Assembly (NCBI GenBank): GCA_030054035.1
Contig: JASGCS010000003.1
Location: forward strand, 42,047-106,046
Reading direction: 5' to 3'
DNA length: 64,000 nt
From: Candidatus Methylacidiphilales bacterium
GTDB taxonomy: Bacteria > Pseudomonadota > Gammaproteobacteria > JASGCS01
The position numbers and the translations under genes were made by a program. The notes under the pieces were generated by a model that saw only the letters and a list, made by a program, of their open reading frames with translations, ran no database searches and had not been told where the DNA came from. Within the stretch, counting starts at the first letter, position 1. Each line of letters opens with the position of its first letter. Below, in pieces: positions 1 to 64,000 of the stretch.

Positions 1-135
1 TGCTTGCACTAGAAAGTAATAATAAAAGCAATAACAAAGGCGGAGTGCTTGCGCTAGAAAGTAATAATAAAAGCAATAACAAAGGCGGAGTGCTTGCACT
101 AGAAAGTAATAATAAAAGCAATAACAAAGGCGGAG
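1..135 (+). repeat. 45-bp tandem repeat inside a coding frame, three copies
   Basis: Three head-to-tail 45-bp units lie at 1-45, 46-90 and 91-135. They are nearly identical; the visible difference is a G/A change in the ninth base. A fourth, diverged start of a unit follows at 136. The unit length is a multiple of three, so copy-number change would keep the frame. Each unit encodes a 15-residue segment, VLALESNNKSNNKGG. The array runs off the left edge, so the copy number is unknown. Confidence 0.9.
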
Positions 136-371
136 TGCTTGCGCTTGATAGTTATCATAAAGGTGAACTTCTTTCACAAGGTTTTTTTGGTAATAAACCT
201 ATTCCTAAAGAAGAGTTTGACAAGCCCTTTACCAGCAACCATCTCAGCTACCTACTTCAGCAAAAAATCATTGATGGATATGCAAAAAATTCAAGTGAAA
301 TAGTATTTTATAAAAATCATCATACACTTTATAGGCGTCCATTACAGGCTACAGATACCTGTTGTGATTAA
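3..371 (+). CDS. 3' end of a repeat-containing protein of unknown function (5' partial)
   Basis: The frame is open from base 3 to the stop at 369-371, and the true start lies left of the window. A GTG at 45 is only a repeat codon and is not a convincing start. The visible protein has Asn/Lys/Ser-rich 15-residue repeats followed by about 75 non-repetitive residues (GELLSQGFFGNKPIPKEEF onward) ending in a Cys-Cys-Asp. I do not recognise the family. It sits just upstream of a type I restriction operon on the same strand, so it may belong to the defence island. The repeat looks like a low-complexity linker or a phase-variable length region; that is inference. Confidence 0.5.
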   Translation, partial: LALESNNKSNNKGGVLALESNNKSNNKGGVLALESNNKSNNKGGVLALDSYHKGELLSQGFFGNKPIPKEEFDKPFTSNHLSYLLQQKIIDGYAKNSSEIVFYKNHHTLYRRPLQATDTCCD

Positions 372-420
372 ACGATTCTCCCCACCCAACAGCGTGGATT
401 CGTACCCTCTATTTGGTCGT

Positions 421-426
421 TATAAT
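421..426 (+). promoter_or_regulatory. Candidate -10 box for the restriction operon
   Basis: A perfect TATAAT lies at 421-426, which puts a transcription start near 433, just ahead of the ATG at 455. No good -35 hexamer is visible 16-18 bp upstream. The box argues against translation from the TTG at 413, because that codon would lie upstream of the transcript start. Confidence 0.35.
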
Positions 427-454
427 ATATAAGAATGTTCAAATAGATATAGTC

Positions 455-2953
455 ATGAAAGATAAGCTTAAGAAAAACAATGAAGCCACAGCGCGAATAA
501 AAATAAATAAACTGCTTGAGCAAGCTGGATGGCGACTTAATGATTCAGAAAAAAGTAGAGCGAATGTTATACTTGAAGCAGGTGTGCGACTTCAAGACGC
601 AGGAGATAATTATGAAAAAACAATAAATGGGTATATAGATTATTTACTTTTAGACGATAATAATTATCCTCTTTGCGTACTTGAGGCAAAAAGCAGCAAC
701 ATTCATCCACTATCTCCAAAAGAGACTCAAGCACGCCCATATGCGAAAGGAAAAAACTGCCGATTTGTGATTTTATCAAATGGAGATTCCCATTACTTTT
801 GGGATATTGAATCTGGAAACCCAGAAATTATTACAGAATTTCCAACACAAGCGACATTACTTCACCGTATAAAAAATAAATACAACACATCAGATCTTGT
901 TTCTGAAATTATTGATAGTAAATATTTAGAACCAAAGAAAACCCTACGAGGGTATCAAGTTGAGGCTATTCACGCTATTCAAAAGGCCGCTAAAGAAGGA
1001 AAGAGAAGATTCCTCTTGGAAATGGCGACAGGTGCAGGTAAGACGACGACATCTGGGGCTATTTGTAAGTTATTTCTCCGTACTGGTAATGCTAGCCGTA
1101 TTCTTTTCCTGGTTGATCGTATTGAGTTAGAAACACAAGCTTTAAATGCACTCAAGAATTTATTTGATGGGCAATATTTTGTTGAAAAATTCAAAGATGG
1201 TAATTGGGATCGTGGTCACATTGTGATTTCTACTGTACAGACACTGTTGGCTGGTAACAAATATCGTGAATATTTTTCACCAACAGATTTTGATCTCGTT
1301 ATTTCTGATGAAGCGCATCGTTCTATAGGCAGTAATTCACGAGCAGTATTTGAATATTTTCTAGGCTATAAGTTAGGTCTTACTGCAACACCGAAGGATT
1401 ATCTTAAGGGCGTGGATGAAAGAGAGTTAATAAAGAAAAATATAAAAGCTTATGAGTATAGAAATTTAAGGGATACCTACACTACTTTTTCTTGTGAGGA
1501 CGGCATTCCTACATACAGGTATGACCTTAGAAAAGGTGTTGCGGATAATTTTCTAATCAATCCCTTTGTTATTGATGCTCGCACGGAAATTACTACAGAG
1601 CTAATTTCTAAAGAAGGTTACTCTATGCAAGTTGAAAATGAAGATGGTGGAATAGACGATGTATTTTACTTTGCGAAAGATTTTGAGAAAAAATTCTTCA
1701 ATGACGATACTAATCGTGTATTCTGCGAAACAATCTTGAATAACGGACTCCTAGACCCACTAACTAATGAATTTGGCAAGACGCTTGTTTTTTGTGTGAG
1801 TAAATCCCATGCATCAGATATTGTAAATCTATTAAATTCTTTAGCCGATAAAAAATGGCCAAATAAATATCAAAGTAATTTTGCCATTCAAGTAACAAGT
1901 GGTATTGGCGAAGAGCATAAATACACAAAGGATTTTGCAAACAATAGACTTAAAGAGAAGTCACAATTTGCCCATGATACTCATCCAGACTATAACACTT
2001 CAAAGGCTCGTATTTGTGTAACAGTAGGCATGATGACAACTGGTTATGATTGCCCAGACTTATTAAATATTGTATTGCTTCGCCCTATATTTTCCCCTAC
2101 CGACTTTATACAGATGAAAGGCCGTGGAACTAGAAAGTATACTTTTCTTTATCAAGAAACAGGAGAAAGTAAAACAAAAGATAAATTTATCCTTCTTGAT
2201 TTCTTTGCTAACTGTCAATATTTTGAAAAAGATTTTGACTACAATAAGAAAATAACCTTACCTATTTCTAAAGACGGCACTAAAAACTCACTTAAAGACC
2301 CAACTCCAAATACAACTAATATCCTAGACAGCGTAGATGCAGAAACACCAGATACTATCGCAACAATAACACAAATATACATTGGGGTAGAAGGAATGAA
2401 AATTGACAGAAGTTTGTATCCTTACCAACAGTTTGAGCAAGTGATACAAGAAAGTAAGACTCTTAAGAGAATAAAAGAAGAGCAGGGACTAGATGGACTT
2501 GAGGAGTATATTAAAGCCGAGGTATTTAATAAACCTACTGAGTATTGGAGTGCAGAAATGATTCGGCAATCTTACGAAAGGGAATATCAAACTAAGAGAA
2601 AAATTAGCCTAATGGAAATGATCCTCAAAGCTCTCGGAATGCAGAATGATTTCAAGAGTAGAGATGAAAGGGTAAACGAAGAATATCAAAAATTTATTGA
2701 TATCCAGAGACCACAGATAGCAGAAGATCAAGTTGAACAAGTAACCATACTTAAAAAATTCTTTGAGACTTTTGTTTCAGATCCCATATTCAGAGGTATG
2801 ATTAACAAGAAAGAATATGCAGGTATTTCCGTATATCCATCCTTCAATATGCAAGAGTTGCAGGTTCTGGGTGATTTAATTGAAGATGCGTCAAACTATG
2901 CCAATGAATATCTTCAAAGAGAAATGGCTGAATTTGATTGGGAGAATAAATAA
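455..2953 (+). CDS. hsdR: Type I restriction enzyme, R (endonuclease/translocase) subunit
   Basis: This is the motor and nuclease subunit of a type I restriction-modification enzyme, which cuts unmodified DNA after ATP-driven translocation. The N-terminus carries a PD-(D/E)xK-like nuclease pattern: Asp in YIDYLL near residue 60 and Glu-Ala-Lys near 76. Helicase motifs follow in order: Walker A MATGAGKT (about 190), DEAH (about 284), the GLTATP motif III, and QMKGRGTRKY motif VI (about 552). The C-terminal part resembles the EcoEI-R type C-terminal domain. An upstream in-frame TTG at 413 would add 14 residues, but ATG 455 is preferred because of the TATAAT at 421. Its stop shares a base with the start of the next gene (TAATG), indicating coupled translation. 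At 832 residues it is on the short side for HsdR. Confidence 0.9.
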   Translation: MKDKLKKNNEATARIKINKLLEQAGWRLNDSEKSRANVILEAGVRLQDAGDNYEKTINGYIDYLLLDDNNYPLCVLEAKSSNIHPLSPKETQARPYAKGKNCRFVILSNGDSHYFWDIESGNPEIITEFPTQATLLHRIKNKYNTSDLVSEIIDSKYLEPKKTLRGYQVEAIHAIQKAAKEGKRRFLLEMATGAGKTTTSGAICKLFLRTGNASRILFLVDRIELETQALNALKNLFDGQYFVEKFKDGNWDRGHIVISTVQTLLAGNKYREYFSPTDFDLVISDEAHRSIGSNSRAVFEYFLGYKLGLTATPKDYLKGVDERELIKKNIKAYEYRNLRDTYTTFSCEDGIPTYRYDLRKGVADNFLINPFVIDARTEITTELISKEGYSMQVENEDGGIDDVFYFAKDFEKKFFNDDTNRVFCETILNNGLLDPLTNEFGKTLVFCVSKSHASDIVNLLNSLADKKWPNKYQSNFAIQVTSGIGEEHKYTKDFANNRLKEKSQFAHDTHPDYNTSKARICVTVGMMTTGYDCPDLLNIVLLRPIFSPTDFIQMKGRGTRKYTFLYQETGESKTKDKFILLDFFANCQYFEKDFDYNKKITLPISKDGTKNSLKDPTPNTTNILDSVDAETPDTIATITQIYIGVEGMKIDRSLYPYQQFEQVIQESKTLKRIKEEQGLDGLEEYIKAEVFNKPTEYWSAEMIRQSYEREYQTKRKISLMEMILKALGMQNDFKSRDERVNEEYQKFIDIQRPQIAEDQVEQVTILKKFFETFVSDPIFRGMINKKEYAGISVYPSFNMQELQVLGDLIEDASNYANEYLQREMAEFDWENK

Positions 2954-5352
2954 TGCTTAACACAACCATTAAGCAACAAATCAATACAGTAAGAGATACT
3001 CTTGTTGGTAAGATTCCAGATCCAAAGGGGCAAATTGACCAAATAACCAACGCACTCATCTATAAATTTATGGATGATCTTGACACGCAGTCATGCGCAC
3101 TACCAGGTGGCAAGGCAAGTTTTTTCACGGGAGACCTAAAACCCTATGCATGGCATAAGCTATTTAATCTAAAATTATCTAACCAAGATAAGGCTGATTT
3201 ATATATTATAGGTATTGAAAAACTTTCAACAGCAAAACATTTACCTGTGCTTTTTCAAGATATTTATAAAGACGCCTTTTTGCCGTTCCGTGCACCAGAT
3301 ACTATTGCGTTGTTTTTAAATGAAATCAATAAATTTGGCTATCAACACAGCGAAGACCTAGGTAATGCTTTTGAATACCTGCTCTCCATCATGGGCTCGC
3401 AAGGTGACGCAGGGCAATTCCGCACCCCTAGGAACATTATTGAGTTCATTGTCGACGCAGTTAATCCAACAAAAGACGAGACTATCTTAGACCCTGCCTG
3501 CGGAACAGCTGGATTTCTAGTAGAAGCATATAAGCATATTACAAAAGACAAAAAGCTAAATCCAAAAGAAATGCAAGAACTTGCAAAACATATTCACGGT
3601 GTAGATATAGCCCCTGAAATGGCAAAGATTGCCAGAGTAAACCTCTACCTCCACGGATTCAAAACACCTTTAATAACAGAAAATGACACACTCACCGATG
3701 AAAAACTTTGGGGCACTAAATACGATGTCATATTAGCCAATCCACCATTCATGACACCAAAAGGTGGAATAGTACCTCACGACAAATTCAGTGTAAATTC
3801 AAATCGGGCAGAGGTACTATTTACCGACTATATCGCAGAACATCTAAAACTAACAGGAAGAGCTGGCATAGTCATCCCAGAAGGTATCATTTTTCAATCT
3901 GGTAAAGTTTATAAACAACTTCGCAAGATGTTAGTTGATGATAATTATTTATCCGCAGTGATTTCATTGCCAGCAGGCGTATTCAACCCATACAGCGGAG
4001 TAAAAACCTCCATACTCCTCCTTGACCGCAAACACGCAGCACAAAATAAGGAAATATTATTTATCAAGGTTAATAATGATGGGTTTGATTTAGGCGCACA
4101 AAGGCGAGAAATAAATAAAAATGATTTGCCAGCAGCTTTAGAAATACTGGATAAATGGAAAACTAACGAGAAAGTAGAAAACAAAATAGCAGTGTATGTA
4201 GAAAAAACCAAGATTGCCGAAAACGGGGATTATAATCTATCTGGTGATCGTTATCGTGCAACAAACAATTACACTAATGCTAAATGGCCTATGGTTAAGT
4301 TGGGGGAAATTGCAGAAATTATGAAAGGCTCTGCGATAACAAAAAAAGACACACAGCTAGGAAATATTCCAGTAATTGCTGGCGGACAAGAACCTGCTTA
4401 TTATCACAATAAATCAAACAGAACAGGCGACATAATAACTGTTAGTGCTTCAGGAGCTTATGCTGGCTTTGTAAATTATTTCACTATTCCAATCTTTGCT
4501 TCCGATTGTTCAACAATACAAACAAAGGATGATAGTAAGGTACTTACGAGATATCTTTTTGGCATTCTTAAATCGAAACAAAATTCTTTATATGAATTTC
4601 AGCAAGGTGGCGGCCAACCACATGTTTATCCAACTGATTTGAAAACAATATTAATCCCTCTCCCACCTCTTGAAATCCAAGAGCTAGTCGTCGCAGAGCT
4701 GGACAGTTATGCAGGCATCATCGCAGGAGCCAAACAAATCATCAAAAACTGGAAACCAAAAATTGACATTGATCCGGAGTGGGAGATGGTTAAATTGGGT
4801 GAATTTTGCAAAATTGAAAGGGGTGCATCTCCTCGCCCAATAGACAAGTTTATGACTGATGATCCAAATGGTTATAATTGGGTAAAAATTGGAGATACCA
4901 AAAACGCTGATAAATATATTACACAAACGGCAGAAAAAGTAACTAAAGAGGGAGCGGAAAAATCCCGCAAAGTTTTTGTAGATGATTTTGTGCTTTCAAA
5001 TTCAATGAGTTTTGGACGACCATACATAATGAAAATTGAGGGCTATATTCATGACGGCTGGTTAAGATTAAGCGAAGATCCTAATAAAATTGAGAAGGAT
5101 TATCTCTATTATATTTTGAGTTCTGATTTCGTAATTGAGCAATTTGAAAATGCTGCAACGGGTGGAGTGGTTAGAAACCTGAATTCAGAATTAGTGAGAA
5201 AAGTTGAAATTCCTCTCCCACCTCTCACAATCCAAAAACAAATCGTAGAAAAAATTGAAGCAGAGCGCACTCTCGTCGAATCCTCCAAAAAGCTAATTGA
5301 TATATACGAACAAAAAACCAAAGAAGCGATTGCTAAACTTTGGTCAGAATAA
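2953..5352 (+). CDS. hsdM: Type I restriction-modification M-S fusion (methyltransferase plus specificity)
   Basis: One 799-residue polypeptide joins the adenine methyltransferase and the DNA-recognition subunit of the type I enzyme. The HsdM part has the N-terminal helical domain, the SAM-binding motif DPACGTAGF (about 180) and the catalytic NPPF (about 262). From about residue 443 two HsdS-like target-recognition domains follow. Each starts with a W-x-MVKLGE-like phrase and ends in the conserved spacer helix LPPLxIQ (about 570 and 756). Two TRDs would specify a bipartite asymmetric site. The start overlaps the hsdR stop by one base. Type I M and S subunits are usually separate genes. I see no stop or frameshift at the junction, so the fusion looks intended rather than a sequencing artefact. 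Confidence 0.88.
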   Translation: MLNTTIKQQINTVRDTLVGKIPDPKGQIDQITNALIYKFMDDLDTQSCALPGGKASFFTGDLKPYAWHKLFNLKLSNQDKADLYIIGIEKLSTAKHLPVLFQDIYKDAFLPFRAPDTIALFLNEINKFGYQHSEDLGNAFEYLLSIMGSQGDAGQFRTPRNIIEFIVDAVNPTKDETILDPACGTAGFLVEAYKHITKDKKLNPKEMQELAKHIHGVDIAPEMAKIARVNLYLHGFKTPLITENDTLTDEKLWGTKYDVILANPPFMTPKGGIVPHDKFSVNSNRAEVLFTDYIAEHLKLTGRAGIVIPEGIIFQSGKVYKQLRKMLVDDNYLSAVISLPAGVFNPYSGVKTSILLLDRKHAAQNKEILFIKVNNDGFDLGAQRREINKNDLPAALEILDKWKTNEKVENKIAVYVEKTKIAENGDYNLSGDRYRATNNYTNAKWPMVKLGEIAEIMKGSAITKKDTQLGNIPVIAGGQEPAYYHNKSNRTGDIITVSASGAYAGFVNYFTIPIFASDCSTIQTKDDSKVLTRYLFGILKSKQNSLYEFQQGGGQPHVYPTDLKTILIPLPPLEIQELVVAELDSYAGIIAGAKQIIKNWKPKIDIDPEWEMVKLGEFCKIERGASPRPIDKFMTDDPNGYNWVKIGDTKNADKYITQTAEKVTKEGAEKSRKVFVDDFVLSNSMSFGRPYIMKIEGYIHDGWLRLSEDPNKIEKDYLYYILSSDFVIEQFENAATGGVVRNLNSELVRKVEIPLPPLTIQKQIVEKIEAERTLVESSKKLIDIYEQKTKEAIAKLWSE

Positions 5353-5358
5353 ATATGT

Positions 5359-6108
5359 ATGAAAACTGATCATCTCATTCTTAAAATTGTCAATAGATGG
5401 ATTGGTGTTAGTGGCGGGTATTTGGGATTGCCTGAAAATAGGCGTTTTACATATTATACCCATAAGACATTTTATCCAGAATATTGCAGTCTAGATAAGG
5501 ATCCTTATCTGCTTTCTGGAACAACGAAAGATAAGTTTATTAAAATATTTGAATTATCAACTCCAAGAGAAAAGGCTAAGATTATACGTGGTGTAATTGA
5601 AAAATTTCCTATATGTGAAGAAGTTAAAGAGAGAACAAATTCACTTAAAAATGAGTTGTTAGAGGAAGCTAAAAAATTAGAAAAAGAAGATTATATTAGC
5701 ACCCCAGATATTAAAGAAGGGCATATATTGGAATTAATTAAGGATGCCGATGCGCTCAAACAAAATAGAAATGCAAGTAGTGCCTTGGATCGTTTGCATA
5801 CAGCATTTCATGGTTATTTAAGGGAGTTGTGCGATGATGAAGATATATCACATAAGGAGGGAGACGGGCTAGTCTATTTGATGAAACAACTTCAATGCAA
5901 GCACCCAAAACTTAAAGTGAAGATAAAATCTCAAGAGACCCAAAACATAATAAATAATCTAGTCTCCATTTGTGATTCACTTAATCCTATGCGTAATCAA
6001 GCAAGTCGAGCTCATCCAAATAAGATTGTTGCAGATGAACCTGAAGCGGTTCTTGTGATAAATTCAATAGTAACGATAGTAACCTATTTGTCAGCAAAAT
6101 TGAAATAA
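5359..6108 (+). CDS. Abortive-infection family protein (Abi_C domain)
   Basis: A 249-residue protein starts 6 bp after the M-S fusion and is probably cotranscribed with the restriction genes. The C-terminal half (about 140-249) matches the Abi_C pattern: a HTAFHGYLRELC helix, then HPKLKVKI, and a final segment with LNPMRNQASRAHPN, whose RxxxxxH-type helix recalls HEPN-like RNases. The N-terminal half is charged and unassigned. Proteins of this family are found in phage-exclusion loci. The biochemical activity here is inference. A 19-bp sequence covering the start region (5355-5373) recurs with two changes just after the gene (6113-6131). Confidence 0.7.
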   Translation: MKTDHLILKIVNRWIGVSGGYLGLPENRRFTYYTHKTFYPEYCSLDKDPYLLSGTTKDKFIKIFELSTPREKAKIIRGVIEKFPICEEVKERTNSLKNELLEEAKKLEKEDYISTPDIKEGHILELIKDADALKQNRNASSALDRLHTAFHGYLRELCDDEDISHKEGDGLVYLMKQLQCKHPKLKVKIKSQETQNIINNLVSICDSLNPMRNQASRAHPNKIVADEPEAVLVINSIVTIVTYLSAKLK

Positions 6109-6125
6109 CATCATGTATGAAGATT

Positions 6126-6280
6126 GATCATGCCCCATCGTCTGTACAATATTAATGATTAGATTAATGGTCTTGCAAACCTACCGCACTTCAGAATTGC
6201 ACAGGTGATTGATACTTGAGAGCACTGTGTGGTCATACCTAATTGATATACTTCTAATTGTTACTAATCTTTTCTCTATA
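6126..6280 (+). mobile_element. Decayed IS3-family end fragment (copy 1)
   Basis: From TGATCATGCCCCATCGTCTGT onward the sequence is a diverged copy of the left end of the element at 9029: the terminal repeat, the intervening bases and the last codons of the minus-strand transposase. Similarity ends near 6280, where the type III restriction relic begins. No intact reading frame remains. It is one of at least two remnants of the same element flanking the ATPase/RloB-like genes, both in the same orientation. Confidence 0.65.
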
Positions 6281-6285
6281 TCAAC

Positions 6286-6700
6286 AATTAGAATATTGAA
6301 AGATGAATTTGATATGTATCTTTTGAATAATGCAATTGATGTCTTTGGTATAGAGTATCAAAAAGTAACAAACACTTTTCATCCAACAAAACATACCAAC
6401 GCAAAAGGAGAAGTGGTGAATGAAATCAATACCTATAATGTTGGAATACTGTATTCTGATGAAGCGGTAGCAACCAATTATTTATTTGATAATATTTTTT
6501 TAAGACAGCGAATTAGAGAAAAACAATATTAAAACAACTATTTCTGAAGTAATTATTTTTACCATAATTCCGAAAAATCTATCAAGATACCAGTGGCAGG
6601 AGGGAAAAGATATTCCCCTGATTATGCATATGTTTTAAATATTGAGAATGGAGAGAAAAAACTATATTTCATCGTAGAAACAAAAATATTGGCGATTTAA
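6286..6700 (+). pseudogene. Relic of a type III restriction enzyme Res subunit (C-terminal part)
   Basis: Read across frames, this stretch recalls the C-terminal region of type III Res subunits. One frame gives NNAIDVFGIEYQ and HPTKHTNAKGEVVNEI, stopping at 6532. A second frame gives ISEVIIFTIIPKN near 6540-6585. A third gives IKIPVAGGKRYSPDYAYVL and LYFIVETK, ending in a stop at 6698. The known family has this order: a phrase around IPxxxSIxIPVAGG, then SPD, then VETK. At least two frameshifts and the missing N-terminal helicase and C-terminal end make it a dead fragment. The apparent ORF 6209-6532 is a chimera of the IS remnant and this relic. Confidence 0.6.
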
Positions 6701-6739
6701 TTAGAGTGATAACTAAACAGTATCAAATTAATATAAAAG

Positions 6740-6767
6740 TTACCTTACCACTTTACCAGTACCAAAC
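6740..6767. repeat. Orphan IS-end-like sequence
   Basis: TTACCTTACCACTTTACC followed by AGTACCAAAC resembles the terminal repeat of the IS3-family element at 9505-9533, especially the ACCTT start and the GTACCAAA end. It is degenerate and has no attached element. The rest of 6701-6936 is very AT-rich and contains only the hairpin and promoter listed separately. Confidence 0.35.
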
Positions 6768-6781
6768 CTCGTTGAAAAAAC

Positions 6782-6824
6782 GCCCCATTTAAGGCTCGAA
6801 GATCACCTCAAATGGGGCATTTCT
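6782..6824 (+). terminator. Hairpin, possible rho-independent terminator
   Basis: Arms GCCCCATTTAAGG (6782-6794) and CCTCAAATGGGGC (6806-6818) pair with one mismatch around an 11-base loop, followed by a short T-rich run (ATTTCT). The U-tract is weak. It lies between the type III relic and the ATPase gene and could separate their transcripts. Confidence 0.5.
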
Positions 6825-6875
6825 ACTTAGCATAAATTAGTCATTTTCATTTTGCATTAATATAACATAATTACG

Positions 6876-6905
6876 TTGATTTATAGTTATAATATATGTT
6901 AAAAT
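6876..6905 (+). promoter_or_regulatory. Candidate sigma-70 promoter for the ATPase/RloB-like pair
   Basis: TTGATT at 6876-6881 is separated by 17-18 bp from TTAAAA or TAAAAT at 6899-6905, about 32 bp before the GTG start at 6937. A TATAAT at 6887 also occurs inside this AT-rich stretch. The match is modest, and AT-richness inflates chance hits. Confidence 0.3.
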
Positions 6906-6936
6906 AAATAAAATAACAATTAAAAAACAAAAATCT

Positions 6937-8277
6937 GTGATTCATTACCTAAAATTTAAAAATATCTATTCATTAAGAGAGGAATTTATTTTAGATTTAA
7001 GGGCAGATAGTCGCTCACCTGATTCAAATAGATATATAAAATCACAATATAACCCAGAAATAAGACTATGCAAAATCATAAATATAATGGGAGCGAATGC
7101 TTCAGGCAAATCAAACATACTTAAAATATTCAAATATATCAAATTCTTACTAGCAGATTCTTGGATCTTGTCAAAAGAAATCCAAAATCAGCAAGTGCAA
7201 CCAAATCAAACAGTACCATTTCCTTTAATAATCAAACCTTTTGTTTTAAGCACCGATCCAGTAATCCTTAATAAACCAAGTGCTATTGAAATTGCATTTG
7301 AATTAAATTCAACGCTCTTCACCTATGCAATCTCTATAAAAAATGAAATAATTCAAGAAGAAACATTGACTTCCACAAAGGCAAACAAAACAGTCATTTA
7401 TTTCAAACGAAAACTATCTGCTTCACAAGACATTCTCAAAGTAGAAATTGATAATTTGGTCAATAAACATGACCAATGGGATTTTCACAGAAAACTCAAT
7501 AATAAAAATTCTTTTATGCACACCTACTATGATGTGCTTTTAGACTATTCAATAAAATCCAATAAAAAAACTCAAGAAGTAATAGATACATTTAAAAATA
7601 AATTAGACTATGAATTATTCTTTAATTTCTGGAGTAGAAGTATTATAAATATCCCTCAAGTAGAAATTAATAAGTCGCTAACAACCTCCAATTGGGAACT
7701 TTTTGCATTTCGATTCTATGATAACCCTCAAAACATTCTCTATAAACAAAAAGCAAGAGACTACATTTCACGTTTAGATACTTCAGTTAATAATTTTTTT
7801 ACTGAAAAATATTCTAATCCTGTCTTTGGCGATCAATTTAGAATAGATTTTACTATTAATAAAGATGGCACAGATTTTAGACTCAATTATGCAGATATGT
7901 CTTCTGGCACTAAATCCCTTCTCCTTCTATTAGGGGCATGGTTTTTTGCATTAGATAATAACCTTCCGATCATTTTAGATAACTTTGATAGTGATCTTCA
8001 TCCAGATATCATCAGCGAGCTTATAGACCACTTCTGTTCGTATGATAATCCCCCTTCAAACAGCCAACTCATCATTGCGGGTCATGCTTATACTCTCCTT
8101 AATCAATTAGACAAATACCTTCACTACTTCACAAATAAAAACAATGAGCAAGAAACCATATTATTCAGATTATCAGATTACAAAACAGTGGAACATCAAG
8201 TCTCACCACGCACCGATGATAACTATTATAAAAAATATAGAAGTGGTAACTATGGAGCAAAACCATACATTACTTAA
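6937..8277 (+). CDS. AAA/ABC-type ATPase, RloA-like defence protein
   Basis: A 446-residue single-chain ATPase of the AAA_15/AAA_21 (OLD/SMC-like) group. Walker A GANASGKS is near residue 51, the signature-like MSSGTKS near 318, and a Walker B-type PIILDNFDSDLHP near 344. The family normally has Asp-Glu in Walker B, but here the residue after the Asp is Asn. A GHA follows where the H-loop histidine is expected. The second gene starts within 4 bp of this stop, so the two are translationally linked. In related defence loci such ATPases act as sensors for a partner nuclease. The GTG start at 6937 begins the usual MxxLxFKNIxS opening. Exact substrate is unknown. Confidence 0.75.
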   Translation: MIHYLKFKNIYSLREEFILDLRADSRSPDSNRYIKSQYNPEIRLCKIINIMGANASGKSNILKIFKYIKFLLADSWILSKEIQNQQVQPNQTVPFPLIIKPFVLSTDPVILNKPSAIEIAFELNSTLFTYAISIKNEIIQEETLTSTKANKTVIYFKRKLSASQDILKVEIDNLVNKHDQWDFHRKLNNKNSFMHTYYDVLLDYSIKSNKKTQEVIDTFKNKLDYELFFNFWSRSIINIPQVEINKSLTTSNWELFAFRFYDNPQNILYKQKARDYISRLDTSVNNFFTEKYSNPVFGDQFRIDFTINKDGTDFRLNYADMSSGTKSLLLLLGAWFFALDNNLPIILDNFDSDLHPDIISELIDHFCSYDNPPSNSQLIIAGHAYTLLNQLDKYLHYFTNKNNEQETILFRLSDYKTVEHQVSPRTDDNYYKKYRSGNYGAKPYIT

Positions 8278-8280
8278 TTG

Positions 8281-8835
8281 ATGCAATCAGAGTTAATAAG
8301 ATCAATTCTCATCATTGCTGCTGGAAATAGTGAATATGAGTTTCTACAAAAAGTAAAACCTATTATTAATCCCAATATTAGAAATTCTAATTGTAAAGTA
8401 GATATAAAACGAAGCGATAATAGTAGCAATGGAAGCATTCCTAAAATGCTTGACTATTGCAATCGAATCAGTATTGACTTGAATTATGATGAAAAATATG
8501 TAGTAACTGATTATGATAGATGTTTAGCTAACTCAGAGGAAAATGAAGCAAATACACTTAGTGAGAGATTAAATATTAAAATCCTTTACAATCGTCCAAG
8601 CTTGGAAGCAACTATTTTAACAATCCTCGACAGCAATAAAAAAACATATTATCAAAATCAAAAAACAGATAAATTAAAAAAAGAATTGAGAAATACTATT
8701 GATTTTAGTAAAAGTACTCATTCAATATCTGGGCTGATTAGCTCGTCGAAATTTAACCCCACCCTTGAACAATTGAAGAATGTCAGACAAAACCTTGCAA
8801 TCATAGAAGATTTATTCAATATATTTAACAATTAA
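8281..8835 (+). CDS. RloB-like (TOPRIM-related) partner protein
   Basis: A 184-residue protein starts at ATG 8281; a TTG at 8278 directly abuts the ATPase stop. The opening ILIIAAGNSEYEFL resembles the first strand and acidic turn of RloB/TOPRIM-like proteins, although the first acidic residue of the usual E-G pair is Ala here. VVTDYDRC near residue 80 supplies the D-x-D-type motif, and NRPSLEATIL corresponds to the late conserved helix of RloB proteins. Rlo genes were named as ORFs linked to hsd restriction loci, which fits the neighbourhood. A nuclease role activated by the ATPase is inference by analogy with ATPase-TOPRIM defence pairs. Confidence 0.6.
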   Translation: MQSELIRSILIIAAGNSEYEFLQKVKPIINPNIRNSNCKVDIKRSDNSSNGSIPKMLDYCNRISIDLNYDEKYVVTDYDRCLANSEENEANTLSERLNIKILYNRPSLEATILTILDSNKKTYYQNQKTDKLKKELRNTIDFSKSTHSISGLISSSKFNPTLEQLKNVRQNLAIIEDLFNIFNN

Positions 8836-8861
8836 TATCCGTATAGATTATTTGTTAAATG

Positions 8862-8939
8862 TGACCTTCCCCCCTAAAACTGTGCCAAATCTTCGGAGAG
8901 TTTTATAGTGACCTTTCCTCCTAAAGACTAAGCCATTTT
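8862..8939. repeat. Two tandem IS-end-like sequences
   Basis: TGACCTTCCCCCCTAAAACT (8862 on) and TGACCTTTCCTCCTAAAGAC (8909 on) are two direct, diverged copies of the terminal repeat seen at 9029 and, inverted, at 9505-9533. They are spaced 47 bp apart with no transposase between them. They suggest repeated insertion and decay of related elements just downstream of the RloB-like gene. Confidence 0.55.
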
Positions 8940-8986
8940 CTCAATGAGGTTTCTAGTAAGTTACTATTAAGCAAACAGTAGAGGAG

Positions 8987-9054
8987 ATGGTACAGATGAT
9001 GGGGATCATTATTTGTCTTGTTGCTTATTGACCTTCCCCCATCGTCTGTACCAT
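8987..9054. repeat. Inverted repeat of IS ends
   Basis: ATGGTACAGATGATGGGG (8987-9004) is the reverse complement, with one mismatch, of CCCCATCGTCTGTACCAT (9037-9054). The two face each other across 32 bp. The right arm is the left terminal repeat of the remnant at 9029, and the left arm is an orphan end in the opposite orientation. The transcript could form a long hairpin, but no T-run follows. Confidence 0.7.
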
Positions 9055-9533
9055 TTCTTCGATGAGATTCCTGGTCATACTAACCTACTGCACCCAAGAA
9101 TTGCATGGGTGATTGTTACTTGAGTGCGCTATGTGGTCGTGCTTCGTTGAAATACTTCTGATAGTTACTAATCTTTTCTCTGGCATCTTGAATATTTTTG
9201 AAGTACTCTTGATTGAGTAGTTCATTTCTAAACTTACCATTGAAACTTTCAACAAATGCGTTTTGGGTTGGTTTTCCTGGTTGGATAAATCCAAGTGCTA
9301 CCTATGATCTTCCTTGAGTAATCATCAATGACATTAAGAATTCTGATTCGCCTACCATTTTCCAATTGATCTGCAACAAAATCCATAGACCATCTGGAAT
9401 TAACACTGGTTGCAGGAAGGAGTACTGACCTTGTTTTGTACCTCTTTTTCTTACTTAAATCCTCAGTTTTGGTTTATTTTAATTTACTATAAACCTCACC
9501 TACGATTTGGTACAGTTTTAGGGGGAAAGGTCA
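9029..9533. mobile_element. Internally deleted IS3-family element (copy 2)
   Basis: Terminal repeats TGACCTTCCCCCATCGTCTG (9029 on) and, inverted, the sequence at 9505-9533 ending GGGGGAAAGGTCA bound a 505-bp element. Both ends begin TGACCTT and share TGTACCA. The interior is a transposase relic on the minus strand with a large internal deletion. No clear target duplication is visible at the flanks (CTTAT left, ATAGC right). The right end lies only 18 bp from the 3' end of the DprA-like gene. Confidence 0.8.
9117..9476 (-). pseudogene. IS3-family transposase relic (IS407-like DDE integrase)
   Basis: Reading the minus strand, the upstream part gives LLPATSVNSRWSMDFVADQL and NVIDDYSRK, the region of the first catalytic Asp in IS3-family OrfB. 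After a junction near 9298 the frame shifts and gives IQPGKPTQNAFVESFNGKFR and RPHSALK, the region of the catalytic Glu, ending in TAA at 9117. The segment between them, with the second Asp and its SDNG-type motif, is missing. The deletion plus frameshift inactivates the enzyme. Confidence 0.85.
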
Positions 9534-9550
9534 ATAGCAATAAATTAAGG

Positions 9551-10288
9551 TCAGGAAATCAAATCTGAGGTTCCTGCAGAAATAATATTGCAGTAAGAAA
9601 ATGCATCCACTAGATTTGCTTTTAGGGTAGTTCTACTCTTGCATAGCTTCACTCCTCCTTGCGAGATTAATGTAGCATTACCTTCATTTGATTTAGTTTT
9701 ATCTTGGTAGTAGGCTACAAATAATTTTTTATTAGCTTTAAGTGTCTCAAGTCCAGCATGTAGAGTCCCACCCTTATCCCCAGCTTCAATAACTACCATA
9801 ACAGAGCTTAATGCAATTATTGTTTTATTTCTAGTAAATGCACGAAACGGTTGCCAAAAATCTTCAGGCTTGAATTGACTTATCACTAAAACTCTTTCCC
9901 AGTCCCAAACATTTTGTAGTTGTTTTTTAATAGTAAAATTTGCGATACCTTCAGGAAGTACGAGAATTGTGCTACCACCAAAAGTTAAGCTAGTAGTATG
10001 CGCTACTAAATCAACACCAGATGCATATCCTGAAACCACAACAATGCCGCGTTTAGCTGATTGTTCAGCGCAATCTTTTGCGGTCTCTAATCCCTTTTTG
10101 CTTGCATGTCTTGAACCACAAAATCCAATTTTAGATTTACGCAATAGAGATAAATTACCTAAATAGTAGAGTTGATTGAGAGCATTCTTCGTAAAAGTAT
10201 CTGAGTTATTTAATGGGTACTCTGTATCTTGAGTGCTGATAATCTTGTATGGTGGTATTGTTAAATTATTAACCGTTGCTATTGTCAT
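9551..10288 (-). CDS. Short DprA/Smf-like (SLOG-fold) protein
   Basis: A 245-residue protein has a DprA-type Rossmann core: IGFCGSRHASKKG (about 53-65), VVVSGYASGVDLVAH, LPEGI, then RNKTIIALSS and VIEAGDKGGTLHAG. It lacks the C-terminal winged-helix domain of the true DprA and has only a short N-terminal extension. The full-length dprA is elsewhere at 18777. Stand-alone DprA-like SLOG proteins occur in defence islands. Here the gene lies between the IS-rich island and the his operon, 80 bp after hisE on the same strand. Either a RecA-loading accessory role or a nucleotide-sensing defence role is possible. Function is not settled by sequence. Confidence 0.72.
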   Translation of the reverse strand: MTIATVNNLTIPPYKIISTQDTEYPLNNSDTFTKNALNQLYYLGNLSLLRKSKIGFCGSRHASKKGLETAKDCAEQSAKRGIVVVSGYASGVDLVAHTTSLTFGGSTILVLPEGIANFTIKKQLQNVWDWERVLVISQFKPEDFWQPFRAFTRNKTIIALSSVMVVIEAGDKGGTLHAGLETLKANKKLFVAYYQDKTKSNEGNATLISQGGVKLCKSRTTLKANLVDAFSYCNIISAGTSDLIS

Positions 10289-10368
10289 CGTCTTTTAAAG
10301 TTTTAACTGCACATAGCCCGTAAATATTGTCTATCCAATTCTCTGTAGCACACTTGCAGTATCTTTGT

Positions 10369-10704
10369 CTATTTCTTTCTATTCTCTTTTTCAGTTAGCC
10401 CTGATATGCCTTCTCTTCTTTGTAGTTCTTTGTAGATGTCTTCTATTGGTATGTTTTGTTGTGTTAGTAGTACTTGTATGTGGTAGAGGAGGTCTGCTGT
10501 TTCGTGGATGATGTTTTGTTGGTTGTTGTTTTTGGCGGCTAAGATTAGTTCTGCTGTTTCTTCTGCTAGTTTTTTTAGTATGGTGTCTGTGCCTTTGTGG
10601 AGGAGGGTTGCGGTGTAGCTTGTGTTGGGGTCGGCTTGCTTACGCTGTTGAAGCGTTAGTTCAAGTTGTGTTATGACTTGTGAGATTAACTCTCTTCTGT
10701 CCAT
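10369..10704 (-). CDS. hisE: Phosphoribosyl-ATP pyrophosphatase
   Basis: Second step of histidine synthesis: hydrolysis of phosphoribosyl-ATP to phosphoribosyl-AMP. At 111 residues it has the all-alpha MazG-like pattern KLAEETAELILAAK with the acidic residues that bind Mg, then HETADLLYHIQVLL. It is a separate protein, not fused to hisI, as in many beta-proteobacteria. It overlaps the end of hisI by 19 bp in another frame and is the last his gene of the run. Confidence 0.9.
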   Translation of the reverse strand: MDRRELISQVITQLELTLQQRKQADPNTSYTATLLHKGTDTILKKLAEETAELILAAKNNNQQNIIHETADLLYHIQVLLTQQNIPIEDIYKELQRREGISGLTEKENRKK

Positions 10705-11057
10705 CGGTTGTTTTCAAATACTTTAAAGAAACATGATTTTCTTCCTGTGTGGCAAGCTATTCCTTTGGTGGTAATGACTTCTAGTAATAAGGCATCTCCA
10801 TCGCAATCAAGTTTGAATTGGACAAGTTTGAAGAAGTCTCCTGAGGTTTCTCCTTTGTGCCAAATGGTGTTTCTACTTCTGCTGAAGAAAACCACTTCTC
10901 CGCAAGCAAGTGATTTGATAATGCTTTCTCTGTTCATATACCCTAGCATTAGTACAGATTTGTTTTCTGAACTAATCACTACGGCTGGGATTAGTCCGTT
11001 ATCATCAAATTTAATCTCTGAGAAAAATATTTTTGCGTTAGTTTCTGAGCTATTCAT
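10686..11057 (-). CDS. hisI: Phosphoribosyl-AMP cyclohydrolase
   Basis: Third step of histidine synthesis, a Zn/Mg-dependent ring opening of phosphoribosyl-AMP. The 123-residue protein has the conserved LMLGYMNRES opening, FFSRSRNTIWHKGETSG, the metal-binding DCDGDALL segment and the ACHTGRKSCFF cysteine motif. Its ATG overlaps the stop of the preceding exported protein in an ATGA arrangement, so translation is coupled. Confidence 0.93.
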   Translation of the reverse strand: MNSSETNAKIFFSEIKFDDNGLIPAVVISSENKSVLMLGYMNRESIIKSLACGEVVFFSRSRNTIWHKGETSGDFFKLVQFKLDCDGDALLLEVITTKGIACHTGRKSCFFKVFENNRWTEES

Positions 11058-11842
11058 TTTAATACCTTAAAAAGTTCTTCTGGAAACTGTTGGTTGATGG
11101 TGAAGTCTGTCCAGATTACTTCATTATATTTAATTCCATCATAGTACAGTCTGACTCTTGCAGGTTGTAGCCATGATTGATTGGGTTTGCTGAAAAAGTT
11201 GGAGTAGCGTCTTTCATGATATCCTCTTGGTGTTTTAAAGCCAACATAAATAATATTGAAGTCTTTCTGGGCGATTCCAAACCTTGTAATCCCACCTGAC
11301 GGATCGGTTAGTTCAACTAGGTATGAAGGTATGCCATCAATCAGATCATCTGGTAATCTTTTTTGTTGCCAACCTGGATCAAGTGCATTTCTAATTGCGC
11401 CAAATCCAAAATTTGATGCCCATTGTTCGTTTGCGCTTTGGTCGGAGATAGGACCTTGAGTGTCGTATGTGGTTTTACCGTCAAAAGTGTTTAAGAATAC
11501 TAGTTTTGAGTTCCTTTTACCTTCAATTCTAACTCTCCCGTCAGCTCTATGTGCATCGGGTTTGGCATCTTCATAGACACGCCACATTGAATAATTGTCA
11601 TAGATGATTTCAGAGCCATCTTTGTAGAAGATTGCTCTGCCAGTTAAATAAAGACTTGAGGCTTTGCGCCAAGCATCTCCTCCAGATTTATCCCATGCTT
11701 TAGTAATGATTGCTTGGGCTGAAAGCTGAGCGTTGTTTTTATACAGTGCTGGAAATTCATCATTTAATCTATCCATAGTTTCAGCATTAATTTGAGTGCT
11801 AAATATACATAGTGCATTGAGGAGAACTAATGCTGATTTCAT
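11054..11842 (-). CDS. Exported protein of unknown function embedded in the his operon
   Basis: A 262-residue protein with a signal peptide (hydrophobic residues 3-17, likely cleavage after INA near 20). The mature part opens with an alpha-helical QAIITKAWDKSGGDAWRKAS, then beta-rich segments (LYLTGRAIFYKDG, VFLNTFDGKTTYD, SYLVELTDPSGGITRFGI) and a final FTINQQFPEELFKVLK. The pattern resembles LolA-like periplasmic beta-sheet proteins, but I cannot name a family. It lies between hisF (12 bp) and hisI (4-bp overlap), so it is cotranscribed with histidine genes without an obvious link to the pathway. Confidence 0.7.
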   Translation of the reverse strand: MKSALVLLNALCIFSTQINAETMDRLNDEFPALYKNNAQLSAQAIITKAWDKSGGDAWRKASSLYLTGRAIFYKDGSEIIYDNYSMWRVYEDAKPDAHRADGRVRIEGKRNSKLVFLNTFDGKTTYDTQGPISDQSANEQWASNFGFGAIRNALDPGWQQKRLPDDLIDGIPSYLVELTDPSGGITRFGIAQKDFNIIYVGFKTPRGYHERRYSNFFSKPNQSWLQPARVRLYYDGIKYNEVIWTDFTINQQFPEELFKVLK

Positions 11843-11854
11843 GACAATATTATA

Positions 11855-12625
11855 TTACATACAATCAGTTGTTCTAATTATGATGCCATTTTTAAGTAAA
11901 TATTCTTTTACACTTTGGATGGTGCAGGTGCCGAAATGAAAAATACTAGCTGCTAATACTGCATCTGCTCCAGATTTAATTGCTTCTAGGCAGTGTTGAA
12001 CAGTTCCTGCTCCACCAGATGCGATAATGGGGACTGTAATGGTTTGATTAAGCTGCTTTAGAATATTGGTATCAAATCCTGTGTTAGTGCCATCTTTATC
12101 CATACTCGTGAGTAGAAGTTCTCCTGCTTTCTGGTTGCCAGTTTGTTGCTGGCACCATTGAATGGCGTCTAGATTGGTTGCTTGTCTGCCACCATGGCTG
12201 AAGACTTTATATGTGTTATTGATTTGTTTGACATCTACTGCTAGGACTATGCACTGACTTCCAAAAATGCTTGCTAGTTCTTCTATGAGGGTTGGGTTTT
12301 GAATGGCTGCTGAGTTAATAGAGACTTTATCTGCGCCGGCGTTTAGTGCATCCCTGATATCTTGTGCGTTTTGAATACCACCACCAACGGTAAGCGGAAT
12401 GAAAACTTGCTTGGCAACTTGTTCTACTAAATGAAATACAGTTTTTCTGTTTTCATGGCTAGCGGTGATATCTAGGAAAACAAGTTCATCAGCGCCTTCT
12501 TGGTTATATCGCGAGGCAATCTCTACAGGGTTGCCTGCATCAATAAGATCTTTGAAGTAAGTTCCTTTAACGACTCTTCCTTGGTCAATATCAAGGCATG
12601 GAATAATTCGTTTAGTGAGCGGCAT
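11855..12625 (-). CDS. hisF: Imidazole glycerol phosphate synthase, cyclase subunit
   Basis: A TIM-barrel enzyme that joins ammonia delivered by HisH to PRFAR, giving imidazole glycerol phosphate and AICAR. The 256-residue protein has the catalytic Asp in IIPCLDID near residue 11, the second in VLAVDVK near 130, and phosphate loops PLTVGGGIQ and IIASGGAG. The ATG lies inside the end of hisA (14-bp overlap). Confidence 0.95.
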   Translation of the reverse strand: MPLTKRIIPCLDIDQGRVVKGTYFKDLIDAGNPVEIASRYNQEGADELVFLDITASHENRKTVFHLVEQVAKQVFIPLTVGGGIQNAQDIRDALNAGADKVSINSAAIQNPTLIEELASIFGSQCIVLAVDVKQINNTYKVFSHGGRQATNLDAIQWCQQQTGNQKAGELLLTSMDKDGTNTGFDTNILKQLNQTITVPIIASGGAGTVQHCLEAIKSGADAVLAASIFHFGTCTIQSVKEYLLKNGIIIRTTDCM

Positions 12626-13358
12626 GGTTACTGCTTTTTATTTGTTCTATGGTTACGCTAGAGTCGTGAAGGGCTTTTCCAATAATTACTCCATTAAGAT
12701 TAGTTATCCTTAAGTTTTGTAAAGTGTTGATATCAGTTATTGAACCTATACCACCTGAAGCAATAACTGATTTAGATGTCATTTTGCAAAGTTTTGTAAT
12801 TGAGGTTATATTTGTTCCTTGCCCCATGCCATCTTTTGTAATGTCAGTGAAAATTATTCCAGCACTTGGTTGAGTTTCATACTGAGCAACTAAGGTTTCT
12901 AGTGAGATGTTAGTTTGCTGCGTCCAGCCTTTTACTGCTAGGAATTCACCTTTACAATCAAATCCGAGAAATACTTGGTTAGGAAAGTTATTTACTAGCT
13001 CCGATGCGAGTATTGGATTTGATTGTAGTAAGGTACCGATTACAATAAATGAGACGCCGGCTTGAAAATATCGCTTGGCCTGTTCCTGGCTCCTGATACC
13101 TCCGCCAATTTGAATCTGGAGTTGATCATGTTGTTTGCAAATTTTTGTGATGAAGTTAAAATGCAGTGGTGAAACTACACCTTCTTTAGCGCCATCAAGA
13201 TCAACAATATGAATTCTGCGCAGTCCATGGTTGTACCACTCGTGAATTAGTTGTTCAGGATCGGCTGGATAATTGGTTTGTTTTTGGTAGTCACCTTGTG
13301 TTAATCTGACCACCGCGCCGTTAATTAAGTCAATAGATGGGATAATTTGAAATGTCAT
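12612..13358 (-). CDS. hisA: ProFAR isomerase (phosphoribosylformimino-AICAR isomerase)
   Basis: A TIM-barrel isomerase of histidine synthesis converting ProFAR to PRFAR. Seen are the catalytic Asp in IIPSIDL (residue 8), the IQIGGGIRS phosphate loop, FTDITKDGMGQG with the second catalytic Asp, and VIASGGIGS. The ATG at 13358 overlaps the hisH stop as ATGA and gives the standard N-terminus. An in-frame TTG at 13373 would add five residues and is less likely. Confidence 0.94.
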   Translation of the reverse strand: MTFQIIPSIDLINGAVVRLTQGDYQKQTNYPADPEQLIHEWYNHGLRRIHIVDLDGAKEGVVSPLHFNFITKICKQHDQLQIQIGGGIRSQEQAKRYFQAGVSFIVIGTLLQSNPILASELVNNFPNQVFLGFDCKGEFLAVKGWTQQTNISLETLVAQYETQPSAGIIFTDITKDGMGQGTNITSITKLCKMTSKSVIASGGIGSITDINTLQNLRITNLNGVIIGKALHDSSVTIEQIKSSNHAAH

Positions 13359-13984
13359 GGTTTCCAGGCGCAAAAATTTGAAAGTAATTGTAGTCCAGAA
13401 GCCCCACTTTTTTCTGGATGAAATTGAGTTAGGGCGACATTATTATTAGCTAACATGGATGGAAAAGTAAGTGAGTAAGTTGTCGTGGCTATTTCCCATC
13501 GCCTCGCTTGTTCAGTTAGATGCGCATAGTAGCTATGGACAAAATAAAAATATCTTTGTTTTATGGGAATAGAATTGATGAGATAATGCGGTTTGATTTC
13601 ATCAATGCTATTCCAACCTAAATGTGGGATTTTGAAATCTTTTATTGAGGGAAATCTTTTTGCTGTTCCTGAAATATATTGTAGGCAAGCGGTGTCATTA
13701 TTTTCTTCACTTGAAGTTAGTAGTACCTGCAATCCCATGCATATACCTAAAAATGGTTTATTGGCAAGCGCTTGCATTATTACTGATGTAAGTTGTTGCT
13801 GGTTGATGGCTTGCATGGTTGAGTTGGCCGCTCCCTGACCTGGGAAAACTATTTTATCTGCTTGTGAGATAGTGTCTGGATTATTGGTTAATGCAATGGT
13901 ATGGTGTTTAGGGGCAACCGATTGTAAAGCTCTCATTACCGAATGAGTATTACCCATTCCATAATCAATTATTACAATGTTCAT
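13355..13984 (-). CDS. hisH: Imidazole glycerol phosphate synthase, glutamine amidotransferase subunit
   Basis: A class I glutamine amidotransferase that supplies ammonia to HisF. It has the N-terminal IIDYGMGNTHS, the oxyanion strand VFPGQGAA, the nucleophile motif LGICMGLQ and the His-Glu dyad in FHPEKSG. The 209 residues match the usual length. It sits 12 bp after hisB and is coupled to hisA by a 4-bp overlap. Confidence 0.95.
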   Translation of the reverse strand: MNIVIIDYGMGNTHSVMRALQSVAPKHHTIALTNNPDTISQADKIVFPGQGAANSTMQAINQQQLTSVIMQALANKPFLGICMGLQVLLTSSEENNDTACLQYISGTAKRFPSIKDFKIPHLGWNSIDEIKPHYLINSIPIKQRYFYFVHSYYAHLTEQARRWEIATTTYSLTFPSMLANNNVALTQFHPEKSGASGLQLLSNFCAWKP

Positions 13985-13996
13985 AAGTCTACAGAG

Positions 13997-14587
13997 TTAT
14001 AGACTTCCCTTAGTAGAAGGGATGTCAATTATCTTAGTGTCAAGTAACACAGCTACCCTGAGGGCTCTTCCAAATGCTTTGAATATGGTTTCTGCAATAT
14101 GATGAGAGTTGTCGCCGCGAAGAGAATCAATATGAATAGTTGCTAGGCAATGGTTACTTAACGCTTGAAAAAATTCTTTTAATAAATCTATATCAAAATC
14201 GCCTACTCTTGCCCGAGGGTATGTAACATTGTAGATTAAACCAGGTCGTCCTGAAAGATCTATCACGACCCTTGAGAGGGCTTCATCTAATGGTATGTAG
14301 CTCGAGCCGTAACGAGTGATGCCGCGTTTATCACCGAGCGCTTTTGCAATCGCTTGGCCTAAAACTATTCCGCAATCTTCAACCGTGTGATGTGCGTCAA
14401 TTTCAATATCACCCTTAGCGTCAAGTTCAATATCAATTAATCCATGTTTGCTGACTTGTTCAAGCATATGATTTAAGAATGGTATAGGTGTTTTAATCGT
14501 ATTGATACCACTTCCATCTAAACCTATATTTAATGTGATTTGTGTTTCTTTGGTTATTCGTTTTATTTCAGCAGTTCTTATGGTCAT
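13997..14587 (-). CDS. hisB: Imidazoleglycerol-phosphate dehydratase
   Basis: A manganese enzyme that dehydrates imidazole glycerol phosphate. The 196 residues cover only the dehydratase, with no phosphatase domain, as in beta-proteobacteria. Metal-binding histidine clusters are visible: [18 protein letters not shown], then [10 protein letters not shown] and DNSHHIAE. The start overlaps the end of the ttcA-like gene by 20 bp. hisG, hisD and hisC are not in the window. Confidence 0.95.
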
Positions 14588-15317
14588 AAAAAGATTGTCG
14601 TAGCATTGGAGTTATTGCGCGAAGTGTTTTTTGAATTTTTTGAGCATCCTCTTTCTCAACTGAGGCAAGCCATTCTTTAATGCTAGCTCGTTCTTTGGGG
14701 GCACTAAATTCGCTAGGAACATCTTCTGGGACAATGGGAAGATTGTGTTTTAATGAAAAATCTTTCATCCATTGTTCTCGTGCATAGCAAAGTGGGCGAA
14801 TGACGCGAAGATCGCCTTGATTGATGGTGTAATGCGCCTTCATAGTTTGTAAATTTCCCTCAAACCAAAGTGACATAAAAAAACTTGATAAGATATCGTC
14901 TGCATGCTGAGCTAATGCGATTACATTATACCCATTAACTCTAGCGGTTTGGTAGATAATCCCCCGTCTCATTCTTGAAGAAAATGCCGTATATGAATTT
15001 TTCCCCATGTGATCTTTTGCCATTTGTACAATATTTTCACGAATATAGAAGTGTTTAATTTCTAATGATTCTAAATATGGTATTAATGAAGCGGGCTGGT
15101 AATTAGGGTTTTGATAGTCTACCGTTACCGCAGCTATGCTAAATTTAACTGGGGCGTATTGTTGGATAGAGCGAAGCACATGAATCAGCGTTAACGAATC
15201 TTTCCCTCCAGAGAGCCCAATTAAAATTGCGTCATTCTCTTTGATCATAGCAAAGTCAGCAATCGCTTTAGCTACCGCTTTTCGGATGGCAGAAGGTATA
15301 GTGATCTTATTTAGCAT
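14568..15317 (-). CDS. TtcA-like PP-loop ATPase lacking the iron-sulfur cysteines
   Basis: The 249-residue protein follows the TtcA layout. TtcA thiolates C32 of tRNA. The ATP PP-loop [13 protein letters not shown] (about 32-44) and the [13 protein letters not shown] segment (about 137) are present, as is [12 protein letters not shown], where TtcA normally reads C-x-x-C-S-R-L-R-R-G. Here that region is AFSSRMRRG without cysteines. The later Pro-Cys-x-x-Cys motif is replaced by VPEDVPSEF. TtcA needs these cysteines to hold a 4Fe-4S cluster, so this protein either uses different chemistry or does another ATP-dependent step. It overlaps lpxL by one base (TAATG) and hisB by 20. Confidence 0.75.
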
Positions 15318-16303
15318 TAATATGGGTCTTGACCAGAAGGGTTTCTAAAAATCTTGAATTGCCAAATAAAATTTTCAGGAGCATTTCTGATCACCTTTTC
15401 ATAGTATGTATTAATTGCAGTAGCTTCAGTAAGTGGATCTGCAGCACTTGGAAGATTTACCCTATGGAAGTCAATATGGTAGCGTTCCTGCTCAAGGTCA
15501 TATCTACAGTAACATCCAAGGAGTAACGCATCATTCATTTTTAAAATTTTAGAAAGCCAGACTAAGGTTGGTTTTGGGTAATTAAAAAAAGGAGCTGTTA
15601 CTGAGCGAGAGCTTGCTATTGACTCATCTAAAAAAACTCCAAATATTCCTTTTGCTTTTAGAATTGTTTGTACGCTTTGAAACACAATGCGCGATCCTCG
15701 TGGAATTAAAAGAAGTGGGCAATGTTTAACTCTAGATCGGTTAAACCACCACTGAGTAAATTTATTTTTTAGTGGACGGTAAATGACATATGAAGGTCTT
15801 TGAATTTCGCTGAGTAGCCATGCCAGCATTAAATCCGCGCTTGAGGTATGAGACATGAGTAAGATGATTCCTTTATTTGCAGCTAACGCATTATCGAGTA
15901 ATTCTTTTTGATTGTATTGAATTTTATGATCTAGGGCATGTTGATTGAAGACATAGTTTGGGTAATCAATAAATACTCGTGCGGAAATAGAAAAATAATC
16001 AACTATTATTTTTTGCCTTGCTTCATCGGTAAGCGTAGGAAAACAAATTGATAAATTCTTATGTATTACCAGACCGCTTTTTTTATTTCTCCTCGTTAGG
16101 AGTAAAGAGCAAAATAGATTTATGGCGCTTTTTTTAATTACTCTTGATGAATTACCAATGGCAAACCATATCGCTAAAAATAACCACCAGTGCCAATACC
16201 ATGGAAAAATCCATCGTAATTGAAATCGTTCTTGTTGGCCAGGATAAAATGCACTGTGTAACAGCGATGAATAAAACACTCCTTTAATAAATGGTTTAGT
16301 CAT
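15317..16303 (-). CDS. lpxL: Lipid A biosynthesis acyltransferase (LpxL/HtrB family)
   Basis: An inner-membrane acyltransferase that adds a secondary acyl chain to the lipid A precursor. The HxxxxD catalytic motif is HTSSADLML (about 175). A hydrophobic, Trp-rich N-terminal stretch (WIFPWYWHWWLFLAIWFAI) anchors it. IPRGSRIVFQ and FGVFLDESI fit the acceptor site. ATG 16303 overlaps the fmt stop as ATGA and is preferred over the start four residues upstream. The substrate (lauroyl or other chain) cannot be read from sequence. Confidence 0.85.
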   Translation of the reverse strand: MTKPFIKGVFYSSLLHSAFYPGQQERFQLRWIFPWYWHWWLFLAIWFAIGNSSRVIKKSAINLFCSLLLTRRNKKSGLVIHKNLSICFPTLTDEARQKIIVDYFSISARVFIDYPNYVFNQHALDHKIQYNQKELLDNALAANKGIILLMSHTSSADLMLAWLLSEIQRPSYVIYRPLKNKFTQWWFNRSRVKHCPLLLIPRGSRIVFQSVQTILKAKGIFGVFLDESIASSRSVTAPFFNYPKPTLVWLSKILKMNDALLLGCYCRYDLEQERYHIDFHRVNLPSAADPLTEATAINTYYEKVIRNAPENFIWQFKIFRNPSGQDPY

Positions 16304-17253
16304 GAGAAAACACAAGAGTATTTGTTATTTTGTATCCCTCTGAAAAATGCAATTCCTTCAACGGTTGCTTTACCTTCTCTCTTTATGGTTAAAACTTCCA
16401 GCACTTCTTCCCCGCAAGTAACAAATAATTTATTATTATTTTCCCAAAGTGCCCCGATAATGTTTCTATGTTCTGGAGGTTTTATGGAGTGAACCTTGCC
16501 TGAAAGAATTTGAACGCGCTTGCCATCTAAAAAACTATAGCTGGTTGGCCAATTAATAAATGCACGAAGTTGTCTTTCAATGCTATTGGCAGGTAAATTC
16601 CATTGAATCAATCCTTCTTCTTTATGGATAGTTTTTGCAATTGGCACGACTGTAGAAATATACTCTTGCGCCGTTAGTGAAATAGAGTTTGAGTAAATTG
16701 CTTGAGCTACTTCAATTATGTGCGTTGAGGCAAGGTTAGCTAACATTGATTCTAGTTCAAAGTAATTTTCTTGACCAGTTATATTGACTGGTATTTTGAG
16801 CGCTATAGGACCAGTATCTATGCCAGCATCAAGTTTAAAAATTGTTACGCCGGTAATGTTACACCCTTGTTGTATGCATCTTTGCATTGGCGCTGAGCCT
16901 CGGTAGGCTGGGAGCAAGGATGCATGAATGTTATACCAACCTGCAGTCGGGGTGTTTAAAAGTTCTTGCGGCACGATTCGCCCAAAGGAACAAGTGATAA
17001 TTGCAAGTGCATTAAGCGAACGAATGGTATCTTGTTCGTCGTTATTTTTTAAAGAGCCAAGTTCTATAACTTCAACACCCAATTGTTTAGCGCGCAAAGC
17101 CACGGGTGATGGAGTTAATGTAAGACTTCTTCCTTGGGGCAAGGCTTGAGTGGTAAGTACGCCTTGAATTAGCTCTGCTTCAATGAGAGCATTAAGAGAT
17201 GGGAGAGCAAAATTTGAACTTCCAGCAAACCAGATGCGATTTGGTTTTACCAT
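16300..17253 (-). CDS. fmt: Methionyl-tRNA formyltransferase
   Basis: Formylates initiator Met-tRNA using 10-formyl-tetrahydrofolate. The 317 residues carry IWFAGSSNFALPSL at the start, the catalytic HASLLPAYRGSAPMQR block with Asn-x-His just before it, and the Asp in TGVTIFKLDAGIDTG. The C-terminal tRNA-binding domain is present. It is 6 bp downstream of def, the classic def-fmt pair, which couples addition and later removal of the formyl group. Confidence 0.95.
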   Translation of the reverse strand: MVKPNRIWFAGSSNFALPSLNALIEAELIQGVLTTQALPQGRSLTLTPSPVALRAKQLGVEVIELGSLKNNDEQDTIRSLNALAIITCSFGRIVPQELLNTPTAGWYNIHASLLPAYRGSAPMQRCIQQGCNITGVTIFKLDAGIDTGPIALKIPVNITGQENYFELESMLANLASTHIIEVAQAIYSNSISLTAQEYISTVVPIAKTIHKEEGLIQWNLPANSIERQLRAFINWPTSYSFLDGKRVQILSGKVHSIKPPEHRNIIGALWENNNKLFVTCGEEVLEVLTIKREGKATVEGIAFFRGIQNNKYSCVFS

Positions 17254-17259
17254 GCAAGG

Positions 17260-17823
17260 CTATTCCACTTTTAATTCAGTAGCTATTATTTTTTGATCTG
17301 AAACTTGAAGTGAAAATTTATTATCAACAGTCGCGATTTTTTGTGAAATTAGCTGCTTAGCTTTTTTCTGCATTTCAGGATTTAAATGATCTATGAAGAG
17401 AATTCCTTGCAAATGGTCAAGCTCATGTTGTATACAAATTGAATGCAATCCGGTCAGTTTTGAAGTTTGTTCTTTTCCTTGCGGGTCAAACCACTGTAGT
17501 TCGATAACTGCAGAGCGCTCAACTTCAGCGTAGATTCCCGGAAGCGACAGACAACCTTCCTGATATAACTGAGTGCCTTCTGATGAAACAATCCGAGGGT
17601 TAATATAACAGTGAGGGTCATTGCGCTGATCAGATAAATCCATGACTACAATACGCATCGCTACTCCAACTTGAGTTGCGGCAAGCCCAATTCCTTCCTG
17701 AGTATACATTGTTTCAAGCATAGAATTGCAAAATTCTCTTAGACTTTCGTCGAATTTGGTAACATTCTTTGCTTTATTTCTGAGACGATTATCAGGGTAA
17801 GTTAAAACTTTAAGTAATGCCAT
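17260..17823 (-). CDS. def: Peptide deformylase
   Basis: Metal-dependent removal of the N-formyl group from nascent proteins. All three signature motifs are visible: GIGLAATQVG (about 43-52), EGCLSLPG with the metal Cys, and QHELDHLQG with two metal His and the catalytic Glu. At 187 residues it has a somewhat longer C-terminal tail than typical. It is the first gene of the long minus-strand run to hisE and is divergent from the next gene across 63 bp. Confidence 0.95.
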   Translation of the reverse strand: MALLKVLTYPDNRLRNKAKNVTKFDESLREFCNSMLETMYTQEGIGLAATQVGVAMRIVVMDLSDQRNDPHCYINPRIVSSEGTQLYQEGCLSLPGIYAEVERSAVIELQWFDPQGKEQTSKLTGLHSICIQHELDHLQGILFIDHLNPEMQKKAKQLISQKIATVDNKFSLQVSDQKIIATELKVE

Positions 17824-17886
17824 AATTAAATTATTGGTATTTTGCCATTGTTATGTATTAAAATCAGAGCAATATAGGATTATTAT

Positions 17887-18774
17887 ATGAGAAATTTTAC
17901 AATAATAACAAAAGTAGTTATCGGCATAGTTAGTGTTGCTATTTCTGTGTCGTCTTTAAATCTAGTTAATGCTGAGACAAATTCAACTATAAAGACTAAA
18001 AAAATATCACCACAAATCAAAAAAAGCAAGGTTGCAGATACAGATAATACTCCTCAATTTGATTTAAAGCCTTTTACCGTAAACTTCAGGTTATTAACTG
18101 AAGATGAAAATTCATCCGCACCAAAAATTTATAAGTTAAAACGTAATTTAAGCGCCCAAGAAGGTAATGAGATTTTGGTTAAAGATTTAGCCGGAAGGTT
18201 AAAAGATTTAGAATACGATGCGGCCACTTCAATTTTTGCCATTTACCGTCCCCAAACAGAATTGTATAAACAATTTTCAACTAGTGATGCGATAGGATTT
18301 GGTGCCCTTAAAGTAGGCACAGCAAAAATAAAAAGTTACCACCAAGCAACTGATATTACCACCTTAGTGGTAGAAAAGAATGAGGGCGAGATTCTCATCA
18401 ATGATTTATTACTTCCCGTAGAAAATAACACAGAAATTGAAACCATTCAGAATCTGTCAAGTGAGGCTCCAGGGGTAATTGTTGATACCATCCAATCAAT
18501 TTACTCAAGTGCTTCATATCAATTTGTCTTTGTTGACATAGGTAGTGATCAAGGGTTAGTTAATGGCGCTATCTTAAAAGTGAGAAATAACCCAAGTTAT
18601 TATAGCGAGTTAATTAAAATCACGAAAAAAAGAGATCGTGAAGTTGAAAAAATCCCTTCTCTTGATCCAATTGGCACAATCGTGTTAATCAAAGTTTACC
18701 CCAAAGGCTCTTATGGGATTATTACTAATGCCACTACTAACATTAGAAAATTTGATTTAGTTAATACAAAATAA
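17887..18774 (+). CDS. Exported protein upstream of dprA (LysM-protein position)
   Basis: A 295-residue secreted protein: signal peptide with hydrophobic core 8-28 and probable cleavage after VNA (about 29), then a Lys/Ser/Thr linker. C-terminal segments YQFVFVDIGSDQGLVNGA and DPIGTIVLIKVYPKGSYGII resemble the conserved C-terminus of the LysM-domain proteins that sit between def and dprA in beta-proteobacteria. I do not see a recognisable LysM repeat in the N-terminal half. It ends 2 bp before dprA. A cell-envelope role is inferred from export and position only. Confidence 0.65.
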   Translation: MRNFTIITKVVIGIVSVAISVSSLNLVNAETNSTIKTKKISPQIKKSKVADTDNTPQFDLKPFTVNFRLLTEDENSSAPKIYKLKRNLSAQEGNEILVKDLAGRLKDLEYDAATSIFAIYRPQTELYKQFSTSDAIGFGALKVGTAKIKSYHQATDITTLVVEKNEGEILINDLLLPVENNTEIETIQNLSSEAPGVIVDTIQSIYSSASYQFVFVDIGSDQGLVNGAILKVRNNPSYYSELIKITKKRDREVEKIPSLDPIGTIVLIKVYPKGSYGIITNATTNIRKFDLVNTK

Positions 18775-18776
18775 TA

Positions 18777-19937
18777 TTGAAAACAATTCAGTTACAAACT
18801 CAGGAAACTGTTCCATTACTTTGTGCAGTATCCTTACAAAGTAATATAAGAAACTCATTAGTACGATTTCTGAAACAGCAAATTGATGCAAATCATGATT
18901 CTAGTCATAGACTATTTCAATCAAACATTTCCTCGGTTCAAGATATTCTTTGTGATTTAAAAAATTTAAAAGATGTCGTTACCTTTATTTGTAAAAAGAA
19001 TCAATTTAATTTCCCAACTATTAGTATACATAGCAATGATCTTGAGCATTGGTTAGAACAAGAAAGCAATCATGTCGTTGTTTATGGTGACGCACATTAC
19101 CCAGCTGCGTTAGCTAACATTGCTGATCCTCCGTTAGTTTTATTTGCCCGCGGAGTTATTGATGTTATTAACAAACCATGTTTAGCGATTGTGGGTAGTC
19201 GCCAAGCTTCTGAACAATCTAATGAATTAGCGAACACTTTCAGTAAATCGTATGCGCAGGAGGGTTGGGTGGTGGTGAGCGGCTTAGCAAAAGGAGTGGA
19301 TGCGAATGCGCACTCTGGGGCGCTTTGTTATGGTTACACTATTGCAGTAGTTGGTCATGGGCTAGATATTGTTTACCCAAAATCTAATTACACACTTTCT
19401 GAAAAAATTGCCACACAAGGGTTATTGGTTAGTGAATACCCACTTCATACCCCACCATTACCCCACCATTTTCCAATTCGTAATAGAATCATTGCTGGAC
19501 TAAGTTCAGTTGTTGTAGTGATTGAAGCTGGGGTGAAAAGCGGGTCACTTATTACAGCAAGACTAGCTCAGAATGAATCTAGAGAGGTATTTGCGGTACC
19601 TGGTTCTATACACACAGATCGTCATGCCGGTTGCCATCAATTGATTCGCAACCATTATGCTGGTTTAATTACAAAACCAAGCGATATCTACGACACAATA
19701 TCAGTTCCAAAAGATATCGTTAGAAAAAATATCATACCTCCTTCTTTAGATGCGAATATCTTAATTTCAGATCTAGCTAAAGAACTATATGTGGCTATTC
19801 CATCGGTAACATTCACGGATCTACAGTTGCAGTTGACAACAAAATTACAAACTGATAAAATTCTAGCGGGTTTAATTGAGTTAGAATGTGCTGGATTGAT
19901 AACTAAGTCACTTGATGGTGATTATAAAAAAATATGA
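18777..19937 (+). CDS. dprA: DNA processing protein DprA (Smf)
   Basis: Binds incoming single-stranded DNA and loads RecA during transformation. The 386 residues include a divergent N-terminal region, the Rossmann core LAIVGSRQAS (about 139), VVSGLAKGVDANAHSGAL, GHGLDIVYP, PIRNRIIAGLS and EAGVKSGSLITA, and a C-terminal winged-helix-like domain ending ECAGLITKSLDG. The start is a TTG at 18777; no in-frame ATG precedes the core. It overlaps topA by 4 bp (ATGA). Confidence 0.9.
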   Translation: MKTIQLQTQETVPLLCAVSLQSNIRNSLVRFLKQQIDANHDSSHRLFQSNISSVQDILCDLKNLKDVVTFICKKNQFNFPTISIHSNDLEHWLEQESNHVVVYGDAHYPAALANIADPPLVLFARGVIDVINKPCLAIVGSRQASEQSNELANTFSKSYAQEGWVVVSGLAKGVDANAHSGALCYGYTIAVVGHGLDIVYPKSNYTLSEKIATQGLLVSEYPLHTPPLPHHFPIRNRIIAGLSSVVVVIEAGVKSGSLITARLAQNESREVFAVPGSIHTDRHAGCHQLIRNHYAGLITKPSDIYDTISVPKDIVRKNIIPPSLDANILISDLAKELYVAIPSVTFTDLQLQLTTKLQTDKILAGLIELECAGLITKSLDGDYKKI

Positions 19938-22381
19938 GCAAAAACTTACTTATCGTAGAATCTCCAGCAAAATGTAAAACATTACTTAAGTATCTTGGTG
20001 ATTCATATACTGTTTTAGCTTCATATGGCCATGTTCGAGATTTATTGCCCAAGAGCGGTGCAGTTAATACAGAGCATAATTTTGAACCAACCTATGAATT
20101 AATTGAAAAGAATATAAAACATTTAGATGCGATCCGGGAAGCAGTACAAGACGCTACCACACTCTATCTTGCTACTGATCCAGATAGAGAGGGTGAGATA
20201 ATCTCTTGGCATATTAATGAAATACTCACCAAGGAAGGCCTACTTCAAAATAAAGAAGTGCATAGGGTAGTATTTAATGAAATCACTAAACCAGCTGTGC
20301 TTGAAGCTATTCAGCATCCTCGTGCTATATCGCCACATCTCGTTAACGCTCAGCAGGCGAGAAGAATTCTTGATTATTTAGTCGGCTTTAACCTCTCTCC
20401 ATTACTGTGGAAAAAAATACGATACGGTCTTTCAGCAGGAAGAGTTCAAAGCCCAGCGCTACGAATGATAGTTGAACGAGAGAGTGAAATTGAAAGTTTT
20501 AAATCGACACCATATTGGAAAATATTTAGCGATTTTATATCAGATAGTAAGCAAAAATGCACCGCGCAGCTTATTAAAATAGATGACAAAAAAATTGACC
20601 AATTTCATTTTGCTAACTCAGAAGATGTCGATGCCTGTGTTCAAAAAATTAACGAAACTTCAAATGGAATTGCAGTTGTTTCTGAAGTTGAAAAAAAAAT
20701 TAGAAAGCGTCAAAGTGCCCCACCATTTACTACCAGTACATTACAGCAAGAAGCTGTGCGAAAGCTTGGTTTTGGTACTAAACGGACCATGCAGATAGCA
20801 CAAAAACTCTATGAGGGGATGAGTATTGGCGGGACTACTACAGGACTAATTACGTATATGAGAACTGATTCAACCCGATTGTCTGATGAGGGGATTAAAT
20901 CAATCCGTGCTGTAATTGGTTCAATCTATGGGAAAGAATATCTTCCAGAGCATCCTCGGCAATTTGTTAATAAGTCAAAAAACTCTCAAGAAGCACATGA
21001 GGCAATTAGACCAGTGTCTGCAGAAATCACACCAGATTCTATCAAAACCTACCTAGAACCAGAGCAATTTAGGTTGTATCAACTAATATGGAGAAGAGCA
21101 GTTGCCTCTCAAATGATTCACGCAACCATTCAAACCTCAGCTGTAAATTTTGAAGTTGCTAATCGATTTATCTTTAGAGCGACTGGCTCTCAAATCCTCC
21201 ATCCTGGATTTATGTCCGTGTATCAAATTTCAAATGAAGAAGTCTCAAATTCTTCAGAATCAGCAAGTGATGAGTCAACTATTATCCCAGAATTTAATCA
21301 AGGTGAAAACGTTGGTTGTGAATCACCACGGAGTACTGAGCATTCTACTGAGCCCCCTCCTCGTTACTCTGAAGCCTCTCTGGTAAAGGCTCTTGAAGAG
21401 TACGGCATAGGTAGGCCATCAACGTATGCGAGTATAATTTCAACCTTAGTAAGCCGGCAATATGTCAGCCTCGAAGAGAAGCAGTTCAAGCCAACTGACA
21501 CTGGTGTTGTCTTGAACGATTTTTTATGTAACCACTTTCATAAGTATGTTGATTATGGGTTTACTGCAAAACTTGAAGATACCCTTGATGAAATTAGTAG
21601 AGGAGAAACTGAGTGGCTGCCAATACTGAATGAATTTTGGAATGAATTTTCAAATCAAGTCAAAGAAAAAGATATTTCAGTTACTCGCGAAGAAGCGATT
21701 AAGGAAAGAAATCTAGGAGTTGATCCGGTTTCTGGAAGAAAAGTAACTGTTCGGTATGGAAGGTATGGCCCTCATGTACAAATTGGAACAAGAGAAGATG
21801 TTGAAAAGCCAATTTTTGGACCATTACTGCCAGGCATGAAAAGCAATGATGTTACTCTTGAACTTGCGCTTGATCTTTGTACGCTACCAAAAGAATTAGG
21901 TAAAGATGAATCGGGAGAGGCTGTCACGGTTGGAGTAGGTTCATTTGGGCCATATGTGCGATTTGACAAGACTAAGTATATTTCAATCAAAGATAAAAAT
22001 CCACTTACTATTAAACTTGAAGATGTCTTAGTACTTATAAATGAAAGAAGAGAGTTTGATAAGAATAAAATTATAAAAGAGTTTGCAGATTCAGAAATAA
22101 AAATATTAAACGGGATGTATGGAGCGTATATCGCAACTCCAGACCGAAATGTCCGCATCCCAAAAACAATACTAGACCCAAAAACACTTACGCTGGCAGA
22201 GTGTGTGCAGATAGTGGAAAAAACTCCAATATCAAGATTTGCAAGATTTAAACGGGCAAAAAAAATCGTAAAAAAAGCCACAAAAAAAACTGTAAAAAAA
22301 ACTCCTAAAGAAACTCCTAAAGAAACTCCTGCGCTTAAGACTTCAAAAAGAAAAAAAACAGTTAAAAATGAAAAGCAATAA
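19934..22381 (+). CDS. topA: DNA topoisomerase I
   Basis: A type IA topoisomerase relaxing negative supercoils. The TOPRIM domain has IVESPAKCKTL and ATDPDREGE; the catalytic Tyr is in ITYMRTDSTR (Y308). The central gate domain follows (PPRYSEASLVKALEEYGIGRPSTYA). The C-terminus has small repeat domains (GRYGPHVQIG and FGPYVRF) and a basic tail of alternating Lys-Lys and Thr-Pro-Lys units instead of Cys-rich zinc ribbons. The tail runs into the overlapping tsaC start. Confidence 0.95.
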   Translation: MSKNLLIVESPAKCKTLLKYLGDSYTVLASYGHVRDLLPKSGAVNTEHNFEPTYELIEKNIKHLDAIREAVQDATTLYLATDPDREGEIISWHINEILTKEGLLQNKEVHRVVFNEITKPAVLEAIQHPRAISPHLVNAQQARRILDYLVGFNLSPLLWKKIRYGLSAGRVQSPALRMIVERESEIESFKSTPYWKIFSDFISDSKQKCTAQLIKIDDKKIDQFHFANSEDVDACVQKINETSNGIAVVSEVEKKIRKRQSAPPFTTSTLQQEAVRKLGFGTKRTMQIAQKLYEGMSIGGTTTGLITYMRTDSTRLSDEGIKSIRAVIGSIYGKEYLPEHPRQFVNKSKNSQEAHEAIRPVSAEITPDSIKTYLEPEQFRLYQLIWRRAVASQMIHATIQTSAVNFEVANRFIFRATGSQILHPGFMSVYQISNEEVSNSSESASDESTIIPEFNQGENVGCESPRSTEHSTEPPPRYSEASLVKALEEYGIGRPSTYASIISTLVSRQYVSLEEKQFKPTDTGVVLNDFLCNHFHKYVDYGFTAKLEDTLDEISRGETEWLPILNEFWNEFSNQVKEKDISVTREEAIKERNLGVDPVSGRKVTVRYGRYGPHVQIGTREDVEKPIFGPLLPGMKSNDVTLELALDLCTLPKELGKDESGEAVTVGVGSFGPYVRFDKTKYISIKDKNPLTIKLEDVLVLINERREFDKNKIIKEFADSEIKILNGMYGAYIATPDRNVRIPKTILDPKTLTLAECVQIVEKTPISRFARFKRAKKIVKKATKKTVKKTPKETPKETPALKTSKRKKTVKNEKQ

Positions 22382-22931
22382 CAACACCGAATTTGTTCGT
22401 GCAAGTGCGGTATATCGGTTAGGTGGCATAATTGCGTATCCTGCTGAAGCGGTGTGGGGTTTGGCAGGAAACCCTATGAATATAAATGCGATTCATAAGG
22501 TACAAATTATTAAAAATAGAGTTGACGATAAAAAATTAATTATTGTAGCAAGCGATTTGTACTACTTTAGGAATTTTGTATCCATGGCATACTTGTTAGA
22601 AAATCATGAGATGTTATCTGGGTGGCCTGGTCCAACTACTTGGGTTGTTCCCGCAAGTAAAAGTACACCTCGACATTTAGTAGCACGAGATGGCACTATC
22701 GCAATACGATTTACCAATGACCCATCCGTTAAGCAACTTTGTTTATTTTGCAATGGCGCACTGTTCTCAACGAGTGCCAATCTCTCAGGTGATAAACCAA
22801 TCCGAGATTACAAACAGTTCATGTTACAGTTTAGTGGTGCGGTGGATTGCGTGATTTCCGGTGAAGTAGGCGGATTAGCTAATCCAACACCTATTCGTCT
22901 CGTTAGCAACGGGGAATATATTAGAACATGA
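22368..22931 (+). CDS. tsaC: Threonylcarbamoyl-AMP synthase (YrdC/Sua5 family)
   Basis: Makes threonylcarbamoyl-AMP from threonine, bicarbonate and ATP for the t6A37 tRNA modification. The 187-residue single-domain form has IAYPAEAVWGLAGNP, KNRVDDKKLI (the usual KxR position), WPGPTTWVVPA, AIRFTNDPSV and FSTSANLSGDKP. It overlaps the topA 3' end by 14 bp. Confidence 0.92.
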   Translation: MKSNNNTEFVRASAVYRLGGIIAYPAEAVWGLAGNPMNINAIHKVQIIKNRVDDKKLIIVASDLYYFRNFVSMAYLLENHEMLSGWPGPTTWVVPASKSTPRHLVARDGTIAIRFTNDPSVKQLCLFCNGALFSTSANLSGDKPIRDYKQFMLQFSGAVDCVISGEVGGLANPTPIRLVSNGEYIRT

Positions 22932-22943
22932 TTGCCCTTGGAT

Positions 22944-23849
22944 ATGCTTAGCACTAATAAAGATGATTTTTTGTTTTGTCAAACGGAATTTAAGCAAATC
23001 CATAGTGCTATTATCACAAGCTTAGGCGACCTTGAGCAGAAGGTAAATTTTATTCATGATAATTGGAAATCTGAATTAGGGTATGGTGTAACTTCAGTAA
23101 TTTCACAAGGGGAAATATTTGAAAAAGGTGGTGTTAATTTTTCAAATGTGTCAAGTAATTCACTTCCTGCTAGTGCTACCGCAACCCGACCAGAACTGGT
23201 CGGTAAAAAATGGCAAGCATGCGGCGTTTCGTTAGTTATGCACCCTAAAAATCCCCATGTTCCTACTTGTCACGCTAATTTCAGGATTTTTACTGTCCAA
23301 AACGATGATTCTTACCTAACTTGGTTTGGTGGTGGGTATGATCTGACGCCCTATATTCCATATCAAGAAGATTGTAAGCTATGGCATAATTACGCAAAAC
23401 AAACTTGTGATTTGTTTGGTAAAGAACTATATGATCAATTTAAAAAGCAGTGTGACAAATATTTTTTTCTACCTCATCGTAATGAGACGAGAGGGGTGGG
23501 CGGGATATTTTTTGATGATTTTTCGTTAGTTGATTTAAACACCACCATGATGTTTATCCAGTCACTCGCTAGTTCATTTCAACTTAGTTATACAACAATA
23601 GTAAAAAAACGAAGTTCGCAATTGTGGAATGATCGTGAAAGACAATTTCAATGTTTCCGAAGAGGGCGTTATGTTGAATTTAATCTTCTCTATGATCGAG
23701 GTACATTGTTTGGTATTCAGAGCAAGGGGAGAGTTGAGTCTATCTTAATGTCCTTGCCACCTGAAACCCATTGGCACTATCAGTTTTCACTAAATGAACA
23801 TGAAAAAGAGCTGATCTCTTTATATTTTAAACCTCGTGATTGGCTATGA
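22944..23849 (+). CDS. hemF: Aerobic coproporphyrinogen III oxidase
   Basis: An oxygen-dependent enzyme converting coproporphyrinogen III to protoporphyrinogen IX. Visible signatures are GVNFSNVSS, ACGVSLVMHPKNPHVPTCHA with the catalytic His, FGGGYDLTPYIP, and GRYVEFNLLYDRGTLFGI. ATG 22944 is preferred; a TTG at 22932, right after the tsaC stop, would add four residues. Its stop overlaps the hemB ATG. Use of HemF implies an aerobic life. Confidence 0.93.
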   Translation: MLSTNKDDFLFCQTEFKQIHSAIITSLGDLEQKVNFIHDNWKSELGYGVTSVISQGEIFEKGGVNFSNVSSNSLPASATATRPELVGKKWQACGVSLVMHPKNPHVPTCHANFRIFTVQNDDSYLTWFGGGYDLTPYIPYQEDCKLWHNYAKQTCDLFGKELYDQFKKQCDKYFFLPHRNETRGVGGIFFDDFSLVDLNTTMMFIQSLASSFQLSYTTIVKKRSSQLWNDRERQFQCFRRGRYVEFNLLYDRGTLFGIQSKGRVESILMSLPPETHWHYQFSLNEHEKELISLYFKPRDWL

Positions 23850-24835
23850 AGTATCCGTTAACTAGACTGCGCAGAACTAGAAGTCATGTCGCGATACGGA
23901 GTTTAAATAGTGAAACCACATTACTTCCAAAAGACTTAATCCAACCTATTTTTATTACCGATGCGGAAAAACAGAAAGAAGCTATTGCTACTTTACCTAA
24001 TGTCTATAGACTTGGTGAAAAAGATTTATTAGAATTAGCTGAACAATGTTGTGCGTGTGGTGTTAATGCCATTGCATTATTTCCGAATATTCCTACCCAT
24101 CGCAAATCAGAAAAAGGTGAAGAGGCGTATAACCCATCTGGGCTTGTACAGCGAAGAGTGCAGATATTACGAAAAAATTTCCCCGAATTAGCCATTATCT
24201 GTGATGTCGCACTGGATCCCTACACCACACATGGGCATGATGGAATTCTTACCTCAGCAGGTGTGATAGATAATGATGCCACTATTGAAGTACTAATTAA
24301 ACAATCATTAAGTCTAGTGCATGCAGGTGCTCAAATTATCGCTCCGTCAGATATGATGGATGGTAGGATTGGGGCAATTCGTGCGGCACTCGAACGGGAA
24401 GGGCATTCAGATATCTTAATTCTTTCCTATGCCGCTAAGTACGCGTCCTCTTTATATGGTCCTTTTAGAGATGCTTCAGGAAGCAATACTCAACTGCGCG
24501 GTGCTTCAAAAAAAACCTACCAAATGAATTTTGCTAATCGTAGGGAAGCATTGCTTGAAGCTCGTTTAGATATTGAAGAAGGCGCAGATATGATTATGGT
24601 AAAACCTGCTTTGCCATATCTTGATATCATTGCAGACCTCTCTAAAGAATTCGAAACCCCAATCTACGCTTATCAGGTAAGTGGCGAGTATGCAATGATA
24701 GCTTTTGGGGCGCAGGCCGGCGCCTTTACTATACATGATATGCTTGTGGAAACTTTAACTTCAATTAAGCGAGCTGGCGCGCGAGCGATTATTTCTTATG
24801 GAGCGCTTACGATCGCCCAATTACTTTCTAAGTAG
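23846..24835 (+). CDS. hemB: Delta-aminolevulinic acid dehydratase (porphobilinogen synthase)
   Basis: Condenses two aminolevulinates to porphobilinogen. The 329 residues contain the Schiff-base lysines in YAAKYASSLYGPFRDA and MVKPALPYLDI, the DVALDPYTTHGHDG loop, and the closing AYQVSGEYAMI. The ATG at 23846 overlaps the hemF stop (ATGA). A TTG two codons upstream is less likely. Confidence 0.95.
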   Translation: MKYPLTRLRRTRSHVAIRSLNSETTLLPKDLIQPIFITDAEKQKEAIATLPNVYRLGEKDLLELAEQCCACGVNAIALFPNIPTHRKSEKGEEAYNPSGLVQRRVQILRKNFPELAIICDVALDPYTTHGHDGILTSAGVIDNDATIEVLIKQSLSLVHAGAQIIAPSDMMDGRIGAIRAALEREGHSDILILSYAAKYASSLYGPFRDASGSNTQLRGASKKTYQMNFANRREALLEARLDIEEGADMIMVKPALPYLDIIADLSKEFETPIYAYQVSGEYAMIAFGAQAGAFTIHDMLVETLTSIKRAGARAIISYGALTIAQLLSK

Positions 24836-24837
24836 TT

Positions 24838-25626
24838 ATGGTAAGACTTGCAGTGATTGGCAATCCTATCTCTCATAGTGCATCTCCCACTATTCACTTA
24901 CAGTTTGCCAAACAATTTGATCTTCAAATCAGCTATGAAAAAATCTACTCACCACTAGAAGATTTTGAAAAAACCGTAGAAGAATTTTTTAACTCCGGTG
25001 GTTATGGGATGAATGTAACAATTCCATTCAAACATCGTGCCTTTCAAATGGTTGACCATGTTGAAGACGCGTACGCAGAAATGTCACAAGCCGTTAATAC
25101 AATTTATAAAAAAGAAAATAAACTCTGGGGGTACAATACTGACGGGCATGGATTTGTCGATGATTTGCTTGATAATTGCAAAGTAACATTAAAAGATAAA
25201 GATGTATTTATCATAGGGGCAGGAGGTGCAAGTGTTGGGATAATCCCTGCATTAATTTCTGCAAAAATATCAAAAATATCAATTTGGAATAGAACAATCC
25301 AAAAAGCTGAAATTGTGGCAAAGCGATTTGATCCTTGGGTTTCGGTAAGCGCGCTAGATCAGATTTCCAGTCATCATATAGTTATTTGCGCACTCTCCCG
25401 AAGTGTGGATAATAATTTTCTTCAGCCATTTCTTAATTCTGATTTGATTTGCTATGATTTAAATTATCATAGTGACCAAACCGAAACATCTTTTTTACAA
25501 CTTGCGAGGCAACAAAATATCACTAAGTGCTTTGATGGTAAAGGCATGCTTATCCAACAAGCAGCCCATGCGTTTTCAATTTGGTTTAAGCAATATCCCG
25601 ATTTAAGAAATATCACACTGCTATGA
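24838..25626 (+). CDS. aroE: Shikimate dehydrogenase
   Basis: NADPH-dependent reduction of 3-dehydroshikimate in aromatic amino acid synthesis. The 262 residues begin with VIGNPISHSASPTIH (shikimate site) and contain NVTIPFKH with the catalytic Lys, AVNTIYK, NTDGHGF, and the Rossmann IIGAGGASVGIIPAL. It lies 2 bp after hemB and overlaps ubiA by 4 bp. Confidence 0.94.
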   Translation: MVRLAVIGNPISHSASPTIHLQFAKQFDLQISYEKIYSPLEDFEKTVEEFFNSGGYGMNVTIPFKHRAFQMVDHVEDAYAEMSQAVNTIYKKENKLWGYNTDGHGFVDDLLDNCKVTLKDKDVFIIGAGGASVGIIPALISAKISKISIWNRTIQKAEIVAKRFDPWVSVSALDQISSHHIVICALSRSVDNNFLQPFLNSDLICYDLNYHSDQTETSFLQLARQQNITKCFDGKGMLIQQAAHAFSIWFKQYPDLRNITLL

Positions 25627-26495
25627 ATAATCGGCAAATTAATGATATTCAAAGTTTTTTAGAATTAATTAGATTTACAAATCCAGTTGGCTGGTTATTG
25701 CTAGTTATACCTGCGTTATGGATGCTTATAATCATAGGTGAAGGCACACCTAATCTTATTGTTTCCATTATATTTTGCATAGGTGCGTTTACGATGCGTA
25801 GTGCAGGTTGTGTAATCAACGATATTTGGGATAGGAATATTGACTTACATATAGAGAGAACGAAACATAGGCCCCTTGCAAATAAGCAAGCAACGGTAGG
25901 TTTTGCGGTAGCAATATTCCTTTGTTTTTTAATGGCCTCAATGATAATAGCTTTCTCTTTGCCAGTGCAGATATGGTACATCGTACCTTTTGCACTTCTT
26001 GGCACCATGCTTTATCCATTAGTTAAACGAGTCAGTAATTATCCACAACTTGTGTTAGGTGTAACTTTTTCTCTGGTCGTGCCCTGCGCTTCTTTAGCAA
26101 CACAGAGATACATTGATTCATCTTGCATTATGCTATCAATAATAACTATACTATGGGTAATACTTTATGACACCCAATATGCGATAGCAGACCTTAAAGA
26201 AGATTGTAAAGTAAATGTAAAATCACTTGCGGTATTATTACGAAGTGTGATTGTCCCCGCTATAGTCATACTCGATTTATTATTTATACTTGGATGGCTT
26301 CTCTATGGTTATTTTGTATTACTTTTGCCAGGAGTGTACCTTGTGTTGCTTATCATTACCATAGTGATATTCTTTTTCTACCAATTACTGTTGGTATCAA
26401 CACAATATCCGGTACTTGCAATTAAGGCATTTAAGTCGCATGTGCTACTTGGCATCTCAATAGCGATAATTCTCATGTTAGCCATGGGCAAATGA
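25623..26495 (+). CDS. ubiA: 4-hydroxybenzoate polyprenyltransferase
   Basis: A membrane prenyltransferase that attaches the isoprenoid tail to 4-hydroxybenzoate in ubiquinone synthesis. The first Asp-rich motif is NDIWDRNID (about 61-69); the second is in YAIADLKEDCKVNVKSLAVL (about 179). Some eight to nine hydrophobic helices are spread through the 290 residues. The 3' end overlaps the convergent comF gene by 18 bp. No chorismate lyase gene (ubiC) is adjacent. Confidence 0.93.
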   Translation: MNNRQINDIQSFLELIRFTNPVGWLLLVIPALWMLIIIGEGTPNLIVSIIFCIGAFTMRSAGCVINDIWDRNIDLHIERTKHRPLANKQATVGFAVAIFLCFLMASMIIAFSLPVQIWYIVPFALLGTMLYPLVKRVSNYPQLVLGVTFSLVVPCASLATQRYIDSSCIMLSIITILWVILYDTQYAIADLKEDCKVNVKSLAVLLRSVIVPAIVILDLLFILGWLLYGYFVLLLPGVYLVLLIITIVIFFFYQLLLVSTQYPVLAIKAFKSHVLLGISIAIILMLAMGK

Positions 26496-27164
26496 CCATA
26501 CATATACATCTTTTGCTCCCTGCAGCTTCAGAATTCTACCTAATGTCTGAGTAGTACTTCCAGTGGTTATTACATCATCGACAATAGCTATAGTAGAATT
26601 TGGTGGTAGTGGTTTACAGGTGAAAGCGCATTGCAAGTTAACCAATCTCTGTTCCCGGTTAAGTAATCGCTGTTTCTTTGTTCTCCGTATTTTTTGTAGT
26701 ATATTTGGTTGATAGATATTTTTCTGTTTCGGGAAAAAATCAGAAATCGCTGATGCTAGAAGTGCACTTTGATTATGTCCTCTTAAAATAAAATCTATAG
26801 GATGGAGTGGTACCGAAGTGATAATATCTGGTGTTGGGCATGAACGAGTGATATGGTAAATCATTAATTCTGCCATAGTTTTAGCAATCCCATGTTGTTT
26901 TGTGAATTTTAGTTTGTTTACTAAGAGTTTGGCTACGGCTCGGTATTTAAAAATTGAAATAGCTAGAGTAATACTATTATTTTGTAGACATACATCGCAA
27001 TAAGTAAGATTAGTAGTCGCACCACAGCCAACGCACCCAAAGTCTCTAATTTCAAGATATGTCAAACAGCGTTGACAGATAGTTGAGTCTAAACACTCTT
27101 CAAAGTCACAGATTAAACATACGGTAGGGATACTAGAAAAGATTTTGCTCAGCAAAGGATACAA
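26478..27164 (-). CDS. comF: ComF-family phosphoribosyltransferase-like protein
   Basis: The 228-residue protein has an N-terminal zinc-finger-like set of cysteines (CLICDFEEC, CQRC, CVGCG, CDVC; 16-50) and a C-terminal phosphoribosyltransferase-type domain with VDDVITTGSTTQTL. ComF family members are needed for DNA uptake or processing in competent bacteria. With dprA and radC nearby it points to natural transformation. The start is a TTG at 27164 inside the end of radC (32-bp overlap); the first few residues are uncertain. Confidence 0.85.
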   Translation of the reverse strand: MYPLLSKIFSSIPTVCLICDFEECLDSTICQRCLTYLEIRDFGCVGCGATTNLTYCDVCLQNNSITLAISIFKYRAVAKLLVNKLKFTKQHGIAKTMAELMIYHITRSCPTPDIITSVPLHPIDFILRGHNQSALLASAISDFFPKQKNIYQPNILQKIRRTKKQRLLNREQRLVNLQCAFTCKPLPPNSTIAIVDDVITTGSTTQTLGRILKLQGAKDVYVWSFAHG

Positions 27165-27810
27165 CTTTATTTCCTCCTATTAACATATGATCCAGTAAAG
27201 TAATTTCTACAAGTTTTAAGGCTTCATGAATTTGTTTTGTGATAGTAATATCTGCTTTACTTGGCTCAACTTCTCCAGATGGATGATTATGTGCGATTAT
27301 TACTGCCGAACTACCAAGTTCCAATGCGCGTTTTACGATTTCTCTTGGATGTACAAATGTTCCATGCACCGTTCCTTTAGCATGCTGTTCAAATTCCAAT
27401 AGTTGATACTGGCTGTTTAGATATAGACAAACAAAAACTTCAACTTTATAAAATCTAAGTTTACTACTCAGCAATCTCCTGGTTTTTTCAGAAGAACTAA
27501 GGGCTTCTCGTTCTGTCAACTCTTGGCATAACGCGCGTTCTAAAAGCTCTCTCACTGCTCTAAATGAAAAGTAAATTGAATTATCTAGACCAGTATTTTT
27601 TTGAAATTCAGCTGAATTTGTAGAAAAAAAATAAGAAAGATCATTTTGTGTTTTTGAAAGTAATTTTTTAGCTAATCGTTGTCTGACAAAAAATGTTTTT
27701 CTTGGATATAATGCAAACCCAAGTAAATCTACGGTAGTCATCATTTCACACCCCACTTCTTTTACTTGTGATTCAATTTCTTTGCTACTTATATAGTATC
27801 TAGTATTCAT
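27133..27810 (-). CDS. radC: RadC-family JAB/MPN-domain protein
   Basis: The 225 residues hold an N-terminal helical region and a C-terminal RadC domain with the metal motif HNHPSGEVEPSKAD and the preceding GTVHGTFVHPREIVKRAL. RadC proteins are widespread; the biological role is unsettled despite the old DNA-repair name. A good ribosome site (AAGGAG) lies 7 bp before the ATG. The gene is divergent from coaBC across 91 bp. Confidence 0.9.
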   Translation of the reverse strand: MNTRYYISSKEIESQVKEVGCEMMTTVDLLGFALYPRKTFFVRQRLAKKLLSKTQNDLSYFFSTNSAEFQKNTGLDNSIYFSFRAVRELLERALCQELTEREALSSSEKTRRLLSSKLRFYKVEVFVCLYLNSQYQLLEFEQHAKGTVHGTFVHPREIVKRALELGSSAVIIAHNHPSGEVEPSKADITITKQIHEALKLVEITLLDHMLIGGNKVVSFAEQNLF

Positions 27811-27885
27811 AATTTTCTCCTTTTAGAATATTGTATTGTTTTGATGCAATTATTCCATGAGTAAAATACTTAAATATTAGTGTAG

Positions 27886-27894
27886 TGGTAGAAT
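27886..27894 (+). promoter_or_regulatory. Candidate extended -10 promoter very close to the coaBC start
   Basis: TGGTAGAAT is an extended -10 type element ending 7 bp before the coaBC ATG at 27902. If used, the transcript would start at or next to the initiation codon and be leaderless. In keeping with that, no Shine-Dalgarno sequence is visible (AATATTTTAT before ATG). No clear -35 box is seen. Confidence 0.3.
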
Positions 27895-27901
27895 ATTTTA
27901 T

Positions 27902-29098
27902 ATGTCAATGCAAGGAAAAAAATTATTGCTCATTGTTACAGGCAGTATTTCAGCATATAAGAGCTGTATTTTAGCTAGAGCGTTAATAGATCATGGCTGT
28001 CAGGTTAAGGTGATTATGAGTGAGTCGGCGACTAAGTTTATTACACCACTTACCTTTGAGAGCATAACCGGTGAAAAAGTAACTATTAGCATATTTGATA
28101 TTGCGATGGATCACATTAAGTATGCAAGATGGGCGGATATAATCTTGGTAGCCCCTGCAACGGCAAATCGAATTGCAAGTATAGCTAATGGTGATGCAAG
28201 CGACCTTATCGGCGCTACCTTACTAGCAACACATGCGCCTTGTTGGTTTGTGCCAGCAATGAATGTTGAGATGTGGAATAACCCATCGCTACAAAGCAAT
28301 GTAAGTAAGATCAACCAGTTGGGCTGGCGTCAACTAGGGCCTGAGTCAGGAGAGCTTGCTTGTGGTGAAGTTGGTATGGGTCGTATGACTGAACCAGATG
28401 CTATTATTTTAGAATTAGAGGATTTTTATAATCAAGTCAATTATAAAAATTCTAGAATTGTAATCACCGCTGGACCTACCTATCAACCGATTGATGAAAT
28501 TAGATTTATTGGCAACAGAAGTAGTGGAAAAATGGGGTATGCACTTGCTAGCGTTGCCCATGATGCAGAAGCTCAAGTTACCTTAATCAGTGGTCCAACA
28601 TCTTTATCACCACCATACGGAGTGGATTTGGTCCAAGTGCAAACCGCAGAAGAGATGTATGAAGCGACCTTTCAATTTGTCTCAAAAGCCAATTATTTTA
28701 TTGGGTGCGCTGCAGTATCTGATTATTCTCCCCAGGTTGTTTTAGATGGAAAATTATCAAAAAATAAATTAGGTAATACTTTTACACTAACGTTAACTCA
28801 AACAAAAGATATTCTTTCAGAAGTTGCGCACATGTATCCAGATTTATTTTCTGTTGGATTTTGTGCACAATGTGAGGATCTTGAAAACCAAGCTTTACGA
28901 AAACTTCGTGAAAAGAAATTAAAAATGATCGTCGCTAATAAGGTAGGTCGAGATGCTCCTGAGCAATGCGGTATTGGCGGTGACTTTAATGAAGTAACTG
29001 TTTTTTGGCAAGGAGGCAGTAGTCATTTTCCAAAGCAATCAAAGAGATCGCTTTCTAGGAAATTACTAGAGCTTGTCTATGAGGTGTCACATGGATAA
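27902..29098 (+). CDS. coaBC: Bifunctional phosphopantothenoylcysteine decarboxylase/synthetase
   Basis: Two steps of coenzyme A synthesis. The N-terminal flavoprotein domain (1-180) has ITGSISAYK-like LLIVTGSISAYKSC, the active-site His region, PAMNVEMW and the ACGEVGMGRMTEP loop. The C-terminal synthetase (about 185-398) has ITAGPTYQPIDEIRFIGNRSSGKMG and ends with the KLRE-KLKMIVANKV pattern. The 398 residues match the usual length. The 3' end overlaps dut by 8 bp. Confidence 0.95.
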   Translation: MSMQGKKLLLIVTGSISAYKSCILARALIDHGCQVKVIMSESATKFITPLTFESITGEKVTISIFDIAMDHIKYARWADIILVAPATANRIASIANGDASDLIGATLLATHAPCWFVPAMNVEMWNNPSLQSNVSKINQLGWRQLGPESGELACGEVGMGRMTEPDAIILELEDFYNQVNYKNSRIVITAGPTYQPIDEIRFIGNRSSGKMGYALASVAHDAEAQVTLISGPTSLSPPYGVDLVQVQTAEEMYEATFQFVSKANYFIGCAAVSDYSPQVVLDGKLSKNKLGNTFTLTLTQTKDILSEVAHMYPDLFSVGFCAQCEDLENQALRKLREKKLKMIVANKVGRDAPEQCGIGGDFNEVTVFWQGGSSHFPKQSKRSLSRKLLELVYEVSHG

Positions 29099-29552
29099 TT
29101 CATTTGTTGAATTACGGCTACTTGGTACAGTGATTACTAGGGATGATATCCCAAAATATGCTACCGTTGGTTCAGCAGGGGTAGATCTGAGAGCCTCCGT
29201 ATCCCAACCAGTCACCATTGACCCGAATACCACTGTATCTATCCCAACTGGAGTTGCGATCCATACAAACAATCCTTCAATAATGTCTTTACTAGCTCCG
29301 CGATCTGGTCTAGCTATCAAACATCGTATTTTATTAGCTAATGGTGTAGGGATTATAGATAGTGATTACCAAAATGAAATTATTGCTGTCTTGTGGAATT
29401 GTGGTGATTCTCCCTATGTTATTGAGCCGAAAGATAGAATCGCTCAGCTTATTTTTGTACAAATAACGCAATTACAATTTAAAGTTGTAGATCAATTTAA
29501 AGAAGAATCAGTAAGAGGTCTGGGAGGGTTTGGTCATACTGGAAAAAAATAA
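29091..29552 (+). CDS. dut: dUTP diphosphatase
   Basis: Hydrolyses dUTP to dUMP, keeping uracil out of DNA. All five trimeric dUTPase motifs are visible: AGVDLRA, PRSGLA, GIIDSDYQNE, RIAQLIF and RGLGGFGHTG. ATG 29091 gives the normal 153-residue N-terminus, and earlier in-frame starts lie inside coaBC. The coaBC-dut-algC order is common in gamma- and beta-proteobacteria. Confidence 0.95.
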   Translation: MDNSFVELRLLGTVITRDDIPKYATVGSAGVDLRASVSQPVTIDPNTTVSIPTGVAIHTNNPSIMSLLAPRSGLAIKHRILLANGVGIIDSDYQNEIIAVLWNCGDSPYVIEPKDRIAQLIFVQITQLQFKVVDQFKEESVRGLGGFGHTGKK

Positions 29553-30936
29553 TAAGTTACTCCGTTCTATTTTTAGAGCTTATGATATACGCGGTGTAGT
29601 AGACGAGCTATTGACTGAAGAATTGTGTTATAAAATCGGTTTGGTCTTTGCGAGCCAATGCGCAATTAAAAAAATTGTGGTTGGGTTTGACGGTAGATTG
29701 TCTTCTCCACGATTATCTGATGCATTAATTACTGGTTTACAGAAAGGTGGAATGAAGGTATTTTCTATTGGATTAGTGCCGACGCCTATACTGTATTTTG
29801 CAATCTATTATTTGGGAGTTGCAAATGGAATTATGATTACGGGTAGCCATAACCCGGTGCAATATAATGGTTTAAAAATAGTTCAGGATTATAAATCGTA
29901 TTTTCAAGAAAGTATTATCAGTTTGTACCATGCCATTGTCAATGGTGATAGTAGCGTTAATCAGTCAACTTTGAAAAGCGCACAAAAATCGGATATAGTT
30001 TCTATTGATGCTTGTGCTCCATATGTAGCTCGCATCGTGGCCGATATTGGCACACTGCGCTCTATACCAGTAGTGTTAGATCCTGCGCATGGAGCTACAG
30101 CCTCTATTGCAAGCTCATTATTTACTTCTTTGGGATGTGATGTCCATGCATTGTATGATACTGTTGATGGTACATTTCCTGCCCACCATCCAGATCCAAG
30201 TAAACCAGAAAACCTTAAGGATCTTATTCATGAAGTGGTGTCAAGAAAAGCATTAGTCGGCATTGCGTTTGACGGAGATGGAGATAGACTTGGAGTTGTT
30301 GATGAGCTAGGAAGAATTATTATGCTTGACGATATACTTGCGTTATACTGCACTGAAGTGTTGGGCCAACACCCCGGCGCTTCGATTGTCTTTGATGTCA
30401 AGTGTAGCCCCTCCTTAGAGCGACATATCAAACAACTGACTGGAATTCCAGTAATGTCCAAGACTGGGCATTCTTACATAAAAACTGAAATTCTTAAACA
30501 ACATGCACTACTCGGTGGTGAGATGAGCGGGCATGTATTTTTTAATGATAGTTGGTATGGTTTTGACGACGGGCTGTACTCAGCAGCACGATTATTGAAA
30601 ATATTATCAAAAGAAAATAATTCACATGTATTACTCTCAATACCCGAGCGAGCATGTACTCATGAGATACTCGTTACCATGCCCGAAGGTGATGAAATTA
30701 TATTTATGGAGAAATTTATGCAATTAGCAGACCAGTTTCAACCTGCTCAAGTAAATATGCTTGATGGTATTAGAGTGGAGTATCAACATTGTTGGGGCTT
30801 AGTCCGTGCCTCTCATACCACACCTAGTATAGTTATGAGATTTGAAGGTGATACAGTTGATAATTTGCGTTGGGTGCAAGAAAAATTTAAATCCGTACTG
30901 TTGCAGGTAAATCCAATTATTGAACTCCCTTTTTAA
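29530..30936 (+). CDS. algC: Phosphomannomutase/phosphoglucomutase
   Basis: Interconverts hexose 1- and 6-phosphates for LPS and exopolysaccharide precursors. The catalytic serine loop is IMITGSHNPVQYNGLK (about 107), the Mg site FDGDGDRLGVVDE (about 246), the sugar loop GGEMSGHVFFND (about 330), and the phosphate site ASHTTPSIVMRFEGD near the end. The 468-residue frame starts with a TTG at 29530 inside dut. No ATG precedes the conserved FRAYDIRG, so the start is a TTG or similar. Confidence 0.92.
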   Translation: MVILEKNNKLLRSIFRAYDIRGVVDELLTEELCYKIGLVFASQCAIKKIVVGFDGRLSSPRLSDALITGLQKGGMKVFSIGLVPTPILYFAIYYLGVANGIMITGSHNPVQYNGLKIVQDYKSYFQESIISLYHAIVNGDSSVNQSTLKSAQKSDIVSIDACAPYVARIVADIGTLRSIPVVLDPAHGATASIASSLFTSLGCDVHALYDTVDGTFPAHHPDPSKPENLKDLIHEVVSRKALVGIAFDGDGDRLGVVDELGRIIMLDDILALYCTEVLGQHPGASIVFDVKCSPSLERHIKQLTGIPVMSKTGHSYIKTEILKQHALLGGEMSGHVFFNDSWYGFDDGLYSAARLLKILSKENNSHVLLSIPERACTHEILVTMPEGDEIIFMEKFMQLADQFQPAQVNMLDGIRVEYQHCWGLVRASHTTPSIVMRFEGDTVDNLRWVQEKFKSVLLQVNPIIELPF

Positions 30937-30938
30937 TC

Positions 30939-31706
30939 ATGAGCAAGATAGAGGTGGTGAAAATTGGAGGTAATGCTATTAATGAAGACTCTTACGAAGA
31001 AGTCATTGGAGCTTTAGCACATTACAGTGAAAATCGTTCACTGGTGATTGTACATGGAGCAGGTCCCACTATCCAAAGTAAATTTATTGCTGCAGGCTTT
31101 AAAAATACTTTTATAGATGGATTGCGGTACACACCTAAAGGCTCAGAATCAATCATTGTTGAGGCTCTTTTACAGCAAAATCATGCATTGGTGATGTCTT
31201 TGAATAAATGGTTTGTCCGGCATGGAAAACCACCTAGAGCGGTAGGAGTAAATGCCGCAGATTCATTTTGTATTAAAGCAGAAATTATAGATCAAAATCG
31301 TTATGGTATGGTTGGGACGGTAACATATATTGATAACAAATTAATTAGGCAATTAACTACTTCACAATTACTTCCGGTTATTGCACCATATGGCATAGAT
31401 AGTGTATCTGATATAGTTAACATTAATGCAGATTCTTGCGCGGGAGCGATGGCAAAATCGTTACTCGCGAGCAAATTTTATTTAATTACCAATGTTGTAG
31501 GAGTGAAAGATGGGAATGGGAATATTTTAGATTCATTGACCGTACAAGACGCGCTTTCTCTCATTGAGAGTGGAGTGATACATAGTGGCATGGTACCTAA
31601 AATTAATTGTGCAATTGACGCGCTTGACTCTAATTCAGAGGAGAAAAGAATTGTAAAAATATGCGATTCAATAACCGCTAAAGGTACTGATATTATTGCT
31701 TCTTGA
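30939..31706 (+). CDS. argB: Acetylglutamate kinase (short form)
   Basis: An amino-acid kinase family protein phosphorylating N-acetylglutamate in arginine synthesis. Seen are VVKIGGNAI, VHGAGPTIQ, DGLRYTP, GVNAADS, INADSCAGAMAKSL, VVGVKDGNGN and SGMVPKINCA. At 255 residues it lacks the N-terminal extension of about 30-40 residues that forms the arginine-sensing hexamer helix in many proteobacteria, so it may not be feedback-inhibited. That is inference from length. It is 2 bp after algC. Another amino-acid kinase of this family cannot be fully excluded. Confidence 0.82.
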   Translation: MSKIEVVKIGGNAINEDSYEEVIGALAHYSENRSLVIVHGAGPTIQSKFIAAGFKNTFIDGLRYTPKGSESIIVEALLQQNHALVMSLNKWFVRHGKPPRAVGVNAADSFCIKAEIIDQNRYGMVGTVTYIDNKLIRQLTTSQLLPVIAPYGIDSVSDIVNINADSCAGAMAKSLLASKFYLITNVVGVKDGNGNILDSLTVQDALSLIESGVIHSGMVPKINCAIDALDSNSEEKRIVKICDSITAKGTDIIAS

Positions 31707-32301
31707 GCTGTTTAAATCTAATCAAATCTTCTTCAAACCTTTTTTCAATGTTTTTATACTCAAGTTTCATTGAGTCAATTTTTTCAGTTCTATATTTAAT
31801 ATCTTTTTTTATAGTATTGTAATCATTGGTGAGTTCAAGAGGTATTGGTTTGTTTTTAGAATTGTAGTCAGCGATTTGAGCTTCATATTTTTCAATTACC
31901 AGCTTATTTGAATCAATATTTTTTTCTAAAATAGAAATTGATTGATTGATGATATTGAGTTGGTTTGTTTTTCTTTCGGTGATGTCATGTTCAGTTGTGT
32001 ATAAACTTAGTATTTGCTGGTCCCTTCTTTTTTGTATATTAGCAGTTCGTTGTTGGTCAACTTGTTTGAGTTTATTTTGATTGTCGAGCTCAAGTTCTCG
32101 AGCTGATTTAACTCTCTCAATCTTATCTATAACCTTTCCATCTTGGTTGATGATGTCGTAACCACCTACTGCCACTGAGCTCGGAATTGTGTCGCTGATA
32201 TGCACTTTGCCTTCTTTATCTGTCCATTTGTAAAGATTTCCGGATTTTGCTACACATGCAAAGAGTAAGAAAAAAATAAATACGAGATTGTAGCTTTTCA
32301 C
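31693..32301 (-). CDS. Exported DUF4124-like coiled-coil protein
   Basis: A 202-residue protein with an N-terminal signal (hydrophobic 5-18; LFAC could be a weak lipobox). The domain KWTDKEGKVHISDTIP (about 25-40) is the DUF4124 pattern, and long charged heptad-like helices follow to the end. The function is unknown; family members are small envelope proteins. Its 3' end overlaps argB by 14 bp in the convergent direction, and it is 20 bp downstream of pyrE. Confidence 0.75.
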   Translation of the reverse strand: MKSYNLVFIFFLLFACVAKSGNLYKWTDKEGKVHISDTIPSSVAVGGYDIINQDGKVIDKIERVKSARELELDNQNKLKQVDQQRTANIQKRRDQQILSLYTTEHDITERKTNQLNIINQSISILEKNIDSNKLVIEKYEAQIADYNSKNKPIPLELTNDYNTIKKDIKYRTEKIDSMKLEYKNIEKRFEEDLIRFKQLKKQ

Positions 32302-32321
32302 AACTATATTTTAACAGTTTT

Positions 32322-32936
32322 TTATCTACGATACAATGCTAAATGAGCTTCTAGTGTTTTTGCCTGCTCTAAATACGATAAATTAGAGCTATTCTGTAGA
32401 GTTTTTAACAGTTGATTGGCATCTGTAATGGAGTAGATAGGAATTGAGTGTGTTTCACTGATTTCTAATCGTTCCATTCGGTCAAAAGCGATAATTATTC
32501 CAACTATATTTATTTCAGATTTTTTAATAAGTGTTTGAATATGCTCTTGCAAAGTAGTGCCTGCAGTAACAACATCGTCAATAATTAATAAATTTCCCGC
32601 TAATGGTGCCCCAACAAATTTACCACCTTCACCATGATTCTTAATTTCTTTTCGATCGTAGCAAAAAGAATAGTTTTTTGAATACCGTTCCGCGAAGTGT
32701 AATGCTAATCCGCTCGCTAGTGAAATACCTTTATAAGCAGGCCCAAAGAATATATCAAATGACAAATTCTCTCTCAGAATAAGCTTTGCGTATTCATCAA
32801 TAAGTCTTGATAAAGTCTTACCTTGATAAAATGCACCACTATTAAAAAAATATGGGCTAGTTCTGCCAGACTTAAGGGTAAATGTTCCAAATTTAATTAT
32901 ATCTTGGGAGAGGCAGTATGATATAAAATTATCCAT
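32322..32936 (-). CDS. pyrE: Orotate phosphoribosyltransferase
   Basis: Makes orotidine monophosphate from orotate and PRPP. The 204 residues include FGTFTLKSGRTSPYFFNSG, GPAYKGISLASGLA, the FCYDRKEIKNHGEGG loop with catalytic Lys, and the PRPP motif LLIIDDVVTAGTTLQ. It is divergent from the transporter at 32961 with only 24 bp between start codons. Confidence 0.95.
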   Translation of the reverse strand: MDNFISYCLSQDIIKFGTFTLKSGRTSPYFFNSGAFYQGKTLSRLIDEYAKLILRENLSFDIFFGPAYKGISLASGLALHFAERYSKNYSFCYDRKEIKNHGEGGKFVGAPLAGNLLIIDDVVTAGTTLQEHIQTLIKKSEINIVGIIIAFDRMERLEISETHSIPIYSITDANQLLKTLQNSSNLSYLEQAKTLEAHLALYRR

Positions 32937-32960
32937 TTCGGTTATATTATAAATCTAAAT

Positions 32961-34211
32961 ATGCTCAATCAAAAATTATCTTACCGTCTTCATATGAGCT
33001 TTCTCGGATTTTCATGTGGTTTACCTTATGGGTTAGTCTTTTCCACTACCGTGATTTGGTTGAAAGAGTTAGGTGTATCGATGACCAACATTGGTCTTAT
33101 TAGTGGGATTACTTTGATTTATGCAATTAAATTTACTTATTCTCCTCTATGTGATTGGTCGCCAGTTAAAACTAGCCATACTCAATTAAGAAAATATTGG
33201 ATAATATTTTGTCAGGTCTTGATTGGCTTGCTGCTACATAGTATTTCTGTTAACTCAATTGGCGAAACATTTTCTATTGTAAATATTGTAGTGTTACTAT
33301 TACTGCTAGGTTTTGTGTCTACTCTGCAGGATATGTCAGTTGATGCCTGGAGAATTGAATGCCCTGAATATTGTGATCAAGGCGTCATGATTACCTTATA
33401 CCAAGTTGGGTATCGCTTTGGTCTGTTACTTTCATCTTCTGTTTCACTTATTTTGGTGTCTTGGTACTCATGGGATGTGTTATTTGATCTTATCGGAATT
33501 ATTATTTTGTTCCTTGCATTGATTGCTTTGTATTTGCCGTATGAAAAGAATGCACAAGTCATATACAGGACTATGCAACCCATTAATGCCTGTAAGCAAT
33601 TATATTTAAATCTAATTCAAATTGCAGAACGTAAGTGGAGAGTTGTCATATTTATCATACTTTTGATTATGTTTTATAGAATTTCTGATTTATTAATTGC
33701 TGTAATGGCAAGACCTTTTTTTATGGATCTTGGGTATAGCAAAATTCAAATTGGCAGTGCAAGTGCAGTGGCGTTATATATTATTTTAATTGGAAATGGA
33801 ATAGGGGCGTTGATTATCAAATACTGTGGTTTATATACCAGTATGTGGATAGGTGGTTTATTAGCTGCATTAAGTAATGCTGTGTATCTAATGCTCTACG
33901 TAACACCGGTAAATAGCTACGTGTTATTTTTTGCAATGTCAATAGAAAACTTTTGCACTGGAATCGCAAGCACTTCTTTGATTGCATTCATGTCTTTATT
34001 AGTTCAGAAGGAATCAACCGCAACTCATTATGCCGTTGTCAGCTCATTTTCAGTATTGATTGGTAAGATTATCGCTACCCAAACTGGGTGGGTTGTTGAA
34101 CTGTACGGCTATAAAACTCTATTTATTGGCTCAATGGTCTCAATTGTACCAGTACTGTTGTTCTTAAAAAAGATAAAGCAAATTACTATTCTTCGTCTTC
34201 CAAAAAACTAA
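32961..34211 (+). CDS. ampG: Major facilitator transporter, AmpG-like
   Basis: A 416-residue membrane protein with about 12 hydrophobic segments. The opening FLGFSCGLPYGLVFSTTVIWL, then FTYSPLCDW and STLQDMSVDAWRIE, matches the AmpG muropeptide/acetyl-CoA-type permease group. AmpG imports anhydro-muropeptides for peptidoglycan recycling. Substrate here is inferred from family only. Its 3' end overlaps a small minus-strand ORF by 26 bp. Confidence 0.78.
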   Translation: MLNQKLSYRLHMSFLGFSCGLPYGLVFSTTVIWLKELGVSMTNIGLISGITLIYAIKFTYSPLCDWSPVKTSHTQLRKYWIIFCQVLIGLLLHSISVNSIGETFSIVNIVVLLLLLGFVSTLQDMSVDAWRIECPEYCDQGVMITLYQVGYRFGLLLSSSVSLILVSWYSWDVLFDLIGIIILFLALIALYLPYEKNAQVIYRTMQPINACKQLYLNLIQIAERKWRVVIFIILLIMFYRISDLLIAVMARPFFMDLGYSKIQIGSASAVALYIILIGNGIGALIIKYCGLYTSMWIGGLLAALSNAVYLMLYVTPVNSYVLFFAMSIENFCTGIASTSLIAFMSLLVQKESTATHYAVVSSFSVLIGKIIATQTGWVVELYGYKTLFIGSMVSIVPVLLFLKKIKQITILRLPKN

Positions 34212-34377
34212 TAGATTTTTTTAATTGTTGATTTAGTTTAATATCGTCAATTTTTGACATCAGACTAGTGTTATGATCTGGCGAGTATTTTGAAGCTTTT
34301 GATGTAGTGTCTGTAGTCGTGTCATCACTTTGCTCTATAAAGTCATCAAAGGGATTGAAATTATTTGAATTGTTCAT
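34186..34377 (-). CDS. Small acidic protein of unknown function
   Basis: A 63-residue, Asp/Ser/Asn-rich ORF. The N-terminal 35 residues are low-complexity (FNPFDDFIEQSDDTTTDT) and the C-terminus is a helix ending FLEDEE. An AGAGGA sequence lies about 13 bp before the ATG, at longish spacing. It lies 34 bp downstream of cysQ on the same strand and overlaps the ampG 3' end. I do not recognise it; coding status is tentative. Confidence 0.4.
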   Translation of the reverse strand: MNNSNNFNPFDDFIEQSDDTTTDTTSKASKYSPDHNTSLMSKIDDIKLNQQLKKSISFLEDEE

Positions 34378-34411
34378 TTTTTTTATATATCCTCTGTTAC
34401 AGTATACATTA

Positions 34412-35218
34412 CTATAAATACTTTTTCCAATTCCAGTTTAAATCACCAACAGCGATAAATGGTGGGTTTATAAAATCTTCCTTCTGATTATAGGTAAGTA
34501 TAGCGCCACTTTGAGAGAAAATTTCCCCACCTGACGCGCTTAGAATGCAGTGAGATGCCGCCGTGTCCCATTCACAGGTCGTGCCAAATCTAACATACAG
34601 ATCAGCAGCCCCTTCAGCTATTAAACAAGGTTTAAGAGAGCTACCCATACCTTTAAATGTGTAGTTAGGAAGTTTTGACAGATACATCTCCGTCTCCTGA
34701 TCTCTCCAGCTCTTACTCCCAACTACAGTGAATGATTCAAAATTAATTTCTTTGGAACTGATTTTAATTTTATTGTTCACAACTTGTTTAAACGCGTTTG
34801 AATATTTCGTTGCGTAGTAAAGAGTATTAATTGCAGGGGCATATACCACCCCTAATACTGGTACTCCAAATTCAATCAGAGCAATATTAACCGTATAATC
34901 ATCAGACCCTTTTATAAATTCTCTTGTACCGTCTAACGGATCTACTAGCCAAACATGATCCCAATTCTTCCTCTCATCCCAGCTTGGGAAATAGGGATAC
35001 TCTTCAGAAATTATTGGAAAATGTCTAATAGAATCGCTATGCAATTCTTTTCTGATAAATTTATCTGCTTCAATGTCGCTAGTAGTTACTGGGGTGTTAT
35101 TAACTTTTGTTTGAATATCTAAATTACCGCTTTTTTTAAGTGATAAGATTAATTCACCTGCGGTTACAGCAATGCGTGTGACCTCAACAAGGTACTCTAG
35201 TAAGACCTTCGAGGAGAT
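34412..35218 (-). CDS. cysQ: 3'(2'),5'-bisphosphate nucleotidase CysQ (start unclear)
   Basis: Removes the 3' phosphate from PAP, a by-product of sulfate assimilation. Inositol-monophosphatase signatures are VDPLDGTREFIKG, the AP in GVVYAPA, and CEWDTAAS. The family-typical N-terminal region is also encoded upstream of 35044: LLEYLVEVTRIA, then NNTPVTTSDIEADKFI and IISEE. The frame has no ATG, GTG or TTG between the stop at 35257 and the TTG at 35044, which would cut off the conserved segment. I therefore extend it to the ATC at 35218 as the most family-like start; an ATT at 35242 is another choice. A start-codon mutation is also possible. Confidence 0.75.
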   Translation of the reverse strand: MSSKVLLEYLVEVTRIAVTAGELILSLKKSGNLDIQTKVNNTPVTTSDIEADKFIRKELHSDSIRHFPIISEEYPYFPSWDERKNWDHVWLVDPLDGTREFIKGSDDYTVNIALIEFGVPVLGVVYAPAINTLYYATKYSNAFKQVVNNKIKISSKEINFESFTVVGSKSWRDQETEMYLSKLPNYTFKGMGSSLKPCLIAEGAADLYVRFGTTCEWDTAASHCILSASGGEIFSQSGAILTYNQKEDFINPPFIAVGDLNWNWKKYL

Positions 35219-35234
35219 TGGCTGTTTTAGGTTA

Positions 35235-35546
35235 CTATAAATTTTTAAGAGCTTTTAAAACTGAAGCCTTAACAATTTTTTTTGCAGGTCTTGCCTTGAA
35301 GATAGTTTCCTGTTTTGTAAAGGGGTTGATTCCTTTGCGTTCTGGAACGGCTGGTTTTTCAACAGTTTTAAGTTTTAAGATTCCTGGAATCACAAATTGC
35401 CGAACAGCTGAGTCGTTCAGTTGCTCAATCATTAAATTTTTTAATGATTCGATGATTTTTTTTACTTCTGAACTGGATAGTTCGGTTCGAGTAGCGATTT
35501 CTTTCACTACTTCACTTGTACTCATAGGCTTGGCTTTAATATTCAT
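35235..35546 (-). CDS. HU/IHF-family DNA-binding protein
   Basis: A 103-residue histone-like protein that bends DNA. It has the helical N-terminus TSEVVKEIATRTELSSSEVKK, the beta-arm region FVIPGILKLKTVEKPAVPERKG, and GINPFTKQETIFKARPAKK, typical of an HU-like subclass rather than standard HupA or IhfA. A GGGAG ribosome site lies 5-6 bp before the ATG. It is followed on the same strand by cysQ. Confidence 0.88.
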   Translation of the reverse strand: MNIKAKPMSTSEVVKEIATRTELSSSEVKKIIESLKNLMIEQLNDSAVRQFVIPGILKLKTVEKPAVPERKGINPFTKQETIFKARPAKKIVKASVLKALKNL

Positions 35547-35628
35547 TTTGCTCCCATTTAATTAATGTTTCTCTTTGAATTGGTTTCCATTTTACCATTA
35601 ATATCGTTTAATATGTAACATTATTAGT

Positions 35629-36822
35629 ATGTATTTATTTAGGATAATAGACACCTCAGATTGTAATCTTGAGATTAGTGATCGGGTGAGATTACGAAGG
35701 TTGTTTTACCTTTTTAAAGGGCAAGGCAATGCGTTAGTATTTCAAGGTCTATTGAGTAGCGTTTTTTTATTCGGTCTCATTATTAAGGATTTATTTTTAT
35801 TTGGCATATTGTGGGTGGCCAGTATTTCTGTGGTGAGTTTTTATATGTATCGATTAACGAGAGCGTTTTTTTCTCGTTTTGGGAGAACGGCTATCTATGA
35901 AATAGAGCAGCGTTTTTTATTTCTATTGGTAAGTATTTCTTTTCTCTGGGGAATGTCGTTCTTATGGTTTATAACTATTTCTCCTTCCTCGTCAGTAACA
36001 TTTATATTTATTCAATTATTTGTTGTTTCAATGAATTTAGGATTTTATTTATATAGTTTTAGAAGTTTTATTATAAGTTCAACACTGGTGATTGCGCCTT
36101 CAATTATATATCTATATATGAATCATCATTTGTTTAATAATTTGGAATTTATTTTGGTTATTTATTTAGTTTCTTTTTTCCTTTATTCTCGATTTATTAT
36201 TAGTAATGTTAATTTAGGAGTCAGGTTGCAGACTTTGAATGAAAACCTAAACCGACAATTACTGGTAGCAAATAAACAATTAATTGAAGAATCATCAACT
36301 GATTACCTGACCGGAATCGCGAATCGAAGAACATTAGAAAATCATCTAGAGCGAGAATACTCAAGAGCCCTCAGACAAGGATATTCCATTGCAGTAATGA
36401 TTATAGATGTGGATTGGTTTAAAAAATACAATGATTTTTATGGGCATCTCAATGGGGATGACGCATTACGCTCTATCGCGTATGCCTTCACTCAAGTACT
36501 CTGTAGACCGGGAGATCTAGTCGCTCGATTTGGAGGTGAGGAGTTTGCAACAGTACTTTCAAGTACCAATCAAGAAACAGCATTGTTGTTAGCAAATAGA
36601 CTTAAACAAGCAATTACAGATCTTAATATCCCACATGCCCAATCTGAATTTGGTACTTTATCAATAAGCGTTGGCGTGTATGCTAAAATCCCTGAAAAAA
36701 ATGAAAATCCTCACCAGTATTTATCGCTTGCAGATATTGCGTTATATAAAGCTAAAAGTTCAGGTAGAAATATAGCAGTTAGTTACGATGTGAGAATGGG
36801 GCAACAAAAATCCCCTTCATAA
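35629..36822 (+). CDS. Membrane diguanylate cyclase (GGDEF)
   Basis: Synthesises cyclic di-GMP from two GTP. The N-terminal 190 residues form about six hydrophobic segments with no recognised sensor motif, then a short coiled linker. The GGDEF domain (about 222-390) has DYLTGIANRR, IIDVDWFKKYND, the active-site loop GGEEF (302-306) and, five residues upstream, the RxxD inhibitory site RPGD, so product inhibition is likely. c-di-GMP control of surface behaviour would suit a genome with type IV pili. The 3' end overlaps metW by 40 bp. Confidence 0.92.
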   Translation: MYLFRIIDTSDCNLEISDRVRLRRLFYLFKGQGNALVFQGLLSSVFLFGLIIKDLFLFGILWVASISVVSFYMYRLTRAFFSRFGRTAIYEIEQRFLFLLVSISFLWGMSFLWFITISPSSSVTFIFIQLFVVSMNLGFYLYSFRSFIISSTLVIAPSIIYLYMNHHLFNNLEFILVIYLVSFFLYSRFIISNVNLGVRLQTLNENLNRQLLVANKQLIEESSTDYLTGIANRRTLENHLEREYSRALRQGYSIAVMIIDVDWFKKYNDFYGHLNGDDALRSIAYAFTQVLCRPGDLVARFGGEEFATVLSSTNQETALLLANRLKQAITDLNIPHAQSEFGTLSISVGVYAKIPEKNENPHQYLSLADIALYKAKSSGRNIAVSYDVRMGQQKSPS

Positions 36823-37409
36823 TCTTGATTTCCATCTAAAAGATAAATTACTGATTCGCAAAATAAATTAGGATGTACCTGTTTTAGTAATGGAATGCCC
36901 TGTATGTATTTTTTTGCCCGAATGGTTACTTTTAAATCTTGACAAAGATTTTCAAAATCGGTAATGGTGCATAAATGAATGTTTTTTGATTCATACCATT
37001 GTTCTGGTAAAGTGTTTGACATGGGCATTTTCCCATTTATAGCCAGATACCATCTACAATGCCAATAGGCCATATTTGGAAACGAAATGATAGCTTGTTT
37101 ACCTATCCTTAATATTTCTTGCATAGTAAAATCTGGTCTCTTGAGTGTTTGAATTGAATTTGATAAAATCACATAATCAATAGATTGATTTGAGACTGTT
37201 TTTACCCAATACTCAATATCCTGTTGAAGTACCGGAACCTTTCGCTCCAAACAACAGCGTATCATTTTAAGATCCTTTTCAACCCCATACCCATGTACCT
37301 GTTTTTTGATTTGGAGTAAATGAAAAAGCTCGCCATCCCCACAACCTAAATCTACTACATGGCTTTGAGAGGAAATCCAATTTTCAATGATTGCAAAATC
37401 TTTACGCAT
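36783..37409 (-). CDS. metW: MetW, methionine biosynthesis methyltransferase-like protein
   Basis: A 208-residue class I SAM-dependent methyltransferase fold protein with VVDLGCGDGELFHLL near residue 20 and ISFPNMAYWHCRW in the middle. MetW is required together with MetX for homoserine acylation in several proteobacteria, where it forms a complex with MetX. It overlaps the metX 3' end by 8 bp, the usual metXW arrangement. Confidence 0.9.
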   Translation of the reverse strand: MRKDFAIIENWISSQSHVVDLGCGDGELFHLLQIKKQVHGYGVEKDLKMIRCCLERKVPVLQQDIEYWVKTVSNQSIDYVILSNSIQTLKRPDFTMQEILRIGKQAIISFPNMAYWHCRWYLAINGKMPMSNTLPEQWYESKNIHLCTITDFENLCQDLKVTIRAKKYIQGIPLLKQVHPNLFCESVIYLLDGNQDYEGDFCCPILTS

Positions 37410-38544
37410 AGCGCGAGGGGGTGAGATAGGTTTTTAATAATTCTAAAAATGGTTGATTGTCAACTAAAAAATCGTCATGCCCTATTGTAGAAGGAATAGA
37501 GGCATAACTTACTGATTTTTTATTCTGCACTAGTGCTTGGACAATTTTTTCTGAATGTGCTGGTGGAAATCTCCAATCACTGGTGAAAGAGCATATAAAA
37601 AAATTAGAAAGTACATGTGCGAGCGCCTTGGCCAGACTTCCTGCAAATTTTGTTGATGGATCATAATAATCCAGTGCTTTAGAATTGCGAAGATAGGTGT
37701 GAGCATCAAAGTCTTTTACAAATTTATTTCCTTGGTAATGCAAATATCGTTCAATTTCAAATTGATTTTTATTTATATTGTAATGCGATTCGTTGTCAAT
37801 TAATTCTCGACCAAATTTGTCTGCTAGACTTTCACTGGAAATATACGTTAGATGTCCTAACATTCTCGCTATTGCAAGGCCCTTATCGGGAATAGTCCCA
37901 TTTTGGAGGTACAGACCATTATGGAAGTTGGGGTCCCAACGAATTGCACTACGGGCGACTTCATTAAAAGCAATATTTTGCGTAGAGAGTTCAGCGCTAC
38001 TCGCTATTAATACGCAATGATGCAAAAGATCAGGATAACTGATTGACCATTGTAGTGCCTGCATACCCCCTAAACTACCTCCAATAACTGCAAACCATTT
38101 AGAAATCCCCAATGATATCATGAGTTTTTTTTGCATATTGACCCAATCAAGCACCGTTACAAATGGAAATTCCTCCCCGTATTCTTGCCCAGTTTTTTTA
38201 TTTATTGTTCTAGGGCCAGTGGTGCCGTGACACCCACCTAGGTTATTAGCACAAACAACATAGTATTGATTGGTATCAATTGATTTATTGGGCCCAATCG
38301 CTACTTCCCACCATCCAAAATCAGGTTTGGGATGTATGGTATGGTATCCTGCAGCGTGATGGTTGCCAGACAGAGCATGGCAAATATAAATTGCATTGCT
38401 TTTATCTTCATTTAAAGTGCCATATGTTTCAAATCTAATTTGAATGTCTTCCAATACGCTACCGCATTCAAGCGTGAAAGAATCGTTTAAAGCAATTGTC
38501 TGTTCTTTAACCAAGCCAATCGAGTCTTCTATGGAAAATTTCAT
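37402..38544 (-). CDS. metX: Homoserine O-acyltransferase (MetX)
   Basis: An alpha/beta-hydrolase acyltransferase that activates homoserine for methionine synthesis. The 380 residues have ICHALSGNHHAAG, NNLGGCHGTTGP, the nucleophile elbow GGSLGGMQAL (about 155), and the C-terminal GHDDFLVD with catalytic His. Whether acetyl- or succinyl-CoA is used cannot be settled by eye; MetW partnership is reported for both types. The ATG overlaps proC by 4 bp. Confidence 0.92.
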   Translation of the reverse strand: MKFSIEDSIGLVKEQTIALNDSFTLECGSVLEDIQIRFETYGTLNEDKSNAIYICHALSGNHHAAGYHTIHPKPDFGWWEVAIGPNKSIDTNQYYVVCANNLGGCHGTTGPRTINKKTGQEYGEEFPFVTVLDWVNMQKKLMISLGISKWFAVIGGSLGGMQALQWSISYPDLLHHCVLIASSAELSTQNIAFNEVARSAIRWDPNFHNGLYLQNGTIPDKGLAIARMLGHLTYISSESLADKFGRELIDNESHYNINKNQFEIERYLHYQGNKFVKDFDAHTYLRNSKALDYYDPSTKFAGSLAKALAHVLSNFFICSFTSDWRFPPAHSEKIVQALVQNKKSVSYASIPSTIGHDDFLVDNQPFLELLKTYLTPSRYA

Positions 38545-39356
38545 AAGTTTGAAGACCTCTCAGAAAGTTTTTGCGAGCGTCGGTAAGCAGTGTTAAGTGC
38601 TTGCCTAAAATGTAATGAAATATCATGATGATCAAGATAGTTAATTGCTGATTCTGTAGTGCCTCTTTTTGAAATAACCTGTGATAGTAGATTATCGAGT
38701 GTGGAATTATTGTCGTTCGCTAGAACTAGTGCTCCTTGTATAGTTTCAGCAATCAAATCTCTTGCAAGCTTTGATGATAGCCCTAACGCCTCAGCTTCTT
38801 CTTGCCAAGCTTTCATGAAATAAAAAAGATAGGCAGGACCGCTACCAGATATAGCTGTTACTGCATGGAGTAACTCTTCTTGCTCAATCCACCATAATTT
38901 TCCAATTTGATTAAAGATTGATTGGGCAAATTTCTTATTTTCATCTGTTAAAGATTGACCAAATAAAACAGTCGCACTTTTACCGATTTTCGCCGGTGTG
39001 TTAGGCATAGCTCGGATAATAGGACCTTGGTGTTTGGAAAATAATTTTAACTGGGAAACGGTAATTCCAGCTACAATTGAAACGAGTAAGCATTGAGGAG
39101 TTAGTACATGGCTGCTTTGGGAGCAGGCTGATTCAATATCTTGTGGTTTTATTGCTAATATCACAGCCTGTAAGTTGTTAATTTCACTTGGAAGTGTAGG
39201 ATATATCTGTACATTATATTTTTGCTTAACTAATGCAAGGACTTGCTCGCAACAATCATAAACCGCGATGCGCCCTGGGTACTGTATCATTTGCAACATT
39301 GCCTGAGTCATAGTGCCTCCGCCGATAAATAATAGTTCAGTCTTTAATTTATTCAT
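38541..39356 (-). CDS. proC: Pyrroline-5-carboxylate reductase
   Basis: The last step of proline synthesis, NAD(P)H-dependent. The 271 residues start with the Rossmann LFIGGGTMTQAML and contain IIRAMPNTPAKIG, VTAISGSGPAYLFYFMKAW and the C-terminal ISKRGTTESAINYLD. It sits 9 bp after yggS, a widely conserved gene pair. Confidence 0.95.
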   Translation of the reverse strand: MNKLKTELLFIGGGTMTQAMLQMIQYPGRIAVYDCCEQVLALVKQKYNVQIYPTLPSEINNLQAVILAIKPQDIESACSQSSHVLTPQCLLVSIVAGITVSQLKLFSKHQGPIIRAMPNTPAKIGKSATVLFGQSLTDENKKFAQSIFNQIGKLWWIEQEELLHAVTAISGSGPAYLFYFMKAWQEEAEALGLSSKLARDLIAETIQGALVLANDNNSTLDNLLSQVISKRGTTESAINYLDHHDISLHFRQALNTAYRRSQKLSERSSNL

Positions 39357-39365
39357 AACAGTATT

Positions 39366-40040
39366 TTACCGCTTGCCCAGCAATGCTGTACCAATTCTCA
39401 CATGAGTCGCACCATGTTTTATAGCAAGAGTATAATCATCACTCATTCCCATAGATAACATTGGTGCTTTCGGAAGACTATTATAATAGTTTGACACTTG
39501 TGCAAAATATTTTTCTTGATCTAAGGCAGAGAGATGTAAAGGGAGTGTGGTCATGATTCCACTGTACTGTATATTTGGGAAATTACCCATGTAAGTTACT
39601 AATTCTTGTAATGTAGCATGAGAGCCTACTATTCCATTTCTATTTGAATCAGACTGAAGTTTGACCTGAATGCAACAATTGATCGTTTTATTAAACTTTT
39701 CACATGCTTTTTGAATCAAGGGGAGATGTGCCCTATCAAAAAATGATAAAATTACTGCAGCTGATTTGACGATCATATTTATTTTATTTTTCTGAATCAC
39801 TCCTTGGTAGTACCATACCGCGTTTTCAAGCAAATGATTATTATCAATTAATTCCTTTCTTTTTAAGGCAAGTTCTTGGGCGTAATTTTCTCCAAAATCA
39901 TTGATGCCAAGAGAATATAAAATTGGCAAAACATCCCACGGATGTTTTTTTGTAACTGCTATTATTGTAACAGCATGAGACCTACTATTTTCTCTAATTG
40001 AGGCCACCCTATGTTTTATGGTTTCATAACTATAGTCGTT
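39366..40040 (-). CDS. yggS: PLP homeostasis protein (YggS/PROSC family)
   Basis: A small fold-type III PLP-binding protein with no known catalysis, involved in vitamin B6 balance. Seen are IIAVTKKHP with the PLP lysine (the family usually reads AVSK or AVTK), FGENYAQE, WYYQGVIQKNK, and LSMGMSDDYTLAIKHGATHVRIGTALLGKR. ATG 40040 gives 224 residues, close to the norm. An in-frame start 30 bp upstream is less likely. It is divergent from pilT across 54 bp. Confidence 0.92.
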   Translation of the reverse strand, partial: NDYSYETIKHRVASIRENSRSHAVTIIAVTKKHPWDVLPILYSLGINDFGENYAQELALKRKELIDNNHLLENAVWYYQGVIQKNKINMIVKSAAVILSFFDRAHLPLIQKACEKFNKTINCCIQVKLQSDSNRNGIVGSHATLQELVTYMGNFPNIQYSGIMTTLPLHLSALDQEKYFAQVSNYYNSLPKAPMLSMGMSDDYTLAIKHGATHVRIGTALLGKR

Positions 40041-40094
40041 CATTTGATATACAATATACCGTAACAACACCTTAGAATATAGGGAGATCGAATT

Positions 40095-41132
40095 ATGGAT
40101 ATAACCGCATTACTGAAATTTTCAGTTGAAAACAAAGCATCAGATCTGCATATATCTGCTGGCCAACCACCTATTCTTAGAGTCGATGGAGATGTGCGAA
40201 GAATTAATGTCCCAGCATTAACTAATGAAGATTGCAACAAACTTCTCTACGATATAATGAATGATAAGCAGAGAAAAAATTATGAAGAGTTTCTTGAGAC
40301 TGATTTCTCTTTTGAGCTTGAAGGTATCTCTAGATTTCGAGTAAATGTTTTTAGACAAAATAGAGGTATGGGCGCGGTGTTGCGTACCATTCCATCTAAA
40401 ATATTAAGTTTACAAGACTTAAGCACTCCACCGATATTTGCTGAAATTGCCGGTTATGCTCGTGGTATGGTGCTAGTAACTGGGCCAACTGGATCAGGTA
40501 AGTCTACTACCTTAGCGGCTATCATAGATCATATTAATAGAAATGAACCTGCACATATACTTACTGTGGAGGATCCAATTGAGTTTGTCCATGAACCTAA
40601 AAAAGCCCTGATTAATCAGCGTGAAGTCCATCGCGATACCCTTGGCTTTAATGAAGCATTGCGGTCTGCATTGCGAGAAGACCCTGATTGTATATTGGTA
40701 GGGGAAATGCGAGACTTGGAAACGATCCGGTTGGCGATGACTGCTGCTGAAACCGGCCATTTAGTTTTTGGAACATTGCACACAACCTCAGCGGCAAAAA
40801 CTATAGATCGTATTATCGATGTTTTTCCAGCGGCTGAAAAATCGATGGTTCGTTCAATGCTTTCAGAGTCATTGAGAGCGGTTATTTCCCAAACACTTCT
40901 AAAAAAAGTTGGTGGAGGAAGAGTTGCGGCACATGAAATTATGTTAGGAACACCTGCAATTAAGAATCTTATCCGAGAAGATAAAGTCGCTCAAATGAAC
41001 TCCGCCATTCAAACTGGTCAACAATTAGGGATGAGAACTCTAGATCAGAGTTTGCTCGCGCTTATTCAGCGATCTTTAGTTACAAGACAAGAGGCGTTAC
41101 ACTATGCGGTCAACCCATCATCACTAAATTAA
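40095..41132 (+). CDS. pilT: Twitching motility ATPase PilT
   Basis: The hexameric retraction motor of type IV pili. The 345 residues contain DLHISAGQPP at the start, Walker A GPTGSGKSTT (about 132), the Asp box VEDPIEFVH, Walker B DCILVGEMRDLET, the His box GHLVFGTLHTTSA, and the C-terminal AIRNLIRE-like AIKNLIREDK motif needed for retraction. It is followed 9 bp later by pilU. Confidence 0.96.
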   Translation: MDITALLKFSVENKASDLHISAGQPPILRVDGDVRRINVPALTNEDCNKLLYDIMNDKQRKNYEEFLETDFSFELEGISRFRVNVFRQNRGMGAVLRTIPSKILSLQDLSTPPIFAEIAGYARGMVLVTGPTGSGKSTTLAAIIDHINRNEPAHILTVEDPIEFVHEPKKALINQREVHRDTLGFNEALRSALREDPDCILVGEMRDLETIRLAMTAAETGHLVFGTLHTTSAAKTIDRIIDVFPAAEKSMVRSMLSESLRAVISQTLLKKVGGGRVAAHEIMLGTPAIKNLIREDKVAQMNSAIQTGQQLGMRTLDQSLLALIQRSLVTRQEALHYAVNPSSLN

Positions 41133-41141
41133 TTTAATTGT

Positions 41142-42335
41142 ATGAGCCCAAATCAGTCTATTCCCACACAAGTCACTGAATCTCCCCAGCTTAAATTCAT
41201 TAATTCCATGCTTAGATTTATGAATAAAAATAATGGCACGGATTTGTTTATCTGCGCTGGAACAAAAGCGCAACTTAAAATCAATAACGAATTAAAACCT
41301 GTTACTGATGAAGTACTTAAACCTGCACTCATTAAAGAGTTAATCATGGCTATTACCCCTAAAAACATATTTGATAGACTGGAAACTGAATTAGAGGCTA
41401 ATTTTGCAACCAGTTTACCTGGGATTGCTCGTTTTAGGGTAAATGTATATGTGCAGCGCGGCACTTACGGGATGGTAATTAGACATATCCAAACCGAAAT
41501 ACCAACCATGGAATCACTCAAGCTTCCAGATCATTTAAAAGAATTAGTTATGAGTAAGAGAGGTCTGGTAATAATAGTGGGTGGAACTGGTACCGGGAAG
41601 TCAACTACTTTGGCCAGTATGATAGATTATCGTAATAAAAATTCCTCAGGCCATATAATTACTATAGAGGATCCAGTTGAGTTTGTGCATCAGCACGCAA
41701 AATGTATTGTCAGTCAACGCGAAATTGGAACTGACACTTTAAATTGGAGAAACGCCTTAAAAAATACTCTGCGCCAAGCGCCGGATGTTATATTAATAGG
41801 TGAAGTGCGTGATATGGAAACCATGAATCATGCCATTGAATTTTCTCAGACCGGTCACCTTTGTCTGTGTACCTTACATGCCAACAACACCTACCAAGCA
41901 TTAGAAAGAATTGTTAATTTATTCCCCCATCAACAACATACACAACTATATAGCGATTTGAGTATGAATCTTCGCGGTATTGTTTCGCAACGATTGGTGA
42001 CTGCTATTGAAGGTGGTAGAAGGGCTGCGCTGGAAACTCTAATTAATACGCCACTCATAGCTGATTTAATTGCTAAAGGAGAAATAGGCAGTATTAGAGA
42101 AGTTATGGCAAGAAACCCAGAATCAGGTAACACTATTTTTGATGATTATTTAGTTTCACTTGTTCAAAGTAAAATCATATCTTTGGATGAAGCGCTTAAA
42201 AACGCTGAATCAAAAACCGAAATAAAAGTTAAATTACGATCTAGAGGTATAGCTATTACAGATGTTGATGAATCGCAGGATAAAAAATTACATCTGCGAA
42301 ACACTGAATCAGAAGGAACTAATTCTAAATTCTGA
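41142..42335 (+). CDS. pilU: PilT-dependent retraction ATPase PilU
   Basis: A PilT paralogue that assists retraction under load. The 397 residues have Walker A GGTGTGKSTT (about 149), ITIEDPVEFVH, VILIGEVRDMET, GHLCLCTLHANN and LINTPLIADLIAKGE, plus a longer C-terminal tail than PilT, as is typical of PilU. The 3' end overlaps the convergent dihydroorotase-like gene by 27 bp. Confidence 0.94.
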   Translation: MSPNQSIPTQVTESPQLKFINSMLRFMNKNNGTDLFICAGTKAQLKINNELKPVTDEVLKPALIKELIMAITPKNIFDRLETELEANFATSLPGIARFRVNVYVQRGTYGMVIRHIQTEIPTMESLKLPDHLKELVMSKRGLVIIVGGTGTGKSTTLASMIDYRNKNSSGHIITIEDPVEFVHQHAKCIVSQREIGTDTLNWRNALKNTLRQAPDVILIGEVRDMETMNHAIEFSQTGHLCLCTLHANNTYQALERIVNLFPHQQHTQLYSDLSMNLRGIVSQRLVTAIEGGRRAALETLINTPLIADLIAKGEIGSIREVMARNPESGNTIFDDYLVSLVQSKIISLDEALKNAESKTEIKVKLRSRGIAITDVDESQDKKLHLRNTESEGTNSKF

Positions 42336-43568
42336 GCCTAAATAATTAATAGCTTCCATTTGCGCAGCTATTTTTACTCCTGAAAGGATATCACATGGGT
42401 CAAGTGGACTAATTGTTGTTTCTTTTGAAGGGTCTAGGACAATAAAGTGTGCTTGATTACCTACCTCTATTGAGGTGCTTGGGATTCCAAGGATTTTAGC
42501 CGGTCCAGAACTTATCCCCTTAGAAATCGTTGAATATTCTATTTCACCGTTGCGAGCCAAATCATAAAGGGCTAACAGCATCCACGCTGAGCTTGGCGAA
42601 CCAAACGCACTATCTCCGTAAGGTAGAAATTTTTCATGCTCCTTTCTTGGTTGATGGTAGCTACAAATTGCTTGGATGAGGTTATTTTGAAAACCCTTAC
42701 GCAAGGCATCGCGATCTTCCAAACTTCTAAGTGGTGGAAGAAGTTTAAATCTTGTATCGTAATTTTTAATTTCTTCTTCAGTAAAAAGTAGATGAAAAAT
42801 AGAAACAGAAGCGCTCATGGTGCTTATGTCTTGGTACGATTGTAAAAGCTGAATTGATTCCTTAGCGCTGAGTAAATGAACATGTAGAGCAGATTTATAA
42901 TAACTACTAATGGTGCTAGCAATTTGTAAAGGTATAGTTTCTAAAAATGAAGGATAAGGAGTTAACCCAAGTTCAGTACATAAAATACTATCATGAGCTA
43001 TCGATTGTGAAACGCACATTGGATCTTGTGGAAAGAAATGTAGCGGTGTTGCAAGTGAAGAATTATATCGGACGGTATGGCTGTAGTTAATTAAATTTAA
43101 AATTGGATCAAGCCAAAATGAAAATCCTTTTGCTCCAGCTTCTTGTAATCTTGCCAGATCATTTAAATTCTCCCCAAGATGATTTTTTGTACATGCTGGT
43201 AAAATATGCAAAATGGCTTGTTGTTTGAAGTCCATACTATGGATGCTAGAAACTGTATACACATCTTGCCATGGAGCAAATGCTGTGCTCGGTATGCAAA
43301 CATGTGCGTAGCCTTGAAGCCATAGTTGGGATAGCGTTTCACCAATTTCTTTTTTTGACATATTTGGGGTTATGGCAAAAGATACTAGGTCAATAGCTGC
43401 AGGCATGATAACTTTTCCTTCGTAATTGTATTCGTTGTGGTTAACTGGCAGTGAAGAGTCAGGCTGACATTGTGTAATAGTTCCGTTGTTGATTATAAGT
43501 TTTTGATTAACAAGCAAGCCTTGGTCGCTAATAACCGAAGCATGTCTTATGGTGCAAAGGCTACTCAT
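42309..43568 (-). CDS. pyrX: Dihydroorotase-like protein without metal ligands (PyrC'/PyrX)
   Basis: A 419-residue amidohydrolase-fold protein placed directly after pyrB with an 8-bp overlap. The C-terminal part matches class I dihydroorotases (ISSGPAKILGIPSTSIEVGNQAHFIVLDP). The HxH metal motif expected after the first strand (usually DxHVHxR) reads AIDLVSFAI. It therefore looks like the inactive dihydroorotase that acts as a scaffold for aspartate transcarbamoylase in Pseudomonas-type complexes. A separate active PyrC would then lie elsewhere. Confidence 0.82.
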   Translation of the reverse strand: MSSLCTIRHASVISDQGLLVNQKLIINNGTITQCQPDSSLPVNHNEYNYEGKVIMPAAIDLVSFAITPNMSKKEIGETLSQLWLQGYAHVCIPSTAFAPWQDVYTVSSIHSMDFKQQAILHILPACTKNHLGENLNDLARLQEAGAKGFSFWLDPILNLINYSHTVRYNSSLATPLHFFPQDPMCVSQSIAHDSILCTELGLTPYPSFLETIPLQIASTISSYYKSALHVHLLSAKESIQLLQSYQDISTMSASVSIFHLLFTEEEIKNYDTRFKLLPPLRSLEDRDALRKGFQNNLIQAICSYHQPRKEHEKFLPYGDSAFGSPSSAWMLLALYDLARNGEIEYSTISKGISSGPAKILGIPSTSIEVGNQAHFIVLDPSKETTISPLDPCDILSGVKIAAQMEAINYLGSEFRISSF

Positions 43569-44523
43569 TACACAGTATGCTATGAATTATTGACATGCGA
43601 ATTGCTGTGGCATTAGAGACTTGCTGTAGTATAAATGAGCGCTGATTTTTTAATACACTATCATCAAGCTCGACTCCTCGGTTAACCGGACCTGGATGTA
43701 AAACCATTACGGTAGGGCTTAATTTGTTGAGTAGTTCTGAGGTGATGCCAAACGTATTAAAATATTCTAATGTAGATGGAATCGCTCCGTGAGTTATTCT
43801 CTCCCGCTGAATTCTAAGATTTATAATCACATCTCTTCCATCTATGGCATTTGCCAAAGCATGTTCAATGGTAAAAGGAAATGAAGGTAGTTTAATTGGC
43901 ATAAGTGAAGGTGGAGCACACAAGGTTAGAGATTTAACATTAAAACATGTAAAAGCATGGATCAGAGATCTTGCTACTCTTGAATGCAGTATGTCTCCAC
44001 AAATAGTTATATGTAAATTTGATATAGACCCTTTATTTTGTTCAATAGTAAAGCAATCGATAAGCGCTTGAGATGGATGGGCATGCTCACCATCACCGGC
44101 GTTAATAATATGGTAGGGAAAACGGGCATGTTGTACTAAGCTATGTGGCGCACCTGATCTTGGGTGTCGTAAAACAAATAATGAAATTCCCATAGCGTAC
44201 AAATTCTCGATCGTATCTTGTAAATTTTCACCCTTACTTTTCGATGAATTTAATACTGAAAAATTAACTACATTAATTCCTAAATATAATGCAGCGATTT
44301 CAAAAGAAGTTAATGTTCTAGTGCTATGCTCATAAAATAGATTCGCCATTAAAATAGCATCATGCTTCGGCAAAAATGATTTGTTTTTGAATTGTTTGGC
44401 AAGTTTAAAAATAGTGTGGAAATGATCTTGATTCCAATCATGTAAATCTAATAAATGGATTAATTTATTTTTTTGATTAAAAGAAGTTATTTGAGACTTC
44501 AAGGCTTTTCTGTATCCAACCAT
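43561..44523 (-). CDS. pyrB: Aspartate carbamoyltransferase catalytic subunit
   Basis: The first committed step of pyrimidine synthesis. The 320 residues have the carbamoyl-phosphate site YEHSTRTLTSFE, the KSKGENLQDT loop, VLRHPRSGAPH, HPSQALIDCFTI, and VLHPGPVNRGVELD. No pyrI regulatory subunit and no pyrR were seen, consistent with the class that pairs with PyrC'. The start overlaps ruvX by 25 bp. Confidence 0.95.
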   Translation of the reverse strand: MVGYRKALKSQITSFNQKNKLIHLLDLHDWNQDHFHTIFKLAKQFKNKSFLPKHDAILMANLFYEHSTRTLTSFEIAALYLGINVVNFSVLNSSKSKGENLQDTIENLYAMGISLFVLRHPRSGAPHSLVQHARFPYHIINAGDGEHAHPSQALIDCFTIEQNKGSISNLHITICGDILHSRVARSLIHAFTCFNVKSLTLCAPPSLMPIKLPSFPFTIEHALANAIDGRDVIINLRIQRERITHGAIPSTLEYFNTFGITSELLNKLSPTVMVLHPGPVNRGVELDDSVLKNQRSFILQQVSNATAIRMSIIHSILCNE

Positions 44524-44924
44524 CGTTGTAATATTATAGAGGCAGAAAGGGCATCGCGCATATCTCTAGATCCGGCTCTTTTTTTTGATAGCGCTGACAA
44601 TGTTCTTAATTGCATTACTCTAGTTCGTGATTCATCTGTTGAGCTATCTTCTAATTGGAAAAAAATTGCAAGAGCGTATCGTTGTTGCAAAATGGTAAAT
44701 AGTGATTGATACTCAAATTGGGTAGCGTTAACACTACCGCATATAATTACTCGAGGTTTCCATTCTTGGACAATATGATCAAGGTTGTCGATGAGTCGTG
44801 TATAGCCTGGATTAAATTTAATCGCACGAACTGACCAAGTTACTTTTGTTTGCCATTCTCCCAGTGCAATCCCAATATTTTTTTCCCCTAGATCTAACCC
44901 AAGAAGGTGTGAAGAAGTATTCAT
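44499..44924 (-). CDS. ruvX: Holliday junction resolvase-like RuvX (YqgF)
   Basis: An RNase H-fold protein (141 residues) with LLGLDLGEKNIGIALG at the start and the C-terminal DSTDESRTRVMQL segment of the YqgF family. It is linked to 16S rRNA 5'-end maturation and proposed as a resolvase. In beta-proteobacteria it usually sits between tonB or yqgE and pyrR/pyrB. Here yqgE and pyrR are absent, and it overlaps tonB by 4 bp. Confidence 0.9.
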   Translation of the reverse strand: MNTSSHLLGLDLGEKNIGIALGEWQTKVTWSVRAIKFNPGYTRLIDNLDHIVQEWKPRVIICGSVNATQFEYQSLFTILQQRYALAIFFQLEDSSTDESRTRVMQLRTLSALSKKRAGSRDMRDALSASIILQRWLDTEKP

Positions 44925-45787
44925 CGATAATTTTGCAGACCTCTTGTTGTTACATGAGAACCTTGGTAAGAAAAAGTCCTGATGATCTCAACTCTATCTG
45001 CAATATTTGATTGTTTTTTATTGAATGATTCAAAGGGAGCTGCTTTTTGAATCGTAGCAATTGAGGCCTGATCTAGAATAGGTTGTCCAGAAGATTTAAG
45101 AATTTGTGCCTTGATTAATTTTCCTGACCTGTGTATAATTACCAGTAGTATGACATCTCCCGTAATATTATTTTTGAGTGCCAGTGCTGGGTAATTTTTG
45201 TTCCCTATTTTTTCAATTAAGGCAACCCAAGAATGTACATAGCTAGCAAAATGGTGAAATGTTGTTGAGCTAGAAAGCGTTTGCGTTCTTTGCTGATCAG
45301 CTTTATTAAGTTTTTCTAATTCGATATTTAATGTAGATAACGCGATAGAAAAATTCATTGATGCCATGGTGCTCGTACTCGAAATATCAGTGGTATGGTT
45401 GATAGCTGATTCGGTGCCGTAGTAATAAATTGGCGACTGTTGGTCATTTATTATTGAAAGAGTGGATTTATTTATATTTTTCTGCTCTTGTTGACTATTG
45501 ATTACATTTGGAACTGTACCTTGGTTATTAATGATTCCTAAAGAAATTGGGGCTGTTTTTTCTTGAGCATAGGGGTCGGTTCCTGAGCCTAAATTATTTA
45601 AGTTTGCAAGTGTATCCCAACTTGCATTTTCTATATCGTTAGCGTTTGTGATTTGAATAGAATCATTACTCGTTGAGGTTTTTGATTGTCCGAGTTTTGG
45701 AGATACAAAACCTATAGAAATAATAACAAACGCATGGACCGTTGCGGTTAAAAAAATTGCAACACTAAATCGATCTTGTTGCTGCAT
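44921..45787 (-). CDS. tonB: TonB-family energy transducer
   Basis: A single N-terminal membrane anchor (about 8-28), a periplasmic Ser/Thr/Asn-rich linker without the usual Pro-Lys repeats, and a TonB C-terminal domain (ITGDVILLVIIHRSGKLIKAQILKSSG, then LDQASIATIQKAAPF). ExbB and ExbD genes are not nearby. ATG 45787 is preferred; a TTG at 45799 would add four residues. It overlaps gshB by 23 bp. Members in this position are often annotated as TonB, but the transported ligand cannot be told. Confidence 0.82.
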   Translation of the reverse strand: MQQQDRFSVAIFLTATVHAFVIISIGFVSPKLGQSKTSTSNDSIQITNANDIENASWDTLANLNNLGSGTDPYAQEKTAPISLGIINNQGTVPNVINSQQEQKNINKSTLSIINDQQSPIYYYGTESAINHTTDISSTSTMASMNFSIALSTLNIELEKLNKADQQRTQTLSSSTTFHHFASYVHSWVALIEKIGNKNYPALALKNNITGDVILLVIIHRSGKLIKAQILKSSGQPILDQASIATIQKAAPFESFNKKQSNIADRVEIIRTFSYQGSHVTTRGLQNYR

Positions 45788-46709
45788 GTAATTGATCAAG
45801 TAATGATTTAAAAAAAAGCATCTGATAATTCTTACTTAATTGTCTGGCGCAGGTAGGTGATGTGTAATTTATTTCCGTTAAGAATCCAGAAATTATGTCT
45901 AACCCAGCAAATATAATCCCCTTTTCAATTAAAAATGGGGAAACCGTTCCAACAATTAATTTCTCATGTTCAGTAATGCCATCTTCGTGCCATGTTCCAC
46001 CAGCGGCCATGTTTGCTCTATGCTCTCCAGCCTTGGGAACTCTAACAATAACTCTATCAAAGGCTTTTCCATTAATTACAAATATTCTTCGATCTCCTTT
46101 TGTTACGCCAGCAATGAATTTTTGAATAAGTAATAATGGTTCCTGTGTTAATAGCATCTGAATTAATACCGGACCATTACTATCTTTTGAGTTTACCTTA
46201 AACACTCCTTCACCACCCATTTTCCAAAGTGGTTTTATTACAACGGTTCTATGTGTGCTGATAAAATTCATTATTTCTTTGTAATTGGCACTAATTAAGG
46301 TTTGAGGAGAGTAGTTTCGAAATGTCAATGCATTAATCTTTTCATTCATGCTTAGCATACCTATTGCAGAATTATAAACTGGTACCCCCATTTGCTCTGC
46401 TTGTGCAAGTAATAGTAGCATGCTCGTGTAACTAAGGTCACAAGGCGGGTCTTTTCTCACCAAAATAAAATCAAATGTATTTGCTGGTAATGTAACGCTT
46501 GAAGTTGCATGATACCATGCATTTTTTGTTTTTGGTTTTGAAAGTCTAACACTTGAGATAGTTAAACCACTATTGCTGAGCATAAGATCTTTACTTGTAG
46601 CATAGTGACAGATCCAGTTTCGTTCTAGAGCATGGTGAATGATACCAATGGTGGTATCTTTTGCGACTTGCAATGTGTTAATTGGATCGGCTATGATTAA
46701 AAATCTCAC
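45765..46709 (-). CDS. gshB: Glutathione synthetase
   Basis: An ATP-grasp enzyme joining glycine to gamma-glutamylcysteine. The 314 residues contain FLVRKDPPCDLSY, NEKINALTF, VVIKPLWKMGGEGVFK, and RVPKAGEHRANMAAGG with the flexible loop, and end with FAGLDIISGFLTEINYTSP. It lies 5 bp after gshA. Confidence 0.95.
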   Translation of the reverse strand: MRFLIIADPINTLQVAKDTTIGIIHHALERNWICHYATSKDLMLSNSGLTISSVRLSKPKTKNAWYHATSSVTLPANTFDFILVRKDPPCDLSYTSMLLLLAQAEQMGVPVYNSAIGMLSMNEKINALTFRNYSPQTLISANYKEIMNFISTHRTVVIKPLWKMGGEGVFKVNSKDSNGPVLIQMLLTQEPLLLIQKFIAGVTKGDRRIFVINGKAFDRVIVRVPKAGEHRANMAAGGTWHEDGITEHEKLIVGTVSPFLIEKGIIFAGLDIISGFLTEINYTSPTCARQLSKNYQMLFFKSLLDQLHAATRSI

Positions 46710-46714
46710 TTGAA

Positions 46715-47929
46715 TTATTCCTGTGCCATGGCAAGCAACGAGAGTTTTGCGATAAGGAGTTTGACATATTCCATAGGATCTTGGTGATACTGATCTAGGT
46801 CGTGGATTGGTTCAAAAAAACTACCTGTTTGATTAAGATTTCCATTTTCTGTGCTATTTTCATGAGAGCGTTTAAAACTGCCCACTAATGAACTGCCAAT
46901 AAAATATAGAACCGTTTCAGAAATTGCATTGGGATTTTTGCGACCTCGTTCAATAGTCGGCACCCCTTCTTGAATAATTACTTTATTGTTTTTACTTTCT
47001 TTGGTATATGACAGTTTGGTTCTTTTAGATCTGTTTAGTGAAGTGATTTCATCTGGATTGTCCATGATTAGAATTCCCATACCATAGGTTCCTGCATCTG
47101 GTTTAACAACTATATACGGTTTGTTAGGGATCGAGTATAAATCGTAAAAATGGTGGATAGTGTTTATTAGTTCGCCTGAAAAACGCATGATGCAATCCAT
47201 TCCGCTTTTGGTAAGGTAATTAATTTCTGAACAATTTTTATGTAATGGAAATAACATCCATGAGTCTTTGATGGCAAACTCTTGTGAAAAGCGAGTCATT
47301 ACTTGATGTGCGATATCACTATGCCTGCTTTTATTTCTTCTAAACCAACCATGTGAAGGATGTGGAGCAATAGGTGTGCGCATCTGTAGTAATTGTGAAG
47401 GTGGTGAGATGGTAAAATCTCTGTTAGCAACAATAAAATCAGCTAGTATTCCATCTTGTGACGATAAGTAATGTCCATCACTTTGTTCGACGAATTTAAA
47501 TTGCTCCAATTGGGGGAAAAGGTTTGAGTCACTAACAACTTCAAGAATACCGATTCTTGTACTGAATCTAGATTTTATAAGCGCTTCATTAATTGCGTTT
47601 ACATTTGCTTGATAGTGAGTATTTCGATTAAAATTTTCTACTAATAGAAAAACCGTAGATGCATTTTTAGCGTACGTATGTATTTCATCTCTTAGTTTTT
47701 CTGCTAGATTAGATTGTGTAGACTCTGATGCTAAATTATTAAATCCTGCTGGATAGAAGTTTGCGTCAACGACTGAGCACTTAAAATCACTCATTCGCAC
47801 ATCAAAAGAGCTATAAAACGGTGCGGGATACTGTAAAAACTGTTGATTTAGCCAGTTTTCAATCTTTGACTTGTCCTCATATAAGTCATCAACTAAAGAG
47901 GCAAAATGTGGATTGAGCAATTGGTTCAC
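46715..47929 (-). CDS. gshA: Glutamate-cysteine ligase, proteobacterial (Acidithiobacillus/beta) type
   Basis: The first step of glutathione synthesis. The 404 residues resemble the gshA class found in beta-proteobacteria and Acidithiobacillus rather than the E. coli type: VRMSDFKCSVVDANFYPAGFNN near the start, PHPSHGWFRRNKSRH, VVKPDAGTYGMGI (an ATP-grasp-like strand), and a C-terminal region with FFEPIHDLDQYH. The start is a GTG at 47929. It is divergent from pilG across 70 bp. Confidence 0.88.
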   Translation of the reverse strand: MNQLLNPHFASLVDDLYEDKSKIENWLNQQFLQYPAPFYSSFDVRMSDFKCSVVDANFYPAGFNNLASESTQSNLAEKLRDEIHTYAKNASTVFLLVENFNRNTHYQANVNAINEALIKSRFSTRIGILEVVSDSNLFPQLEQFKFVEQSDGHYLSSQDGILADFIVANRDFTISPPSQLLQMRTPIAPHPSHGWFRRNKSRHSDIAHQVMTRFSQEFAIKDSWMLFPLHKNCSEINYLTKSGMDCIMRFSGELINTIHHFYDLYSIPNKPYIVVKPDAGTYGMGILIMDNPDEITSLNRSKRTKLSYTKESKNNKVIIQEGVPTIERGRKNPNAISETVLYFIGSSLVGSFKRSHENSTENGNLNQTGSFFEPIHDLDQYHQDPMEYVKLLIAKLSLLAMAQE

Positions 47930-47999
47930 GGAAGTACATTATATACTGTCACTATATTACTATTCATTTTAGCTATTTTTATGAGAAAATGAAGACATA

Positions 48000-48368
48000 A
48001 TGAGCAAGGTACTAGTTGTAGATGATAGTAAGACAATAAGAGCAATTGCAGGCATGTATCTTAAAAAATTTAATGTTGATACCCTGTTTGCAGAAGATGG
48101 CTTTGATGCGTTGTCTTTAATAATAAAAGAAAAACCTTCTTTGATCTTTGTAGATATTGTCATGCCAAAGATTGATGGATACCAATTGTGTACCATGATA
48201 AAAAGTAATCAAGGATGCAAAGAAATTCCAGTAATAATATTAAGCTCAAGAGATACCGTTTTTGATAAAGCTAAAGGAAAAATATCAGGTTGTGATGGCT
48301 ACTTGGTTAAACCTTTCACGCAAGATGAAATAATAGAACTTACAAAAAAATATGTGCAATTAAATTAG
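48000..48368 (+). CDS. pilG: Type IV pilus response regulator PilG
   Basis: A stand-alone CheY-like receiver (122 residues). The acidic pocket is VVDDSK, the phospho-acceptor Asp52 lies in FVDIVMPKIDGY, and the Lys is in YLVKPF. PilG is the output regulator of the Pil-Chp chemosensory system that controls pilus extension. It is the first gene of the pilGHIJ-chpA operon, 7 bp before pilH. Confidence 0.93.
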   Translation: MSKVLVVDDSKTIRAIAGMYLKKFNVDTLFAEDGFDALSLIIKEKPSLIFVDIVMPKIDGYQLCTMIKSNQGCKEIPVIILSSRDTVFDKAKGKISGCDGYLVKPFTQDEIIELTKKYVQLN

Positions 48369-48375
48369 GAAAAAT

Positions 48376-48747
48376 ATGACCCAAAAAAAAATATTACTCA
48401 TTGATGATTCACAATTAGAAATACAGTATCTCACTGAGATTTTAAATAAAGAAAACTACAGTATTTCTGTCTGCACAGATCCAACCCTTGCGGTGGAAAA
48501 AGCCACAGAGATACTTCCAGATCTAATTCTCTTGGATATAATTATGCCTCAGACTGACGGGTATAAAACCATTCGAAAACTTAAAAGCCAGGAGTCAACA
48601 AAAAATATTCCTGTAATATTCGTATCAAGTAAAAATCTTGATTTTGATAAATTTTGGGGTAAAAAACAAGGCGCATCTGAATATGTAACTAAGCCAATTA
48701 ATCAAGATCAGTTACTCAATGCAATAAAAAAAGTTCTGATCACATAA
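48376..48747 (+). CDS. pilH: Type IV pilus response regulator PilH
   Basis: A second CheY-like receiver (123 residues): LLIDDSQ, Asp54 in LLDIIMPQTDGY, and KPI as the lysine motif. PilH is thought to act as a phosphate sink or retraction-side regulator. It is 17 bp before pilI. Confidence 0.92.
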   Translation: MTQKKILLIDDSQLEIQYLTEILNKENYSISVCTDPTLAVEKATEILPDLILLDIIMPQTDGYKTIRKLKSQESTKNIPVIFVSSKNLDFDKFWGKKQGASEYVTKPINQDQLLNAIKKVLIT

Positions 48748-48764
48748 GTCATTAAAAACGCAAG

Positions 48765-49301
48765 ATGTTACCGAGCAATCAAAAAATAAAATCAGGTCTT
48801 TTAAGTACCATAGGAGACTCTCAAGTGATTATTTCACTTGAGTATTTTTATGAACTTAGCCAGATAGCTTCTCCGATTGCATTATGTAATACCGTTCCGT
48901 GGTTTCTAGGTGTGCAAAGCGTAAGAGGCAGAATTGTTCCAATCACACATCTTTATTCTTATTTAACTCGAAAAGTATCAAGTCAAGAAAATCACAAATC
49001 ATCATTCGATAATGCCAAAGTATTGATAATTGATTTTGAATCAGAGCTCTTTGGATTTGCTATTGACGGCGTCTTGACCAACATATTTTATAAAAATTCT
49101 GAAATAACCGAACTACTTATTTCTTTACCGAATTTCCTTAAACCCTATGTAAAAAATATGATACGAACCAGTAGTGAAAGACCTCTAGCGGCGGAGCAAA
49201 CTGAAGTAGCTATAGAAAATTGTCCATTATTGGATATGTCATTAGTGATACGTGACCCCGATTTTATCAATATTCAAGCGAAAACATTTATAGGGGCATA
49301 A
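48765..49301 (+). CDS. pilI: CheW-like adaptor PilI
   Basis: A 178-residue CheW-domain protein that links the PilJ receptor to the ChpA kinase. Conserved features are LGVQSVRGRIVPI (the RGxxxPV-type phrase), a FGFAIDGV strand and a short C-terminal extension. It lies 11 bp before pilJ. Confidence 0.88.
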   Translation: MLPSNQKIKSGLLSTIGDSQVIISLEYFYELSQIASPIALCNTVPWFLGVQSVRGRIVPITHLYSYLTRKVSSQENHKSSFDNAKVLIIDFESELFGFAIDGVLTNIFYKNSEITELLISLPNFLKPYVKNMIRTSSERPLAAEQTEVAIENCPLLDMSLVIRDPDFINIQAKTFIGA

Positions 49302-49312
49302 AAAATTACCAT

Positions 49313-51424
49313 ATGTGGATAAATACGATACACTCAGAAATTAGGGATATTTTAGTATCAATTCGTGATGTTTTTTTACGGATTAATCGTATTTACATTA
49401 TTTCAATACTTGTTCTCCTCGCAGCGTCATATTCGTCAATTTATTTAAGTACTCTTCGTAGCAAGTATGAGGCACAAATCTTAGAGCTACAGAAAATAGA
49501 ATTTGATTCGGAGCGGTTGCAACAATACATAAATTTTGGAATTTTTAACAATACCATACCATTAATTACCTATGAAAATTTAATGCAAAATATCATTATC
49601 CAAGTACAAAATATAGTTTTTGGTTCTGACAAAGTAATAAAGGTAGAGTCTAGATTAATTCCTTTATTTAAAGATGCTGGAATAAATTGGCATCGATCAT
49701 TATTAGTGTTGGTAAAGCGCTTTAACCATTTAGCCCAAATAAGAAAAACTAACCAAAAATTAAATAATATTTTAACTGTGATTATTCCGTTTATTACTAC
49801 GCAACAGGAAAACAATGCTAAGTCCTTGCAATTTTCAAATACACTTTCTAGCCTGTTGTTAATCAGTAAGTTACAAACTGATTTACTGGGTAGCAATGTG
49901 GCCAATACAAGCACTATTCTAAATATTGATGCTGATATCGAGTTAAATACTAAGCGTCTAGTAAAAATAACAAATAGTATTACTTTATTTTTAAAAACAC
50001 CTGAATATAAATTATCATCTGCTGCTTTTGATGAGTTAGTCAATTCAGGAGAAATCAGTATTCCAGAACTTGCTACTACACCAACACTATTACTATTACT
50101 TCAAGAATTAAGTACCGAGATTAAAAATTTACAATTATTACTCACAGATGTGTACCAAGTCAATCAATCAGTTATTGATTCAAAAATATATTTTCAAGAA
50201 TATAAAAATGTTTTTACAAATATTCAACAGGCGACTTCTGGTAAAAATGATTTAATTAAATTGTTCTTTTTGCTATCTTACTTACTTTGGGTAATGGTAG
50301 CTCTTTTTGCTATCTTAAGTTATTATGTGTATGTAAATGAATTAAAACAACGAAATGAACAGGTAAAAAAAGAAAATGATTTATTAACCTATTCAGTGTT
50401 AAATCTAATCACTGAAATTAGTGACTATGCTTCTGGTGATCTTTCACGCGATGTAACCGTAACCAGTTCAATGACTGGATCTATTGCTGATTCAGTTAAT
50501 TTAGTAATTCAATCAATGAGAACAATCATTAAAGATATCCAAACCAATTCTAAACTAGTTCTAGATTTTACTAACCAAAATACTCAATTAAGTAGTTTTA
50601 TGCAAAATTTAACTGTAAAACAAATTTCATTAATAGAAAAGATAAATCAATACATGGTAGGTCTATCAGATGAGTTTTTCAATGTTGCAGAAATTGCTCG
50701 TGAAGTTGAAAAATCAGCAACCGAATCAAAAAATATAAATATTGAGAGCGTTTCAATAATTATTGAAAGTGTAAACAGTATAGACTTTATTCGTACGGAT
50801 ATTCAAAATACCTCGAGAAGACTTAAACATTTAGGAGAGAGTACCCAAAAAATAGGTGACATTGTTTCAATATTAACTAATATCGCTAAACAAACTAAGC
50901 TTGTCGCGCTTAATGCCTCCATACAAATATCATCTGATTCAGTTAGTGGATATGGTATGTTAGGTGTAGTAGAAGAAACTAAAAAATTAGCAAATCTCGT
51001 CGAAGATAGTGCAGGGCAAACTGCTGAAATTGTTAACTCTATTCAAAGAGAAACAGCTAAGACTATCGAATCAATGGAACTTTTTACTTCTAAAGTTGTA
51101 GCAGAATATGAAAAAACTAAACAAGCTAAACAATCGCTAGATGTGATTAGCTCTACTTATAATGAATTACTTTCAAATATTAATAATGTTGTGATTCGCA
51201 TTATTGAAAATTCTGAAAAAATGCAAAAATTATCAACAGATGTGTTTAATGTTTCAGATTTATCAAAAGAAATATCTGCCTCGATTGAAAAAACTGATAT
51301 AGTCTCATCTAATCTTTCCAATACGGTTAGCACACTTGTTTCATCAGTAAGTATTTTTAATTTACCTAAAGACACAGCACTTAAAGAAGTTGATCCTACC
51401 GATCCGCGTGCCAGCTCATCCTGA
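49313..51424 (+). CDS. pilJ: Methyl-accepting chemotaxis-type receptor PilJ
   Basis: A 703-residue membrane sensor. The first transmembrane segment is about 27-46, a periplasmic all-helical PilJ-type domain extends to about 315, and the second membrane segment is about 320-343. A HAMP-like linker and a long coiled-coil signalling domain follow, with the hairpin region IAKQTKLVALNASIQISS. The tip is diverged from classical receptors (usually INxIAxQTNLLALNAAIEAA). It receives pilin or surface-contact cues in relatives. Confidence 0.9.
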   Translation: MWINTIHSEIRDILVSIRDVFLRINRIYIISILVLLAASYSSIYLSTLRSKYEAQILELQKIEFDSERLQQYINFGIFNNTIPLITYENLMQNIIIQVQNIVFGSDKVIKVESRLIPLFKDAGINWHRSLLVLVKRFNHLAQIRKTNQKLNNILTVIIPFITTQQENNAKSLQFSNTLSSLLLISKLQTDLLGSNVANTSTILNIDADIELNTKRLVKITNSITLFLKTPEYKLSSAAFDELVNSGEISIPELATTPTLLLLLQELSTEIKNLQLLLTDVYQVNQSVIDSKIYFQEYKNVFTNIQQATSGKNDLIKLFFLLSYLLWVMVALFAILSYYVYVNELKQRNEQVKKENDLLTYSVLNLITEISDYASGDLSRDVTVTSSMTGSIADSVNLVIQSMRTIIKDIQTNSKLVLDFTNQNTQLSSFMQNLTVKQISLIEKINQYMVGLSDEFFNVAEIAREVEKSATESKNINIESVSIIIESVNSIDFIRTDIQNTSRRLKHLGESTQKIGDIVSILTNIAKQTKLVALNASIQISSDSVSGYGMLGVVEETKKLANLVEDSAGQTAEIVNSIQRETAKTIESMELFTSKVVAEYEKTKQAKQSLDVISSTYNELLSNINNVVIRIIENSEKMQKLSTDVFNVSDLSKEISASIEKTDIVSSNLSNTVSTLVSSVSIFNLPKDTALKEVDPTDPRASSS

Positions 51425-51435
51425 TAAATTATTCT

Positions 51436-54400
51436 ATGGCCGAACAAATTAAACGAAGTATACCTATTGGCGATGTCAGTTGGGTTTCTTTTGAGATAAT
51501 CACTATCGTGGAAGATGTCGCGACCTATTTAGATGAATATTTTTCTGCGACTACCCAGGATCGAGATGGCAATAAGTTAAAAAAAATATTTAATAGCTGC
51601 ATCCCATTAATTGAAAGGGCAGCGCTTACTTTAGAATTTGTAAACGCACAAGCGGGTTCTGAATTTTGCAATTCAGTGTACTCGCTTATGTCCAGTCATT
51701 TAAATGATAAATCCTCTACTATAGATCCGAATACTTTAAAAACATTAGTGAGTAAATTACGATTAATTCCTGCCTATTTGGACCGGATTATAAAATTAGA
51801 ATACGATGATGAAACAGCGTTTAAAGATAAGCTAACTGTTGCTATAACTGAATCATCAAACGCCCAATCCCAAGACCAATACTGGCTAACCAGTCTGCAA
51901 AAAATGTTACAGACATTTATTTCAACCTACGCAAGTGAAAACAATGTAACAAATATGAATTATAAATCTACAGTAAAAAGTGCGTCAATTAAAGTCATCA
52001 CTGAAATAACTTCCGCTATTAAAAATGAAAAGTTATCTTCATCAGATCTTTATCCTGCGCTTATGAACTGTGCTGTTGTGTCTAAGGAAGTGTATTGTAG
52101 AACATTTTACGTTTTCAGTGCTATTATTTTTAAAAATTTAATAAAGAGTGAGTTTCCAATTTCAAATAAAGTTAAAAGATTGATTGGAGACATTGGAAAA
52201 TGGTATGTCTCTGCATCAAAAATAACAGAAGAACAGTTTGAAATTGAATTATTGCAGTCTAAAATATACGAACATTGTGCTCGGCTATTGCGCTATCTCC
52301 CAGATGCAGAAGACATAAGTAATTCTATCGTTTTGATAGCTAGCCAAGGATTAAAGCCTGAACAAGATATTGAGATAGGTAAAATTAAAATAATCTTAGA
52401 CGCAGAGTATGATTTAACATTACTAAGTAATTTCGTTAGTTTGCTCCAAGTTCTTGAATCAGAATTTAGCACCGCTTCAGAAGAGCAACAAATTAATACT
52501 ATAAATAAAATTATTAATACCTTTACGTTACCATCTTATCAATGGCATCTAGAATATTCTCCGTATATAGTTGAATCTCTTCAATTATTTCAGCAAACAA
52601 AAAAAATATCAGAATATGTTTTATCAGATTTACGTATTATAAAATCTATCCTTCAGGATGTTTTAAATTCTAAAGACAACACTAAATTAATTACTGAATC
52701 AGAAAATATTTCGCAAATGTCATCAGCTTTGTTTACGCAGCGTGATGAAGTCTTAGAAATTATTGAGTTAGTAAAAAACCTATGGTTATCTGAACGCAAA
52801 GAGACTAAGCAAGTCTACGATCTAAGGTTGTCACAAATGATCGCTTTAATCAATCAAATAGGAAATTATGTTTGGAATAGTGAAATACTATTCCGCACTA
52901 GCCAGGAATATTTTTCAGATCTAGCAAGGTTTTTGGAATCAATTACTCCAGATCAATTACAATGGAGTTCAGAATTGCATAATTCATTTGGAGAGCTAAT
53001 CGGTGCGTATGAATTAATATTGACACAATACATTACCGATGAGCAAAAAATCAATGATCTAAATATCTTTATTCAAAATTCATTAGATCAATTCAAGATA
53101 TTAGCCGCGACACAACAAGATGAACAAATAATACAATCAGGAGATGAGGTTGCTCAACTAGCAGATCAAAATGTCCAAAAAGGATTTCTGATTTCTGAAA
53201 ATAAATTAGATCCTGAATCGTATAAGGCTTTAGCAATAAAAGGTGGCGATGATCTACAAATATTTATAAATGATTTTTTAGACGAAGCCACAGAATGTTT
53301 ACCACAATTAAATAACGCTATAGTTTCTTTAACTCCTAAAAATTCTATAGATGATATAAAGGCCATACAAGTGGTCTATGAATTATTAATTAGATTAAGT
53401 AGTGGTGCAAAAATTGTTTCTTGTGATTTATTTTACGAATTTTCTATGTTGATTTCTCAATCACTTAAAATTCATTTAGATTATAACATTCCAGTTCAAT
53501 TGAAAGAATTAGAATTATTAAAAATATCGTCCCAATATATGCCTCAATTGATCAATCAAATTGCTGGGAACGGAGTTGTACAAAATGAATTTTATACTCA
53601 CATGACACGATTACAGCAAGCCTATTTAGAAGTTTTGGAGCGTTCAAATCAAGCAGAAGGTTTAATTGTAGATCAATCTACTGATATTATTGCCAGTGCA
53701 CCTGATACGCAATATAAAATTGATTCTGCTGAAACAAGTAGTTTTGATGTTTTAAATGCTGATTCGATTGTTGATAATTTACTTGACATTACTGCTCGGC
53801 TAGAGCAAGGCTATGTGTTTTATTCAAGTCCACAATTTTTAACAATTTTATCATCTGTCTATACCAGTTTATTCAGTAATGAAGAAAGCACCTCTCCTTT
53901 AGCGTTAAATTACGAGCATGTTATAAACTATGCAAAAGCCAGGCTAGAAGATGGTACCGCATGGAATAAAAGGGCAATATTAATGCTTACCATGTTAATT
54001 CGATCCATATTTGGTTTTAGCCAATCTCCAGTTCATGCTACTACCAAAATTGATGACCATGTTGTCAGTGATGACACAAGTCCCATTGAAGTAGCCAATA
54101 CCCAACATACTCATTCCACTGGAACATTTATTCGAGATGATGATCCTGTTTCTATTTCTGCGACTAACCGGGATATATCTGATCATATACTTGAAATATA
54201 TATTGAAGAAAGCCAAGATTTATTAGCACAATTATTTACCATGGTAAGTAGAATATCTAAAAATGGCATTCAAGATGGTGATCTTGATGAATTTAGAAGA
54301 CTATTACACACATTAAAGGGAAGTGCAAGCATGGTTGGTCTGTCAGATCTAAGTAATCTTTTTCATGTACTTGAAGATGTTGCACTATTATTAATTGAAC

Positions 54401-56622
54401 AACCATCTTTATCTTATCGAGTAATTACCAAGGACCTCTATGAAATAATAAATTGGATTAGTGTAAAAGATCTTCAAATAATTAAAGGTAAAAGAAATGA
54501 TGAAGTTAAGTATTTCACCAGCTCAGTAAAAAATATCATCGATAAGTATCAAACAAACAATACAGAATCTATACCTGATCCTGAGGTCAATTCTTTAATC
54601 CAACAGACACAACTCAATGTACCCCTAGAAAGCAAAATAATTGATGATACCAGCACTCCACAAATCAATAATGCACCTGAGTCAACATTTGATTTTGTTA
54701 CCAATACTTCCCCATTGCCAGTTGATGATACAAAGAACTCTCCTCTAGATGGTGAAAAAATATTGCTATCAATAGTTCTGATGAGAGATTTGGTTGAATC
54801 ATCAAGTGAAATTAAGGTATATTCAGATCTAAATGAAGAAGTCATTAATCAAAATAATTTGGTTATGCGTGAAATAAATAATATGCTATCCAATTTAACG
54901 GTACATACAGAAGTGCTAGTAACTGAAGCTGATACTAATATTAAGGCAAAAGTACAAGATCATATAATTGAATCTAAAACATCCAGAGTAGAAAAATCGC
55001 AAAGTTACGATCCTTTAGAATTAGACGAATATTCTGAAATTCAACAATTATCAAGAATTATTCTGGAGCAAGTAGCAGATATCAGAGAGCTTTACTCCGA
55101 GTTGGTTGCCGCTCAGAATAAGCTAAGCGAATCTTATCAGAGAGAAAAAAGAGTAGTGACTAGAGTGTATAAAGGCCTGCTTGGTTTATATATGAGTGAT
55201 GCAGGAAGATTTATTGCAAATCTTAAGTACTTATGCACACAGACTTCGAGAGTGTTTAAGAAAAAAGTAATCTTTAAATCTGCAGGTGAAGAGCTTTTAG
55301 TTGATAGACAGATTCTTAAAAAAATAACCGTAGCAGGAGAACATTTAATTAGAAATTCTATTGTGCATGGTATTGAAGATGAGCAGACCAGAATTGAACG
55401 CGGTAAGGATGCTGAAGGCACAATATCTGTTTCCTTCTCTAAAGAAGGTCAGTATGTCAAAATTATTTTTAAGGATGACGGAAATGGAATTGATATTGAA
55501 AAAGTTAGACAAAAAGTAAAGGCGATGCATTTACTAAAAGATAATAAAGAATACACTGATGCTGAAATTCTTAATTATATATACCAACAGGATGTCTCAA
55601 CTGCTCTTAAGGTAGACAATTACTCTGGTAGAGGTGTTGGGATGAATGTGGTGCGTGATATTGTCCATGAGCTATCTGGTTTTATAGAAATTATCAATAC
55701 CCCAAAGATTGGGTGTGCTTTTGTCATAAAAATACCTTATTCAATGAATTTAGCACAGCTCATCATCATGAAACAAGGTGATTTGATGTATGGCTTATTA
55801 TTCAGTTTTGTACATAAAACAGTGCAGGTCAATAATCAATTATTAACTGATATGTATGAAAAAAATAAAAAATTTAAGCATGAGGATATTAGTTATCAAA
55901 TATTGACCTTAGGTGAATTTGTACAAGAAGAATCTGGGATACCTCGAGAAGAGATGGGTACCTTGATATTGCTCCTTCCTATCGAAGGGCAACATTTAGC
56001 AATCTGGGTAGATTCATACGAGAGAACCATTGAAATGGCTATTAAAAATACCGGAAGTCAAATTGCTTCGCTCGGCAAGTATATCGGTGGAACCTTTTTA
56101 GAATCAGGAAAATTCATCTTCATTTTAAATATTTCTGTGCTCTATGCAGATCATCTTGAAAGAAAGCGACTGTTAAAACTTAACTTATTTGTTTCCAGTG
56201 AAGTCACAACCAAAGGGGGTAATATCTTGATTGAAGAGGGTAGTATAAATAAAATTACGATACTCGTTGTTGATGATTCAATTACGATTAGAAAATATTT
56301 AGAGCGACTGTTACTAAGAGAAGGGTATGAAGTAGTTATGGCGAAAAATGGTAATGAAGCTTTGGAGTACCTAGGCAAAAATATTCACCATTTACCCAAG
56401 CTAGTCATAACAGATATTGAGATGCCGGTTATGGATGGAATAGAGCTATTATCCATGATTAGAAAAGACGAACGATTGAGTTCATTACCTGCAACTATTA
56501 TTACTTCCCGAGTAGCTACCAAACATCGAACCGAAGCTGATCGTTTAAATGTTTTACATTTCTTTGGTAAACCTTTTGTTGACAGTGAGCTTATTACTAA
56601 AATTAAAGAATTAGTTACTTAA
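51436..56622 (+). CDS. chpA: Hybrid chemosensory histidine kinase ChpA (PilL)
   Basis: A 1728-residue CheA-like kinase of the Pil-Chp system. A long N-terminal helical region (1-900) contains Hpt-like bundles, but only one has a clear phospho-acceptor: LLHTLKGSAS, His958. A second (around YELLIRLSSGAK) has Tyr648 at the His position. The kinase core follows: HLIRNSIVHG (N box, about 1303), DDGNGID, SGRGVGMNVV. Then come a CheW-like domain and a C-terminal receiver with VVDDSITIRK and Asp1660. In Pseudomonas ChpA has several Hpt modules. The 3' end overlaps rsmE by 4 bp. Confidence 0.93.
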   Translation: MAEQIKRSIPIGDVSWVSFEIITIVEDVATYLDEYFSATTQDRDGNKLKKIFNSCIPLIERAALTLEFVNAQAGSEFCNSVYSLMSSHLNDKSSTIDPNTLKTLVSKLRLIPAYLDRIIKLEYDDETAFKDKLTVAITESSNAQSQDQYWLTSLQKMLQTFISTYASENNVTNMNYKSTVKSASIKVITEITSAIKNEKLSSSDLYPALMNCAVVSKEVYCRTFYVFSAIIFKNLIKSEFPISNKVKRLIGDIGKWYVSASKITEEQFEIELLQSKIYEHCARLLRYLPDAEDISNSIVLIASQGLKPEQDIEIGKIKIILDAEYDLTLLSNFVSLLQVLESEFSTASEEQQINTINKIINTFTLPSYQWHLEYSPYIVESLQLFQQTKKISEYVLSDLRIIKSILQDVLNSKDNTKLITESENISQMSSALFTQRDEVLEIIELVKNLWLSERKETKQVYDLRLSQMIALINQIGNYVWNSEILFRTSQEYFSDLARFLESITPDQLQWSSELHNSFGELIGAYELILTQYITDEQKINDLNIFIQNSLDQFKILAATQQDEQIIQSGDEVAQLADQNVQKGFLISENKLDPESYKALAIKGGDDLQIFINDFLDEATECLPQLNNAIVSLTPKNSIDDIKAIQVVYELLIRLSSGAKIVSCDLFYEFSMLISQSLKIHLDYNIPVQLKELELLKISSQYMPQLINQIAGNGVVQNEFYTHMTRLQQAYLEVLERSNQAEGLIVDQSTDIIASAPDTQYKIDSAETSSFDVLNADSIVDNLLDITARLEQGYVFYSSPQFLTILSSVYTSLFSNEESTSPLALNYEHVINYAKARLEDGTAWNKRAILMLTMLIRSIFGFSQSPVHATTKIDDHVVSDDTSPIEVANTQHTHSTGTFIRDDDPVSISATNRDISDHILEIYIEESQDLLAQLFTMVSRISKNGIQDGDLDEFRRLLHTLKGSASMVGLSDLSNLFHVLEDVALLLIEQPSLSYRVITKDLYEIINWISVKDLQIIKGKRNDEVKYFTSSVKNIIDKYQTNNTESIPDPEVNSLIQQTQLNVPLESKIIDDTSTPQINNAPESTFDFVTNTSPLPVDDTKNSPLDGEKILLSIVLMRDLVESSSEIKVYSDLNEEVINQNNLVMREINNMLSNLTVHTEVLVTEADTNIKAKVQDHIIESKTSRVEKSQSYDPLELDEYSEIQQLSRIILEQVADIRELYSELVAAQNKLSESYQREKRVVTRVYKGLLGLYMSDAGRFIANLKYLCTQTSRVFKKKVIFKSAGEELLVDRQILKKITVAGEHLIRNSIVHGIEDEQTRIERGKDAEGTISVSFSKEGQYVKIIFKDDGNGIDIEKVRQKVKAMHLLKDNKEYTDAEILNYIYQQDVSTALKVDNYSGRGVGMNVVRDIVHELSGFIEIINTPKIGCAFVIKIPYSMNLAQLIIMKQGDLMYGLLFSFVHKTVQVNNQLLTDMYEKNKKFKHEDISYQILTLGEFVQEESGIPREEMGTLILLLPIEGQHLAIWVDSYERTIEMAIKNTGSQIASLGKYIGGTFLESGKFIFILNISVLYADHLERKRLLKLNLFVSSEVTTKGGNILIEEGSINKITILVVDDSITIRKYLERLLLREGYEVVMAKNGNEALEYLGKNIHHLPKLVITDIEMPVMDGIELLSMIRKDERLSSLPATIITSRVATKHRTEADRLNVLHFFGKPFVDSELITKIKELVT

Positions 56623-57374
56623 CTGTCTTTGATGGCGTGAAATAGTCCCAACGCTACTATCGCTGCGGTTTCAAAACGAAGTACTGACGCCCCAAGTGAA
56701 ACAATAGGAATAGCGTGGCTTAACGCAAAGTCAATTTCCTGGGGGCTAAATCCACCTTCAGGTCCAATACAAAGCACGGTGTGCTTAAGATCGGGCTTGG
56801 TATTTAGCGTTGTGGTGAGTGTAACACTGCCTCGAATGTCAAGGATTAGTAAATTATATAATTCTTTTTGAGTAACTAATTCTTGATATGAAATTGTTTT
56901 TGCAATTAATGGTATAAATAGTTGTTCGCTTTGTAAGGTCGCGCTTTCTATGATCGAGTTCCAATGATTGAGTTTATGTTCTGATACCAACCCTTCTGCC
57001 CCTCTGGCACTTACTGAATGTTCAGAAATAAATGGAATAATGCTTTGCAAGCCCATTTCACATAATTTAGCGATTGCTAATTGGAACTTATCCATTGCAC
57101 CAAGCGCGAGTGCGACGGAGACAGTTGATTTGCGTATGCTAACCACAGTTCTTGGTTCTTTTGCAGTAATGGCGACTTGCTTTTTATTTGCAATAATTTG
57201 ACACAGGCAATATCCACCATTTCCATCAATTGCGATTATTTCATCTCCTGATGTAAGTCGAACTACTCTAGAAAGATGATGTGCGTGTTTAGGTGGTAAA
57301 ACAACCGTAGCGTTTTTACTATGAAGTTGCTCATGCAACTCAACGGGTAGAATTGTTCGATAACACTTTGCCAT
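56619..57374 (-). CDS. rsmE: 16S rRNA m3U1498 methyltransferase
   Basis: A SPOUT-class enzyme methylating U1498 in the 30S decoding region. The 251 residues show HAHHLSRVVRLTSGDEI in the PUA-like domain, LGAMDKFQLAIAKLCEMG, SARGAEG, and the trefoil-knot CIGPEGGFSPQEIDFA plus LGASVLRFETA. ATG 57374 gives the family N-terminus (CYRTILP); an earlier start in the longer frame lies inside metF. It overlaps metF by 35 bp. Confidence 0.93.
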   Translation of the reverse strand: MAKCYRTILPVELHEQLHSKNATVVLPPKHAHHLSRVVRLTSGDEIIAIDGNGGYCLCQIIANKKQVAITAKEPRTVVSIRKSTVSVALALGAMDKFQLAIAKLCEMGLQSIIPFISEHSVSARGAEGLVSEHKLNHWNSIIESATLQSEQLFIPLIAKTISYQELVTQKELYNLLILDIRGSVTLTTTLNTKPDLKHTVLCIGPEGGFSPQEIDFALSHAIPIVSLGASVLRFETAAIVALGLFHAIKDS

Positions 57375-58203
57375 AACCAAGATTTTGCAAAATAACTGAA
57401 CATAAATCAGTCTGATTAAGGGTATAGATATGGAAGCCATGAAATGTATCTTTCAAGGCAATAATATTTTGCATCAAGGAAGTGATTAGGTGAATACCTA
57501 ACGCTCGTTGTGATGCGGGGTCATGTTCGTAGTATTCCATTTGTTTAATTAACCAACGGGGAACATCAGCCCCACATTTATCGGCAAAAGATCGCATCGC
57601 GTTAAATTGTACGATAGGTAATACCCCAACTACTATTGGTAAATTGATATTTTCCTTTTCTAATAATTCTAGAAAATGTAGGTATGAATCAAAGGAAAAG
57701 AAAAATTGAGTGATTGCGTAGGTTGCTCCAACTTCTTGTTTTTTACGCAAGGCAATTAAATCGTTTGCCACAGTACCCAGTGGATGAAACTCTGGGTAAC
57801 AGGCAACGGCAAGTTTCCATTCTGGAGCTATTGTATGAATAGCCTTGATTAATTCATTACTGGTATTAAAATCAGCATGAGGCTCCGTTGCATCTCCTTT
57901 GATTACTACTGCTCGTCGTATCTTTAATTCTTTATAGCGAAGCAGCAGTTCTTTAAGTTTTTCAAAGGTTTCAATTTTAGTGGTAATATGTGGTGCCACA
58001 TTGAACCCCAATGTACTTATTTCTTCAACTGTTTCAAAGGTACCTTGTAAAGTTTTACCCGTTGCTCCATGTGTTACTGAAAAATAATCTGGAGAAAATT
58101 TAGTTAGCGCTTCTACAGTTTTGATTAATTGAATATGCTGGGCTTGATTGCGTGGTGGAAAAACTTCAAAGCTTAATTGTTGTGACTTAATATCGGTAGT
58201 CAT
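57340..58203 (-). CDS. metF: 5,10-methylenetetrahydrofolate reductase
   Basis: A flavoprotein making 5-methyl-tetrahydrofolate for methionine synthesis. The 287-residue TIM barrel has SFEVFPPRN, SVTHGATG, the RAVVIKGDATEPH motif, ACYPEFHP, TQFFFSFDSYLHFL and VGVLPIVQF. ATG 58203 is favoured. It overlaps ahcY by 17 bp, the common ahcY-metF pair. Confidence 0.95.
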   Translation of the reverse strand: MTTDIKSQQLSFEVFPPRNQAQHIQLIKTVEALTKFSPDYFSVTHGATGKTLQGTFETVEEISTLGFNVAPHITTKIETFEKLKELLLRYKELKIRRAVVIKGDATEPHADFNTSNELIKAIHTIAPEWKLAVACYPEFHPLGTVANDLIALRKKQEVGATYAITQFFFSFDSYLHFLELLEKENINLPIVVGVLPIVQFNAMRSFADKCGADVPRWLIKQMEYYEHDPASQRALGIHLITSLMQNIIALKDTFHGFHIYTLNQTDLCSVILQNLGYGKVLSNNSTR

Positions 58204-59596
58204 TGTCTTTAAATGGCCCTTCAATGGGGATACCTAAATAATTAGCCTGCTGAGGAGTAAGCTTAGTCAGGGTTGCGTTTAATGAGGGTAAGTGCAAATG
58301 TGCGACCAGCTCATCTAATATTTTTGGAATCCTGTGGATTCCCGGACTATACGTTGAGCGATTATTGAATAGCTCAATTAAAGCAATGGCTTGGTTAGTA
58401 AATGAGCAAGACATGACAAAACTTGGGTGGCCCTTGGCACAACCTAGATTGACTAACCTCCCTTCTGCAAGTACAATAAATGATTTATCTAGGTATTGGT
58501 ATTCTGAAACTTGGGGAGCTAGTTCCTTTCTTGGTAGCGTTGAAATCTCACTCATATCTATTTCGCAGTCAAAATGTCCCATGTTACAAAGAACTCCACC
58601 ATGTTTTATTAAGGGAATATGTTCTTTTCTAATGATACCAACACATCCAGTTGCGCAAACCACAATATCTGTGCTTGGCAATGACGCCTCAATCGTTGAT
58701 ACTTGATATCCTTCCATGGCTGCTTGTAATGCGCAAATCGGATCTATTTCAGTTACTATTACTCTGCATCCAAGGCTGGCAAGCGACTCCGCGCAACCTT
58801 TCCCCACATCGCCAAATCCACATACGAGTGCGGTTTTTCCGGCAAGCATAATTCCGAGCGCCCTGCGTAGTCCGTCAACTAAAGATTCTCTTGAGCCATA
58901 TAGGTTATCAAATTTAGATTTTGTTGCAGAATTGTTTACATCCATTACAGGAAATGCAAGTGTGCTATGGCTTAACCACTTTCGCAGGCGCGTAACCCCT
59001 GTAGTGGTTTCTTCTGAGACTCCAACGATTGAATCATGTGTTTGGGAAAACCAAGTAGCTTTTTCTGAAAGTATGGATTTGATTTTAGCTCGAGCCACGG
59101 AAGACAGTTCGTTATCTTTATCCCAATCCCAGTTACCGCTACCTTGATACACCTTGCCTCCAAGGACAAGATGAAGCAAGTCTCCACCATCATCAAGAAT
59201 TAGATTTGGATATTGATCTCCCCAGCATAAACTTTGGATGAGAAAATTATAATAATCTTCTGCAGTTTCACCCTTGTAACCAAAAACTGGGATATGCTTA
59301 CTGGCTAAATAGGCGACGACGCTGTCTTGAGTTGAAAAAATATTACAACTCGCGAATCTAACCTTTGCTCCAAGTGCGATTAACGATTCTATTAATACCG
59401 CAGTTTGTGCGGTCAAATGTAAACTTCCAGCGATGCTTGCTCCGCGCAATGGTTTTTTACCAGCATAATATGACTCAACCAATGTGGTTAATGCAGGCAT
59501 ATCTTTTCTGGCTAAATAGACTTCAGATTCACCTTGTTTGGCTAATGTAATATCGGCGACTGAATAGGGGAGCGGTACTAGATTCATCTGCGACAT
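58187..59596 (-). CDS. ahcY: S-adenosylhomocysteine hydrolase
   Basis: Splits SAH into adenosine and homocysteine, closing the methyl cycle. The 469 residues include SLHLTAQTAVLIESL, the DDGGDLLH site, the insertion typical of proteobacterial long forms (about 150-190), the NAD-binding VCGFGDVGKGCAESLASLG, and the final FKDNDYRY tail that completes the neighbour NAD site. It overlaps apaH by 13 bp. Confidence 0.95.
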   Translation of the reverse strand: MSQMNLVPLPYSVADITLAKQGESEVYLARKDMPALTTLVESYYAGKKPLRGASIAGSLHLTAQTAVLIESLIALGAKVRFASCNIFSTQDSVVAYLASKHIPVFGYKGETAEDYYNFLIQSLCWGDQYPNLILDDGGDLLHLVLGGKVYQGSGNWDWDKDNELSSVARAKIKSILSEKATWFSQTHDSIVGVSEETTTGVTRLRKWLSHSTLAFPVMDVNNSATKSKFDNLYGSRESLVDGLRRALGIMLAGKTALVCGFGDVGKGCAESLASLGCRVIVTEIDPICALQAAMEGYQVSTIEASLPSTDIVVCATGCVGIIRKEHIPLIKHGGVLCNMGHFDCEIDMSEISTLPRKELAPQVSEYQYLDKSFIVLAEGRLVNLGCAKGHPSFVMSCSFTNQAIALIELFNNRSTYSPGIHRIPKILDELVAHLHLPSLNATLTKLTPQQANYLGIPIEGPFKDNDYRY

Positions 59597-60387
59597 TTTA
59601 CCCTAGCTGTGGCATGTTCATCTAATCTTAAGGCAAATAACTCGCCCCCATAAACACATGAATAGTCTAAGTTGTGTGCGTTATGCCATTTTTTTTGTCT
59701 TAATCTAGACCAGTGGCCAAAAACTATTGGAGTATGTATCATTTTCCGCTCAGGGATTTGAAACCATGGAATTAATCCAGGCGCATCTTCATCTTTATTG
59801 TAAAGCAATTCATACTGCAATTGTTGGTTATAACATCTTAATCTGGTAAAAACATTAATTAAACATCTCGTTCTGTCTAAAAAACTAAGTGACTCATGCC
59901 ACGTAAGTGGCTGATCACCATAGCATAATGGCAGAATGGTAGCATACGAATCTGAACGGAGTAGCTCTTCAAGTTCATGAGCAAGCCGCCTGCAATCTTG
60001 CAAACTCCATTGCCAATCAACGCCAGCATGCACTAGTGCCATGTGTAGCTCTGGATCGTAATGAAAAATTTTTTGTTTGCGTAACCAGTTGCAGTGTTGC
60101 TCTCGTTTTGGTGAAGAAAGTAGCGTATCTAAACGATCGTCTTTAGATCGCTCTCCACCACCATGACACAATGCCAGAAAATTTAAGTCGTGATTTCCGA
60201 GCACAACAATTGCACTTGTTTCTAATGATTGGATAAGTTCTAGCACTTTTTCAGAGTCTGGACCTTTACCTAATAAATCTCCACAAAACCATACTTGATC
60301 TGAATTCTTGTTAAAATCTATTTCAAAAAGTAATTGCTCTAATTCAGCAAAACAACCTTGCACATCACCAATTGCCCAAATCCCCAT
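59584..60387 (-). CDS. apaH: Diadenosine tetraphosphatase (symmetrical)
   Basis: Hydrolyses Ap4A to two ADP. The metallophosphatase motifs are IGDVQGC (GDxxG), FCGDLLGKGPDS, VLGNHDLNFLAL, and the C-terminal FGHWSRL. The 267 residues match the family. It shares one base with the metK start region and lies within the methyl-cycle block. Confidence 0.93.
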   Translation of the reverse strand: MGIWAIGDVQGCFAELEQLLFEIDFNKNSDQVWFCGDLLGKGPDSEKVLELIQSLETSAIVVLGNHDLNFLALCHGGGERSKDDRLDTLLSSPKREQHCNWLRKQKIFHYDPELHMALVHAGVDWQWSLQDCRRLAHELEELLRSDSYATILPLCYGDQPLTWHESLSFLDRTRCLINVFTRLRCYNQQLQYELLYNKDEDAPGLIPWFQIPERKMIHTPIVFGHWSRLRQKKWHNAHNLDYSCVYGGELFALRLDEHATARVKCRR

Positions 60388-61538
60388 TACCGTAATGCTG
60401 AAAAATGAGATATGAGGTCTAATTGTTCCCAGGTATGACTAGGAATATTTCGACCAAAGTGACCAAAGAATGAAGTTGAAAAATAAATAGGCCTAGCTAA
60501 ATTAAGTTTTTTAATTAATCCTTGAGGTGATAAAAATGGTAATTGCATAATTGCGTCAGTTATTTTTTGTTCATCAACTAGTGAAGTGCCAAAGCAATCC
60601 ACCATGACATTGACTGGTTTGCTATACCCAATTGCGTAAGCGATCTGCACTTCACATCGCTTAGCGATCCCAGCACCAATAATATTTTTTGCTAAATAGC
60701 GACATAGATACGCCGCGGATCGGTCTACTTTGGAAGGGTCTTTTCCTGAAAACGCACCACCACCATGCCTGGCAAGATTTCCATAACTATCAACGATAAT
60801 TTTTCTACCGGTTAATCCTGTATCTGTAACAGGACCCCCCAGTAAAAAACTTCCTGTTTGATTAATATAAAAATTAGTGGTGTTTCTCATGAGCTCTTGC
60901 GGAATAGTTACATCAATTATTTCTTTTCTGATAAACTGCCGCACTGATTCAATAGGTTTGTTTAAGTGTTGGGCGCTAAGGACTATGGCATAACAAGACT
61001 CAGGAATATCGTTTTTGTAAACAATTGATACCTGTGCCTTGGCGTCAGGTAATAGCCACTTGCTACCTAGCTTCGAGTGAAGCACCTCGTGGTGCCTCAT
61101 CATCAAGGCATGTGCGAGCGCGATAGGTGTGGGTAGATAGCTCGGATGCTCATTAGTAGCATAACCTACCATAGTGCCTTGGTCTCCAGCACCACCTGTG
61201 TCTACACCCATGGCAATATCATTAGATTGTGTTGTTAATATCATCTGTATTTTTAGAGAATTAAAATCAAAGTTACATTGTTTACGATGATAGCCTATGT
61301 CTTTTAGGCATTTTTTTACCATGGCGGGGATATTTTTTTTAACAAGCTGTAGCAATGGTTTAGGGGATATTTCTCCCGCCACAATTACGATGTTATTTTT
61401 TATTAAAGTCTCGCAAGCAACTCTCGCATGGCTATCATGACGAAGGCAAAAGTCTAATATCAAATCACTGATTTGATCACAGATTTTATCAGGATGACCT
61501 CTTGAAACAGATTCAGAAGTAAAAATACCGTTTAACAA
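60387..61538 (-). CDS. metK: S-adenosylmethionine synthetase (divergent)
   Basis: Makes SAM from methionine and ATP. The 383 residues keep FTSESVSRGHPDKICDQI, the TGGAGDQGTMVGYATNE loop, VDSYGNLARHGGGAFSGKDPSKVDRSAAY and CEVQIAYAIG. Several usually invariant positions differ: Arg replaces Glu in the SEGHPDK motif, and VACETLIKNN replaces the usual VACETxVxTG. The start is a TTG at 61538, 2 bp after the upstream gene, in the family-expected place. It is probably functional but an outlier. Confidence 0.9.
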   Translation of the reverse strand: MLNGIFTSESVSRGHPDKICDQISDLILDFCLRHDSHARVACETLIKNNIVIVAGEISPKPLLQLVKKNIPAMVKKCLKDIGYHRKQCNFDFNSLKIQMILTTQSNDIAMGVDTGGAGDQGTMVGYATNEHPSYLPTPIALAHALMMRHHEVLHSKLGSKWLLPDAKAQVSIVYKNDIPESCYAIVLSAQHLNKPIESVRQFIRKEIIDVTIPQELMRNTTNFYINQTGSFLLGGPVTDTGLTGRKIIVDSYGNLARHGGGAFSGKDPSKVDRSAAYLCRYLAKNIIGAGIAKRCEVQIAYAIGYSKPVNVMVDCFGTSLVDEQKITDAIMQLPFLSPQGLIKKLNLARPIYFSTSFFGHFGRNIPSHTWEQLDLISHFSALR

Positions 61539-61540
61539 TG

Positions 61541-62965
61541 TTACAGCTTACCTAAGGATTGTGCTATTAGTGTTGCGGCCTTTGAACCAGAATTTATCGC
61601 TCCTTCCATTCCAGAGGCGAACGAACTTTCAGTATGCTCACCGGCAAAGATACATGAACCTTTTTGATTACGGAATCCCGATACTACTGAGGCGATTGTG
61701 CCAGAAGTATAACTACTAAATGCACCATAACTGAAAGGATTAGTGCCCCATGATACCGTTTGTAAGAGTTGGACTTTACCTTTACTAGACGGCCTTACCT
61801 GTTCTAATAGCTTCAAAGGTGCGTTGCGATCTTTTTGTAACAACATATCCATAGCATGTGCTTGTTTACCTATAGCATAACTCCCATATAATTTCGCTGG
61901 AGTGTCTGTATTCCCTTTTGTAGTATGCAAAAAGCCCAGCGGTGTATCAGTCCATACTTCAGAAGAGAACCCATCTTTTTCCCAGAATGGTACATCATAG
62001 ATAAAGAACGATCTTGTAACTGGTAAATACTGAACCGAGTTTATTCCTTCTTGAATAGAATTATTGATTGGTAGATCTAGTCTAAGTTTTTGTAGGATAG
62101 ATAACGGCAAGGCGCAAAGCAATGCAGAGCTGCGATAGGTTGTACCATCGGAGCAAGAAACTGTGTAGTATGATTTATCATGCTTGATTGCGGTAACTTG
62201 TTTGTTAAAGAGTACTGGACGCTTTAGCGTACCTGCCATTTTTGTTGGTAATTGCTCCAACCCATCTTTTAGATACATGGCAGGTGAAGTTCCAGCAGCT
62301 TTTCTAATTATCATTCTTCTATAAAGATCCTGCAGAGAAAACCGTTCAAAAGAGCCATTAAAATTCATCTGCATTAATTTTATAATCTGATCAGATGCTC
62401 CTTTTGATTGTAGGTAAGAGAGTACACTCATATCAGGTACTACAGAATTTGTGGTGCCATAAAAATCAAGATTTGAAACTTCTAAAGGGCTCGGTAAAAA
62501 TGTTGAGAGCCAAGCACCAAATGGAATATCTCGCTCTTTACCTATTAATTTGTTTTTTGGATGTTTGTTCCATTCGTGAGCATGTAATAATACAGTATCT
62601 ATATAGACTGCTTGGGTTCTTGAGCCAATCGCAGGAATATCATCAACTGTTGACAGACCAAATGCGTTTGCTAAATATAAAAATTCACCGTAGGTAGATC
62701 CTATTTGATTGGCTCCCACATCAGGCTTGCCAGGTAATGTATTCAAGGTGCGAACTCTACCTCCGACTCTATCTGAGCCTTCAAGGGTTACACTGGAAAT
62801 ATTGTACTGATCTAAAATCATGCTGGCTCGTAATCCAGATAAACCTGCACCCAGTACAAGCACTTCAGCATCTAAATTTTTACTCGCCCAAATAGTCTTT
62901 GGAATGGCAAAAGCGCCTAATCCCAGTGCAGAGTTGATTAAAAAAGACCTTCTTGCCTTGACCAT
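61541..62965 (-). CDS. Flavin monoamine oxidase-family protein with Tat signal
   Basis: A 474-residue FAD-dependent oxidoreductase. The N-terminus has a twin-arginine motif ARRSFL followed by a hydrophobic stretch (INSALGLGAFAI), so Tat export of a folded flavoprotein is likely. The FAD site is VLVLGAGLSGLRA, GSDRVGGRVRTL and, near the C-terminus, IFAGEHTESSFASGMEGAINSG. The substrate is unknown (amine, amino acid or polyene). It directly precedes metK, possibly in one transcript. Confidence 0.85.
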   Translation of the reverse strand: MVKARRSFLINSALGLGAFAIPKTIWASKNLDAEVLVLGAGLSGLRASMILDQYNISSVTLEGSDRVGGRVRTLNTLPGKPDVGANQIGSTYGEFLYLANAFGLSTVDDIPAIGSRTQAVYIDTVLLHAHEWNKHPKNKLIGKERDIPFGAWLSTFLPSPLEVSNLDFYGTTNSVVPDMSVLSYLQSKGASDQIIKLMQMNFNGSFERFSLQDLYRRMIIRKAAGTSPAMYLKDGLEQLPTKMAGTLKRPVLFNKQVTAIKHDKSYYTVSCSDGTTYRSSALLCALPLSILQKLRLDLPINNSIQEGINSVQYLPVTRSFFIYDVPFWEKDGFSSEVWTDTPLGFLHTTKGNTDTPAKLYGSYAIGKQAHAMDMLLQKDRNAPLKLLEQVRPSSKGKVQLLQTVSWGTNPFSYGAFSSYTSGTIASVVSGFRNQKGSCIFAGEHTESSFASGMEGAINSGSKAATLIAQSLGKL

Positions 62966-62989
62966 AAAGTAGCATTATACCTCAATAAA

Positions 62990-63022
62990 AAGGGGTGATT
63001 TAACATCACCCCTTCGTTTTTT
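62990..63022. terminator. Bidirectional rho-independent terminator
   Basis: A perfect 10-bp stem, AAGGGGTGAT (62990-62999) and ATCACCCCTT (63005-63014), closes a 5-base loop. It is flanked by a T-run on the plus side (CGTTTTTTT) and an A-run on the other (TAAAAA), giving a U-tract in both directions. On the minus strand it ends the small heat-shock gene transcript just before the flavin oxidase gene. Confidence 0.85.
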
Positions 63023-63032
63023 TGATACCCTT

Positions 63033-63461
63033 TTACTTTACTTCAATGCGTTTTTGCGTCTCCTTAATCTTTTTATTTAAAGTAATTGAAAGGATGCCAT
63101 TTTTATAGTTAGCAGTTGATGATGCGCTATCTACCGAACTAGGTAATGAAAAAGTTCTTTGGTATGTACCAAAATACCGTTCACTGCGCACAACTTTATT
63201 GTTCTCAGTTTGCTGGTCATGTTGCTTTACCTCTGTCCTAATGCTAACAGTTCTATCCTCAACGGTGATATGCACATCTTCTTTGTTAACACCTGGTAAT
63301 TCTGCGTTGATAAAGAAAGCATAGTTGTTTTCCTGCACATCTATCTTAAAACTTTCTGGATTAGTATCCCCATGTAATGGTCTAATAAAATAACCAAAGG
63401 ATTGGGTATCATTAAAAAAGTCTGAAATTAGATTTCTGTTATAGTTTGTAATATTTGTCAT
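63033..63461 (-). CDS. Small heat-shock protein (Hsp20/alpha-crystallin family)
   Basis: An ATP-independent holdase chaperone. The 142 residues hold an alpha-crystallin domain (about 40-130) with FFINAELPGVNKEDVHITVE, the RSERYFGTYQRTFSLPSSVD loop, and YKNGILSITLNKK. ATG 63461 is chosen because GAGGA lies 6 bp upstream. It is monocistronic between a terminator and a divergent intergenic region containing heat-shock-type promoter elements. Confidence 0.94.
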   Translation of the reverse strand: MTNITNYNRNLISDFFNDTQSFGYFIRPLHGDTNPESFKIDVQENNYAFFINAELPGVNKEDVHITVEDRTVSIRTEVKQHDQQTENNKVVRSERYFGTYQRTFSLPSSVDSASSTANYKNGILSITLNKKIKETQKRIEVK

Positions 63462-63517
63462 ACAATTCCTCATTTGTTTTGTTAATCTATCTAAACAATA
63501 TGACTAGATCATTACTA

Positions 63518-63531
63518 TTCAAGATCTTGAA
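63518..63531. promoter_or_regulatory. 14-bp perfect palindrome in the hsp20/carbonic anhydrase intergenic region
   Basis: TTCAAGATCTTGAA is a perfect palindrome. Each half contains CTTGAA, the -35 core of sigma-32 promoters, pointing outward to both genes. It could be two back-to-back -35 boxes or a repressor operator. Confidence 0.55.
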
Positions 63532-63553
63532 AATTTAATTTACGACCCCATGC
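63526..63553 (+). promoter_or_regulatory. Sigma-32 (heat-shock) promoter, plus strand
   Basis: CTTGAAA at 63526-63532, a spacer of exactly 13 bp, and CCCCATGC at 63546-63553 match the sigma-32 consensus (CTTGAAA, N11-16, CCCCATnT) almost perfectly. It points toward the carbonic-anhydrase-like gene at 63574, which would start about 14 bp after the initiation site. On the minus strand, CTTGAAT and AGTCATAT with an 11-bp spacer form a much weaker match facing hsp20. Confidence 0.65.
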
Positions 63554-63573
63554 AAATCAAGTAAAATACTACT

Positions 63574-64000
63574 ATGCCTATTTACAAGATTGATTCAGTC
63601 ATTCCAGTTATCCACGAGTCTTCCTTCGTGCATCCTACTGCGGTAATAATCGGAGATGTCATTATTGGAAAACATTGCTACATTGCTCCAGGAGCTTGTC
63701 TCAGAGGTGATTTTGGAAGAATTCAAATTGACGAAGGTTCGAACATTCAAGATAATTGCATCATGCACTCCTACCCGGATGAAATATCCATCATGAGGAA
63801 AAATAGCCATGTCGGGCATGGGTCAATTCTTCATGGTTGTGATATTGGCGAAGATGCGCTGATTGGCATGCACGCGGTTGTCATGGATGGTGCGATGATA
63901 GGTAGTTGCTCAATAGTCGCAGCCTGTTCATTTGTAGCAGCAAAATTCACCTGTCCGCCAAGAAGTTTAGTGCTCGGTATTCCTGCAAAAGTTAAAAGAG
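63574..64000 (+). CDS. Gamma-carbonic anhydrase/PaaY-like hexapeptide protein (3' partial)
   Basis: A left-handed beta-helix protein cut by the right edge after 142 residues. Hexapeptide rungs (VIIGDVIIGKHCYIAPGACLRGDFG) and the metal-type histidines in NCIMHSYPD and HVGHGSILHGCDIG are visible, as is the late GIPAKV. The pattern suits the gamma-carbonic anhydrase-like/PaaY thioesterase/CaiE group. Which activity it has cannot be told without the C-terminal helix. A heat-shock-type promoter lies just upstream. Confidence 0.85.
   Translation, partial: MPIYKIDSVIPVIHESSFVHPTAVIIGDVIIGKHCYIAPGACLRGDFGRIQIDEGSNIQDNCIMHSYPDEISIMRKNSHVGHGSILHGCDIGEDALIGMHAVVMDGAMIGSCSIVAACSFVAAKFTCPPRSLVLGIPAKVKR

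Follow-up and report, generated by a model that had tools for sequence, protein, structure and literature searches.

Our analysis showed that two adjoining genes of the window (the whole stretch of DNA analysed, 64,000 nucleotides long) form a divergent AbiL-type (RloA-RloB) phage-defence module, in which both active sites have lost conserved acids, and are probably crippled by this, while the proteins themselves have been kept. We give a probability of about 0.45 to the reading that what remains is a disarmed, ATP-clamped complex, and consider this the likeliest explanation of the pair. The features on which the argument depends are collected in Table 1.

Table 1. Features of the RloA-RloB pair and its surroundings in the window.
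Feature	Position	Strand	Remarks
Type I restriction subunit-like gene (hsdR)	413..2953	+	PADLOC REase_I, 1.6e-60
Type I methyltransferase and two-TRD specificity fusion (hsdM-S)	2953..5352	+	PADLOC
Abi_C-domain (AbiJ-like) gene, putative defence gene	5359..6108	+	Pfam Abi_C, 1e-10; PADLOC AbiJ, 4e-8
IS remnant	6123..6277	.	155 nt, 79% identical to 9027-9181
C-terminal remnant of a broken type III restriction (res-like) gene	6278..6686	+	Match to genomic paralogue
RloA/AbiLi-type ABC ATPase	6937..8277	+	446 aa, GTG start; AbiLi and AAA_21 matches
Walker A GANASGKS	7090..7113	+	ATPase residues 52-59, intact
Signature region MSSGT	7897..7911	+	Residues 321-325; Met replaces Glu321
Walker B Asp348-Asn349 (GAT AAC)	7978..7983	+	Asn replaces catalytic Glu
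RloB-like TOPRIM-type protein	8278..8835	+	Up to 185 aa; Pfam RloB, AlphaFold2
TOPRIM motif I AAGNSE	8317..8334	+	Residues 14-19; Ala15 (GCT) replaces predicted metal-A Glu
TOPRIM D-x-D (Asp78, Asp80)	8509..8517	+	Intact
Decayed IS (putative IS3-type orfB remnant)	8862..9533	-	48-nt terminal inverted repeats

The two proteins and their missing acids

Among the defence profiles of PADLOC, the ATPase is matched best by AbiLi (E=5.4e-54) and next by AriA (1e-23), and its Pfam domain is AAA_21 (2.3e-23); the family profile of our survey, which contains the window ATPase itself, matches it with E=1.4e-113. Its AlphaFold2 model has a mean pLDDT of 81, and the nearest folds in the PDB are the retron/Septu PtuA ATPases and Rad50/SMC heads. 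The Walker B motif reads IILDNFDSDLHP, with Asn at residue 349, and the change of Glu321 to Met ahead of the signature further depletes the ABC catalytic set, of which the H-loop His383 and the Walker B Asp348 are retained. Altogether, 23 of 25 near-invariant residues are still in place (Met1, read from a GTG codon, being set aside).

The RloB gene lies directly downstream on the same strand as a separate ORF, its frame beginning TTG-ATG immediately after the TAA stop codon of the ATPase; the ATG at 8281 is a likelier start than the TTG. Pfam RloB matches the protein at 1.1e-6 and 29.5 bits, slightly under the curated cutoff of 31.5 bits, and a family profile of the plasmid and phage pairs matches it at E=9.7e-39, a value inflated by the presence of the window RloB in that profile. 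The PADLOC AbiLii match is weak, and neither Pfam nor PADLOC gave an AriB/DUF4435 match. The AlphaFold2 model (pLDDT 89) finds the OLD TOPRIM domain 6njv as its best, albeit weak, Foldseek match (E=0.008, TM about 0.4). Motif I reads IIAAGNSE, with Ala15 where relatives carry Glu and with Gly16 and Glu19 retained; Glu110 is retained in addition to the D-x-D, and both motif I and the D-x-D line up with those of the relatives in the alignment. Three of the four near-invariant residues of RloB are kept. By the scheme described for OLD nucleases, Glu15, Asp78 and Asp80 would be the ligands of metal A and Glu19 would serve metal B (PMC7049728).

The first-pass annotation of this DNA had described an OLD/AAA_15-type ATPase lacking the usual D-E of Walker B, next to an RloB-like protein without the first acid of its EG motif, and had compared the two with known ATPase-TOPRIM pairs. 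Both residue changes are confirmed here, as Asn349 and Ala15, and the AbiLi profile match and the RloB-type partner place the pair with the RloA-RloB/AbiL kind. Of the checks that it called for, profile searches matched the two proteins to the AbiLi and RloB families, and structure predictions indicate that both fold. The Pfam match of the ATPase is to AAA_21 and not to AAA_15, and the loss of Glu321 is a third one, absent from that annotation.

Pairing and residue losses across homologues

Genes for the ATPase and RloB travel together across phyla. A survey of neighbours, proposed in the first-pass annotation to see whether the pair does so, found an RloB-type gene 3' of the ATPase in 15 of 15 annotated plasmid and phage loci, from Vibrionaceae, Bacteroidota, Enterococcus, Lactococcus, Rhizobiales, Caulobacterales, Sphingobium and Rhodococcus as well as Klebsiella and Stenotrophomonas phages. 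The partner is labelled RloB in 12 of these, 'abortive phage resistance protein' in one and 'hypothetical' in two; both of the latter can be aligned with RloB, and one of the two lacks the N-terminus. The sample was then widened to 222 ATPases, taken from plasmids, phages, viral contigs and genomes. Of the 181 that are non-redundant, 132 have an RloB partner that could be recognised in the stretch covered; a handful of these assignments are doubtful, and contig ends cut off some of the ATPases counted as unpaired.

Walker B is D-E in 178 of the 181 non-redundant ATPases. The three exceptions are the window ATPase, which is D-N and has an RloB, and two ATPases without one, D-D in the same genome and D-G in alphaproteobacteria. 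Since D-E is kept in 131 of the 131 other RloB-paired ATPases, the change in the window is not due to chance; D-N is unique to it among the RloB-paired ATPases sampled and is not a feature of a clade. Over 177 non-redundant homologues, the Walker B Glu is found in 98.9% and the Glu of E-S-x-G-T, equivalent to Glu321, in 95.5%, while 97.2% of 145 RloB homologues carry the Glu of motif I. We also scanned 2.9 million viral contigs with DNA patterns for the stretch from Walker B to the D-loop: no family member was found among the 6 matches to D-N, 21 to D-Q and 36 to D-D, and the D-E pattern gave at least 120 matches in the same contigs, at least 39 of them clear family members (39 of the 80 loci checked). 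Single-protein scans for close relatives of the window proteins returned only matches of 21-36% identity in genome contigs and no match in viral contigs, and the window RloB had no match among plasmids. Within the searched set, no genome is related to this one (1.7 Mb, 16 contigs) more closely than at the level of class.

An RloB on a viral contig (L108:4290-4886) has Q-G in motif I next to an ATPase with a normal D-E, and its Gln appears genuine, motif I having lost its acid independently in this protein. In seven further loci (L144, L147, L155, L148, L207, L213 and L134), a non-Glu motif I is apparently due to misalignment or to a partner that is not an RloB.

The D-D protein is a second RloA-like ATPase of the same genome (L135:6713-8137, minus strand, corresponding to contig C7:10712-12136), with a Walker A of SANGMGKT, a signature of LSFGL and no RloB. 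It adjoins a Ser/Thr protein kinase gene, with a second kinase gene opposite, among repeated putative lipoprotein genes, and is possibly a repurposed OLD-type ATPase. A Walker B change inherited by both ATPases from a common ancestor was considered, as FastTree grouped them with a support of 0.957, on long branches; the grouping was absent from IQ-TREE with a fresh alignment, the best match of the window ATPase is another sequence, and the clade was dropped. In alphaproteobacterial MAGs, L022:5001-6212 and L024:4020-5285 each encode a lone RloA-like ATPase with a D-G Walker B and an EGRGA signature, no RloB adjoining either of them.

Genomic setting and related systems

The pair lies in a defence island, downstream of the hsdR-like gene, the hsdM-S fusion and the Abi_C gene. 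RloA-RloB pairs owe their name to such type I restriction-modification surroundings, and the association of Rlo genes with hsd loci mentioned in the first-pass annotation holds for the window, as does its observation that decayed IS copies flank the pair. The fusion gene is a single frame of 799 aa, in which a methyltransferase (PADLOC MTase_I, 3.3e-95, residues 1-456) is joined to a specificity subunit (Specificity_I, 2.3e-57) with two recognition-domain regions. The broken res-like piece is 81% identical in DNA to G000:C6:18145-18554, part of a much longer paralogue in which a 685-aa open frame with an RE_endonuc domain (L231:1352-3409) reaches the edge of the stretch examined. Beyond the pair, the downstream IS is bounded by inverted repeats (8862-8909 and 9486-9533) that are 88% complementary, is matched in part at 27 places in the genome, its own included, and carries its orfB-like fragments in shifted frames; its assignment as probably IS3-type was read from the translation rather than from a profile match. 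A short frame of the window (45-371) without a Pfam match has an N-terminal tandem repeat of the peptide LALESNNKSNNKGGV.

The AbiL system of Lactococcus is bicistronic and acts by abortive infection; one AbiLii homologue is toxic in E. coli (PMC3985639). The window shares with AbiL/RloA-RloB systems the gene order (ATPase, then RloB-family protein), the best-matching defence profile and the type I surroundings, and its pair is homologous to that of Lactococcus phage proPhi7, which is annotated as abortive phage resistance. It differs from them in that its ATPase is only about 22-26% identical and in that it lacks three acids found in nearly all relatives, Glu349 and Glu321 of the ATPase and Glu15 of RloB. 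PARIS likewise consists of two genes, for the ABC ATPase AriA and the TOPRIM nuclease AriB, but AriA matches the window ATPase less well than AbiLi does, and membership was rejected because the partner has no AriB match. AriB E26A is inactive (PMC12409363); Glu26 probably corresponds to the motif I Glu of RloB, the kind of residue that is Ala in the window. The OLD proteins (P2 OLD, TsOLD, GajA) combine the same ABC ATPase and TOPRIM nuclease chemistry, and the best, though weak, fold match of the RloB model is to a TOPRIM domain of this family; they are fusions, whereas the window has two proteins, with catalytic acids missing from both. WonAB and PtuA (Septu, retron Eco7/Ec78) also join an ATPase sensor to a nuclease, PtuA being the closest solved fold to the window ATPase, but their nucleases are of the PD-(D/E)xK (WonB) and HNH (PtuB) types and not RloB/TOPRIM.

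Disarmament, decay or residual function

Over the 631 codons of RloA and RloB there are no stops and no frameshifts, and each of the altered codons (ATG, AAC and GCT) is at least two base changes away from any Glu codon. Under a simple model of mutation, 6.1% of changes placed at random in the pair create a stop, so that about 6 stops should have accumulated at a neutral divergence of 0.05 per site. The intact frames, in spite of codons that required several substitutions and of the stops expected under neutrality, therefore argue, without proving it, that selection was acting on the frames while the acids disappeared, or that the pair was acquired from a lineage where it had already changed in this way. 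They also speak, together with the near-invariant residues kept in the ATPase, against Asn349 being a lone mutation in an otherwise decayed gene, one of the two outcomes that the first-pass annotation named as fatal to its proposal; the other, homologues that never co-occur, is contradicted by the survey of neighbours. GC contents at codon positions 1 and 2 are 0.37/0.28 and 0.33/0.30 in the pair and 0.45-0.54/0.31-0.38 in its neighbours, which is compatible with transfer or with rapid evolution. This AT-richness even at the first two codon positions, the broken IS and type III restriction genes nearby and the disappearance of conserved catalytic residues from both genes would fit early pseudogenes, which lost their function recently and are drifting in an IS-rich genome with their frames still unbroken. 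We rank this reading third and think it rather unlikely, given the distance of each altered codon from Glu, the several stops that comparable neutral drift would bring in the same model, and the integrity of all the remaining near-invariant residues.

In the disarmed complex that we favour, RloA would still bind ATP, as its Walker A, Asp348 and His383 are intact, and would close into an ATP-bound dimer, in which hydrolysis would be very slow or nil without the Walker B and pre-signature Glu residues. RloB would keep a TOPRIM fold and remain able to bind the ATPase but, short of one metal-A ligand, would be a weak nuclease at best. Such an ATP-clamped complex would no longer be toxic, and any leftover role would lie in binding (sensing, sequestering or interfering) rather than in cutting. 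Mutations in related systems point in the same direction: WonA E300A, probably at the equivalent of the Walker B Glu, abolishes defence by WonAB (PMC12137116); P2 OLD E398A, in which the metal-A Glu is lost, abolishes killing, and the metal-A triple mutant of TsOLD is reduced 12-15 fold (PMC7049728); AriB E26A, as mentioned above, is inactive; and PARIS no longer defends when the residues predicted to be catalytic in its ATPase or TOPRIM are mutated (PMC9122126). The intact frames fit awkwardly with disarmament, however, since they imply selection for some activity. By analogy, activity may persist in the window pair despite its losses: TsOLD metal-A mutants still nick plasmids (PMC7049728), the OLD ATPase GajA acts although no hydrolysis of ATP can be detected (PMC10568477), and Cran1 is tolerant of changes in Walker B (PMC12796447).

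GajA and TsOLD are also the precedents for a working variant, close to what the first-pass annotation had in mind, in which ATP would be held as a latch and not as a fuel, as in engineered Glu-to-Gln traps, until a phage trigger opened the complex and RloB cut slowly by means of Glu19, Asp78, Asp80 and Glu110. The retained motifs and frames agree with this, RloB having kept Glu19, in the metal-B position of the OLD scheme, together with the D-x-D and Glu110. We nevertheless rank it only second, as a doubtful, if serious, contender: no other RloB-paired homologue sampled shows D-N, the single Glu changes above abolish defence, and the loss of three acids exceeds what a timer needs. Slow hydrolysis with release upon triggering is possible, but the idea leaves the damaged nuclease unexplained; the RloB set free in this way would probably have little or no activity because a metal-ligand Glu has been lost from it as well. 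Least probable by far is that the pair is an AbiL system of the ordinary kind, fully active, with other residues standing in for the missing acids, for example RloB Glu19 or Glu21 and a shifted carboxylate near the ATPase Walker B. Acids do lie nearby in the sequence (Glu19 and Glu21 of RloB, Asp351 of the ATPase), but Glu19 and an acid at position 351 are common in relatives that have them alongside the missing Glu and are thus not replacements for it, and no compensating change was seen in 177 ATPases and 145 RloBs. We attach rather little likelihood to a further conjecture, a pseudoenzyme defence module transferred from an unsampled lineage, in which an AbiL-type complex would have been maintained by selection after catalysis was lost in both halves, acting through ATP-locked binding only, for example to a phage trigger or host factor that it sequesters.

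The window pair represents a known type of system, exceptional for the loss of catalytic acids from both halves, and its interest is modest unless activity is demonstrated. If it is inactive, it is a caution that profile-based defence finders may call a catalytically dead system intact. With its frames kept and a catalytic Glu missing from each half, the pair is a natural test of defence without hydrolysis or cleavage; alternatively, it shows how ATPase-TOPRIM systems get disarmed in host genomes.
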